Shown here: positions 1-35,869 of the stretch, piece after piece
Numbering within the stretch: the first letter of the stretch is position 1
Layout: every line of letters begins with the position of its first letter
Virus record (IMG/VR): IMGVR_UViG_3300035701_000137
Location: 1-35,869 of that record
Source of the DNA: a virus
DNA: 35,869 nucleotides
Direction: 5' to 3' (one strand)
Program-made: the position numbers and the translations under genes
The notes under the pieces: model-generated
Database searches by the model: none
What the model was told of the DNA's origin: nothing
The model's input: only the letters and a program-made list of their open reading frames with translations

Positions 1-222
1 GACGTCGGCTTCCGTGGTCACTGGACGCTGGAGCTGCATGTTGTGAAGCCGCTGCGCATCTACGCGGGCATGGCGGTCGGACAGCTCTTGTGGTTCACGG
101 CGAGTGGGCCACCAGAGGTGCCATACGATCTCAAGCCATCCGCGAAGTACGGTGGGCGTGACCTGCTTCCGCAGGCGAGCAAGATGCACCAGGAGCACGC
201 GCGTGCGCCGAGCGAGGATTGA
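1..222 (+). CDS. dcd: dCTP deaminase, C-terminal part (cut by window edge)
   Basis: The first 73 codons read as the C-terminus of a dCTP deaminase/dUTPase-fold protein, which deaminates dCTP to dUTP in pyrimidine nucleotide metabolism. Visible family features are the WTLEL strand after DVGFRGH, the PLRIYAGMAVGQLLWF block, the GPPEVPYD turn and the terminal SAKYGG...PQAS segment; in E. coli Dcd the corresponding end is GPAVRPY...DAKY...ASR. The N-terminus and the catalytic Glu region lie upstream of the window. Phages often carry this gene to adjust the dNTP pool during replication. It ends just before a GTG-started small gene. The family call is firm; mono- versus bifunctionality cannot be decided from the fragment. 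Confidence 0.85.
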   Translation, partial: DVGFRGHWTLELHVVKPLRIYAGMAVGQLLWFTASGPPEVPYDLKPSAKYGGRDLLPQASKMHQEHARAPSED

Positions 223-223
223 C

Positions 224-451
224 GTGGGACGACTTCCTGGATATCGGCAGGTGACGCTCTACGTGGAGCCCACGCTCTATGAGCGGGTGCGCTGCGCCGC
301 GTACACGCTCGGTGAGGACATCTATGTGTTCGCCGGCGAGGCCCTCGACAACGCGATCGACCGCCGCATGACCCCGAAGCAACGTGCCGCGGTCGAGTCA
401 ATGGCCAAGCAGAACATCAAGAACAACGGAGCGCGCGAGAAGCGTCGCTGA
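224..451 (+). CDS. small ribbon-helix-helix-like protein
   Basis: A 75-residue basic protein. The GTG at 224 was chosen because GAGGA lies just upstream and it begins right after the dcd stop; a longer reading from 104 would lie inside dcd. Residues about 9-45 (QVTLYVEPTLYERVRCAAY, then GEDIYVFAGEALDNAI) give a short beta strand followed by two helices, the arrangement of ribbon-helix-helix (Arc/ParD/CopG) DNA-binding proteins. The C-terminus is Lys/Arg-rich. It may be a small transcription regulator or an antitoxin-like protein, but no toxin partner is evident beside it. The fold assignment is pattern-based only. Confidence 0.6.
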   Translation: MGRLPGYRQVTLYVEPTLYERVRCAAYTLGEDIYVFAGEALDNAIDRRMTPKQRAAVESMAKQNIKNNGAREKRR

Positions 452-479
452 GCTACGATGGCTCGCAGGAAGGTTGAAC

Positions 480-659
480 ATGGCTCTCAAAGCTCAAGGA
501 AAGCTCAAAGCTCAAGGAAAGCTCAAAGCTCAAGGAAAGAAGAAGTCCAAGAAGAAGCGAGCCGTGCGGTCCGAGAAGGGCGGCGGCGGTCGCAAGAAGG
601 GAGGCCGCGCGCGTCGCGGCAAGGCCAGCAAGAAGAAAGCCAGCAAGTCGAGCGACTGA
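480..659 (+). CDS. lysine-rich histone-H1-like small protein
   Basis: A 59-residue, extremely basic protein composed almost only of Lys, Arg, Gly, Ala and Ser. The ATG at 480 has a good Shine-Dalgarno (AGGAAGG, about 6 nt upstream). Residues 3-20 are three copies of LKAQGK encoded by an exact 18-bp tandem repeat; the rest is Lys/Gly/Ser tracts (KKKSKKK, GGGGRKKGG, KASKKKASK). The composition resembles bacterial H1-like or AlgP-type DNA-binding tails and suggests non-specific nucleic-acid binding, perhaps DNA condensation. It lies between a ribbon-helix-helix gene and the PP-loop gene. The reading frame of 458-1399 runs across it, so the two genes cannot both use their longest starts. No specific function can be given. 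Confidence 0.6.
   Translation: MALKAQGKLKAQGKLKAQGKKKSKKKRAVRSEKGGGGRKKGGRARRGKASKKKASKSSD
486..539 (+). repeat. 18-bp direct repeat, three exact tandem copies
   Basis: The unit ctcaaagctcaaggaaag occurs three times back to back with no mismatches, encoding LKAQGK x3 in the gene at 480. Perfect identity between copies implies recent expansion or ongoing slippage, so copy number may differ between related phages. Confidence 0.95.
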
Positions 660-676
660 CACCGCTCGCTGACGCG

Positions 677-1399
677 GTGAGGCTGCTGCGAGAGGTCCAC
701 ACCGGATCCGACAAGGTCCTGGTGGGCCTCAGCGGAGGCAAGGACTCGCTCGTTACCCTCGACCTGTCAGTGCGCGAGTTCGGCGCACCTAACGTGCATG
801 CCTTCTTCATGTACCTCGTGAAGGGTCTGCGGTGCGTCGAGGCGACGCTCCGCTGGTGCGAGCGTCACTACAAGATCGAGGTCGACTACTTCCCGCACTG
901 GCGGCTCGGTCTCGCGTACAAGTACGCCGTCTACATGCCGCATCGCCACGGCACGGACGGGTGGCGGGATATGCGGCAGGTCGACGTCGAGCAGGCCGCG
1001 CGCACCAAGACCGGAGTGGAGTGGCTCGCGTATGGTCACCGCATGACCGACTCGATCGAGCGCGTCGGCATGCTGTCCAAGAACGAGGGTTTCGACACCG
1101 TCGGCCGGCGCGTTTACCCGCTGTGGCGATGGAACGAGGCATCGGTGATGTCGTACCTGCGTCAGCGCAAGATTCCTCCACCACCGAAGCTGACGATCTT
1201 GCGGCGCTCGATGACCGGCGTGAACTTCCAGGAGGACACGCTGCTCGCCATTCGCGAACGGTTCCCTGATGACTACGCTAAGATCGTCGAGAAGTTCCCG
1301 TACCTCCCTGCCAAGCTCGCGCGGTTCGAGCTGAAGAAGGGCTCCTGGAAGCAGGAGACATACATCGACAAGTGGAAGACGAGGTTGGACGAGCGATGA
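677..1399 (+). CDS. PP-loop ATP pyrophosphatase, PAPS-reductase-like (IbrA/DndC-like superfamily)
   Basis: A 240-residue protein if started at GTG 677. It has the PP-loop SGGKDS at residues 19-24 after a KVLVGL strand, which binds ATP and activates a substrate by adenylation. Later features include YGHRMTDSIERVG, matching the G-R-x-x-[ED]-S-x-x-R pattern of PAPS-reductase-like proteins, and RVYPLWRWNEASVMSYL. The only cysteines are C53 and C61; the ECGLH-type motif of true PAPS reductases is absent, so sulfate assimilation is unlikely. Its stop overlaps the start of the ParB-like gene (ATGA at 1396), implying coupled translation. Such pairs resemble IbrA/IbrB and the sulfur-handling proteins of DNA phosphorothioation. 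The start is uncertain: no clear Shine-Dalgarno precedes 677, and 458 is the longest option, but it would run through the lysine-rich gene. Confidence 0.8.
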   Translation: MRLLREVHTGSDKVLVGLSGGKDSLVTLDLSVREFGAPNVHAFFMYLVKGLRCVEATLRWCERHYKIEVDYFPHWRLGLAYKYAVYMPHRHGTDGWRDMRQVDVEQAARTKTGVEWLAYGHRMTDSIERVGMLSKNEGFDTVGRRVYPLWRWNEASVMSYLRQRKIPPPPKLTILRRSMTGVNFQEDTLLAIRERFPDDYAKIVEKFPYLPAKLARFELKKGSWKQETYIDKWKTRLDER

Positions 1400-2358
1400 A
1401 GAAGAAGACCAAAGGCGAAGGCAAGCTCACCAGCGTCCAGCGTTTCGTGGTGGAGCGCATCCACCGTCGGCAGATCAAGAACGCGCCGTACAACCCGAGG
1501 CAGATCGACGACCACGCGCGCAAGAAGCTGAAGGAGAACCTCAAGGCCGTCGGTCTCCTCGATCCTCTCGTGTGGAACAAGTCGACGAGCAACCTCGTGT
1601 CAGGTCATCAGCGGCTGTCCATCATCGACGCTCTCGAAGGTACCGACGACTACACGATGGATGTCGCCGTGGTCGAGCTGACCGGTAAGGTGGAGAAGGA
1701 ACAGAACGTCTTCTTCAACAACCCGAGCGCGCAGGGCACGTACGACGTCGATGGGCTCGGGAAGATGCTCACGGAGGACAAGGTCGACTACAAGAAGGCC
1801 GGCTTCGATGACATGGACCTTCAGCTGATCTTCGAGGACACGGACTACGTGGTGTCGATGTTCGACACCGACGACGCTCCGAAGTCAGTGAAGGACGACC
1901 TGGAGCAGCTCAAAGAGATCCAACGCATGAAGCGTGAGCGCAAGGAGCACCGCGAGCGCGACCAGGAGGCGAACGATCCTGAGTTCTACGCGGTGGTCGT
2001 GTTCCCCGACCGAGCCGCGCAGGGGCAGTTCATGGAACGCGTCGGCATGAACCGGAACGATCGCTACGTCGACGGCGTCAGACTCCACACTTCACTGGAG
2101 GCGACGAAGCCGCAGACCAAGACGAAGGGCGGCGAGCAGTTCGAGGCGCTCACGTTCTGGATCGCTCCGGATCAGAAGAAGGTGATCGAGGACGAGCTGG
2201 TCCGCATCAGCTCGCTGCTCAAAGGCAAGAACCTCCGCGGTCGTGCTCTCGAAGCGATGGCTGCGATCTCGTCGCAGACGGACATCGACAACATCACGGG
2301 CGAGGAGCCCGAAGAGGAGAAGCCGGCGTTCAAGCGCAAGAAGGGTAAGGTGTCCTGA
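1396..2358 (+). CDS. ParB/sulfiredoxin-fold protein (IbrB-like)
   Basis: A 320-residue protein whose first ~130 residues form a ParB N-terminal-like domain: NPRQID, then KKLKENLKAVGLLDPLVWN, then VSGHQRLSIIDAL. The GHQRL box is the ParB/Srx nucleotide-binding signature (GHRR/GERR in ParB). The middle is charged (KEIQRMKRERKEHRERDQE) and the C-terminus basic (FKRKKGKVS). There is no helix-turn-helix partition domain, so a plasmid-partition role is unlikely. The ATG at 1396 overlaps the upstream PP-loop stop, and its own stop overlaps the next gene (TGATG at 2356-2360), so the three genes form one translational unit. Pairing with a PAPS-reductase-like protein recalls IbrB and DndB-type proteins, which suggests a nucleic-acid modification or regulatory role; this is inference. 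Confidence 0.8.
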   Translation: MKKKTKGEGKLTSVQRFVVERIHRRQIKNAPYNPRQIDDHARKKLKENLKAVGLLDPLVWNKSTSNLVSGHQRLSIIDALEGTDDYTMDVAVVELTGKVEKEQNVFFNNPSAQGTYDVDGLGKMLTEDKVDYKKAGFDDMDLQLIFEDTDYVVSMFDTDDAPKSVKDDLEQLKEIQRMKRERKEHRERDQEANDPEFYAVVVFPDRAAQGQFMERVGMNRNDRYVDGVRLHTSLEATKPQTKTKGGEQFEALTFWIAPDQKKVIEDELVRISSLLKGKNLRGRALEAMAAISSQTDIDNITGEEPEEEKPAFKRKKGKVS

Positions 2359-2684
2359 TGCCAGAGGACCCAGAAGAACACGTCGCGCTGATGTTTCACG
2401 GTCTCGTCTCCGACCTGCAGACCAACGACGTGGCGCGGTTCGAGGAGGAGCAGAGGAAGGAGCGCGAGGCGCGCGCCGCACTTCGCCACCAGGATCCTTA
2501 CCAGGGCTTGAGCGCGAGCGAGCTGCTCAAGAAGATCGATGGTGATCCTGCGGAGGCATTGCGCAAGGTCCACGACGATCTCGCGAGGATCAACAAGGAG
2601 GCGCAGGCTGCCGTCGCCGAGAAGGACAAGCAGCACGAGGTCCTCCCCGAAGGTCACTTCCCACCACCACCAACGAGCGAGTAA
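2358..2684 (+). CDS. hypothetical acidic, helical protein
   Basis: A 108-residue protein starting at an ATG that overlaps the ParB-like stop (TGATG). It is highly charged and predicted helical: FEEEQRKEREARAAL, then YQGLSASELLKKIDGD and a KVHDDLARINKEAQAA heptad-like stretch, ending in a Pro-rich tail. No cysteines, signal peptide or membrane segment are visible. The tight overlap suggests it is made with the ParB-like protein and may act with it. I do not recognise the family. Confidence 0.75.
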   Translation: MPEDPEEHVALMFHGLVSDLQTNDVARFEEEQRKEREARAALRHQDPYQGLSASELLKKIDGDPAEALRKVHDDLARINKEAQAAVAEKDKQHEVLPEGHFPPPPTSE

Positions 2685-2687
2685 GCT
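2682..2687 (+). promoter_or_regulatory. TAAGCT -10-like hexamer, leaderless-type
   Basis: TAAGCT overlaps the upstream stop codon and lies 6 nt before ATG 2694, the spacing expected if transcription starts at the A of the start codon. The gene has no Shine-Dalgarno. The upstream stop supplies the TA, so part of the match could be chance. No -35 is obvious. Confidence 0.4.
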
Positions 2688-2693
2688 GTGGTC

Positions 2694-2864
2694 ATGGCGA
2701 ACGCGAACAGGCCGCAGGATTACGTGTGCAACCTCTGCGGGTTCCGGTGGGTCGGCGCGAAGACGTCGTGTCCCAACTGTCAGGGCATCGCGAAGTCAGA
2801 AGGTGAGATGACGAAGAAGACCCTCCAGGGCGAAGAGAACGACCTGAAGAAGGGTCTGCGCTGA
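2694..2864 (+). CDS. small zinc-ribbon protein
   Basis: A 56-residue protein. Four cysteines in two CxxC knuckles (C12/C15 and C26/C29, with WVGAKTS between them) form a rubredoxin-like zinc ribbon; the remainder is a charged tail. An in-frame GTG at 2688 is an alternative start, but ATG 2694 sits 6 nt after a TAAGCT hexamer. It ends 2 nt before the next gene. Such small zinc ribbons in phages are usually nucleic-acid or protein-interaction modules; no specific role can be assigned. Confidence 0.7.
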   Translation: MANANRPQDYVCNLCGFRWVGAKTSCPNCQGIAKSEGEMTKKTLQGEENDLKKGLR

Positions 2865-2866
2865 TC

Positions 2867-3298
2867 ATGCGTACCTTCGCGAACCTCCAGGTGCTCTGCT
2901 CGTTCGATTTCGACCAGCTGCAAGAAGCGTTCAGCCAGCAGATCACGTTCGACGACACCGACCCTAGTACGGCGGCGCAGGTCCAGTCTGGCCTCGTGCT
3001 GCTCGCCGCCAACGCGGCTTCGGTGCCATTCAACTTCGGCAGTGTCACCTCGGCGGACACGCTCCTGGTCATCGCGTACCAGGAGTGCCAGGTGCAGCTC
3101 GGCAGCAACACGGCGCCGTTGGTCAACGTGCGGCCCGTCCCAGCATCACCGGCGGCGTCGATCCTGTCGAAGTACCAGAAGCTGTCGCAGCCCGGCGTGT
3201 TGTTCCTGCGTGGCAAGCTCGGCAGTCTCTTCCTGTCGAACCCGAGCCTCTCTCTGACGGCGAACGTGTTCGTCGCCGTGGTGGGAAACGCGCTGTGA
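2867..3298 (+). CDS. hypothetical beta-rich protein, possible virion component
   Basis: A 143-residue protein with alternating hydrophobic strands: VPFNFGSVTSADTLLVIAY, then CQVQLGSN and GVLFLRGKLGSLFLSNPS. The FLSNPS-type ending followed by a final strand is typical of jelly-roll or Ig-like virion proteins such as decoration or fibre modules. No signal peptide or catalytic motif is visible. The stop overlaps the GTG start of the next gene (GTGA at 3295). A structural role is inferred from composition and from the neighbouring head module. Confidence 0.6.
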   Translation: MRTFANLQVLCSFDFDQLQEAFSQQITFDDTDPSTAAQVQSGLVLLAANAASVPFNFGSVTSADTLLVIAYQECQVQLGSNTAPLVNVRPVPASPAASILSKYQKLSQPGVLFLRGKLGSLFLSNPSLSLTANVFVAVVGNAL

Positions 3299-3486
3299 CC
3301 CCGGAGCAGCGTAAGGCGCGTCGCCGCGTCATCGTGAAGCGCAACGCCGCTCGCAAGACCCGCGAGACGTGGAAGCGGAAGCGTGGTGGCCGCTCCGCCG
3401 ACGTCTCAGCTCCTGTGGACGACTACGCCGGGGTCCCTGATTCCGACGCCGTGCTGGACGAGCTGCCCGAGTCGTTGGTAGGCTGA
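3295..3486 (+). CDS. small basic hypothetical protein
   Basis: A 63-residue protein from GTG 3295, overlapping the upstream stop by 4 nt. The first half is strongly basic (QRKARRRVIVKRNAARKTRE) and the second acidic (VDDYAGVPDSDAVLDELPES). This charge split fits a nucleic-acid or acidic-partner binding peptide. I do not recognise it. Tight packing and coding-like third-position GC support it as real. Confidence 0.6.
   Translation: MTPEQRKARRRVIVKRNAARKTRETWKRKRGGRSADVSAPVDDYAGVPDSDAVLDELPESLVG
3479..3484 (+). promoter_or_regulatory. TAGGCT -10 with TGGACG -35, leaderless-type promoter
   Basis: TAGGCT lies 6 nt before ATG 3491. A TGGACG hexamer at 3455-3460 (4/6 to TTGACA) is 18 bp upstream. 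The downstream gene lacks a Shine-Dalgarno. The same TAGGCT-G sequence recurs before the genes at 6602 and 8247. Confidence 0.55.
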
Positions 3487-3490
3487 CGGC

Positions 3491-4813
3491 ATGGCAGCTG
3501 GAACGGTCATCAGTGGCGGATTCCCTGGTCGTGTCGCGCAGGAGGTTCAACCGAACCCGAAGTGCCACGGCTGTCTCCACTTCGACGGCCAGGCCGGACG
3601 CACTGGCGCGTGCCTGATCGGTCTCCGGCCATGGCTGTGCGGCGACGGCGAGGCTCAGGACATCGGCTACGCGCCGATCGACAAGGGCGCGGGCTCATAC
3701 CTGCCGGACATGGTCAACCACGGCGCGCACGCGCCCGAGGCCGAGACGCAGTTCGTGTCGGACCTGTACGGCTCGGGCTCGACGCGCCCGGTGAGCATCG
3801 AGCAGGTGTCGCTCGGTGAGGAGCACGTCCACGTCGTCAAGAGCATGTACGAGCGCCACGTGCAGATGGAGAAGTCGACGTGCCGGCTGTGCCAGCACCA
3901 GGGAGCGATCGGCACCGCGCCGTCGAACTTCGCGCTCGGCGTCTGCACGTGCCAGCCGATCGCGGCGCGCGACATCGCGAAGGCGCTCGTGCCCAGGCTC
4001 AGCAACGCGCACCGCCGAGACCTGACGCTCGACGACCTCACCGAGTGGGTGCGCGACGTCGCGAAGGCCGGCTTCAAGGTGCCGAAGAAGGCGCGCAGCC
4101 TCGGCAGCAAGGTGGCGGGCACCGACCGGCACGCGGAAGGGAAGAAGGCGACGCACCCCGCTCGCCTCTCGCCGCAGCTCCGCGTGGTCAAGGGTGACGA
4201 CTACAACGGCGGTCACCTCACGCGCATCGTCGACGAGCCCGACGTCGTCAAGTCGAGCCCGGTCGAGGCGCAGGCTCTCGACAAGAGCTACAACGACGAC
4301 TGGCTCTGCCAGTTCAAGGGCACTCCGCTGTTCAAGCTCGCGCACCAGCTGTGCGAGCAAGAGCTGGAGATGCAGGAGGCGCAGCTGAAGCGTCGACTGG
4401 AGAGCCGCAAGCACGAGAAGGAGCGCTCGGCTGCACTCGCGAAGCTGGAGAAGCCGGACAACGGCTACGACTGGCAGGAGGCCGACGCGATCCGCGAACG
4501 CCTCAGCATCGCGAAGCAACGCCTCACCCTCAAGCTCGCCGAGCATCAGCAGAAGGCGATCGCGAAGTCCGACCGCGATGACTTCTCGAAGGCAATCGAC
4601 AACACGAAGCATTCGCACATCGTGACGGGAAAGCTCGCGCCACAAGGGCGTGGGTTCTCCAGCGTGCAGCGTGCGCGCAACGCCCGAGACAAACTCGACA
4701 TGCAGCATGGCAGTTATGCACATCACGTCGGGCCGAACCCCAACTTCAAGCCGAGCAAGCCGGTCTCAGCGAAGCGAGAATTCGGCGAGAACGAGCACGG
4801 TGAGTTGAGCTAA
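3491..4813 (+). CDS. Cys-rich hypothetical protein upstream of portal
   Basis: A 440-residue protein. The N-terminal third carries two four-cysteine clusters: C25/C28/C41/C50 (CHGC...CLIG...WLCG) and C131/C134/C152/C154 (CRLC...CTC), both plausible metal sites. Residues about 285-365 are a long charged helical region (QELEMQEAQLKRRLESRK and following), probably coiled coil. The C-terminus is basic with HSHIVTGKLAPQGRG. It directly precedes the portal gene, where a terminase or portal-associated protein might be expected, but it lacks terminase Walker or nuclease motifs. It is likely a head-assembly or virion-associated protein; the function is unknown. Confidence 0.65.
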   Translation: MAAGTVISGGFPGRVAQEVQPNPKCHGCLHFDGQAGRTGACLIGLRPWLCGDGEAQDIGYAPIDKGAGSYLPDMVNHGAHAPEAETQFVSDLYGSGSTRPVSIEQVSLGEEHVHVVKSMYERHVQMEKSTCRLCQHQGAIGTAPSNFALGVCTCQPIAARDIAKALVPRLSNAHRRDLTLDDLTEWVRDVAKAGFKVPKKARSLGSKVAGTDRHAEGKKATHPARLSPQLRVVKGDDYNGGHLTRIVDEPDVVKSSPVEAQALDKSYNDDWLCQFKGTPLFKLAHQLCEQELEMQEAQLKRRLESRKHEKERSAALAKLEKPDNGYDWQEADAIRERLSIAKQRLTLKLAEHQQKAIAKSDRDDFSKAIDNTKHSHIVTGKLAPQGRGFSSVQRARNARDKLDMQHGSYAHHVGPNPNFKPSKPVSAKREFGENEHGELS

Positions 4814-4816
4814 CTC

Positions 4817-6592
4817 GTGGCCGTCTCGGAACAGGTACCGCTGCAGGCAACACTCCCTGCAGACATCCAGAAGGCGATCACGGCCGCCTTCGAGGACCTG
4901 CGCGAGAAGGCATGGTCGAACGAGGAGAAGCTCGCGAAGGCGGAGAGCAGCGGCGAGGCACAGCCGAAGGCATGGTTCGCCGACCCGTTCGCGCTGATGG
5001 ACTCGGTCGGCATGGGCTACCGCAACGCGCCGACGTACCTCACGTACGACACGCTCCGGCAGGTCTCCGAGCGCGACACCTTCGTCGCTCCGATTATCCT
5101 GACCCGCATCGACCAGGTAGCGGCGTTCGCGCGCCCGCAGCCGAACAAGTACAGTGTCGGATTCAAGATCCAGCCGCGCCACGGCGACAAGAAGCGTCTG
5201 CTCACCAAGAGCGAGGTCGAGCGCTGCGACGAGATCAGGATGATCGTGCTCAACACCGGGCGCGAGTACAACCTCGGCCGCGACGGGTTCCGGCAGTTCA
5301 TCGCGAAGTTCGTCCGCGACTCGCTGACCTACGACCAGGCGTGCTTCGAGAGCGTCCGCACACGCGGCGGCAGCGTGTACTCGTTCAACGCGGTGCCGAG
5401 CGACACGATCCGCACGGCCACCCCGAAGCAGATGAAGGGCACGCCACCTCGCGTCAGCGAGATCAAGCGGGACGTCCGCTACGTCCAGGTCATCAACTCG
5501 TCGATCACCGCCGAGTTCACCATCGACGAGATGGCGTTCTGCGTCCGCAACCCGCGCACGCACGTCAAGACGTACGGCTATGGGCTGCCGGAGATCGAGA
5601 CGCTCATCACGACGATTACGAGCCACCTCTGGGCGGAGGAGTGGAACCGCCGGATGTTCTCGCAGGGCTCGACCATCAAGGGCCTGCTCAACATCAAGGG
5701 CAACATCCCGCCGGTGCAGTTCGAGGCATTCAAGCGCCAGTGGCACTCGCAGGTCGCGGGCGTCCAGAACGCGTGGAAGACGCCGATGCTCAACTCGGAG
5801 GAGGTGTCGTGGACACCTCTGCAGATGAACAACACCGAGATGGGCTATCAGATGTGGATGGAGTACCTCTGCAAGGTCACGTGCGCGCTGTTCCGCATCG
5901 ACCCAGCCGAGATCAACTTCGACCTCCGCGGCGGCACGGGCCAGCAGCCGGTGTTCATGTCGACGAACGAGGCGCAGCAGAAGGCGTCGAAGGATCGCGG
6001 GCTCCAGCCTCTGATGCACTTCGTCGAGGATGCGATCAACCGCCACGTCGTGTGGAAGATCGACCCGCGCTTCGAGCTGGCGTTCGTCGGTCTCGACGCC
6101 AAGACCGAGGAGCAGGCGCAGGCGCTGCGCATGCAACAGGTCCAGAACACGCACAAGCTCAACGAGGTGCGTGCGATGGACGACCTACCTCCGGTCGAGG
6201 ATGGCGACGTCGTGCTGAACGCGACATACATCGGCTACAAGATGCAGAAGATGCAGATGGTGCAGCAGGCGCAGATGATGGCCCAGCAGGCTCAGGCGCC
6301 GCAGCCAGGTGCAGCCGGTCAGGCTGCACCGCCACCACCACGCTTCGCGCAGCCTGCCGGCGAGGCTGAGCAGCACGGCGCCGACCAGCTCCGTCAGTTC
6401 GCCGAGCACAAGCCTGGTGGTGACGACGAATCGAGCAGCGACGGGTCTGGTGTCGAAGACGAGTCGAGCGGGCCATCACCGCAGGTCCTGTCGCGTCTGC
6501 ACATGGATGACTGGGACTCCGTCGTCAGCCACTCGCTGCGAAGTGATGACCTCGCGAAGGGCGAGGTGTACGACACCTTCGATCTCGACTAG
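4817..6592 (+). CDS. portal protein
   Basis: A 591-residue portal, the dodecameric ring at one capsid vertex through which DNA is packaged and ejected. Supporting segments are the N-terminal wing with YRNAPTYLTYDTLRQVSERD, the stem/clip region with YGYGLPEIETLITTI and WAEEWNRRMFSQGS, and the C-terminal RGGTGQQP...NEAQQKASKDRGLQPLM block typical of phage portals. The tail after residue ~480 is Gln/Pro-rich and then acidic/Ser-rich (DDESSSDGSG...EDESSG). The GTG at 4817 follows the upstream stop by 3 nt and has no strong Shine-Dalgarno. It opens the head module, and its stop coincides with a TAGGCT promoter candidate. Confidence 0.9.
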   Translation: MAVSEQVPLQATLPADIQKAITAAFEDLREKAWSNEEKLAKAESSGEAQPKAWFADPFALMDSVGMGYRNAPTYLTYDTLRQVSERDTFVAPIILTRIDQVAAFARPQPNKYSVGFKIQPRHGDKKRLLTKSEVERCDEIRMIVLNTGREYNLGRDGFRQFIAKFVRDSLTYDQACFESVRTRGGSVYSFNAVPSDTIRTATPKQMKGTPPRVSEIKRDVRYVQVINSSITAEFTIDEMAFCVRNPRTHVKTYGYGLPEIETLITTITSHLWAEEWNRRMFSQGSTIKGLLNIKGNIPPVQFEAFKRQWHSQVAGVQNAWKTPMLNSEEVSWTPLQMNNTEMGYQMWMEYLCKVTCALFRIDPAEINFDLRGGTGQQPVFMSTNEAQQKASKDRGLQPLMHFVEDAINRHVVWKIDPRFELAFVGLDAKTEEQAQALRMQQVQNTHKLNEVRAMDDLPPVEDGDVVLNATYIGYKMQKMQMVQQAQMMAQQAQAPQPGAAGQAAPPPPRFAQPAGEAEQHGADQLRQFAEHKPGGDDESSSDGSGVEDESSGPSPQVLSRLHMDDWDSVVSHSLRSDDLAKGEVYDTFDLD

Positions 6593-6595
6593 GCT
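6590..6595 (+). promoter_or_regulatory. TAGGCT -10-like hexamer, leaderless-type
   Basis: TAGGCT begins at the portal TAG stop and lies exactly 6 nt before GTG 6602. The best -35 is a weak TGTACG at 6567-6572 (17-bp spacer). It matches the element before 3491 and 8247 in sequence and spacing. Confidence 0.45.
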
Positions 6596-6601
6596 GGAGT
6601 C

Positions 6602-8212
6602 GTGACAAGCACGCCCTACCAGTTCATCAAGCGGGGTAGCTTGTTCATCATCCCGGTCGGTCCGTCGATCGCCGAGGTGCCATACCCGACGCAGCCGTAC
6701 ACGAAGTACCCCGACTACTCGCTCTGGGTGCACGGCAAGATCACGGAGCCCGCGCTCCACCTCGACAACGCGCGGATGCCGGGCCTGTACCAGGAGGTCC
6801 GCGACGACCTCGTGCGCTACTCGCCGGTCGAGGTCACGCGCTCAGCCTTCCAGCGGTCTCAGCATGCATACGTCGGCGTGATCGATTCGCGCGGTACGCC
6901 GTACTACTTCGCGCTCGACTCACGTGGCCTGTCGGTCCGCGAGGTCGACCGCAACGACGACCGCGTGTGGAAGACGTTCGATCGGCTCGCCGTGGAGGAA
7001 CACATGGTGGCGGTTCGCAAGCGACGGACGGATTCTGCCGCGGAGATGGTCCAGGTCGACCACGAGCTGCGCGAGCCGATCCTCGTCGTCAGCAAGGCTC
7101 TCCGTTCTCAGAAGGCTGTGCAGCACCGGAAGGAGCACAAGCCTCCGAAGCCGTCACCGAAGACCGGCGTGCCGACCACTCGCCTCCACACGATCAACCG
7201 CGATGCTCAAGGGAAGACGCGGCCTTCGCGAGCGTTCCATCTTCCGTCGTCGAAGCCGGACAAGAAGCCGAAGGAGCCGAAGCCGACGAGCGAGCAGAAG
7301 GAGCATGCTCACCTGGCTCGGTACGAGGCGCGCTTGCGCGGGAAGCAGGCCATCAAGGACAAACTGCGCGCGGAGCGCCAGCAGCTGAAGCCCGCGAAGC
7401 AGCAGAAGCCGAAGGCATCGGACGAGCGTCTGAACGCGTGGCGAGCGAAGCATCCCGGAGGTAACGTCGAAGCGATGCAGGCGCACCCGTTCGCGAAGTC
7501 CAACCCTCGTCTCGTCATCAGGGTCGGCGACTACGCTGCGGAGATGCGGCGCGTCGGAGCGCTTCACGCTGCGGAGTGTGGTGAGGAGGACCTCGACCCA
7601 CCACGCCCGGAGGACTTCGAGGTCGAGAAGGCCACGCTTCCGAATGGAAGGGCGAAGGGGCACAAGCTGTCCGATCTCGACCAGGAGCAGCTACGCATCG
7701 GCGCTCGTCACGAACGTGAGCACACGACCGACAAGGACATCGCACGCAGGATCGCGGCTGATCATCTCGTCGAGGACCAGGATTACTACAAGAAGCTGAG
7801 GTGCGTGGAGAAGGCGCTGCCGAAGAAGGCCAAGGAAGAGAAGCCGAAGAAGACGCCGAACAGCAAGGCCACGAAGAAGCAGGCCGGCGCTGGCGGCAAG
7901 ACGCGCTACACGTACCCAGGTGAGAAGAAGGGCGGAGCGAAGAAGCCAGGCGCGAAGACGACCGGCAAGCCCGCTCCGCTCATCGTGGAGCACGACGACA
8001 CGAAGAACGCGAACCCCGACGAGCTTGCGAACCAGCTCGGCGTGTCCGTCCGCACGCTGCAGCGCACCGCGAAGCGTCTCGGTCGCGACGGCTTCACGAA
8101 GTTCATGCGGCCGCACCTGAAGAGGTTCGCCGCGAAGCATCGCCTCGACCCCGACTACTGGGGGACCCTGTACGAGAAGCTGCGTGCATCTGACGTCAAG
8201 GTTCCAGCATAG
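6602..8212 (+). CDS. lysine-rich head-module protein with EHT/DHL.E/YY motif and C-terminal HTH-like segment
   Basis: A 536-residue protein. The first ~130 residues are globular (FIIPVGPSIAEVPY, then AYVGVIDSRGTPYYFAL). Residues ~170-310 are a Lys/Pro-rich linker. Near residues 360-410 is ERE-HTTDKDIARRIAADHL-VEDQDYY, a signature I associate with DUF5661 (unverified). Residues ~435-470 are Lys/Gly-rich (YTYPGEKKGGAKKPG). The C-terminus (NPDELANQLGVSVRTLQRTA) looks like a helix-turn-helix. It sits between portal and MuF, so it is probably a virion or capsid-internal DNA-binding protein, but no function is recognised. GTG 6602 has no Shine-Dalgarno and follows a TAGGCT by 6 nt. Confidence 0.65.
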   Translation: MTSTPYQFIKRGSLFIIPVGPSIAEVPYPTQPYTKYPDYSLWVHGKITEPALHLDNARMPGLYQEVRDDLVRYSPVEVTRSAFQRSQHAYVGVIDSRGTPYYFALDSRGLSVREVDRNDDRVWKTFDRLAVEEHMVAVRKRRTDSAAEMVQVDHELREPILVVSKALRSQKAVQHRKEHKPPKPSPKTGVPTTRLHTINRDAQGKTRPSRAFHLPSSKPDKKPKEPKPTSEQKEHAHLARYEARLRGKQAIKDKLRAERQQLKPAKQQKPKASDERLNAWRAKHPGGNVEAMQAHPFAKSNPRLVIRVGDYAAEMRRVGALHAAECGEEDLDPPRPEDFEVEKATLPNGRAKGHKLSDLDQEQLRIGARHEREHTTDKDIARRIAADHLVEDQDYYKKLRCVEKALPKKAKEEKPKKTPNSKATKKQAGAGGKTRYTYPGEKKGGAKKPGAKTTGKPAPLIVEHDDTKNANPDELANQLGVSVRTLQRTAKRLGRDGFTKFMRPHLKRFAAKHRLDPDYWGTLYEKLRASDVKVPA

Positions 8213-8233
8213 ACGCCGGCAGCTCACCGCTGG

Positions 8234-8239
8234 TAGGCT
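8234..8239 (+). promoter_or_regulatory. TAGGCT -10 with TAGACG -35, leaderless-type promoter
   Basis: TAGGCT lies 7 nt before ATG 8247, in the short gap after the previous gene. TAGACG at 8210-8215 (4/6 to TTGACA) is 18 bp upstream. The gene lacks a Shine-Dalgarno. Confidence 0.55.
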
Positions 8240-8246
8240 GTGAGCC

Positions 8247-10217
8247 ATGCCAGGCTCCCACTCGGCGAAGCAGAAGCGTCAAGCGAAGCATATCGCCGAC
8301 AGCGAGAGGAAGCGTGGTGTGAGCAGCAAACGGGCCGAGTCGATCGGATGGGCGACCGTGAACAAGAAGCTCAAGAAGAACCAGTCGCTCGCCCACGTCC
8401 AGAACCAGCTCTCCAATGCGTCGAGCGTTGCTTCGCGAGGACCGTCCAAGCCGACGAAGACGCCTTCGCATCTCACACACGTCCAGAATCAGCTCTCCAG
8501 CGCATCGAGCATCGTCGGTAAGTCGAAGAACAAGCAGAAGACGAAGAAGGCCACGGCGATCGAGTACGACCCCAACCTCGCAGCAGGAACAGCCTTGCAG
8601 ACGCCGCCTCCAGCTCCACCTCCAGTGAAGAAGTCGAAGCGGTCGTTCAATGACCCGACCCTAAAGAAGGACAAGCTCAGCACCGCTGGAATCGCGCAGG
8701 CGCAGCAGGCGCAGACGACCGTCTTACCTCTCACGAAGAAGATGAAGCTCGACAAGGCAGGAGAGACTGCAGTGCATGGCAAACGAGATCACTCCGCCAT
8801 GGGCGCCATCACCGGCCATGCCATCACTCGCATGGCCAGAGACACCGGAGTCACAGGACATCCACCGAATCCGGCTGGCAATGCGGTCACGCGTTATGGC
8901 ATCACCGCCGTTCGGAAAAAGCCGAGGGATATGAAGGCGACCAAAGCATTTAGGGTGATGACGCTCGACGACTACCACGCGACGATCATGAAGACCGAAG
9001 GCTCTGGTGGTCCCGCATCGCCAGCTGCTCCGACCACAACGCCGAAGAAATTCCCGCGCAAGGAGAAGCCGACGATCCAGTTGAAGCCCGTCGGTGAGAC
9101 GCGGCACCAACGAACGGGCGCCACAGTCAAGATGCGCGCGATCGCCGACGAGGAAGCACAGGCGAATTTAGCTGCTGGCAAGCACCTTCGTGGTGGCTAC
9201 GAGAAGGCGATGAAGCGTCTCCTGGCGATCAAGAAGGCGCTCGCGACCGGGTACGGCAAGGTCTCTGGTGGTGGTGCTCTCAAGGCTCCGAACCGCGGAC
9301 GGAGCAAGCGTCCGATCGACATCACCCTGAGCCTCACCGACTTCAATCGCGCGATGGAGGCGATGCCGAGGCCGTCCGGTCCGACGAAGCCGCCGTCGTA
9401 CCTGCCAGGCGTCCACAATCCGAAGTCGCCGATGCGGCCGAAGATGGGCCTCAAGAAGCCGAGTCGTGGCGGCGGCGGAGCCGCGGCATCGTCGGACGTC
9501 AAGAGCATGTCGGGGAAGAAGTCCGTCAGGCCAACCACATCCAGCAAGCATTCTCCGCGGGTGCTCGATGGTGGTGGTGCGACAGAGCTGTCGAACAGCG
9601 TCAAGACTGTGGTACAAAAATCAGAAGGAGACGGCACGATGTCCAAGACGAACTTCAACGACCTCTTCAAGGCCGAACTGGGCGCTGCCGCCGACGACGT
9701 GCTCTGCGACTGCCCGCACTGCGAGGCACCGATCACGAAGTCGGACCTGGAGAAGGCCCGCGGCCACAAGGGCAAGGGCGCCACCACGCACCAGAGTGGC
9801 GCGAAGCACGGCAAGTCGAGCGCGCACGTCGTCGACCAGAACCCGACCGGCGGCAACACGCGCGGCGGTGACGGTCACGGCGTCCACACGCCGAGCCGCG
9901 GCGTGCCCGGAGCGAAGAAGCATGACGCGGTCGTCGGCGTCCAGAATGGCAAGGGCACGCACGCCCGCAAGGCCGTGAAGGATTCCGATAGCGACGACGC
10001 TTCGAGCGACGACGCTTCGAGCGGCAAGGCCGCTCCGGTGAAGAAGTCGCTCGGCCCGACGTACCGCGGCACCGACTTCGTCCAGTACGTCGACTACGGC
10101 GACGCTCCTGGATCGGACGCGTTCATCGCGAAGTCGATCTCGGAGGGCTCGCTCGGCGGCACGCAGCCGACCCAGCCGATGGACCTGAACAACGACCTCA
10201 CCCGTCTCCTGATCTGA
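8247..10217 (+). CDS. long lysine-rich head-module protein, possibly two joined genes
   Basis: A 656-residue ORF. The N-terminus (KQKRQAKHIADSERKRGVS, then AESIGWATVNKK) resembles a motif common in small phage proteins. Residues 50-88 hold an imperfect repeat of HVQNQLSxASS. The middle is Lys/Pro-rich with short globular pieces (AITGHAITRMARDTG). At codon 465 an in-frame ATG (9639) has a strong Shine-Dalgarno. After it the text changes: a CDCPHC zinc knuckle, a His/Gly-rich stretch, acidic SDSDDASSDDASS, then a C-terminal globular end. Third positions before 9639 look less GC-rich than after it. It may be one virion protein, a nested pair, or a fusion of two genes. The function is unknown; the position suggests a capsid-internal or scaffold-associated role. 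Confidence 0.6.
   Translation: MPGSHSAKQKRQAKHIADSERKRGVSSKRAESIGWATVNKKLKKNQSLAHVQNQLSNASSVASRGPSKPTKTPSHLTHVQNQLSSASSIVGKSKNKQKTKKATAIEYDPNLAAGTALQTPPPAPPPVKKSKRSFNDPTLKKDKLSTAGIAQAQQAQTTVLPLTKKMKLDKAGETAVHGKRDHSAMGAITGHAITRMARDTGVTGHPPNPAGNAVTRYGITAVRKKPRDMKATKAFRVMTLDDYHATIMKTEGSGGPASPAAPTTTPKKFPRKEKPTIQLKPVGETRHQRTGATVKMRAIADEEAQANLAAGKHLRGGYEKAMKRLLAIKKALATGYGKVSGGGALKAPNRGRSKRPIDITLSLTDFNRAMEAMPRPSGPTKPPSYLPGVHNPKSPMRPKMGLKKPSRGGGGAAASSDVKSMSGKKSVRPTTSSKHSPRVLDGGGATELSNSVKTVVQKSEGDGTMSKTNFNDLFKAELGAAADDVLCDCPHCEAPITKSDLEKARGHKGKGATTHQSGAKHGKSSAHVVDQNPTGGNTRGGDGHGVHTPSRGVPGAKKHDAVVGVQNGKGTHARKAVKDSDSDDASSDDASSGKAAPVKKSLGPTYRGTDFVQYVDYGDAPGSDAFIAKSISEGSLGGTQPTQPMDLNNDLTRLLI
8394..8510 (+). 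repeat. imperfect 33-bp coding repeat (HVQNQLSxASS), two copies
   Basis: Copies at 8394-8426 and 8478-8510, 84 bp apart and in the same frame, encode HVQNQLSNASS and HVQNQLSSASS. A few, mostly third-position, differences separate them, so this is an older internal duplication. Confidence 0.85.
9623..9630 (+). promoter_or_regulatory. strong internal Shine-Dalgarno for ATG 9639
   Basis: AGAAGGAG lies 8 nt before the in-frame ATG at 9639. It is among the best ribosome sites in the head module, while the parent ORF start at 8247 has none. Confidence 0.65.
9639..10217 (+). CDS. internal in-frame product, zinc-knuckle and acidic-Ser protein
   Basis: A 192-residue product from ATG 9639 in the same frame as the ORF starting at 8247. 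It begins MSKTNFNDLFKAELGAAADD, has CDCPHC (three cysteines in six residues, a partial zinc knuckle), a Gly/His-rich low-complexity region, an acidic SDDASSDDASS tract and a folded C-terminal part (YRGTDFVQYVDYGDAPGSDAF). Overlapping head genes with internal starts are known, for example the lambda C/Nu3 protease-scaffold pair, so a nested scaffold-type product is possible. It shares the acidic Ser tracts seen in the portal tail and in the scaffold candidate at 16229. Separate production is inferred from the ribosome site and the composition change. Confidence 0.55.
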   Translation: MSKTNFNDLFKAELGAAADDVLCDCPHCEAPITKSDLEKARGHKGKGATTHQSGAKHGKSSAHVVDQNPTGGNTRGGDGHGVHTPSRGVPGAKKHDAVVGVQNGKGTHARKAVKDSDSDDASSDDASSGKAAPVKKSLGPTYRGTDFVQYVDYGDAPGSDAFIAKSISEGSLGGTQPTQPMDLNNDLTRLLI

Positions 10218-10219
10218 TG

Positions 10220-10225
10220 TAGGGT
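10220..10225 (+). promoter_or_regulatory. TAGGGT -10-like hexamer, leaderless-type
   Basis: TAGGGT lies 6 nt before GTG 10232, just after the preceding stop. No clear -35 is visible, and no good Shine-Dalgarno serves the downstream gene. Confidence 0.4.
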
Positions 10226-10231
10226 CGAGGT

Positions 10232-11668
10232 GTGGACCTCGACGAGCTGTTCGGCGACGGCGCGGAGCTTGGCCAAGACGTTATCGTCAAGGCCCAGCTC
10301 CGTTTTCGCATCCACCCTCCGAAGCACCCGGTGGCTCAGGACATCGTCGACCGCCTCATCATGGCGTACGACGAGCGAGTCGCCATGATCTGCGACGAGG
10401 TCGACGACGTCCTCCAGCACGCCGACGTCAGACGATCACACGATACGCCGCTCGTGCTCACGCTCGCTGTCGCAGGAGCGCGCTCGCGGGACGTCGTGAA
10501 GGCAGCCCAGCAACCTTATGCGCCTGGCACCAAGGGTGGGAAGTGGTACCGCGACGGTCAGGGTCACGTGCGTTACGGAGAGCAACCGCAAGGCAAGTTT
10601 AAGCAGCGCGCGAAGCAGGAGCACACGCAGCCGCACGTCGGCCACTACCGGCCGAAGCCCTTCATGGGCATTCACGGCAGCGACCGAGACGTGACCGGGT
10701 TCCTGCTCGATCATGTCGACCCGCACGGCTTCAGTGCTGGCGAGCTGCGCTTCCTCGGTTCTTGGTACGGGACCGACACCAAGAGCGGAGCGCTGTTCGA
10801 TGCATTCCTCGACTGCACTGGGCTCACACGTGAGGACCTGAAGGCAGGCACGATCCACCTCCAGTTCGGCAGCCAGCACCTCACGTACGAGGAGGCGGTG
10901 TTCGAGTTCTTCGCGGCTCAGGAGTCGCTGTTCATGGGAGAGGGCTCGTCGTCAGGTGACGAGACGAAGGACTGGAACACCATCCTCAACGACGAGATCA
11001 AACCGATCCTCGACAGCGTGTTCAGTAAGTACGAGGCGCTCAAGGACGACGAAGACTTCCAGAAGCATTTCGCCGAGGAGCCGGAGCGGCAGCGTCGTCG
11101 GTTCTTCGAAAACGCTCGCCGGCACGACAAGGACACCCGCGACCTCGCGAACCGCGTCATCGGCGAGTGGGACCCGGAGAGGCAGGTCGCTGACGTGATC
11201 GCAGGCATGAAGGCACTCGGTCTGTTCGCGAAGCAGAGCAGGGTCGACCACCACGCGCACGTGAACGACCATCCTCACCTGCGCGGCGCGGTGGCGATGG
11301 ATGGGCGCCTGCTCACCGATGGTCCGAGGAGTCCGTTGATCGGCGACGAGGACAAGCTCTCCACGTTGTCGGCGTCGCAGCTGATGTTGCTCTACGCAGC
11401 GGCCGAGCTTCATCGCCGATGGGATCCGGACACGCGCTCATACTCACCAGAGAAGCAGTCGGACATCGGCGCTGGCGTGATCGGCGAGAAGGTCCTCGTC
11501 GCGCTGGAGAACAAGTCAAGCCGCTGGGCAGAGGCGCTCGGTCTCGTCCGAGGTCATCTCGACGAGATGGTCGATCGTCTCGTGACGACGCTCAACGACG
11601 TCAACGCCGGCGAGGGCACCAACCCGGGCAAGCAGAAGAAGTCGAAGCCGAAGAGGTCGAAGAAGTAA
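10232..11668 (+). CDS. hypothetical head-module protein
   Basis: A 478-residue protein from GTG 10232. The N-terminal ~85 residues are helical and acidic. Residues ~92-115 (YAPGTKGGKWYRDGQGHVRYG) form a Gly/aromatic motif followed by a basic linker. The central ~150 residues look globular (FMGIHGSDRDVTGFLLDHVD, then FSAGELRFLGSWYG). The C-terminal half is helical and charged, ending in a Lys-rich tail (KQKKSKPKRSKK). Its stop overlaps the next start (TAATG at 11666-11670). I recognise no family. Its place between portal and MuF suggests a virion or assembly protein. Confidence 0.65.
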   Translation: MDLDELFGDGAELGQDVIVKAQLRFRIHPPKHPVAQDIVDRLIMAYDERVAMICDEVDDVLQHADVRRSHDTPLVLTLAVAGARSRDVVKAAQQPYAPGTKGGKWYRDGQGHVRYGEQPQGKFKQRAKQEHTQPHVGHYRPKPFMGIHGSDRDVTGFLLDHVDPHGFSAGELRFLGSWYGTDTKSGALFDAFLDCTGLTREDLKAGTIHLQFGSQHLTYEEAVFEFFAAQESLFMGEGSSSGDETKDWNTILNDEIKPILDSVFSKYEALKDDEDFQKHFAEEPERQRRRFFENARRHDKDTRDLANRVIGEWDPERQVADVIAGMKALGLFAKQSRVDHHAHVNDHPHLRGAVAMDGRLLTDGPRSPLIGDEDKLSTLSASQLMLLYAAAELHRRWDPDTRSYSPEKQSDIGAGVIGEKVLVALENKSSRWAEALGLVRGHLDEMVDRLVTTLNDVNAGEGTNPGKQKKSKPKRSKK

Positions 11669-12066
11669 TGACCGCAGGTCCGTTCATCCTGGAGATCGAC
11701 GAGGGCGACGAAGGGCCGACGATTCACGCGCTCACGCCGGCGTCGGTGCTCGTGATCCACGGCGCAGACGAGCTGAACGGCAAGCTCGAAGCGTTCCGCG
11801 ACCCGGTCAAGAACAAGGTCGTGCAGAACACAACGAAGGCTCGTCGTTGGTACGTCGAGAAGATCCTGCCGGCGCTGCGCTATTACTGCGACAAGTACGA
11901 TGTCCCTCAACCAGACTGGCTCGTCGGCAACAACCACTGGGAAGGGATGGACGACGAGGAGAAGGAACTGTTGTTCGGTCCCGGTGAGCTGAAGTTCCGA
12001 GAGTTCCAGCCCGTGAACGTGCCGGACATCCATGTCGACCGCGAGGAAGAAGAGGTCCAGCAGTAA
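11668..12066 (+). CDS. hypothetical acidic protein
   Basis: A 132-residue protein starting at an ATG that overlaps the upstream stop by 1 nt; its own stop overlaps the MuF gene start in the same way. It has an N-terminal beta part (FILEIDEGDEGPTIHAL, SVLVIHGA), a helical middle (KARRWYVEKILPALRYYC) and a very acidic tail (VDREEEEVQQ). No motif of known function is visible. Coupling on both sides suggests stoichiometric production with the flanking head proteins. Confidence 0.7.
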   Translation: MTAGPFILEIDEGDEGPTIHALTPASVLVIHGADELNGKLEAFRDPVKNKVVQNTTKARRWYVEKILPALRYYCDKYDVPQPDWLVGNNHWEGMDDEEKELLFGPGELKFREFQPVNVPDIHVDREEEEVQQ

Positions 12067-13124
12067 TGGCGGCACGCGTCCTCACGCCGCTCCAACGTCG
12101 AAAGATCGGACAGGCGATCCGAGACGGGCACCTCGCGTTCCTCGCGGAGATGTTCGGACCGACCGCGATCGATCCCGAAGACTACGACCGTCTGCGAGCC
12201 GCCGGCAAGATCCGCAGCGAAAAGCTCCTGCCTCAGGACGCGGCGCTCGCGGCGCACCACCTCGGGTCGATCGCCGGAGAGGAGCAGTCGAGTGCGCTCG
12301 CCGCGATGCGCGAGGAGGCGAAGCGCGAGCACGTCGCGGCCGTGCACGAGATGCCGGCGACGGCAGCCGCTCGGGTGTTCGACGTGGAGAAGCCGCCGCT
12401 GCTCACGCCGGACGACTTCTGGCGCCAGCTCCGCGACGACCCTCAGGTCATCATGGAGGCGGAGCGCGAGGCCGTCGCTCTCCTGCGCGACCGCATCGGT
12501 CAGCACGTGCGCGGGCTCGGCAACAAGCTCGACGCAGCCACCGGCCACATCCTGGTCGACGCCGACGACCAGCTCCGTCGTCGACGACTCACGCGTGTTC
12601 AGCGCGAGGTGTCGCGCGGCGTGGAGGAGCGAGCGTCAGCGCAGGAGGTCGCACAGCGGATCCGCGAGGCGACGCAGGACCTCCGGCGCGACTGGCTCCG
12701 TACCGCGCACACCGAGATGCACAATGCTGTGGAGGAGGCGAAGGCGATCGTGCTCGCGCACCGCCACCCGTCACGTGACCCGCGCGTGTTCAAGCGTCCG
12801 CGTCCTGACGCGTGCGCGTTCTGCAAGCTGCTCTACCTGAAGCCTGATGGTGTCACGCCGCGGGTGTTCAGGCTCAGCGAGCTGCTCGCGAATGGGTCGA
12901 ACGTCGGCCGCCGTGCAGGCCGACCGACGCGTTCTGGGGGTTCTCGGACGCAATGGAAGGCCGTGATCGGCGCGATGCACCCCTTCTGTAAATGCGAGCT
13001 GTTCGTCATCCCAGATGGGATGGGCTTCAACGATCGGGGCGAAATGGTGTACGTAGGTACTATGAAGTCGATCGAGGTGGAGCATCTCGACGAGGCGCTC
13101 ACCAACCACGTCTGCGAGGAGTGA
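12066..13124 (+). CDS. MuF-like minor head protein
   Basis: A 352-residue protein. The N-terminal ~200 residues are helical. Residues ~210-320 carry the phage Mu F / SPP1 gp7-like head morphogenesis domain: DWLRTAHTEMHNAVEEAKA (the R-x-x-x-T-E helix), then C250-x-x-C253 and HPFCKCELFVIPDG (H305, C308, C310), the usual Cys/His cluster. MuF proteins bind the portal and are packaged inside the head, and in some phages they carry fused effector domains; none is fused here, but a kinase-like gene lies two genes downstream. The ATG overlaps the upstream stop (TAATG). Confidence 0.85.
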   Translation: MAARVLTPLQRRKIGQAIRDGHLAFLAEMFGPTAIDPEDYDRLRAAGKIRSEKLLPQDAALAAHHLGSIAGEEQSSALAAMREEAKREHVAAVHEMPATAAARVFDVEKPPLLTPDDFWRQLRDDPQVIMEAEREAVALLRDRIGQHVRGLGNKLDAATGHILVDADDQLRRRRLTRVQREVSRGVEERASAQEVAQRIREATQDLRRDWLRTAHTEMHNAVEEAKAIVLAHRHPSRDPRVFKRPRPDACAFCKLLYLKPDGVTPRVFRLSELLANGSNVGRRAGRPTRSGGSRTQWKAVIGAMHPFCKCELFVIPDGMGFNDRGEMVYVGTMKSIEVEHLDEALTNHVCEE

Positions 13125-13127
13125 ATC

Positions 13128-13706
13128 ATGGCACGCATCTCAGGAACCGTATCCCGTAACGTCCCACTCGACTCCGTCCTCGGACGACCGTTGCTGTTGA
13201 GCGGCACGTTCGACCTCTACGTGACGCAGGACGAGCTTGGCCGTGTCCAGCACGTGCTCGACGCCCTCATCGCGTCTGGCATCATGACGCAGCACAGCCG
13301 GTCCACGGAGAGCGACGGCCTCATCTCCAACGCGTCGGCGCCCGTCGTCGATGCTCCGGCGTCCGGCATTGGCGCTCCGGCTCCGCTCCACCTCATCCCA
13401 CATGCGATCCCCGATGCGGCTGGTGATAACACGTACACGTTCACTGCACAGAAGAAGATGGAGGTCGTCACGTTCTTCATCCACAAGAGCGTCGCGGGTG
13501 CCGGCAACACGATCAAGCTGCAGGACAACGCGGCGGTCGACATCTCCAACGCGGTGGCCGCGGACACCGACAAGGCGGTCACGTCGCCGGCCACGCTCGA
13601 TCAGACGAAGAAGATCATCAACGCCGGCAGCACGTACAAGTTCCTGGCGCACCGCGCCGCGGGCTCGATGGCCGCCGAGGTCTATCTGGTCGTCATCCTC
13701 CGGTAG
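13128..13706 (+). CDS. beta-rich virion protein (decoration or fibre candidate)
   Basis: A 192-residue protein with a good Shine-Dalgarno (GAGGAGTG). After an N-terminal strand-rich part (LLLSGTFDLYVTQDELG) and a Ser/Ala/Pro linker, residues ~100-192 look like a beta-sandwich: NTYTFTAQKKMEVVTFFIHK, then NTIKLQDNAAVDISNAV and a final AAEVYLVVILR strand. This looks like a surface-exposed virion domain such as a head decoration or fibre protein. It lies 3 nt before the kinase-like gene. The exact role is unknown. Confidence 0.6.
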   Translation: MARISGTVSRNVPLDSVLGRPLLLSGTFDLYVTQDELGRVQHVLDALIASGIMTQHSRSTESDGLISNASAPVVDAPASGIGAPAPLHLIPHAIPDAAGDNTYTFTAQKKMEVVTFFIHKSVAGAGNTIKLQDNAAVDISNAVAADTDKAVTSPATLDQTKKIINAGSTYKFLAHRAAGSMAAEVYLVVILR

Positions 13707-13709
13707 CGC

Positions 13710-14570
13710 TTGAGCCAGTTCTCCGACCTCGTCACGACGGAGAAGCCGCGGCATCTGGGGAAGGCTCCGGGCGGCAAGAGCGGAGCCCTGCTCGCGACGT
13801 ACGAGGGTGGTGTGAAGGCGATCGTGAAGTTGTCGAAGGACAAGCTTCCGAGCGGTCACCACAAGCAGCGCGGCATCGCGGCGTCGTTGCACCCGTCGCG
13901 CGAGGTCGCGTTCTATCGGTCCGCGGAGATGCTCGGGTTCGCCGACCTCGTGCCGGAGACCGTGCTTACGAAGAAGGCGGTGCCTGGCGCTGTGGCATCC
14001 GCGCAGCTGTTCGTCCCTGCTCACCACCTCAGCGATCTGCAGCCGAGACTCAAGGACGTCGACGACACCAACTGGGGATCCACTCTGGCAGAGACCTGCA
14101 TGGTGGTGCCGAAGAAGTTCTGGAAGCACCTGCTCGCGCTCGACGTGCTGGCCGGCGCACGAGACCGTCATGCGAACAACGTTGGTCTGCTCGTGCGCTC
14201 GGAGAACGACAGGCCGATCTACCGCATCACCGCGTGGGACAACGCGGTCACGTTCGGCAAGACGTTCGACCGCTACCACAACGTGTTCCACAAGTTCCTC
14301 TTCCGCCGCTCCGTCGACCTCGGTGACACGTGGTACCCGCTCGACAGGTTGACGCGAGCCGACCTCCGCGACGCGCTCGGTGACTACCTCCAGCCTGACG
14401 AGCTGGAGCACGCGTTCCTCCGCGTTCGGTTCTTCCTCGACTACCCTTACCGTCTGCCGTGGAAGGTCTGCAGCAAGGGCAACGACAGCCCGCACGACTT
14501 CCCAGACTACAACTCCTACTTCAATCCAGTTGCCGAGCGCCCATTGCATCTGATCAGGATCCCGGCTTGA
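13710..14570 (+). CDS. PI3/4K-HipA-type kinase-like protein in the head module
   Basis: A 286-residue protein from a TTG start. Motifs follow the PI3/4-kinase/HipA-like branch of the protein-kinase fold: a candidate ATP-binding Lys in VKAIVKL (K36 or K40), an acidic helix residue in REVAFY (E65) preceding LGFADLVPETVL, the catalytic-loop motif ARDRHANN (D152, N156/N157) and the metal-binding AWDNAVTFG (D177). The layout resembles actinobacterial SCO1664-like and Fam20/HipA kinases. It lies between MuF and the prohead protease, so it may be packaged and injected, or may modify host or virion proteins. There is no Shine-Dalgarno; translation probably continues from the gene ending at 13706. The 3' end is duplicated 146 bp downstream with an HNH fragment between. 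Kinase activity is inferred. Confidence 0.65.
   Translation: MSQFSDLVTTEKPRHLGKAPGGKSGALLATYEGGVKAIVKLSKDKLPSGHHKQRGIAASLHPSREVAFYRSAEMLGFADLVPETVLTKKAVPGAVASAQLFVPAHHLSDLQPRLKDVDDTNWGSTLAETCMVVPKKFWKHLLALDVLAGARDRHANNVGLLVRSENDRPIYRITAWDNAVTFGKTFDRYHNVFHKFLFRRSVDLGDTWYPLDRLTRADLRDALGDYLQPDELEHAFLRVRFFLDYPYRLPWKVCSKGNDSPHDFPDYNSYFNPVAERPLHLIRIPA
14541..14570 (+). repeat. first copy of kinase 3' end (PLHLIRIPA-stop)
   Basis: The last nine codons and stop of the kinase-like gene. A diverged copy lies at 14687-14716 encoding PPNLIRVPA-stop, offset by 146 bp in another frame. Most differences in the shared LIR(I/V)PA part are synonymous, as between two divergent homologous genes. Confidence 0.55.
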
Positions 14571-14672
14571 CGTGTCCTCGACGAGATCGCGAAGTGCGAT
14601 CTCGTCTGCGCCTGCTGTCATCGGATCCGGACGGAGGCCCGGAGGATCCAGAAGGCAGTGGATGCTTCGTGA
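14571..14672 (+). pseudogene. HNH endonuclease C-terminal remnant
   Basis: Thirty-three codons and a stop, in the same frame as the kinase-like gene and directly after its TGA, encode RVLDEIAKCDLVCACCHRIR followed by TEARRIQKAVDAS. The EIAKCD-hV-CAxCHRxRT pattern is the typical C-terminal zinc-knuckle end of small phage HNH endonucleases. There is no start codon and the HNH catalytic part is missing, so this is a decayed fragment. The preceding stop is TGA followed by C, a context that can be leaky, so a low level of readthrough adding this tail to the kinase is conceivable. Confidence 0.7.
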
Positions 14673-14686
14673 CCCCTTCCAAGAGG

Positions 14687-14716
14687 CCCCCGAACCTGAT
14701 ACGCGTACCAGCGTGA
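14687..14716 (+). repeat. second, diverged copy of kinase 3' end (PPNLIRVPA-stop)
   Basis: In the +1 frame relative to the kinase this stretch reads PPNLIRVPA followed by TGA, paralleling PLHLIRIPA-TGA at 14541-14570. Codons for L-I-R-P-A differ mainly at synonymous positions. Together the two copies bracket the HNH remnant, suggesting an insertion or recombination scar. Confidence 0.5.
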
Positions 14717-14724
14717 GGTTCGTG

Positions 14725-14730
14725 TATAGT
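14725..14730 (+). promoter_or_regulatory. TATAGT -10-like hexamer before prohead protease
   Basis: TATAGT in the intergenic stretch would start transcription near 14737, giving a leader of about 13 nt before GTG 14750. No -35 is recognisable. It is the best promoter candidate for the capsid module, which has no other upstream signal. Confidence 0.4.
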
Positions 14731-14749
14731 CAAGTCGTGGTGACCCGCT

Positions 14750-15493
14750 GTGCGTGAGAACGTCGAACGTCTCCTGGAGAACGACGACTTCACCGTCTGG
14801 GCTCCGGCGTGCGTCGAGGTGATCGAGAAGGCCGGCGTCGACCTCGAAGCGACGCGACCGATCGGCGGCTGGTGCTCGACGGAGAACCTCGATCGTCAGG
14901 ACGAGGTCGTCGTCGCGAAGGGGCTCGACTTCAGCGAGTTCGTCTCGTTCGGCTACTTCAACGACAACCACAAGCAGGACACCTCCGCCGTCCTTGGTTA
15001 CCCGCGCGTCGCGCGCCTGGAGAAGTCGCGGTGGTGGACCGAGGGCAACCTGCTCGTCGGCTACGCACCAGCAGACAAGGTGTGGGAGCTGGCGAAGGCG
15101 ATGAAGAAGTCGAACGCGCCTCGGCGCCTCGGCTTCAGCATCGAGGGGAAGGTGCTGGAGCGTGACGGGGGCAACCGCATCGTCCGTGCGAAGGTGCGCA
15201 ACGTCGCCATCACGAACGCTCCGGTGAACACCGACTGCCTGTGGAGCATCCTCTCCAAGGCGTTCGCTCCGCTGAAGGCAGTGGAGAACGCCCAGCGCAA
15301 GGCCCTAGCGGAAAATTCATCGTTGGTGCAGAGTGTGGGGGTAAGTCGTCGCGGGCACCACGTGAACAGCATCGTCCACCAACGCAACGATCTCCTCTCA
15401 CACGACGAGGCGATCGATCGCGTGCGCAGGATCCACCCGAACCTCAGCGTTGACGTAGCCGCACGCGTCGTCGGCTTCGCGATGAACCGCTGA
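14750..15493 (+). CDS. prohead (head maturation) protease
   Basis: A 247-residue serine protease of the phage prohead protease group (S78/XkdF-like). It cleaves scaffold and capsid N-termini during head maturation. Visible features are GGWCSTENLDRQDEVV near residues 39-54, the FNDNHKQ box with likely catalytic H74, the WWTEGNLLVGY strand, and RRLGFSIEGKV with likely nucleophile S130. VRNVAITNAPVN follows, as usual in the family. The C-terminus (~75 residues) is extended and basic. GTG 14750 lacks a strong Shine-Dalgarno. It leads protease, small proteins, scaffold and MCP, the canonical order. Confidence 0.85.
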   Translation: MRENVERLLENDDFTVWAPACVEVIEKAGVDLEATRPIGGWCSTENLDRQDEVVVAKGLDFSEFVSFGYFNDNHKQDTSAVLGYPRVARLEKSRWWTEGNLLVGYAPADKVWELAKAMKKSNAPRRLGFSIEGKVLERDGGNRIVRAKVRNVAITNAPVNTDCLWSILSKAFAPLKAVENAQRKALAENSSLVQSVGVSRRGHHVNSIVHQRNDLLSHDEAIDRVRRIHPNLSVDVAARVVGFAMNR

Positions 15494-15506
15494 GGAGGAG
15501 AACGAG

Positions 15507-15836
15507 ATGCCAGCCGTCAAGAACACCGCCTCGCCGTACCCGTTCCAGAGCCTGCAGCATCCGCTGCTCCACTCGGGCATCGTTGCCGTGACGGGCTCGC
15601 TCCTGGTCGACCTCGGGATCAACCACAACAACTTCGTCCCGTCGGTATCGGTCCAAGGTGGCACCGCCGCGATCGCCAACAACGCGCCGGACGTCACGTG
15701 GGCATACGGCACCAAGCCCGGCACTTTCACGATCTTCACCTGGAAGGCGACCGCCGCCGGCACCACCACCCTCATCGCGGCGACCGTCGCCGTCAACGTC
15801 TCGTTCGTCGCTATCGTCGACAGCTCGGTCGGCTAG
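15507..15836 (+). CDS. small beta-rich head protein (decoration candidate)
   Basis: A 109-residue protein with a very strong Shine-Dalgarno (GAGGAGGAG), implying high expression. It is strand- and Thr/Val/Ala-rich: SGIVAVTGSLLVDLGI, PSVSVQGGTAAIA, GTFTIFTWKATAAGTTTLI, then a hydrophobic C-terminal strand. Lying between the protease and the scaffold candidate with a strong ribosome site, it is likely an abundant capsid surface or cement protein. No close family is recognised. Confidence 0.6.
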   Translation: MPAVKNTASPYPFQSLQHPLLHSGIVAVTGSLLVDLGINHNNFVPSVSVQGGTAAIANNAPDVTWAYGTKPGTFTIFTWKATAAGTTTLIAATVAVNVSFVAIVDSSVG

Positions 15837-15853
15837 ACCACTAGGAGAAGACC

Positions 15854-16207
15854 ATGGGTCAGAACGCCAACATCCCGAACTTCGCCAACGTCAACCTGTT
15901 CAAGGTCGGACGTGGCGAGACGTTCACCGTGCCGGACACCGAGGCTCAGGCGTCGCCGAGCGGCATCTCGTCTGGCCTCTCCCCGGCCAACATCTTCGAC
16001 ACGAGACGACTCGGCGTCGGAGGGTACATCTTCGCGGCGTTCAGCGACGTCGCGGGTCCGGCCACGGAGGACTTCCAGTGGAAGATCAATCCGGGTGACG
16101 TGATCGCGGTGAGCGCCGCGTCCCCGGCGATCGTTTCGCAGAACGGCACCCAGATCTTCACGATCACGAACACCGCCGTCTGCGGCATCCTCGCGTACCA
16201 CTCGTAA
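15854..16207 (+). CDS. small beta-rich head protein (second decoration candidate)
   Basis: A 117-residue protein preceded by AGGAGAAG, a strong ribosome site. Its strand-rich text (YIFAAFSDVAG, WKINPGDVIAVSAA, QIFTITNTAVCGILAYHS) suggests a beta-sandwich or beta-barrel. It sits between another small beta protein and the scaffold candidate. It could be a capsid decoration or fibre-type protein. It resembles the upstream neighbour in size and beta content only. Confidence 0.6.
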   Translation: MGQNANIPNFANVNLFKVGRGETFTVPDTEAQASPSGISSGLSPANIFDTRRLGVGGYIFAAFSDVAGPATEDFQWKINPGDVIAVSAASPAIVSQNGTQIFTITNTAVCGILAYHS

Positions 16208-16228
16208 TCGAGGAGCAGGAGAACCACC

Positions 16229-17221
16229 ATGGCCAAGTCCAAGGCAAAGAGCCCGCCCGAGAAGATCCCGGAGGGCAAGCTCCTCAAGGCTCTCGCCGAG
16301 CTGGAGGACGCGATCGAGAAGGGTGACGTCCTGGAGGACGCCGATCCGGAGGGTGGTCTCTCCACCGAAGGTGAGCCGCTGTCGAACGCGGCGCCGTCGG
16401 GCAAGTCCGACACGAAGAAGTCCCGCCGCAGCTCGTCGAGCAGCTCGTCGAGCGCCGCGAGCAGCGACGACGGAGACGACGACTCGTCGAGCGACGACGC
16501 GTCTTCGCCGTTCCCGCCGAAGAAGAAGATGAAGAAGGGTGCCGTCGAGAGGGCGGCAGCCGCGAGCAAGGACTCCATGAGCGACGAGGAGTCGAGCGAC
16601 GAGGAGTCGAGCGACGACGCGTCGAGCCCGGCCGAGAAGTCGTTCCGCGAGGTCGCGGAGGGCGACGAGGTGATGGCGAAGGCCATCGACGTCTCCGACT
16701 TCATGGAGGCACTCGTCGACCAGATCAGCCTCGCCATGCTCAAGATGGGCAAGGACGTCGCGAAGTCGATGGTGCGGATCGAGGAACGCCTCGGGGCTCG
16801 CATCGACAACCGCGTCGCCAAGAGCATCGGCTACCAGCAGAGCTTCAACGCTCGGCTCGCGAAGGCCGTCGCGGCGATCGGCACCTCCGTCCAGGAAGAC
16901 CTGGTCGACATGGTGAAGTCGCTGTCCGAGCAGCCCGCGCCGCAGCGCGGTCGCGCGGTGCTCTCCAAGGGCGAGGTCAACCAGCCGCCCTGGCAGGTCA
17001 CCGGCAACGACCAGCAGATGGCTGGTGGCTCCGAGGGCGGGGCCTTCATCGCCGAGCTGAGCGAGCTGTCGTCCGAGGCGATCGGCGACTGGCTGTTCAA
17101 GGCGACCACCAACAACAAGATCGATCCCAAGCTGATCCTCGCTTGGGAGGCGGATCGCTACAACGTCGAGACCCTGCCCCCGATGGTGCGTAAGGCTCTC
17201 GTCAACGACCTCTGCAAGTAG
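16229..17221 (+). CDS. acidic Ser-rich scaffold candidate
   Basis: A 330-residue protein with a strong Shine-Dalgarno (AGGAG). After a Lys-rich start and a helical stretch, residues ~67-93 and ~116-133 are Ser/Asp/Glu repeats (SSSSSSSS, SSDEESSDEESSDDASS) around a basic FPPKKKMKKG patch. Residues ~140-245 look helical and amphipathic (EALVDQISLAMLKMGKDVAK). The C-terminus (EAIGDWLFKATTNNK and on) is folded. Position between protease and MCP, helical content and charge fit a scaffolding protein that guides capsid assembly and is then cleaved. The acidic Ser repeats are shared with the 9639 product and the portal tail. Confidence 0.6.
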   Translation: MAKSKAKSPPEKIPEGKLLKALAELEDAIEKGDVLEDADPEGGLSTEGEPLSNAAPSGKSDTKKSRRSSSSSSSSAASSDDGDDDSSSDDASSPFPPKKKMKKGAVERAAAASKDSMSDEESSDEESSDDASSPAEKSFREVAEGDEVMAKAIDVSDFMEALVDQISLAMLKMGKDVAKSMVRIEERLGARIDNRVAKSIGYQQSFNARLAKAVAAIGTSVQEDLVDMVKSLSEQPAPQRGRAVLSKGEVNQPPWQVTGNDQQMAGGSEGGAFIAELSELSSEAIGDWLFKATTNNKIDPKLILAWEADRYNVETLPPMVRKALVNDLCK

Positions 17222-17236
17222 GGAAGGAGCCGCACC

Positions 17237-18634
17237 ATGATCTCGATGAAGGACTACGAGGGCTACCACGGCTTCGGCCAGATCGCGTCCAACGACGTCG
17301 ACGAGCTGAGCAAGGCACTCAGCGCTGGCTATCAGAACCCACCGGTCTCAGGATCGAACGCGCTGCGTGTCGAGTCGCTGGAGCAGACGCTCCGCGTCCT
17401 GACGTTCACGCAGGCGCACATCCAGTTCTGGCGGGACATCCCGAAGCTGCCGGCGTTCAGCACGGTCGAGGAGTACAACGTCCAGACGAGCTACGGCTCG
17501 GAGGGCGGCATGTTCACCCGTGCCGGAGAGCTGCCCCAGGTCCAGGACGCGTCGTACGAGCGCCGCACGGCTCTCGTGAAGTACGTCACCACGCAGCGCG
17601 AGGTCGATCACCCGACGACCCTCGTCCGGCCTGCTCACGGCAACGTGATCGCGCAGGAGACGCAGAACGGTGGCGTGTGGATCCTGGAGCGCGTCGAGCG
17701 CGCGCTCTACAACGGCAACAGCGCCATCATCGCGGAGGCGTGGGACGGCATCGACACGCAGATCCGCAACGACCCGAGTGCGGCGGCGTCGATCATCGAC
17801 CTCCGCGGCGGCATCCTCACCGAGGACAACATCGAGGACGGCACCAACCGCGTCATCGAGAACTACGGCGTGCCGACCGACCTCTACGCTGCGCCCAAGG
17901 CGCTGTCGTCGATGGTGAAGCAGTTCTACCCACGCGAGCGCTTCTCGATGCCAGCGCCGGTCGACGGCATCGTCGGGATGTCGGTCAACCGCGTCCGCAC
18001 GCAGGCAGGTCTCATCAACCTGAAGGGCAACATCTTCCTGCGCTCGGGCAAGAACAACAGCGTCAAGGGCGCTCCGGCGTCCGCGAACGCGGTCCGCGCT
18101 CCGGTGGTCCCGAGCGGCGCGGCGGTGAACAACGCCGGTCCGGTCGCGGCCTCGCTGTTCGGCGTCGGCGACATCGGCACGTGGCGCTACAAGGTCGCCG
18201 CGGTGAACCGCTTCGGCGAGTCGGCGGCGTCGGCAGAGACCACGGCGGCGATCAACGCGGCCGGCGACACGATCACGCTGACGATCACGAACAACGCGGA
18301 CTCGTCGGACCCGACGACGGGCTACAACATCTACCGCATCGCGTCGGTGCCGGGCGCCGCGAACACCGAGGTGTTCATGGTCCAGGTCCCGCGCATCGCG
18401 GGCGCCGCCACCACGGTGTTCGTCGACGTGAACCGGTTCCTGCCGAACACGTCGCGCGCGTACCTGAAGCAGATGAACCTGCAGGGCGTCAGCTTCCGAC
18501 AGCTCGCGCCGATGATGAAGATCCCGCTCGCGACGATCGCGCTCTCCATCCGGTGGGCGATGCTTCTGTACGGGATGCCGATCGTCTACGCGACGCGCAA
18601 GTTCGTCATCTACGACAACGTCGGCGACGAGTAA
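17237..18634 (+). CDS. major capsid protein with inserted Ig/FN3-like domain
   Basis: A 465-residue protein with a strong Shine-Dalgarno (AAGGAG), following the scaffold candidate. It fits an HK97-fold capsid subunit: N-terminal arm, E-loop-like region around residues 75-105 (EEYNVQTSYGSEGGMFTRAG), a spine-helix-like region and a P-domain with YGVPTDLYAAPKALSSMVKQ. Residues ~275-400 are an extra domain with Ig/FN3 features: WRYKVAAVNRFGESAAS, then TITLTITNNA and TGYNIYRI. The capsid sequence resumes with RAYLKQMNLQGVSFRQLAPM. Such insertions project from the capsid surface and can bind host surfaces or sugars. A terminator follows. Confidence 0.85.
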   Translation: MISMKDYEGYHGFGQIASNDVDELSKALSAGYQNPPVSGSNALRVESLEQTLRVLTFTQAHIQFWRDIPKLPAFSTVEEYNVQTSYGSEGGMFTRAGELPQVQDASYERRTALVKYVTTQREVDHPTTLVRPAHGNVIAQETQNGGVWILERVERALYNGNSAIIAEAWDGIDTQIRNDPSAAASIIDLRGGILTEDNIEDGTNRVIENYGVPTDLYAAPKALSSMVKQFYPRERFSMPAPVDGIVGMSVNRVRTQAGLINLKGNIFLRSGKNNSVKGAPASANAVRAPVVPSGAAVNNAGPVAASLFGVGDIGTWRYKVAAVNRFGESAASAETTAAINAAGDTITLTITNNADSSDPTTGYNIYRIASVPGAANTEVFMVQVPRIAGAATTVFVDVNRFLPNTSRAYLKQMNLQGVSFRQLAPMMKIPLATIALSIRWAMLLYGMPIVYATRKFVIYDNVGDE

Positions 18635-18676
18635 CCTGTCTTCTGCCTGCGGGCAGATTGGCAATCCTGCCGTACG

Positions 18677-18700
18677 AAGCCGCCTCCCCAGGGCGGCTTT
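18677..18700 (+). terminator. intrinsic terminator after the major capsid gene
   Basis: An 8-bp GC-rich perfect stem (AAGCCGCC at 18677-18684 with GGCGGCTT at 18692-18699) closes a 7-nt loop and runs into a short T-tract. It would reduce readthrough from the heavily expressed capsid module. The T-tract is short, so termination may be partial. Confidence 0.6.
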
Positions 18701-18731
18701 CGTGCATCTGGCTGTGGATCTGGCTTCGCTG

Positions 18732-18737
18732 TATGCT
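18732..18737 (+). promoter_or_regulatory. TATGCT -10-like hexamer, leaderless-type
   Basis: TATGCT lies 6 nt before ATG 18744, in the gap after the terminator. The gene has no Shine-Dalgarno. The -35 is weak. This would restart transcription for the connector and tail module. Confidence 0.5.
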
Positions 18738-18743
18738 CCGAAC

Positions 18744-19148
18744 ATGGCCAAGGTCACCGCAAAGCTCCGCTGCCTCGATCTCCGTGGTGAGACCACGCAC
18801 ACCCGCTGGGGTCACGTATCGTTCGACAGGGACGGCCTGTCGGAGCTGGAGGTCGATGAGGACGACCTACAGATGCTTCGCGACATCCGGTGGCTCGACG
18901 AGGGCGCCGAACAGCGCGCGAAGTGGGCGGCTGACGAGAAGGCGGAGAAGGTCTCTGCGGTGACCGGCGCTGCTGACAATGAAGCTGCGGAGAAGGCGGC
19001 CGATGCACTGGCGGCTGCGGAAGCAGCGTCCGCGGTTGCTGCTGCGAAGAAGCTCGAAGAGGAGAAGACCGCAGACAAGGCGTTCGACACCTCGGACTCA
19101 GAAGCCGCCACACCACAGGACACGAGCACGTCGCACACCCAGGGGTAG
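18744..19148 (+). CDS. small Ala/Glu-rich protein after the major capsid gene
   Basis: A 134-residue protein. The N-terminal ~55 residues are a folded unit (TAKLRCLDLRGETTHTRWGH, then ELEVDEDDLQMLRDIRWLDE). The rest is an Ala/Glu/Lys helical tail with AEKAADALAAAEAASAVAAA. The N-terminal part, with an EVDE-x-x-x-x-L strand-helix end, resembles small proteins found next to head-tail adaptors. A longer reading from GTG 18702 is possible, but ATG 18744 sits 6 nt after a -10-like hexamer. The role is unknown. Confidence 0.65.
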   Translation: MAKVTAKLRCLDLRGETTHTRWGHVSFDRDGLSELEVDEDDLQMLRDIRWLDEGAEQRAKWAADEKAEKVSAVTGAADNEAAEKAADALAAAEAASAVAAAKKLEEEKTADKAFDTSDSEAATPQDTSTSHTQG

Positions 19149-19151
19149 CAG

Positions 19152-20018
19152 GTGACCGCCCCGACCCCGAAGAACGCGTCGAACATGCCGGCGACCGCGA
19201 GCGCGGTGGTCAAGCAGACGCCGTCGCGCTTCAGCTCGCTCATGTCGCTCGATGACTTGACGGCGAAGTACATCAAGGAGAACTACCTCACCGGGTTCAC
19301 CTTCGCGGGCACCGACGGCCAGGAGCTTGCGCCGGCGTTCTTCGAGGACAAGCTCTCGAACGCGATCGCGAAGTTCGAGAACATCACGCACATCGATGTG
19401 CTCCAGCGCGAGATCACCAGCGAGAAGCACGACTACTTCACGACCGACTACATGAACTACGCGTTCACGCAGCTGTACAGGATCCCGGCGCAGAGCGTGT
19501 CGTCGGTGCGTGCGGTGTACCCGACGGGTCAGGTGATCCAGGTGTTCCCGTCCGACTGGGTGCGGCTGCAGGTGGAGCACAGCCAGATCCACCTCGTGCC
19601 GACGAGCGGGTCGCTAGCGCAGATCATGCTCGGCGGAGGCAACGGGTACCTGCCGTTCATCTTCGGCGGCCTCTCGTACCTGCCGAACCTGTGGGAGGTC
19701 GACTACGTGTCTGGCTTCGGTCCCGACGCGATCCCTCGCGACGTCGTGTCCGTGGTCTGCAAGCTCGCAGCGATCGAGATACTCACGATCATGAGCGACC
19801 TCGTCGGACCGATCGGCGTGGCGGGTTCGAGCCTCGGCATCGACGGCATGTCGCAGTCGATCTCACGTCAGCTGCCGGCGTTCAAGGCGAGGATCGACGG
19901 GTACAAGGTCGAGCTGGGCTTGCCGGGCGCCGGCCTCGGGGTCGACCCGATGTTCAACACCGGAGAGATCGGACAGCTCCGTCGCACGTACGTCGGGATG
20001 GTGCTCGCCTCGCTATGA
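19152..20018 (+). CDS. head-tail adaptor candidate
   Basis: A 288-residue protein from GTG 19152, 3 nt after the previous stop. It is the first large gene after MCP, the usual place for the gp6/gp15-like head-completion adaptor. It has a beta-rich middle (SVSSVRAVYPTGQVIQVFPS, VEHSQIHLVPTSG, LWEVDYVSGFGPD) and a helical C-terminal part (VVSVVCKLAAIEILTIMSD). Similar DYVSGF-x-P-x-x[V/I]-P-x-x[IV] blocks occur in phage neck or connector proteins. The stop overlaps the next gene (ATGA at 20015). The assignment rests on context and partial pattern. Confidence 0.55.
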   Translation: MTAPTPKNASNMPATASAVVKQTPSRFSSLMSLDDLTAKYIKENYLTGFTFAGTDGQELAPAFFEDKLSNAIAKFENITHIDVLQREITSEKHDYFTTDYMNYAFTQLYRIPAQSVSSVRAVYPTGQVIQVFPSDWVRLQVEHSQIHLVPTSGSLAQIMLGGGNGYLPFIFGGLSYLPNLWEVDYVSGFGPDAIPRDVVSVVCKLAAIEILTIMSDLVGPIGVAGSSLGIDGMSQSISRQLPAFKARIDGYKVELGLPGAGLGVDPMFNTGEIGQLRRTYVGMVLASL

Positions 20019-20827
20019 GCGGGCTCGTCACGAAGACCGGTGGGGTCGGCCGAGCCGGTGGCGTCCGGGTGGCGCTTCCGTCGCCAGCGGGTGAGTGGAA
20101 CCCGCAGTGGAAGGACAACGTCGTCGACTTCGACCGCGACGAGTTCACGCGCTTCATCGCCGACAAGGGCTACAGCTTGACGTGGGAGAAGGCGGTGCTC
20201 TGTCCGAACATCCCGGGCACAGGTCTCTCGCCACGCGACCACGTGATGGGATGCACGATCTGCGGCGGTGGTGGTTTCATCTACGTCGACCCGATCCCGA
20301 CGACGATGCTCATGCAGGGCGTCAAGCTCAACCAGAGCTTCTTCGCATACGGTCGGTGGGACGCCGGCAACATGCTCGTGACGGCCGAGCCCGAGTTCAC
20401 GATCGACTACTTCGATCGGCTCACGCTCATGAACGGCATCGGCCGCTTCACGCAGCGTCCCGTCCGGCAGAGCGGCACCGCGTTCGACAAGCTCAAGTAC
20501 GGCCCGCTGTGTATCAACTACGTCGGCTGGGTCGACCGCACCGGAGCGCTCGTACAGTTCCAGTGCGACGATGACTTCCGCATCTCAGCGGACGGCACGT
20601 CGATCGAGTGGCTCGCGAACCAGCCCGACGCGACCAGCTTCTACACCATCTCGTACGACTACAGGCCACGCTACGTCGTGCTCGATCTTGTGCACCACCA
20701 CCGCGACTCGACAGTCGAGGGACAGCACTACCAGTTCCCGGTGCAGGCGGTGGCGAAGCTCGACTACCTCATCCGCAACCAAGGCACGGACCCGCAGCAG
20801 GTCAAGGACCAGAGCCCGTTCCAGTGA
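20015..20827 (+). CDS. head-tail junction protein with Cys/His knuckle
   Basis: A 270-residue protein starting in a 4-nt ATGA overlap. Residues ~62-80 hold a candidate zinc site: a Cys in VLCPN, a His in SPRDHV and a CTIC knuckle. The middle is beta-rich (FFAYGRWDAGNMLVTAEPEF), and near the C-terminus is FYTISYDYRPRYVVLDLVHH. It lies between the adaptor and tail-completion candidates, so it may be a head-closure or stopper protein. It is not recognised more precisely. The stop overlaps the next GTG start. Confidence 0.5.
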   Translation: MSGLVTKTGGVGRAGGVRVALPSPAGEWNPQWKDNVVDFDRDEFTRFIADKGYSLTWEKAVLCPNIPGTGLSPRDHVMGCTICGGGGFIYVDPIPTTMLMQGVKLNQSFFAYGRWDAGNMLVTAEPEFTIDYFDRLTLMNGIGRFTQRPVRQSGTAFDKLKYGPLCINYVGWVDRTGALVQFQCDDDFRISADGTSIEWLANQPDATSFYTISYDYRPRYVVLDLVHHHRDSTVEGQHYQFPVQAVAKLDYLIRNQGTDPQQVKDQSPFQ

Positions 20828-21603
20828 AGCTCAAGCTACCCATCAAGGTCAGCATCCCGTCGTTGAGCGGGCGTCTCGTCACCCTGAAGGTGACGACGGC
20901 GTTCGACCGCGCGATGAAAGTTGCGCGAGCCCGCATCGTCCCGCTCGTGGTCGATAGAGCGTCCGGTGCCGTGGACAACAAGCTCGGCACGATGGCTCCG
21001 CGCTACAAGAAGGCGCTGCAGGAGCCAGGTGCCGTGCGCGTGACGGAAAAGGCGGTCGAGATCAAGATCACCGACCCGATCGTCGTTGCGGTCGAGCGCG
21101 GCGCGAAAGCGTTCGACATGAAGGCGAAGCTGCTCAAGCACGCGAAGGCTTCGAGCAAGGGCTCGGTGTACGTCGACATCCCGTTCCAGCACAAGGCCGG
21201 GTCAGTGCCGCAGAGCATGCGCACGGCTGGCACACGAGCCGCCAGCGCGGCCGGCGGCGCCGCCGAGGTCAGGTTGTCGATGAGGACCGAGGGCAAGTCG
21301 TTCACACGCTCGTTGCAGCGTGGGAGCATCGGGCGCGCTCTTGGCCTGTCGCCGCGGAAGCAAGCGGTGAAGCACAGCCGCGGCGTGCACGACGACATCA
21401 TTCGCAGCTCGACAAGGGCCGGCGGAAAGTCGTCGGTTCGTTACACCACCATCCGCAGGATCTCGACCAAGAGTAAACCATCGTCGTGGTGGCATCCTGG
21501 TTTCAAAGGAGCGCATGTCCTCGACGAGGTCCTGCCGGGACTGCGTCGTGACATCGTCGCGATCCTGCGCAACACGTTCTCGACGCTGAAGGGGATGTTG
21601 TGA
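20824..21603 (+). CDS. tail completion / neck protein candidate (HK97 gp10-like)
   Basis: A 259-residue basic protein from GTG 20824 (GTGA overlap). The N-terminus is amphipathic with many Val/Ala/Arg residues; a central region has KAVEIKITDPIVVAVERG, and the C-terminus has SKPSSWWHPGFKGAHVLDEV followed by an amphipathic helix. The WW-HPG-F-x-G-x-x-x-x-[DE] end matches the C-terminal region of HK97 gp10-type tail-completion proteins. Position between adaptor and sheath fits. The stop overlaps the next start (GTGA at 21600). Confidence 0.6.
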   Translation: MKLKLPIKVSIPSLSGRLVTLKVTTAFDRAMKVARARIVPLVVDRASGAVDNKLGTMAPRYKKALQEPGAVRVTEKAVEIKITDPIVVAVERGAKAFDMKAKLLKHAKASSKGSVYVDIPFQHKAGSVPQSMRTAGTRAASAAGGAAEVRLSMRTEGKSFTRSLQRGSIGRALGLSPRKQAVKHSRGVHDDIIRSSTRAGGKSSVRYTTIRRISTKSKPSSWWHPGFKGAHVLDEVLPGLRRDIVAILRNTFSTLKGML

Positions 21604-22328
21604 GCACCCCGATCGATGACCCGACGGCGAACTACACCATCCCGTCTCTGCAGCCTGCAGGACTGCGGATTCCAGAGTTCGCGATCCGCACACTCATCAG
21701 CTGGGCCTTCGACCAGGTCCGCGGCACCATCAACACGCCGAACGACGTCGTCGAGCAGCTGTTCTCGCTCGTGCCACAGGCGGTGCGCGACCAGTTCAAG
21801 CAGTGGATGCTGCAGAACGAGAACATGTACATCGACGTCAGCTGGCCGCGTGACTCGGCAAGCCTGGCGCTCGTCGTCGTCGAACCACAGAGCGAGGCGG
21901 AGTCGACCGATGTGATCCTCAACGACCACGCCGGCATGGTCGACCATGGCACGTTCGGCGACGTGAATCCGTCTGCTGGCGCGGCGTACGCGATCCCGGA
22001 GAAGCGCACCACGAACATCTACGTGGCGTCCGATGACGACCGCCTGACGTTGTTCCTGTACGAGCTGGTGAAGTTCATCCTCGTCAGCAATAAGCAGCTG
22101 CTGACGAAATTCTACGACGTCAACAACCTGAGCCTCAGCGGAGGGGTCCTCGACCACGACTCCGAGAAGCTGCCCCAGTTCGTCTACTACCGGGTCCTCC
22201 AGGCCACGTACATGACCTTCTTCGACTGGAGCGGCGTGCCGAGCGCAGCTGCCATCGTGAGCCTCAACCTCATGGTCGACACGATCCAGAACGCGCAGCG
22301 AGTCGTGGTCCCCGTGCCAACCACCTAA
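21600..22328 (+). CDS. neck / tail terminator candidate
   Basis: A 242-residue protein from GTG 21600, overlapping the upstream stop. It has an N-terminal helical part (IRTLISWAFDQVRGTINTPN), a beta-rich middle (YIDVSWPRDSASLALVVVEP), a helix (TLFLYELVKFILVSNKQLL) and C-terminal strands. The gene lies just before the sheath module, where myoviruses encode neck or tail-terminator proteins that cap the tail. No strong signature is visible, so the call is contextual. Confidence 0.5.
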   Translation: MSTPIDDPTANYTIPSLQPAGLRIPEFAIRTLISWAFDQVRGTINTPNDVVEQLFSLVPQAVRDQFKQWMLQNENMYIDVSWPRDSASLALVVVEPQSEAESTDVILNDHAGMVDHGTFGDVNPSAGAAYAIPEKRTTNIYVASDDDRLTLFLYELVKFILVSNKQLLTKFYDVNNLSLSGGVLDHDSEKLPQFVYYRVLQATYMTFFDWSGVPSAAAIVSLNLMVDTIQNAQRVVVPVPTT

Positions 22329-22337
22329 GGAGGCCGC

Positions 22338-22577
22338 ATGCCAGATGGTGAAGACGATAAGTTCGCGTTCCTGTCAGCCCGTCATGTCGACAACCTCACG
22401 CAGGCGGTCATCGGGCTCGAACGCACGATCCGTAAGGACAGCGAGGCCAGGCGGAAGGACCACGTTGAGATGATGCTCATAATGAAGCAGTTCGTGGCCC
22501 ACACCGAGGGCATCCCGAAGCTCGTCGAGCGCCTCGTCGAGATGGCCGACGCCAACGGGGCCGCGGACGACCACTGA
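22338..22577 (+). CDS. small helical hypothetical protein
   Basis: A 79-residue protein with a near-perfect Shine-Dalgarno (TAAGGAGG). It is predicted almost wholly helical: HVDNLTQAVIGLERTIRKD, then HVEMMLIMKQFVAHTEGI and KLVERLVEMADANG, with heptad-like hydrophobic spacing. There is no signal or membrane segment. A coiled-coil assembly factor or neck component is possible. The strong ribosome site implies it is well expressed. Confidence 0.65.
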   Translation: MPDGEDDKFAFLSARHVDNLTQAVIGLERTIRKDSEARRKDHVEMMLIMKQFVAHTEGIPKLVERLVEMADANGAADDH

Positions 22578-22640
22578 ACGGCGGCGTACCCCTCAGGCAG
22601 CGACTCGTGGTAACAGTGCCTGGTGTCGGGGGTTAGGGTG

Positions 22641-22651
22641 TAGGATAAGAT
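22641..22651 (+). promoter_or_regulatory. overlapping TAGGAT/TAAGAT -10-like hexamers
   Basis: TAGGAT (22641-22646) and TAAGAT (22646-22651) lie 14 and 9 nt before ATG 22661, a gene without a Shine-Dalgarno. They sit in an 83-bp gap ahead of the sheath and tube genes, a sensible place for a tail-module promoter. No -35 is clear. Confidence 0.4.
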
Positions 22652-22660
22652 CACCTCATC

Positions 22661-22972
22661 ATGGACACCAAGGACGAGACCAAGACCCTCGCATTGCTGG
22701 TCGGTCGTACCTACCGTGGTGAGGGTGCGCCGCCGATCACCACGCCGGACGCCGTCGCCGAGTTGCACGCGATGCAGGCTCCGTTCTCCGCGAAACCCGG
22801 CGCCATGTCGATCCAGGTGTACTTCATCACCAAAGGGATCGATAACCCGATCCTGCAGGCGAGCATGGCCGCCTACACGAAGGTCCGCATCGCTACCGTC
22901 GAGGACTTCGACGAGATCTTCGAGGAGCACCACAGGGTCCCTGAAGCCAAGGTCGAGAACCCGAGCCGCTGA
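22661..22972 (+). CDS. hypothetical protein upstream of tail sheath
   Basis: A 103-residue protein with no Shine-Dalgarno. It has a helix-strand mix: KTLALLVGRTYRGEGAP, then AVAELHAMQAPFSAKPG and MSIQVYFITKGID, and an acidic C-terminal helix (VEDFDEIFEEHH). It lies 12 nt before the sheath gene. It is not recognised; position suggests a small tail-assembly or neck protein. Confidence 0.6.
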   Translation: MDTKDETKTLALLVGRTYRGEGAPPITTPDAVAELHAMQAPFSAKPGAMSIQVYFITKGIDNPILQASMAAYTKVRIATVEDFDEIFEEHHRVPEAKVENPSR

Positions 22973-22984
22973 GGAGTCTGCCCA

Positions 22985-24766
22985 ATGACGACGCAGGTTT
23001 TGTTCAATGGTCAGGTGCTCGTCCGACCAGGCGCGTACACGAAGATCGACGCATCGCAGTTCCAGAACGTCGTCCTGTCAGGGCTCGGCATCGTCGGTCT
23101 GATCGGTGAAGCGGACCAGGGCCAGCCACGCACGGTGCAGTCGTTTCTGACGCCTGCAGACGTGAAGAAGTTCTACGTCTCCGGCGACCTCGTCGACGCC
23201 GCCGACATGGCCGCCAACCCGAGCAACGACCCTCGCGTCCCTACCGGAGCGCAGCAGATCGTCTGCTACAAGGTCAACAACTCGGCGCAGTCGACCGTGA
23301 CGACCGCTCCGTTCACGTGGCTGTCCAAGCAGTACGGCGTGCTGACGAACAACATCCAGGTCGCCATCGCGATCAGCGCTCCTGGGTTCGTGGTCACGAT
23401 CACGAACCTCGACGCGTTCGGGAACCTCATCACCGAGGTTAGCCCGATCCTCGGAGGCACCGGCAAATTCTCGATCCAGTACACCGGCACCGGTGCCGCC
23501 GCGACGATAACGACCACCGCGACGACGCTCACCACCGCGGTCACGGCGCCAGGCGTGGCCGACTCGCTGACGCTCAACTTCGCCGACTACCCGACGCTCG
23601 CGCAGCTGCTGCAGGCGCTTGCGGCGAACGGCAAGTACACCGTCACGTCGCTGGTCACCAACTCGAACAGCTTCGCGTCAAACCAGATCGACCTCCAGAG
23701 CGCGGTCGACATCAAGGCCGCGCCACTCGTGGTGACCGCGAAGAACGCGGACATCTCGAACTGGGTCAACGCAAACAGCCAGCAGGTCACGAACACGTTC
23801 ACCCTCGCGACGGCGGCGTTCGTCGGCCCGCTCCTCACCACGCAGCTCGTCAGCGGGACACGAGGCACGTCGGCGAACGCTGACTGGGCAGCCGGGTTCA
23901 CGGCGCTGTCTACGGTCCGGATCAACCAGATGATCCCGCTCGCGTCGTTGGATGGGACCACGGCGCAGGGGACCTTCACGATCGTCTCGGTGCTCGCGGC
24001 CCTCGTCGCCTACGCGAAGCAGGCGTCGAGCACGGCGGGCCAGAACGAGGTCCAAGGTTGGGCTGGCATCAACATGATCAAGGCCAACCTCATCGCGCAG
24101 GCCAACCTGCAGAACAGCGAGCACCTCGTCCTGTTCGGCGAGAAGCCGCAGCGCGTCCGCACGTCGGACGGGGCTGTGGTGTTCTTCCCGGAGTGGGCGA
24201 CGGCGGTGATCGCTGCCGGCATGCGCGCAGGTGCTCCGCTCGGCGAGCCGCTCACGTGGAAGTACGCCAACGTCCTTGGCGTCAGCTCCGACTCCTCGTG
24301 GTCGGAGCAGAGCAACAGCGACGTCGTGTCGATGGAGCTGAACGGCGTCACGGTGCTCAACACGGTCCGCGGTCGCGGGTTCCGCTTCGACAAGGTAATC
24401 ACGACCTACACGAAGTCGAACAACGACGCATACACCGAGGAGACCATCGTCCAGATCTGGAAGTTGGTCGCGTTCAACCTGCGTTCGGCGCTCCAGGACG
24501 CATTCGTCGGACGTGGTGGGACGGTGCAGCGCGTGTCGACCACGCCGGCCGTCATCGCGAACGTCTTGCAGCCTCTCAAGGACGCCGGCGCGATCACGGA
24601 CAGCATCGTGAACGGCCAGCGTCTCAACGCGTGGCGCAACGTCGTCTGGAACCTGAGCGGTGACACGCTGACGATCACCGTCGTCGTCACACCGACGCCA
24701 GGCATCAACTACGTCCTCACCACGATCGTCCTCGTCCCGGCCCAGATCAGTGGAGCTGCGGCGTAG
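22985..24766 (+). CDS. contractile tail sheath protein
   Basis: A 593-residue sheath subunit that polymerises round the tail tube and contracts on infection. The N-terminal VLVRPGAYTKID and GIVGLIGEADQGQPR followed by FLTPADVKKFYVSGDL is the typical sheath start. The middle ~300 residues are the variable beta-rich surface domain. The C-terminal third holds the conserved core: WKYANVLGVSSDSSW, then VLNTVRGRGFRFDKVITTYT, EETIVQIWKLVAFNLRSALQ, and a terminal beta strand pair that joins neighbouring subunits. The Shine-Dalgarno is GAGGAG. This gene makes the phage a myovirus. Confidence 0.9.
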   Translation: MTTQVLFNGQVLVRPGAYTKIDASQFQNVVLSGLGIVGLIGEADQGQPRTVQSFLTPADVKKFYVSGDLVDAADMAANPSNDPRVPTGAQQIVCYKVNNSAQSTVTTAPFTWLSKQYGVLTNNIQVAIAISAPGFVVTITNLDAFGNLITEVSPILGGTGKFSIQYTGTGAAATITTTATTLTTAVTAPGVADSLTLNFADYPTLAQLLQALAANGKYTVTSLVTNSNSFASNQIDLQSAVDIKAAPLVVTAKNADISNWVNANSQQVTNTFTLATAAFVGPLLTTQLVSGTRGTSANADWAAGFTALSTVRINQMIPLASLDGTTAQGTFTIVSVLAALVAYAKQASSTAGQNEVQGWAGINMIKANLIAQANLQNSEHLVLFGEKPQRVRTSDGAVVFFPEWATAVIAAGMRAGAPLGEPLTWKYANVLGVSSDSSWSEQSNSDVVSMELNGVTVLNTVRGRGFRFDKVITTYTKSNNDAYTEETIVQIWKLVAFNLRSALQDAFVGRGGTVQRVSTTPAVIANVLQPLKDAGAITDSIVNGQRLNAWRNVVWNLSGDTLTITVVVTPTPGINYVLTTIVLVPAQISGAAA

Positions 24767-24782
24767 CAGAAGGAGCTGAGAG

Positions 24783-25280
24783 ATGGCGCGTCAAGCACTT
24801 CCAAAGAGCCCTCCTGGGACCGGCGCCACCCGCGTCTTCTCGGGTGCGAGGGCAATCTTTTTCTTCAACGGCGAGGTCGTCGGGTTCGCCAGCGGTGTGT
24901 CCGGCTCGGAGGAGATCCAGTACGAGCCTGTCGACACGCTCGATCACCTGGAGGTTCGCGAGTTCGTGCCGGTCGCCTACCGCTGCACGCTCACGGCACA
25001 GGTGTTCCGCACGATCTCCATCGGCGCTTCGGAGGACGTCAACGGACCGGGCTCGCTCAAGCAGCAGCAGATCTTCCCGAAGTTCGACGACATCTTCCGC
25101 ATTCTTGGCGTCGACGCCCTCGTCCAGGACGACCCTCGTCTCAGCGACAAGGTCCTCCACCAGTTCCAGGGTGTGAAGACGGCGAGCTACAACTTCAACA
25201 TCCCGGCGCGTGGCATCGTCACGCAGAACGTCACGTTCGTCGCCATCCGGGCCTTCGACGAGTCCGAGGTCAGCCCGTAA
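24783..25280 (+). CDS. tail tube protein
   Basis: A 165-residue tube subunit just after the sheath, as in contractile phages. It has the N-terminal strand pair AIFFFNGEVVGFASGVSG, then IQYEPVDTLDHLEVREFVPV, a CTLTAQVFRTI strand, and the C-terminal YNFNIPARGIVTQNVTFVAI strand block, consistent with the gp19/FII-like tube fold that stacks in hexameric rings. An AAGGAG Shine-Dalgarno precedes the ATG. It is probably among the most abundant tail proteins. Confidence 0.85.
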   Translation: MARQALPKSPPGTGATRVFSGARAIFFFNGEVVGFASGVSGSEEIQYEPVDTLDHLEVREFVPVAYRCTLTAQVFRTISIGASEDVNGPGSLKQQQIFPKFDDIFRILGVDALVQDDPRLSDKVLHQFQGVKTASYNFNIPARGIVTQNVTFVAIRAFDESEVSP

Positions 25281-25297
25281 GCTGAGCGAGCACTAGA

Positions 25298-25311
25298 GCA
25301 GCCACGGCTGC
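25298..25311 (+). repeat. short palindrome in the tube-chaperone gap
   Basis: GCAGCC-AC-GGCTGC can fold as a 5-bp stem with a 4-nt loop. No T-tract follows, so it is not a standard terminator. It may weakly separate tube expression from the less abundant chaperones. The rest of the 92-bp gap holds only the purine-rich ribosome site of the next gene. Confidence 0.4.
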
Positions 25312-25372
25312 ATGAGCAGAAGAGGGTCGGCGTGTAGAGGGTGGAGAAAACCAAGACCAAGAGGAGAAGAGG

Positions 25373-25804
25373 ATGAGTGCAGCAGCAGCTGTGGTTCCGG
25401 CACCGGAGCCCGAGGTAGTAGCGTCCGCCGAGGAGAAGGAACGCGACTTCGTGATCGTGGACGTCCAGGCTGGAGACACCAAGGTCATCCAGCAATCCAC
25501 GTCGTTCACGATCACGTGGAAGAAGGAGACCGGGCAGGTCCTGGTCGGCACGTTCACGGCTCAGCGTCCGAACCTCGGACAGCTCGGCCGGATCGCCGTG
25601 ATCAAGGCGAAGCTGAACGGAGGCGAGAAGGTCGACCCGAACACCGACTTCTGTCACGAGATGATGGCGGCGCTCCAGGTGATCCTGACGGACGTTCCCG
25701 ATTGGTGGACCCCAGACGAGTTCTATGACGCCCGCCCACTGCGTGAAGTGTGGGACCACGTTCGCAGGTGGATCGACAACTTTCGTAGCCGCCGCGTGGG
25801 CTGA
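25373..25804 (+). CDS. tail assembly chaperone, short form (G-like)
   Basis: A 143-residue protein between tube and tape measure, the position of gpG-like tail assembly chaperones. It has an acidic Ala/Pro-rich start, a beta part (DFVIVDVQAGDTKVIQQ, FTITWKKETGQVLVGTFTA) and a helical C-terminal part ending DWWTPDEFYDA...REVWDHVRRWIDNF. The Shine-Dalgarno is GAGGAGAAGAGG. The reading frame overlaps the next ORF in the +1 frame, so a fraction of ribosomes is expected to shift and make a G-T fusion. Confidence 0.75.
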   Translation: MSAAAAVVPAPEPEVVASAEEKERDFVIVDVQAGDTKVIQQSTSFTITWKKETGQVLVGTFTAQRPNLGQLGRIAVIKAKLNGGEKVDPNTDFCHEMMAALQVILTDVPDWWTPDEFYDARPLREVWDHVRRWIDNFRSRRVG

Positions 25805-26219
25805 CGACGCGGCCGTGCTGCGGACCACCGCCGCGGCACGTTTGGACAAGGAGTGGCTGCAACGCTGGTGGTGCCAGAAGTACAACCGACCGCGGAAGGA
25901 TCCGCTGCTCGCCGAGTACACGCTTGAGGAACTTATGATCGAATTCTTCGAGGACCTGATCGAGATGGAGCCCGACGAAGCATTCCCGCGTCCTGCGCGA
26001 GAGGCCGACCGCATCGTGATGCGCACCGGCGACAGGATCCTCGATGACTGGCAGGAGAAGGCGATCAAGGGTGAGAAGATCGACTTCTCGACAGCGTTCA
26101 AGTCTGCAGAGGCTCAGGCGGCATTCGATGCTGTCCGGGAACGCAGCAGGAAGCGTGGTCAGGCGAAAGAGAAGGAAGTCGTCGAGGAGTTTCGCGACAC
26201 CTACGGTGAGGAGAAGTAG
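25373..26219 (+). CDS. tail assembly chaperone, frameshifted long form (G-T fusion)
   Basis: A predicted +1 frameshift joins 25373-25783 to 25785-26219, giving about 281 residues. The T part has no convincing start of its own: ATG 25725 would begin with non-conserved text, and the plausible T sequence starts near AAWADDAAV, followed by LDKEWLQRWWCQKYNRPRKD, the WW-x-x-KYN-x-P pattern of T chaperones, then EELMIEFFEDLIEME. Such fusions coat the tape measure during tail assembly in most long-tailed phages. The +1 direction is less common than -1, but examples are known. Confidence 0.65.
25725..26219 (+). CDS. T-chaperone reading frame (probably expressed only by frameshift)
   Basis: The +1-frame ORF that encodes the T portion. 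The frame is open from 25689 onward, so the overlap with the short chaperone is about 115 nt. ATG 25725 has no Shine-Dalgarno, and its first ~18 codons are out of frame within conserved upstream sequence, so independent translation is unlikely. It ends in TAGTG, overlapping the tape measure start at 26219. Confidence 0.5.
   Translation: MTPAHCVKCGTTFAGGSTTFVAAAWADDAAVLRTTAAARLDKEWLQRWWCQKYNRPRKDPLLAEYTLEELMIEFFEDLIEMEPDEAFPRPAREADRIVMRTGDRILDDWQEKAIKGEKIDFSTAFKSAEAQAAFDAVRERSRKRGQAKEKEVVEEFRDTYGEEK
25781..25784 (+). other. candidate +1 frameshift site TTT-C
   Basis: In the upstream frame the codons read AAC TTT CGT AGC. A Phe tRNA on TTT can re-pair with TTC one base downstream, and the next codon then becomes GTA in the T frame. 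TTT is uncommon in this GC-rich text. The site is about 20 nt before the zero-frame stop. Confidence 0.5.
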
Positions 26220-28432
26220 TGGCCGACGACGTAGACATCAAGCTCGGCATCGACATCTCGGCGCTGCAACGCAGCTCCGCACAGGCCGCGCAGGTCCTCC
26301 AGCGAGAGTTCGAGCGCACTGTCGGCGCGAACGTGCTCGGCAACGGGATGCCGAGCGCTGCCGGAGCCGGCGTGCAGGCCGGCGCCAGCAGCAAGGACAC
26401 GATCCGCGGCGTCATCGATCAGCTCATGCTGATCCACAACACCCTCCAACGAGGTTTCAGCGTCGGCGGTCCTGGCACAGCCGGTGGTGCTGGCATCGGC
26501 GGAGGACTCGGTGCCGGCGGCGGAGGTGGAGGTGGAGGTGGAGGCGCTGGCGGTGGCGGCATGGGCGGAGGCAGCGGCCTGGGGATGCTGAGGCAGGGAG
26601 CCACCGGGAAGATGCTCAGCATCGCCTCCATCGCGGGTCAGGCTATGGAGGGGATCAACGACATGTTCCGCTCCGGGTTCGATCCGCTCACGGTCCTGCA
26701 CACCGTCGGCAAGGTCACCGACAAGATCCCGTTCGTCGGCTCGATGGTCCGCACCCTCACCCAGGAGGCAGAGACCAAGCAGAACATGCGCATCCAGCAG
26801 AAGAGGATGTACCAGGCCACGGGAAACCAGGGCGTGGTGTGGATGCGCGAGATGCGCGAGAAGCAGCGGGACGTGATGTCGCAGTACGGGTTGCCCGCTG
26901 CGGAGATGGAGCAGCTCTACGGCGCCACGGCTCAGCAAGGCATCGGCGCACCGACACCGACGACGATGGGCTTCGCCAGCACCATGGGCATGGAGGCAGC
27001 GGGTCGCGCGATCCAGACCGGCGGAGCACTGCGCCGTGGCGGTGTGAAGGACGTCGACGAGGCGCTCTCGGCGTCGATCGGTACGGCGGTAATGATCGGG
27101 CTCGGCAAGGCGCGCTGGCTGGAGGTCGCCGACAAGCTCGCCGAGTCGGCCAGTCAGCTCGGTTCGACCGCGTTCGACTGGCAGAACGCGCTCTCGATGC
27201 AGACGAGCATCGCCGGGCTCGGCAAGCAGTTCGCCGGCGCCGGGCCGGCAGGCGCGGCGATCCAAGGCGTGATGCAGACGCAGGCCAGCAGCCAGCAGGG
27301 CATCACCGGCGCGATCAACCTTCAGGCGGCGCAGCAGGTCCTCGGGCCGAGCGCAGGCATCGGCCAGATCACTGCCCTGATCGAGCGCGGCTGGAACAAC
27401 CTGGAGTTCCGCAAGGCGCTCATCACCGGGATGATGCAGCTGCCGGTTGTGCGCGACGCGCTTGACGAGTGGAACAAGGGCAACAAGCGTCCGCTCTACG
27501 ACTTCGCGTACACCGTCGCCAGCGAGCTTCGCGCGCCGATCGACGACATCGTCAACACGCTGGTCGCCGAGTCGACACCGAACGTCTTCGACGTGCTGCA
27601 CGACATCTCGGTGGGAGCCGGCAAGCTGCAAGAAGTACCGATCGAGAGACTCCAGCGTCCTGCCGAGAAGCAGATCCAGGAGGAACGCTACATCCCGAGC
27701 GACGACAACGAGCCCGACGTGTACGGAGTCCCTGCGTCGACAGCTCCGCCCGGAGGTGGGTCGATCCCGGCGTCCGCCGACCCTAGCTTCCTCGCACCGC
27801 CGGTGCCGAGCTTCCAGTCATCGTCGCAGATGTCAGGAGCCAACTGGCAGACCGCAGGCATCCACTTCCGGCACCCAGGAGGTGCCGCTGCTGGTGGCGA
27901 CATCACGTACCCGCCCGGCACGACCATCCGCGCTCCGTTCAGCGGGCGCGTCCGCACTGCCATGGGCGGGACTCGTGGCGCTGGCGCCCATTCCGCGCCG
28001 GGAACCTTCGTCGTCTTGGAGGGTGATGACAACGACACCACCAAGTACGGTCACCTCGATCCGAGGACTGCCGTCAAGAGCGGCTCGTATGTGCAGGCTG
28101 GTGACGTGCTCGGTGTGACCCTCGACGCCGACACATGGAAGCGCACCGGGATGGCATCTCACCTCCACTACCAGCACATCCATAAAGGGAAGAACCTCGA
28201 CTTCTCTCACCCGACCGCCGCGATGCGAGAAGAACTGAACAGGCTGACGGCAGATCCTCAAGGTGATGTCGGTGGCACCGCAGCAGCTGCAGGTGGCGGC
28301 GGTGGTGGCGTCGTCCATCACGTCGTGGAGGTCGTCATCCGACAGGACCACATCGGCAGGCCAGTCGCCCACGTCGTCAACCCAGGAGCCAAGCCTCATG
28401 CCCCTGGTCAGCTGGTTGGTGGTCGTCGGTGA
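26219..28432 (+). CDS. tape measure protein with M23-like peptidase domain
   Basis: A 737-residue protein after the chaperones, which is the tape measure position; it sets tail length and helps DNA entry. The N-terminal ~85 residues are helical; a long poly-Gly linker follows (about 26520-26580); helical regions continue to residue ~500. Residues ~545-670 resemble a LytM/M23 metallopeptidase that cuts peptidoglycan: candidate zinc ligands H552 (FRHPGG), D561 (GGDITYPPG) and H650 (HLHYQ), with H612 in KYGHLD and PFSGRV typical of the fold. The H-to-D spacing is wider than the usual HxxxD. A Gly-rich linker and a basic tail end it. The GTG start overlaps the TAG stop. Confidence 0.8.
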   Translation: MADDVDIKLGIDISALQRSSAQAAQVLQREFERTVGANVLGNGMPSAAGAGVQAGASSKDTIRGVIDQLMLIHNTLQRGFSVGGPGTAGGAGIGGGLGAGGGGGGGGGGAGGGGMGGGSGLGMLRQGATGKMLSIASIAGQAMEGINDMFRSGFDPLTVLHTVGKVTDKIPFVGSMVRTLTQEAETKQNMRIQQKRMYQATGNQGVVWMREMREKQRDVMSQYGLPAAEMEQLYGATAQQGIGAPTPTTMGFASTMGMEAAGRAIQTGGALRRGGVKDVDEALSASIGTAVMIGLGKARWLEVADKLAESASQLGSTAFDWQNALSMQTSIAGLGKQFAGAGPAGAAIQGVMQTQASSQQGITGAINLQAAQQVLGPSAGIGQITALIERGWNNLEFRKALITGMMQLPVVRDALDEWNKGNKRPLYDFAYTVASELRAPIDDIVNTLVAESTPNVFDVLHDISVGAGKLQEVPIERLQRPAEKQIQEERYIPSDDNEPDVYGVPASTAPPGGGSIPASADPSFLAPPVPSFQSSSQMSGANWQTAGIHFRHPGGAAAGGDITYPPGTTIRAPFSGRVRTAMGGTRGAGAHSAPGTFVVLEGDDNDTTKYGHLDPRTAVKSGSYVQAGDVLGVTLDADTWKRTGMASHLHYQHIHKGKNLDFSHPTAAMREELNRLTADPQGDVGGTAAAAGGGGGGVVHHVVEVVIRQDHIGRPVAHVVNPGAKPHAPGQLVGGRR

Positions 28433-30165
28433 TCCGCGTATCTGCCGGACCTGTCCGTGACGTTAACAACACGTGCCACGTGCTGCACATCCCTCGCAAC
28501 GCGGCGATCGATCCGCAGGCCGTGCTCGACAGCGTCGTCAACCCGACGACTAAGACGAAGGCGTCAGCAGGCTTCAACAAGCCAGGCGGTGCCTCATGGA
28601 TGGGCGGCAACGCCAGCGACGTGATGGCATGCAACTTCAGCAAGGACGTCGACGGTGCGGTCGGCACGTTGTCGTTGATGCTCAAGCCGCGACCGGGCGG
28701 CATGGATTACCTCAACACTGTCTTCCCGGGCGATCTGCTGGCTGCGTTCATGTCGGACAGCGGCGACTACGACCCAGCCAACCGTGCGAGCGGCACGTTC
28801 GTGACGTTCGTGATCATCGACAGCGTGCGGCAGCTGACGGCGGTCGAGAACGGCGGAGCAGTCGTGAACACGGTTTCGATCACGGCGCGCGACATGGGTG
28901 TCGTCTTCTCGGAGACGGCCTGCGTCAACGATCAGGCGTTCCAGCAGCTCGACAACCTGCTGTTCAGCGGCGATTACCTGAAGCAGCTGTATGGCAAGAG
29001 CCAGCTCGCGCTCAGCCCGCTGGAGAATATCCTCCTCCTGCTGCGCATCTTCTACGACTCGTCGGCAACCAAGACCCAGAACGCGGACGGCACCTTCGCT
29101 TCGAGCACAGGAGTCGACCTCCAGTGGAAGCTCGACAACACGCGCCAGCTCGCGTCGCTGATCGACGTAACCTCGTTCGTGCAGGTGCCGATCTTCGGCT
29201 ACCGGCCGATCGAGCCCGCCGCCCTGATCCAGTACGGCAACCTCTGGTCAGCGATGGAAGCCTTCAGCAACCCGGTGCTCAACGAGATGTTCGTCGACGT
29301 CCGAGACCTCGACACGCAGAACAGCGCCTACCAGTCCGTGCAGGCATCGTTCGTCTCCAACAACGAGACGTTCGTGTTGGACGACGTCAGGAACCAGCAG
29401 GTCGCTGTGAACGACGTCGACACCAGCGGCGTGTTCAACAAGTCAGCGCCAGGCGTGGTGTCCACCGTTGCGCTCGTCCTCCGCGAGCGTCCGTTCGACG
29501 ATGCCGTCTTCTCCGCACTCCCCACGAGCGTGGTCGAGTCGACCGAGATCGACAACTCAGAGATCTCGCGGTCGTCGCACGACGTGTTCAACTGGTTCCG
29601 GCTCAGGCTCGGCAACGCAGACGTGAAGTTGCAGGAGATCCTCGAAGGCGTCGGCATCGTCCCGGACTCGGTCGCTCGCTTCGGGTTCCGTCGGATGGAT
29701 GCCGAGACGCAGTTCATGTTCACGTCTAGCAAGTTCGCCGTCGACGCGAAGGGTGGCGCGAAGATCGACTTCACCAGCGTCTACGAGTTCTTCGTCGACA
29801 AGCTCGGGCACTGGTACGGCGGCAACGAGAACTTCCTCGCCGGCGGGATGACGGTCAGGTTCCGTCCCGACATCCGCGTCGGTACTCGACTTGAGTTCCG
29901 ACGAGGGAGTCAGAAGTTATGGTTCTACGTCCAGGGTGTCAACCACAGCTTCAGCAAGGACCCCGGCCGCAGCCGCACGCAGCTCACCCTCACGCGAGGC
30001 CGCGATGACTCTGGTCTCCCAGAGATAACCCTGACCACGTTCCAGCACGACCAACTCAAGCAGGCCAATCCGACGTCGCCGAGCGCGTCGCCGAGCGCAT
30101 CACCGACTAACCTCGCGCCGCGGCCGACCGGACTAGAGCCACTCAAACCAGGATTTGGGACATGA
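28429..30165 (+). CDS. baseplate hub protein (gpD/gp27-like)
   Basis: A 578-residue protein after the tape measure, where contractile tails encode the hub (P2 gpD, T4 gp27). It has an N-terminal beta part, a middle with long helices (FQQLDNLLFSGDYLKQLYG), and a C-terminal beta-rich part with GGMTVRFRPDIRVGTRLEFR and QKLWFYVQGVNHSFS, the typical end of hub proteins where the tube-like domain presents a strand pair for the tape measure and tube. The tail is a Ser/Pro repeat (SPSASPSASPT). The GTG start overlaps the upstream stop (GTGA); the stop overlaps the next ATG (ATGA). Confidence 0.75.
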   Translation: MIRVSAGPVRDVNNTCHVLHIPRNAAIDPQAVLDSVVNPTTKTKASAGFNKPGGASWMGGNASDVMACNFSKDVDGAVGTLSLMLKPRPGGMDYLNTVFPGDLLAAFMSDSGDYDPANRASGTFVTFVIIDSVRQLTAVENGGAVVNTVSITARDMGVVFSETACVNDQAFQQLDNLLFSGDYLKQLYGKSQLALSPLENILLLLRIFYDSSATKTQNADGTFASSTGVDLQWKLDNTRQLASLIDVTSFVQVPIFGYRPIEPAALIQYGNLWSAMEAFSNPVLNEMFVDVRDLDTQNSAYQSVQASFVSNNETFVLDDVRNQQVAVNDVDTSGVFNKSAPGVVSTVALVLRERPFDDAVFSALPTSVVESTEIDNSEISRSSHDVFNWFRLRLGNADVKLQEILEGVGIVPDSVARFGFRRMDAETQFMFTSSKFAVDAKGGAKIDFTSVYEFFVDKLGHWYGGNENFLAGGMTVRFRPDIRVGTRLEFRRGSQKLWFYVQGVNHSFSKDPGRSRTQLTLTRGRDDSGLPEITLTTFQHDQLKQANPTSPSASPSASPTNLAPRPTGLEPLKPGFGT

Positions 30166-30926
30166 CGACGGACTACGCGTGGGACGGGACCCCGTTGACG
30201 GCCGGCACGTCGCGCAGACACTTCGCGCTGACCGGAGAGCACGCGCACTGGTCGATCCTCGGTCAGCGCGAGATGGTGGTCGTCGGTCGACACTTCGTCG
30301 ACGACCCAGGGAACACGTCGAAGCGGTTCGTCGAGTATGACTGCCGAGACATCTACACCGGAGAGTTCCTCCCAGGATGTCGGTTGCTCTCCTCGATGGG
30401 AGGGACGACCAACGGCGACGACAACGTCCTCCACCCATCCACGAAGCTTCTGCCCGGGTCGACGAGCACCACCAACGCCAAGACCGAGAACGTGCCCGCC
30501 AAGCTCATCGATGGCGACCAGGTGTTCGTCGGCTTCGTGGAGGGTTCCCGTTCTCGACCCGTGATCTACGGCGTGCTGCCGCACTCCGGGTCGACGCGCG
30601 GCGCGACCGCTGCTCAGGGCGAGCGTCGCCTGACATCACACATGGGCACGTCGACCGAGATCCAACAGGACGGGACGTACGTCGTAACCCCTGCGACCAA
30701 GATGCAGTTCGGCGGCCCCAATGCCAGCGAGAACCTCGTGCTCGGACAGAAGTTCAAGCAGTTCGCATCGGACTTGATCGACGCGCTGCTCACTGCGACG
30801 TACCCGACGGGCGTCGGACCGACGGGTCCGATGCTGCCGCCGGCGAGCACCACGATCGCCAACCTCAAGACTCAGCTGGCTACGCTGCTGAGCGACATCG
30901 CCTTCACACAGAAGGGTCTCCCATAG
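30162..30926 (+). CDS. baseplate spike / OB-fold protein (gpV/gp5-like)
   Basis: A 254-residue protein after the hub. The segment KLIDGDQVFVGFVEGSRSRP followed by VIYGVLP is the OB-fold signature of central spike proteins (VgrG/gp5/gpV), in which G-D-x-V-x-V-x-F-[LV]-[EN]-G is followed by P-x-[VI]-[LIY]-G. The C-terminal ~100 residues have a strand-rich part (STEIQQDGTYVVTPATKMQF), compatible with a short spike, and a helical end. It probably forms the membrane-piercing tip with the hub. The ATG overlaps the upstream stop. Confidence 0.75.
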   Translation: MTTDYAWDGTPLTAGTSRRHFALTGEHAHWSILGQREMVVVGRHFVDDPGNTSKRFVEYDCRDIYTGEFLPGCRLLSSMGGTTNGDDNVLHPSTKLLPGSTSTTNAKTENVPAKLIDGDQVFVGFVEGSRSRPVIYGVLPHSGSTRGATAAQGERRLTSHMGTSTEIQQDGTYVVTPATKMQFGGPNASENLVLGQKFKQFASDLIDALLTATYPTGVGPTGPMLPPASTTIANLKTQLATLLSDIAFTQKGLP

Positions 30927-31402
30927 TGGCGATGTCGACCGCCACGCTCGCTGCGCAGCTGCTCGCGCTCGTGCCAGCCGCGACGGAGGCAGCTGCGATC
31001 ACCACGCTGACGAACGCGTACGGCGTCTTCGCCGCTGCCGCCGAATCGAACGGAGTCGTGATCACAGGAGCTGGTGTAACACTCGGGAAGACGGCGATGC
31101 AGGCAGCCCTCGTAGGGATGAGCGCAACCGGCGCCGGCGCCGCCGTGATCACGGCAGCTGTCCAAGCCTTCTGGGCCGCAGTGGCGGCTGGTCTCGCGGC
31201 CTCGTTCGTGGGCGCGACGGCGATCACTCCTCCTCCCCACGCAGGATTGGCTGCATTGCTCGCGGCCGACTTCGCGACCAACACCGCGACGTCGGCGACA
31301 CAAGCCGCAGCCACGAATGCCTTGGCTGTAGACTTCCACAACCAGGCCATCATCGGGGGCACTGTCACGTTCCCTGGTCCTGTCGTCAAACCGATCACGT
31401 GA
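30926..31402 (+). CDS. Ala-rich baseplate-associated protein
   Basis: A 158-residue protein from GTG 30926 (TAGTG overlap); an in-frame ATG at 30932 is an alternative. It is strongly Ala/Thr-rich and hydrophobic (AALVGMSATGAGAAVITAAV, QAFWAAVAAGLAASFVGA) with Pro-rich (ITPPPHAG) and strand-rich (GGTVTFPGPVVKPIT) parts. It looks like a small tail component seen between spike and wedge genes in some myoviruses. The hydrophobic helices could be membrane-active, but they are not clean transmembrane segments. The function is unknown. Confidence 0.6.
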   Translation: MAMSTATLAAQLLALVPAATEAAAITTLTNAYGVFAAAAESNGVVITGAGVTLGKTAMQAALVGMSATGAGAAVITAAVQAFWAAVAAGLAASFVGATAITPPPHAGLAALLAADFATNTATSATQAAATNALAVDFHNQAIIGGTVTFPGPVVKPIT

Positions 31403-31409
31403 GCTAGCC

Positions 31410-33581
31410 ATGGCAGACTCATTCGACCCACAACCTCCAGACGTATCCAGCGGTCGGCGCTACTCAGGAGCGTTCGCGTACTCGTTCATGATGCCCCTGC
31501 CGGGCGTCACCGTGACTGACTCTGACGGCGGTGAAGCATTCGAGGCCAGCGACCTCGCCGTCCAGCTGTTCCTGCCGCAGCAGATCTCCCTGCGCGAGCC
31601 GTTCGCCACGCAGGTCACCATCATGCAAGACGGCGGGAAGGTGATCGAGTCCCGCGGTCAGGTGATCAAGATGGGGTCGATCTCTGGCACCACGGGGTTC
31701 TTGTTCAACGCGGAGGTGGCGCTGCAGGGTAATGGCAACGCGCTCATGCTGCCGCGCTTGGCCACCGACCTTGACGCTCAGCTCGGAGCGGTGTCCGGCT
31801 ACCTCGCCTTCATGAAGCTGCGGTACCTGTTCCGCGCGTACGGAGCCGAGCGGCGTCGCGGCAACATCGACGCCAAGCTGTACTTTTTCGACGAGAAGAA
31901 CGACGACTACTGGCGCGTCGAGCCCGACGTCTTCGAGATGACTCGTTCGAGCCGGAAGCCGATGTCATACGACTATAACATCCAGTTCCGCTGCATCGAG
32001 CCGTCGGACAACAAGTCGCCGCCGGCGCAGGCGTCAGCGTTCGTGCTCGGTTCCGCGATGTACGGCACAGACCTGGAGACCAACCCGCTCAGCGACTCCA
32101 GCGGCTTTCATCCCGGCCTCGGCCTCGGCAAGCGAGCCATCCCGCAGAACATCTTGACGACGATCGCGCGCTACGCGGACATGGTCACGAGCGGCGTGAA
32201 CTACCTCAAGTTCCTCGACTCGGTCGCGCAGCGTGCGATGCAGTCGACGCTCAACAACCTCGACAACGTCGTCGGGTTCTTCGAGAACATCGTTGACACT
32301 GCCTCTCAGCAGCTAGATCTCGTGCCAGCGCTGCTCAACCAGCTCGGCGACTCGCTCGCCGGGCTGGAGCGCGTGATCGGGAAGTACGCCGCCGCGGTCA
32401 ACGTGTTCACGTCTCGTGACGCAGCGCTGGAGATGAATGAGTGGTGGCTGGAGGTCACAGCGCTATACGACTCGTTGTCCGTCAGCATGACGCAGATCGT
32501 CGGGTCGAAGGTCCGTACCGACATCGCCGACACCCACCAACGCTACTCGACCAGTCGTGGAGCGCAGGGCTCGACCACAGACTTCCTCCAGGAGGCGACC
32601 GGCAGCACCGGGTCACCAGATGCCAACCCATTCCTCGGCACCTCTGGTCTGTCGTTGATCACCGACCTCAATCGTCTCCTCAACGCCGGGCAGGTGTCGT
32701 CGACCGTCGTCTACAACGGCGAGGACATCTACGCGATCGCGCGTCGTCTGACCGGGAAGATCGAACGCTTCACCGACCTCATCCTCCTCAACAGGCTGGA
32801 GTTCCCGTTCATCGTCGCGAGCGCGAACAACAAGCCACCCAACACGCTCGCGTGGGGCGAGTCCATCCTCTACCAGTCGACCCAGCAGACGACCGCTTCT
32901 GTTGGTGATGCTCCGAGCGACGTTGCGGTGCCGACGGTCGCCGGCACGGTCACCACCGCAGCGACGTTCAGCGAGCTGATCGACAACACGCAGTCGTGGC
33001 GTGCCAACCAGTGGGTCGGTTACACCGTGACCGCGACGACCGGCGGCGTCTCCGACTCTCACGTCGTCGCCTCGAACACCGCGGTCAAGCTCTCGCTCAA
33101 CGGGACGTGGGCGATCGCGATCACGCCAGGCGTGACGACGTACGTGGTAGTGCTAGCTCAGCTCAACATGAATCGACCAATCACGGCTGACACGCGGGCG
33201 TACGGCACGGACCTACGCGCGGTCAATGTCGGCGACGGCCGCGTCGACCTCGCGTGGGATGCCACGGGGGACCTCGCCACCGTCTCTGGTATCGACAACC
33301 TGATCCAGGCCATCAACCTTCGAGCCAGATGTCAGGCCGGACAGCACCCGTTCCATCCGACGTATGGCTTGCCCTCTCCGGTCGGGCGCCCCTACACTGC
33401 CCACGTCGGGATCCTTTACGTGTTCTTCATGCGACGTTCACTGCTAGCTGACCCTCGGATCAATCGTGTCCGTAACGCGCAGATCAGTGTCGCCGGCGAC
33501 GTGTTCACACTGACCGCAGAGATCCAACCCGTCGCCTCGCGCACCGCGTTGCCGATCTCAGTGAACGTTGGAGGATCGTAG
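31410..33581 (+). CDS. baseplate wedge fusion: N-terminal domain + LysM-like + gp25-like
   Basis: A 723-residue protein. The N-terminal ~215 residues are beta-rich and resemble a tube- or hub-associated domain (FLPQQISLREPFATQVTIMQ). Residues ~220-390 are helical. About 32709-32816 encodes a LysM-like unit (EDIYAIARRLTGKIERFTDL, then ILLNRLEFPF) as in gp53/XkdP. About 32945-33160 is a beta insert shared with the J protein. The last ~130 residues form a gp25/W-like wedge domain (TDLRAVNVGDGRVDLAWD, then IQAINLRARCQAGQHPFHPT and LLADPRINRV). In most myoviruses these parts are separate genes. No clear Shine-Dalgarno is visible. Confidence 0.7.
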   Translation: MADSFDPQPPDVSSGRRYSGAFAYSFMMPLPGVTVTDSDGGEAFEASDLAVQLFLPQQISLREPFATQVTIMQDGGKVIESRGQVIKMGSISGTTGFLFNAEVALQGNGNALMLPRLATDLDAQLGAVSGYLAFMKLRYLFRAYGAERRRGNIDAKLYFFDEKNDDYWRVEPDVFEMTRSSRKPMSYDYNIQFRCIEPSDNKSPPAQASAFVLGSAMYGTDLETNPLSDSSGFHPGLGLGKRAIPQNILTTIARYADMVTSGVNYLKFLDSVAQRAMQSTLNNLDNVVGFFENIVDTASQQLDLVPALLNQLGDSLAGLERVIGKYAAAVNVFTSRDAALEMNEWWLEVTALYDSLSVSMTQIVGSKVRTDIADTHQRYSTSRGAQGSTTDFLQEATGSTGSPDANPFLGTSGLSLITDLNRLLNAGQVSSTVVYNGEDIYAIARRLTGKIERFTDLILLNRLEFPFIVASANNKPPNTLAWGESILYQSTQQTTASVGDAPSDVAVPTVAGTVTTAATFSELIDNTQSWRANQWVGYTVTATTGGVSDSHVVASNTAVKLSLNGTWAIAITPGVTTYVVVLAQLNMNRPITADTRAYGTDLRAVNVGDGRVDLAWDATGDLATVSGIDNLIQAINLRARCQAGQHPFHPTYGLPSPVGRPYTAHVGILYVFFMRRSLLADPRINRVRNAQISVAGDVFTLTAEIQPVASRTALPISVNVGGS

Positions 33582-35681
33582 ATGCCGACCGCGTTGAGAT
33601 TCTTGACCTACCCTGAAGTGCTCGCGAACATGTTCGCGCACATCCAGAACATCCGTGGGTCTCAGGCAGACCTCATCCCAGGGTCAGCGACGCGGACGGT
33701 CCTGGAGTGCGCATCGCTGAGTGACGCCGAGCAGTACGTGCAGATGAGCCGGTTGCTCAATCTGTTCCAGCTCGACAAGTGTCGTGGCGACGATCTCGAC
33801 CAGCGCGCGATCGAGATCGGCTCCGACCTCAACGTGACGCTGCGTCGTAAGCCAGCAGAGACGAGCATCAGCAACGTCATCGCCGGCAACGGCGCCGTCC
33901 TCCGCTCAACCACGCTCGCTGTCGACGTCCTCTACGGCAGCACGACGTTCTCCGTCCTGGACGGGTCGCTGTTCCCGACCTCCGGCTACATCACGATCTC
34001 GGCGGGCACGGCGAACGAGGAGGACCTGATCTACTCGCGCGTCCTCAACGTGTTCACAGTGATCCTGTCCGGCAGCGGCAACACCCTCCAGCGCAGCCAC
34101 GCCGCAGGCGAGCCTGCGGTGAGCGCGTCGATCCGATCGACGCTTCTCGCGCTGGTGAACGTCGGCGCCCTGTCAGCCACGTTGGTTGCCGGCACCGGAG
34201 CAGCGTGGGCGGCGTCTGGGTCGGTCATCTTCGACCGCAGCCTCGTGACTCGCGAGACGATCACCTTCACACGCGTCGGCGACTTGCTGACGCTCGGTGC
34301 TCCTACGACGTTTGCCCATGCGGCAGGCTCTGTCGTAATCCAGAGCACGAGCGGCGTCGACCAGGCAGTGTCTGTCGGCACGGGTGCATTCGTCCCACCG
34401 TCGCTGTCCACACCACAGGTCAACTTCCACGTCACGCAGTCGGGCACGCTGTTCGACGGCGACTTCGTCTCCGGCCTCATCCCGGTGGAGTCGAACCTGG
34501 TCGGAGCTGCGACGCGCGCAGGCGCCAACACGATCACGAAGTGGTCGACACCACCGTTTGCGAACGCGACGGTTACCAACCCTTCCGCAGCCACACGCGG
34601 GTCCGACATCGAGGGCGACGACGACTTCCGGCAGCGCCTGAAGGACTTCCTCCAGAGCCTGACTCGCGCCACTCCGCTCGCCATCATGACGTTCGCGAAG
34701 TCGTTGGTCGATCCTGTGACCGGCGCGTCGACGGCCTTCGTGCAGCTCGTGGAGCCGATCAGCCCAGGGCAGAGCACGTTGTACATCACAGACGGGACGC
34801 CGACGTTCTCCCTTGGCCAGCAGCCGTTCCTCGGCCGCGACGTGCTGATCTCTGATGCCACGGTTGGTGATCGTCGCGGCAAGCTCGGCACGTACGGACC
34901 TCCGTACAACTACTCAACGATCGCGCCCGTCGCGCCGCGCGTGTTCTCCAGCGCTGGTACAGCCAGAGGGTCATCGACGTCCGTCGGACTGAACTTCCTG
35001 GAAGACACTTCACAGGCGATGACGGTGAACGCGTTCGCGGGCATGTGGCTCAAGACCGTCGACAACGTGTTCCGGCTGATCGCATCGAACACGGCCATCC
35101 GTTTCATCTTCACGAGCGGCGACGTGCCGAGCGCAGGCAGCTACTCGGTCTACAACCTCGCTGGCACTCCCCTCGTGCCAGGCACCGACTTCACGTTCAA
35201 CGCGTCGACTGGCGATCTGGAGATCACGGCAGGTCTCGCTGCTCACGACGGCCTCGTGGCTGCGTCGGATGGCGCCGCGCCGTCGCTCGGCGCATACCTG
35301 TACTCCAGCGGCCTCGCGGCCTTCGCGCAACGATCGATCAACGGCGATCCATCCGACTTTTCCGACTTCCCGGGCTATCGCGCTGCAGGCACGCAGATCC
35401 TCGTCGCCGTTCCGACGATCCTCGGTCAGGCATTCTTGATCAAGGTGACGCCGGCGCGCGGCTTCACGGTCACGCAGCTAGCTGCTTCGGTGCAGCTCGT
35501 CGTCGAGACCTACGTGAACGCGCTCGGCATCGGCGCCACGGTCGTGCTCGCGGAGATCATCGGTGCGATCGTCGCGCTCCCAGGTGTTGCAGACACGGCG
35601 ATCATATCTCCACCGTCCAACATCTCACTGCCGAACGGCACGCTGATGCGCATCGGCGACACGAACGTGACGGTCGTCTAA
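33582..35681 (+). CDS. baseplate J protein (gp6-like wedge)
   Basis: A 699-residue baseplate wedge protein. Early features are IRGSQADLIPGSATRTVLEC and YVQMSRLLNLFQLDKCRGDD, and later SDIEGDDDFRQRLKDFLQSL, typical of J proteins in which E-[ST]-D-x-x-[FL]-R-x-R appears in the core. Two similar beta units follow each other at about 33909-34125 and 34140-34340 (ending QRSHAAGEPAV and FAHAAGSVV). Another beta insert at about 34955-35155 resembles one in the upstream fusion protein. The C-terminus (VVLAEIIGAIVALPGVADTA) fits the J family. The Shine-Dalgarno is GGAGGATCG. It links the wedge to the hub and sheath. Confidence 0.8.
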   Translation: MPTALRFLTYPEVLANMFAHIQNIRGSQADLIPGSATRTVLECASLSDAEQYVQMSRLLNLFQLDKCRGDDLDQRAIEIGSDLNVTLRRKPAETSISNVIAGNGAVLRSTTLAVDVLYGSTTFSVLDGSLFPTSGYITISAGTANEEDLIYSRVLNVFTVILSGSGNTLQRSHAAGEPAVSASIRSTLLALVNVGALSATLVAGTGAAWAASGSVIFDRSLVTRETITFTRVGDLLTLGAPTTFAHAAGSVVIQSTSGVDQAVSVGTGAFVPPSLSTPQVNFHVTQSGTLFDGDFVSGLIPVESNLVGAATRAGANTITKWSTPPFANATVTNPSAATRGSDIEGDDDFRQRLKDFLQSLTRATPLAIMTFAKSLVDPVTGASTAFVQLVEPISPGQSTLYITDGTPTFSLGQQPFLGRDVLISDATVGDRRGKLGTYGPPYNYSTIAPVAPRVFSSAGTARGSSTSVGLNFLEDTSQAMTVNAFAGMWLKTVDNVFRLIASNTAIRFIFTSGDVPSAGSYSVYNLAGTPLVPGTDFTFNASTGDLEITAGLAAHDGLVAASDGAAPSLGAYLYSSGLAAFAQRSINGDPSDFSDFPGYRAAGTQILVAVPTILGQAFLIKVTPARGFTVTQLAASVQLVVETYVNALGIGATVVLAEIIGAIVALPGVADTAIISPPSNISLPNGTLMRIGDTNVTVV

Positions 35682-35704
35682 GACTCTCGTAGAGGAAACA
35701 GAAC

Positions 35705-35869
35705 ATGACCCTACCAGTACCGACCCAGACCTGGAGCATCGACCCGAACCACCGGGCGAACTTCGTTTCCGTGATCGACGCGACCCAACAGGTGTTCTAC
35801 AACGTCAAGAACTGGCTCGTGACCCACGGCTACACCGTCGTCTGGTCGGCAAGCGGCGGCACCGGGCCG
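35705..35869 (+). CDS. start of next baseplate/tail gene (cut by window edge)
   Basis: Fifty-five codons from an ATG with an AGAGGA Shine-Dalgarno, open to the end of the window. The text (TWSIDPNHRANFVSVIDATQ, then VFYNVKNWLVTHGYTVVWSA) contains aromatic and strand-forming residues typical of tail or fibre-associated proteins. After J the usual genes are the I-like wedge protein and tail fibres. Too little is present to name it. Confidence 0.7.
   Translation, partial: MTLPVPTQTWSIDPNHRANFVSVIDATQQVFYNVKNWLVTHGYTVVWSASGGTGP

Follow-up and report, generated by a model that had tools for sequence, protein, structure and literature searches.

What does a phage do with a protein of the sulfate-reductase fold when its gene overlaps that of a ParB-like protein? 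The question is raised by the left end of a complete IMG/VR virus record of 35,869 bases, referred to here as the window. The record belongs to a contractile-tailed phage, in which a portal, head protease, major head protein, tail sheath and baseplate proteins were recognised among 29 window ORFs scanned with PHROGs. A preliminary description of the locus had read it as an IbrA/IbrB-like cassette for nucleic-acid modification or host control, with three neighbouring ORFs as possible extra components. As a whole, this interpretation is partly supported by the analysis reported here.

The locus and its immediate neighbours

The sequence features named in the preliminary description were confirmed, namely SGGKDS in the first protein, VSGHQRL in the second, and two overlapping junctions: ATGA at 1396-1399, between the enzyme and ParB-like genes, and TGATG at 2356-2360, between the ParB-like gene and a third ORF (Table 1). 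All three ORFs (677-1399, 1396-2358 and 2358-2684) are present again in two related contigs, L002 and L003, where the enzyme and the ParB-like protein are 72-76% identical to those of the window and the third ORF is matched at E values of 7e-42 and 6e-34 (phmmer). Because the peptide RLTPLA[DS]A, encoded 5' of GTG 677, is kept in both relatives, and because in all three loci the lysine-rich ORF ends in a stop that shares bases with a CTG (CTG 656-658 and CTGA 656-659 in the window), translation of the enzyme may start at CTG 656.

Table 1. Coordinates of the cassette and adjacent features in the window
Feature	Position	Strand	Remarks
PP-loop ATP-pyrophosphatase-like protein, PAPS_reduct fold, no conserved Cys	656..1399	+	certain from GTG 677, possibly from CTG 656
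SGGKDS PP-loop, ATP site	731..748	+	residues 19-24 of the 677-1399 product
ParB/Srx-fold protein with C-terminal KYxDG module and lineage-specific C-terminal extension	1396..2358	+	phrog_9353, Foldseek, module HMM
ParB/Srx domain	1447..1845	+	residues about 18-150; VSGHQR is residues 68-73
KYxDG module, here NDPEFYAVVVFPDRAAQGQFMERVGMNRNDRYVDGVRLHTSLE	1975..2103	+	residues about 194-236 of the 1396-2358 product
Third ORF, 108 aa, no known family, lineage-specific	2358..2684	+	
Lysine-rich 59-aa ORF, lineage-specific	480..659	+	TGA overlaps the conserved CTG
Zinc-ribbon protein, CxxC...CxxC, lineage-specific neighbour	2688..2864	+	phrog_29191, 8.5e-5

The third ORF has no Pfam match up to E 0.1, and among PHROGs only phrog_19526 at E 0.073. 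Among the loci searched with phmmer, this ORF and the zinc-ribbon protein are found only in the window, L002 and L003; the lysine-rich ORF gave a match to the window itself only, and similar lysine-rich ORFs were read by eye in L002 and L003. Since all three are confined to this close lineage, they are probably not core components, and the earlier proposal that they belong to the cassette was rejected.

Window positions 1-222 encode the C-terminal part of a dCTP deaminase-like protein (phmmer E 4e-31; PF22769 in the full relative, L002:127-735). A small ORF at 104-451, kept in both relatives between the dCTP deaminase and the cassette (L002 query: window 5.4e-24, L003 2.5e-21), has no family by PHROGs or Pfam. 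In L003, the region upstream of the cassette has a Thy1 (thymidylate synthase complementing) domain at L003:2836-4014 and a weak nucleoside 2-deoxyribosyltransferase match at L003:8503-8913 (E 2.9e-6, just under cut-off). Together with the dCTP deaminase, these suggest that the window lineage has genes of nucleotide metabolism close to the cassette. The protein that follows the portal (6602-8212) has a DUF5661 domain (E 4.4e-12).

The enzyme keeps its ATP site and has no conserved cysteine

The 677-1399 product matches PF01507 at 40.9 bits (E 2.9e-10; curated cut-off 22.5), and also the phage families phrog_424 and phrog_2302. A structural model built from 67 aligned relatives (mean pLDDT 91.3, pTM 0.87) falls among PP-loop enzymes, its nearest folds including three that are tied, namely the FAD synthase PAPS domain (8rom, Z 15.9), CysD (1zun, Z 15.2) and APS reductase (4bwv, Z 15.1); 1zun is also the best PDB profile match (E 2.6e-6). 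In 89 representatives with less than 70% identity, S19 of SGGKDS is conserved at 99% and G21, K22 and D23 at 100%, and G120, D125, P197 and D199 are nearly invariant as well. Pfam gave no DUF3440 match in the window enzyme up to E 0.1, while the DUF3440 model, PF11922, does match in E. coli. PADLOC gave nothing for the enzyme beyond BrxP, at E 0.0037.

Among the same 89 representatives there is no conserved Cys column, the highest reaching 35% Cys. The ECGLH-type cysteine is absent from the window enzyme, an ECGLH-like motif occurs in 1/230 relatives, and CxxC is found in 4/230 sequences. The absence of conserved cysteines is thus a firm property of the family. It speaks against a reductase, a DndC-type sulfur carrier or an Fe-S thiolase; the candidate chemistries that remain are AMP transfer and adenylate-activated ligation. 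FAD synthase and CysD are enzymes of the PP-loop PAPS fold that work independently of cysteine. Fold matches of the modelled enzyme cannot tell AMP transfer from the chemistry of amide-forming or thiolating PP-loop enzymes.

The partner in the window is a ParB/Srx-fold protein with a C-terminal module

The 1396-2358 product matches phrog_9353 at E 1.9e-61. Its model, built from 38 relatives, has pLDDT mostly above 90 over residues 18-150, and is matched by Foldseek to CDP-bound ParB (6sdk, E 8.9e-7), Noc and sulfiredoxin (6ky4, E 7e-3). Both the fold and the GxxR motif of the ParB/Srx group are present, the latter as GHQR at residues 70-73, and N61, G70, H71, D78, Y86 and E100 are invariant in the ParB domain of 41 relatives. 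The proposed coupling of a PP-loop enzyme to a ParB/Srx-fold protein therefore holds: the family matches are clear, both models have the expected folds, and the ATP site of the one and the ParB/Srx pocket of the other, without which the proposal would have failed, are in place.

The ParB domain of the window is close to the N-termini of ParB-methyltransferases (phrog_498, 5.9e-18; PADLOC MTase_II, 5.3e-14). Pfam found no methyltransferase domain in the window protein, and no helix-turn-helix up to E 0.1. No ParA was named among the 29 ORFs scanned with PHROGs, which are part of the window's ORFs. With no helix-turn-helix matched and no ParA named, a canonical ParABS partition protein was rejected.

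In the Gordonia phage Morgana, the Pasteurella phage Pm86 and the Bifidobacterium phage BigBern1, the gene after the enzyme encodes no ParB domain; its product has a C-terminal stretch in common with the window ParB-like protein. This stretch, the KYxDG module, spans about 45 residues and in the window partner is placed after the ParB domain. Its consensus in the ParB-less proteins is tDSEyWxcxCFxtReqKexFLxax..gDKYlDGxxxA. The module is unnamed by PHROGs or Pfam models in the proteins scanned, and the ParB-less proteins that carry it gave no informative family (two scanned with Pfam, three with PHROGs). Judged by eye, the partners of BigBern1 (L008:1521-2153) and Morgana (L010:5672-6370) hold two module copies. 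The constant feature of the partner is therefore the KYxDG module, not the ParB domain. The preliminary description had missed it, as it had the terminase as usual neighbour.

Enzyme and module form a fixed pair

By tblastn, the enzyme was found in 28 and the ParB-like protein in 78 of 50,697 phage records, all below 60% identity; the hosts of these matches include Riemerella, Bacteroides, Lactobacillus, Cutibacterium, Bifidobacterium, Pasteurella and Gordonia. We then considered 230 enzyme loci. They come from three scans of viral sequences and one of genomes, for which sub-alignments served as seeds (28; 80 kept of 118; 80 kept of 209; 31), and include ten annotated phage records, the window and its closest relatives, with the copies L001 and L014 removed before the count. 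The 230 loci are not independent, and 89 representatives remain under 70% identity. A module HMM of 43 positions, made from seven segments, was run against the 23,760 ORFs that the collected loci contain. In 226/230 loci it finds a same-strand module that follows the enzyme by no more than 3 kb; three have no module match (L013, L022, L026) and in one the module is 3.9 kb away. The co-occurrence across phages that had been anticipated is thus borne out for the enzyme and its partner, in distant phages, and fails for the third gene, which is limited to the close lineage.

Module and ParB domain are fused in 111/230 loci, and in 115/230 the ParB HMM finds no ParB domain. The remaining four comprise one locus with a separate nearby ParB ORF and three module-less loci with a ParB ORF near or elsewhere. 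The 89 representatives divide into 40 ParB-fused, 47 without ParB and 2 without module. There is no fusion of enzyme and module among the 230 loci; the gap between enzyme and partner exceeds 150 nt in 46 of 227, and no recurrent enzyme is inserted there among the ORF starts listed.

As the loci counted had also been the source of the module HMM, in an iterative build, we carried out a reverse search, in which two viral-contig scans seeded with the module alone gave 69 and 71 loci. In 92 of the 94 distinct loci so obtained, a PAPSR-like ORF precedes the module by at most 1 kb (94/96 by ORF ends), and this holds for 36 of the 38 that were new to the first set. In the two misses of the reverse search, the module begins 120-300 bases from the contig start. 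The module seeds were drawn from the enzyme-linked set, so that this count may overlook distant module proteins that have no enzyme beside them; the co-occurrence of enzyme and module is nevertheless firm.

To follow the ParB domain, we placed its state on an enzyme tree of 87 of the 89 representatives (two omitted for length; quick search, SH-aLRT support only). The tree, with 40 ParB-fused, 45 ParB-less and 2 unlabelled rows, requires one change, compared with about 28 for shuffled labels, a pattern of shared inheritance; since different seeds were used to gather the ParB-fused and the ParB-less side, the tree may lack intermediates. The 31 bacterial genome loci (L201-L231), found with a ParB-less seed, all have enzyme and module, with 0 ParB fusions, and TerL was detected in 10.

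The pair is therefore a conserved phage unit, and the combination of module and enzyme is unnamed, though made of ordinary parts. An open-access literature search returned no paper joining a PAPS reductase-like protein, a ParB-like nuclease and terminase, and the main text of the ParB-fold survey PMC12704722, in the portion available, has neither the term PAPS nor phosphoadenosine. As far as such searches show, and only as strongly as they do, pairing and module are unpublished.

The cassette usually lies upstream of the terminase

A search of the 230 loci with six terminase seeds found TerL in 147. In 141 of these it follows on the same strand within 5 kb, and in 6 it is close by but on the opposite strand; among the 202 loci with 4.5 kb or more of downstream sequence, 129 have it. 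In 83/230 loci the six seeds did not detect TerL, which does not equal its absence. It was likewise not detected among the 29 window ORFs scanned with PHROGs, and the nearest recognised packaging gene in the window lineage is the portal at 4817, 2.5 kb downstream. Lactobacillus phage LR1, Bacteroides phage BS-TP2 and Riemerella phage PT33 have the order enzyme, ParB-like, terminase. In JNU_P7 and Pm86, the cassette has regulator-type genes (ArpU, antitermination Q) on one side and the terminase or the genome end on the other.

A ParB-methyltransferase occupies this same place in one other lineage. The comparison set consists of 80 close relatives (79-92% identity) of one ParB-N6/N4-MTase, and of the 45/80 loci with at least 3 kb downstream, 30 have TerL within 5 kb downstream and none has it elsewhere. 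Neither the KYxDG module nor the PP-loop enzyme is present in any of the 80.

Comparison with named systems

A similar gene arrangement is found in IbrA/IbrB and YbdN/YbdM, in which a PP-loop gene overlaps a ParB-fold gene; ybdNM of E. coli K-12 has the same order, and IbrA/B are annotated in several phages. The window enzyme, however, has 240 aa and no DUF3440, as opposed to 406 aa in YbdN, and YbdM does not have the KYxDG module. Against our HMMs, ybdNM scores a weak 19.7 and 22.6 bits. The IbrA/IbrB membership favoured earlier was consequently rejected on domain content, the comparison being made through K-12 YbdN/YbdM and not ECOR-9 IbrA/B. IbrA itself bears DUF3440, and it is usually grouped with the DUF3440 type that K-12 ybdNM represents.

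The phrog_498 ParB-DNA methyltransferases have a related ParB domain and, in the lineage tested, a place upstream of the terminase, but carry a methyltransferase domain instead of a separate PP-loop enzyme. CysH, CysD and the FAD synthase PAPS domain share the fold and the PP-loop (Z 14-16); the window family differs from CysH by lacking the ECGLH cysteine, by its fixed module partner and by its phage packaging neighbourhood. DndC, SspD and BrxP have a PP-loop fold of the PAPS-reductase type, and Dnd has a ParB-fold partner, DndB (PMC10853773, available portion), whereas the window family is without conserved cysteines; no Dnd-type gene set was seen in the annotated phage neighbourhoods examined. 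These Dnd and BREX-4 comparisons are drawn from the available parts of PMC10853773 and PMC12839542.

In Bacillus phage 055SW001, gp78-gp79-gp80 (ParB, PAPSR-like, methyltransferase; L367:5022-7389), enzyme and ParB are related to ours at 56 and 86 bits, but ParB comes first, the KYxDG module is absent and the enzyme has 371 aa. NinC of phage lambda is annotated as a phage PAPS reductase. With no enzyme HMM match and no module nearby, it was rejected as a relative, and by this test belongs to a different PP-loop family.

What the pair may do

Our preferred explanation, with a probability of about 0.42, is a phage modification system near the packaging step, ATP-driven and ParB-guided, which would act on phage DNA or a DNA-bound target; its function is predicted from sequences and models. 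The two proteins would be one phage-encoded machine. The PP-loop enzyme would split ATP between the alpha and beta phosphates and pass AMP to an acceptor, either as a lasting mark or as an activation for exchange, in a chemistry without catalytic cysteine. The partner would attach to the enzyme via the KYxDG module, and in the ParB branch an NTP-switched ParB clamp would add DNA loading. The usual target would be either phage DNA or a protein bound to DNA, reached late in infection at about the stage of terminase loading, so that marked phage genomes would be packaged or would evade host nucleases. That the nearest folds include AMP-transferring enzymes without a catalytic cysteine counts for AMP transfer. 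The nearness of the ParB domain to ParB-methyltransferases and the same-slot placement count for phage modification, the latter argument being based on close relatives of a single ParB-methyltransferase. The fixed pairing in both search directions, the single change of ParB state, the nearly invariant ATP-site residues, the usual place before TerL and the nucleotide-metabolism genes of the window lineage also count in favour. On the other side stand the 83 loci in which TerL was not detected and the lack of any enzyme-module fusion among the 230. About half of the family is without ParB, and DNA guidance can therefore not be general.

The two proteins could instead act together on transcription, co-activating or switching late phage or host genes in the manner suggested for IbrA/IbrB; we consider this rather unlikely. 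It would account for the folds and the overlapping gene order shared with ybdNM, and for the ArpU and antitermination Q genes that adjoin the cassette in JNU_P7 and Pm86; the accessible part of PMC4490671 describes IbrA/B as co-activators of prophage gene expression. A pure regulator would leave the invariant ATP-pyrophosphatase site unexplained, however, and the missing helix-turn-helix match, the missing DUF3440 and a YbdM without module tell against it too. Quite unlikely, in our estimate, is a host-conflict effector, in which an NTP-using enzyme and a ParB switch deplete or alter nucleotides, block a rival phage or disarm host defence. ParB/Srx domains have been proposed as NTPases or nucleases in conflict systems (PMC5512222 and PMC10853773, in the parts available), and the lone module proteins imply that DNA clamping is not essential; yet the only PADLOC matches were BrxP (enzyme) and MTase_II (ParB part), and the constant pre-terminase place would fit a lytic function better than a shuffled moron.

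The enzyme might also put AMP or another group on the partner's module or on a packaging protein, not on DNA. A short, highly conserved module, inseparable from the enzyme, would suit such protein modification. The enzyme has a weak profile match to the QueC-like CBASS protein Cap9 (9nto, E 0.007, no domain passing), whose chemistry is protein-conjugating, but this match is marginal and we hold the idea to be decidedly improbable. DNA phosphorothioation of the DndC or SspD type, the thiolation chemistry suggested earlier, would use the same PP-loop fold and a ParB-fold partner, as with DndB. DndC is distinguished by a Cys dyad (PMC10853773, available portion) for which the family has no counterpart column; the reading was rejected on cysteine conservation and is very remote. 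An auxiliary sulfate-assimilation gene, cysH, is what the PF01507 match and common annotation would suggest, and phage cysH is taken so in the available text of PMC9301287. The preliminary description had thought this role unlikely for want of the ECGLH-type cysteine; the near-total lack of that motif and the fixed pairing with a module protein agree, and sulfate assimilation, rejected on cysteine conservation, is scarcely credible here.

A wider form of the preferred phage modification reading is more doubtful than that reading itself. Enzyme and KYxDG protein would be the obligatory halves of a modification system in tailed phages that works without cysteine and has so far gone undescribed. 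It would place an adenylate-derived mark on phage DNA or a packaging-associated protein; the ParB clamp would have been gained or lost once, and a sizeable share of recorded cysH would belong to this system.

Implications

The enzyme family has the fold of sulfate reductase without its chemistry, in addition to a fixed partner, and is usually mislabelled as sulfate reductase. Phage cysH has repeatedly been interpreted as viral steering of host sulfur metabolism (PMC9301287, available text). If DNA or packaging proteins are what is modified, claims on the ecology of sulfur metabolism need revision. The KYxDG module provides a simple marker that separates this enzyme family from true cysH. If our reading is true, it would disclose a widespread phage function that is testable with two genes.

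Follow-up and report, generated by a model that had tools for sequence, protein, structure and literature searches.

Phage T4 carries an ADP-ribosyltransferase, Alt, in its head. As for kinases, two from phages have been characterised, those of T7 and 933W (PMC8008677), and a kinase of the HipA family is encoded between the portal and major capsid protein (MCP) genes of five 'Gratiaviridae' phages (PMC8008677), so that a head-module kinase is in itself an already known kind. A further precedent concerns MuF (SPP1 gp7), a portal-bound virion protein of which each capsid has one or two copies (PMC5576092); enzyme domains and toxins linked to MuF have been hypothesised to be injected (PMC5576092, PMC5512222).

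The DNA considered here, hereafter "the window", is the whole 35,869-nt stretch of IMG/VR record IMGVR_UViG_3300035701_000137, and comes from a tailed phage that has not been cultured. It covers the head-tail region of this phage, which is myovirus-like and has an SPO1-like capsid. One of its genes encodes a predicted kinase of the PI3/4K-HipA-FAM20 group that stands alone and that, in this phage lineage, always belongs to the head module. Compared by description, the 'Gratiaviridae' kinase belongs to the same broad group and has the same placement between portal and MCP, but its own neighbours are a glycosyltransferase and an AAA ATPase, and the role proposed for it differs (PMC8008677). The likeness to the MuF polymorphic toxins lies in the enzyme domain that is fused to MuF in the window's relatives; those toxins, however, were described in temperate phages, in a paper the text of which does not mention kinases (PMC5576092), and the window kinase stands alone. 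The kinases of phage polyvalent proteins are likewise late-gene phage kinases thought to be injected, but they form a distinct group without the C-terminal subdomain (PMC5512222), whereas the window kinase keeps a helical C-lobe. What appears to be new, within the open-access literature, is a MuF-linked family of the PI3/4K type that is fixed in an uncultured lineage with SPO1-like capsids, includes fusions and has a link to a culturable phage.

The kinase gene within the head module

The open reading frame at 13710-14570 is a genuine conserved gene under purifying selection and not a chance ORF, since it is encoded at 19 IMG/VR loci, has a low dN/dS and a GC3 like that of its neighbours, and retains invariant residues. 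A protein query found relatives at nine IMG/VR loci, and an alignment-based search 19 loci that encode the kinase, at 43–79% identity; dN/dS is about 0.09–0.39, with synonymous changes far exceeding non-synonymous ones, and GC3 is 0.86. An antisense ORF of 493 aa (13140-14621) was considered as the gene and rejected in favour of 13710-14570. Searches of the phage collection returned no close homologue of the kinase, and no homologue was found in GTDB genome contigs; an MCP search of the genome collection gave two MAG contigs only. A tRNA search found none. The features of the module are collected in Table 1.

Table 1. Features of the head module in the window, with the evidence for each
Feature	Position	Strand	Evidence
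Portal protein	4817..6592	+	PF04860 E 5.5e-25; phrog_12 E 5.2e-52
MuF-type minor head protein, 352 aa; constant upstream partner	12066..13124	+	weak family matches; Cys/His pattern common to fused MuF proteins
Beta-rich protein; optional insertion between MuF and kinase	13128..13706	+	presence/absence in relatives
Kinase CDS, 286 aa, TTG start	13710..14570 including stop (13710-14567 without)	+	homologues, predicted structure, fold matches
K40 codon, predicted ATP-binding Lys (beta3)	13827..13829	+	invariant in 18 sequences
E65 codon, predicted alphaC Glu	13902..13904	+	invariant in 18 sequences
Catalytic loop ARDRHANN, residues 150-157; D152, H154 and N157 invariant	14157..14180	+	matches PF00454 catalytic region in relatives
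Metal-binding motif AWDNAVTFG, residues 175-183; D177 invariant	14232..14258	+	18-sequence alignment
Apparent HNH endonuclease remnant, RVLDEIAKCDLVCACCHRIRTEARR..., in frame after kinase stop	14571..14669	+	tblastn to annotated phage HNH endonucleases
13-nt element TTCGTGTATAGTC / TTCGTGTATA[GT]TC, candidate promoter -10 region	14719..14731	+	conserved in close relatives
Prohead (head maturation) protease; constant downstream partner	14750..15493	+	phrog_1028 E 3.6e-47; SPO1 gp3.2 relative
Head scaffold-like protein, Ser/acidic tracts; speculative substrate	16229..17221	+	phrog_15087 E 0.0016
Major capsid protein, SPO1 gp6.1-like	17237..18634	+	36% to SPO1 gp6.1

The window copy does begin with TTG and lacks a Shine-Dalgarno sequence, as the initial annotation had remarked, but relatives use GTG or ATG at the same codon, and the TTG start as a mark of special regulation was rejected on that ground. 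The upstream stop is only 3 nt from the start codon; translational coupling is therefore a simple explanation of the missing Shine-Dalgarno.

The gene order MuF, kinase, protease is constant. The place first described for the kinase, between MuF and beta-protein genes on one side and the protease gene on the other, is thus conserved, except that the beta-rich gene is only optional: it is present in the window and in the related loci (L numbers) L014, L015/L016 and L017/L019, and absent from L001, L011, L012, L013, L018, L020, L021 and others. Its product has no match in Pfam or PHROG. Because it occurs in only some relatives, and because L047 carries a homologue near 16080, about 8 kb from the start of the capsid gene, the beta-rich gene evidently moves within the module. 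The window gene at 6602-8212 encodes a protein of 536 aa that contains an HTH-like stretch and a domain matching DUF5661 (E 4.4e-12); parts matching this protein are split or rearranged in several relatives. The gene at 8247-10217 encodes a Lys-rich protein of 656 aa with Ser/Asp tracts; over its first 40 residues even distant relatives are 70–77% identical, and the remainder is variable.

Between the kinase stop and the protease start, the stretch 14571-14717 has the look, in its sequence, of a scar left by a mobile endonuclease that had inserted where the kinase gene ends. The putative remnant corresponds to the C-terminal end (33 aa) of an HNH endonuclease and is up to 78–80% identical, over part of its length, to annotated HNH endonucleases, many of them from actinobacterial phages. 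After it, at 14690-14716, the C-terminal tail of the kinase (PNLIRVPA) occurs a second time, and the whole stretch is absent from relatives. The 13-nt element that comes next lies, in close relatives too, between the kinase stop and the protease start; as a promoter motif of general use in the window it was rejected, since it occurs there once.

Predicted fold, active site and family relations

By its own sequence the window kinase stays below every family cut-off, with sub-threshold or weak matches in Pfam, NCBIfam, PHROGs and PADLOC. It gives no match to PF00454, falling short of the curated cut-off, and its match to HipA_C has an E-value of 0.21 (11.7 bits against a cut-off of 30.5); TIGR03843 reaches E 0.003 in one family member, and the best PADLOC match is PDC-M03A (E 1.3e-4). 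A profile of the kinase family found nothing among PDB sequences. The homology runs through relatives: a profile built on the close family picks up L080 (E 4.8e-39) and, at its C-terminal part, L048 (E 8e-38), both of which are above the PF00454 cut-off (E 5.5e-8 and 8.7e-9, respectively), and PF00454 is passed by stand-alone and fused relatives alike (L048, L080 and L082) and by a protein of Myxococcus phage Mx1.

An AlphaFold model of the window kinase, built from 15 homologues, is bilobal (pLDDT 81, pTM 0.83). The closest PDB fold to this predicted structure is PI4K type II (Z 17.7, 236–238 residues, rmsd 3.5–3.9), followed by FAM20 (Z about 14–16), CtkA (14.7) and HipT/HipA (11–13); Foldseek comparison of the model with PI4KIIalpha gives E 1.3e-6, and the helical C-lobe is aligned with PI4KII as far as residue 268. 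The active site was examined in an alignment of 18 sequences, stand-alone and MuF-fused, the fused ones at 17–20% identity. Eleven columns are invariant (K40, E65, P82, S97, Q99, D152, H154, N157, D177, H194 and R238), five of which, K40, E65, D152, N157 and D177, are the predicted catalytic residues expected of a kinase; the glycine-rich loop is variable. On these models, a kinase fold with an intact-looking active site is almost certain. The initial annotation had assigned the gene to the PI3/4K-HipA branch from the motifs ARDRHANN and AWDNAVTFG, preceded by a Lys and a Glu, and the fold, the invariant residues and the homology to PF00454 members bear this out. Its numbering of D152 and D177 is correct, and the two findings on which it had staked the assignment, a bilobal kinase fold in a predicted structure and retention of the Lys, Asp and Asn positions among homologues, were both obtained.

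PI4K type II (PF00454) has the same order of catalytic motifs and, at about 238 residues, gives the best match to the predicted structure, but the window kinase is only 13–16% identical to it, is without the eukaryotic extensions and gives no indication of a lipid substrate. The HipA and HipT toxin kinases (PF07804) share its fold and the D-x-H-x-x-N catalytic loop; the window protein differs from them in its very weak HipA_C match, in its length of 286 aa and in its surroundings, where no HipB-type antitoxin gene was recognised, the neighbours being the beta protein/MuF and the protease. This structural group includes protein kinases as well as lipid kinases. A lipid role need not be assumed for the window kinase, which most likely acts on Ser/Thr residues of proteins.

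Inheritance with capsid genes and linkage to virion proteins

Distribution was assessed over distinct loci in which the sequence ahead of the protease spans 1 kb or more. Where the MCP is at least 49% identical, all 19 loci have a kinase domain immediately ahead of the prohead protease; three of them are without a measurable MCP and were placed in the group by their kinase. Five of the 19 (L046, L047, L048, L051 and L080) were found only via the MCP and are therefore free of selection by the kinase query. In the group with MCPs at 41–48% identity (n = 40), the kinase is just before the protease in none; 34 of the 40 have no detectable copy in the covered stretch, and six have the kinase farther upstream on a long ORF, on which MuF is also visible in loci long enough. 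Long kinase-less contigs of this group, several exceeding 95 kb, were searched whole and yielded no kinase. Distances between the kinases correlate with those between the MCPs (Mantel r 0.86) and between the proteases (0.83), and the kinase gene is therefore inherited with the capsid genes.

In relatives the kinase domain comes after MuF, with or without the beta protein, and before the protease; in L048 an acetyltransferase-like domain precedes the kinase domain, and the protease follows. SPO1 and Exiguobacterium phage 132 pass directly from portal to protease, with neither MuF nor kinase between, and two kinase-less loci (L069:1101-5621 and L099:406-5571) have giant topoisomerase I and inorganic pyrophosphatase proteins between MuF and protease. 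With other enzymes at this place in related phages and nothing there in SPO1, the position is therefore a slot for accessory enzymes and not the site of a universal assembly need. Proteins of about 1,800 residues with no Pfam match occupy the same slot at L074:108-5462 and L098:19-5565.

Kinase and MuF are separate ORFs in the window and form a single polypeptide only in L087, L082 and L121. An N-terminal MuF is followed by the kinase domain in single ORFs of 995 aa (L121) and 893 aa (L087), and the same arrangement, of at least 865 aa, is found in L082 (PF00454 E 6.9e-10), where the ORF runs off the end of the locus. The Cys/His pattern of the fused MuF domains is common to the window MuF, and in a model built with seven relatives the kinase domain from L087, too, has PI4KII as its best match (Z about 20). 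Single-protein scans for further MuF-fusion loci found none. In evolutionary terms the kinase behaves as a partner of MuF, being adjacent to it in the window and part of the same polypeptide in related phages.

Kinase domains are also encountered among virion genes elsewhere. The cultured Myxococcus phage Mx1 (PMC10720576) encodes a 619-aa protein (OR576727, 28851-30710) that matches GNAT weakly at its N-terminus and contains a kinase domain (E 3e-16 against the family profile, 2.9e-8 against PF00454), which is the architecture of L048; its gene lies between those for the MCP and the tail sheath, and the Mx1 MCP is homologous to that of the window (26%, E 5e-21). The Mx1 kinase thus resembles the window kinase in its family-profile match and its place in a head-tail module (the MCP-to-sheath region), but differs in its length and GNAT-like N-terminus, in lying downstream of the MCP and in having no recognised MuF adjoining. 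A structure search of viral models found a kinase-like domain in the product of HHTV-1 gene 13, which lies two genes away from one that is gpF-like. In HSTV-2, gene 16 (L125:10647-12116), three genes after the capsid gene, has a kinase-like C-terminal part; its loop reads DRHYGN, and its PF00454 score falls narrowly short of the cut-off. The HSTV-2 model was equated with gene 16 by equal length (490 residues) and by the motif in the translation. The N-terminal 130 residues of this archaeal virus protein resemble, by eye, a neck or tail-completion protein, a likeness that, if true, would mean that a kinase is here joined to a part of the virion. In BFVD, kinase-like domains occur in phage proteins, identified by name and length only, that are annotated as portal, head morphogenesis and ADP-ribosyltransferase proteins.

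Possible roles of the kinase

The reading that we prefer is of a virion-borne effector. The kinase would enter the prohead with MuF near the portal, would stay in the particle and, after ejection, would phosphorylate proteins of the newly infected cell. An enzyme of entry fits the MuF partner, the MuF fusions, the links to other protein-modifying enzymes and the replacement of the kinase by enzymes in its slot. A capsid-borne kinase had been suggested in the initial annotation, and that idea is partly supported, in that the MuF-kinase fusions and the kinase domains among other phages' virion genes would argue for it. As the kinase is a separate protein in the window lineage, its location in the virion is argued by analogy with the fusions; neither an immunity gene nor a packaging signal was recognised for it. 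For the mechanism as a whole, in which we infer the activity, the protein substrate, the presence in the virion, the delivery and the benefit, we consider the chances to be evenly balanced.

The constant position before the protease in all 19 loci, and the inheritance with MCP and protease, would also suit a kinase of head assembly that phosphorylates scaffold, MuF, protease or capsid and times scaffold release or maturation with no need for injection; the fixity of the gene in the lineage fits such a role nearly as well as one at entry. The densest 40-residue scaffold windows of Ser/Thr plus acidic residues mostly score 9–16 in kinase-bearing phages vs 6–10 in those with no stand-alone copy, a suggestive signal but one confounded by descent, for SPO1 scores 11 without a kinase and L023 scores 7 with one, the tracts are missing in phages with a MuF-fused kinase, and the window portal also reaches 10. 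Homologous capsids do without the kinase in 34 covered loci and in SPO1, and we regard an assembly function as unlikely, albeit a serious contender. Less probable again is an unpackaged effector that acts late within the cell, modifying host proteins or the envelope and thereby preventing superinfection or shutting the host down. The same proposal has been made for the 'Gratiaviridae' kinase of the portal-MCP interval in five phages (PMC8008677), and HipA and HipT are, by fold matches, kinases of the same group; but no glycosyltransferase or ATPase is recognised beside the window kinase, unlike its 'Gratiaviridae' counterpart, and the MuF fusions, apparently with portal and neck-protein fusions as well, point to the particle and not to the cytoplasm. 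Kinase folds are often reused, and the variable glycine-rich loop would be in keeping with a catalytically dead protein that serves as a structural part of the head. Such a pseudokinase is, however, very improbable when K40, E65, D152, N157 and D177 are among the only 11 columns that stay invariant down to 17% identity.

Returning to the virion-borne effector, it is conceivable, though we hold this only tentatively, that PI3/4K-type kinases are a general and unrecognised class of virion-borne enzymes in tailed viruses of bacteria and archaea, which would move between a stand-alone form and forms linked to MuF, portal, neck-protein, acetyltransferase or ADP-ribosyltransferase partners, and would be injected to phosphorylate proteins of the host as infection begins. 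For the window phage itself, a gene left unnamed by family searches gains a testable function, and a kinase of the capsid operon that is fused to MuF in relatives and has a homologue in the cultured phage Mx1 offers a way to test the carriage of kinases in phage heads.
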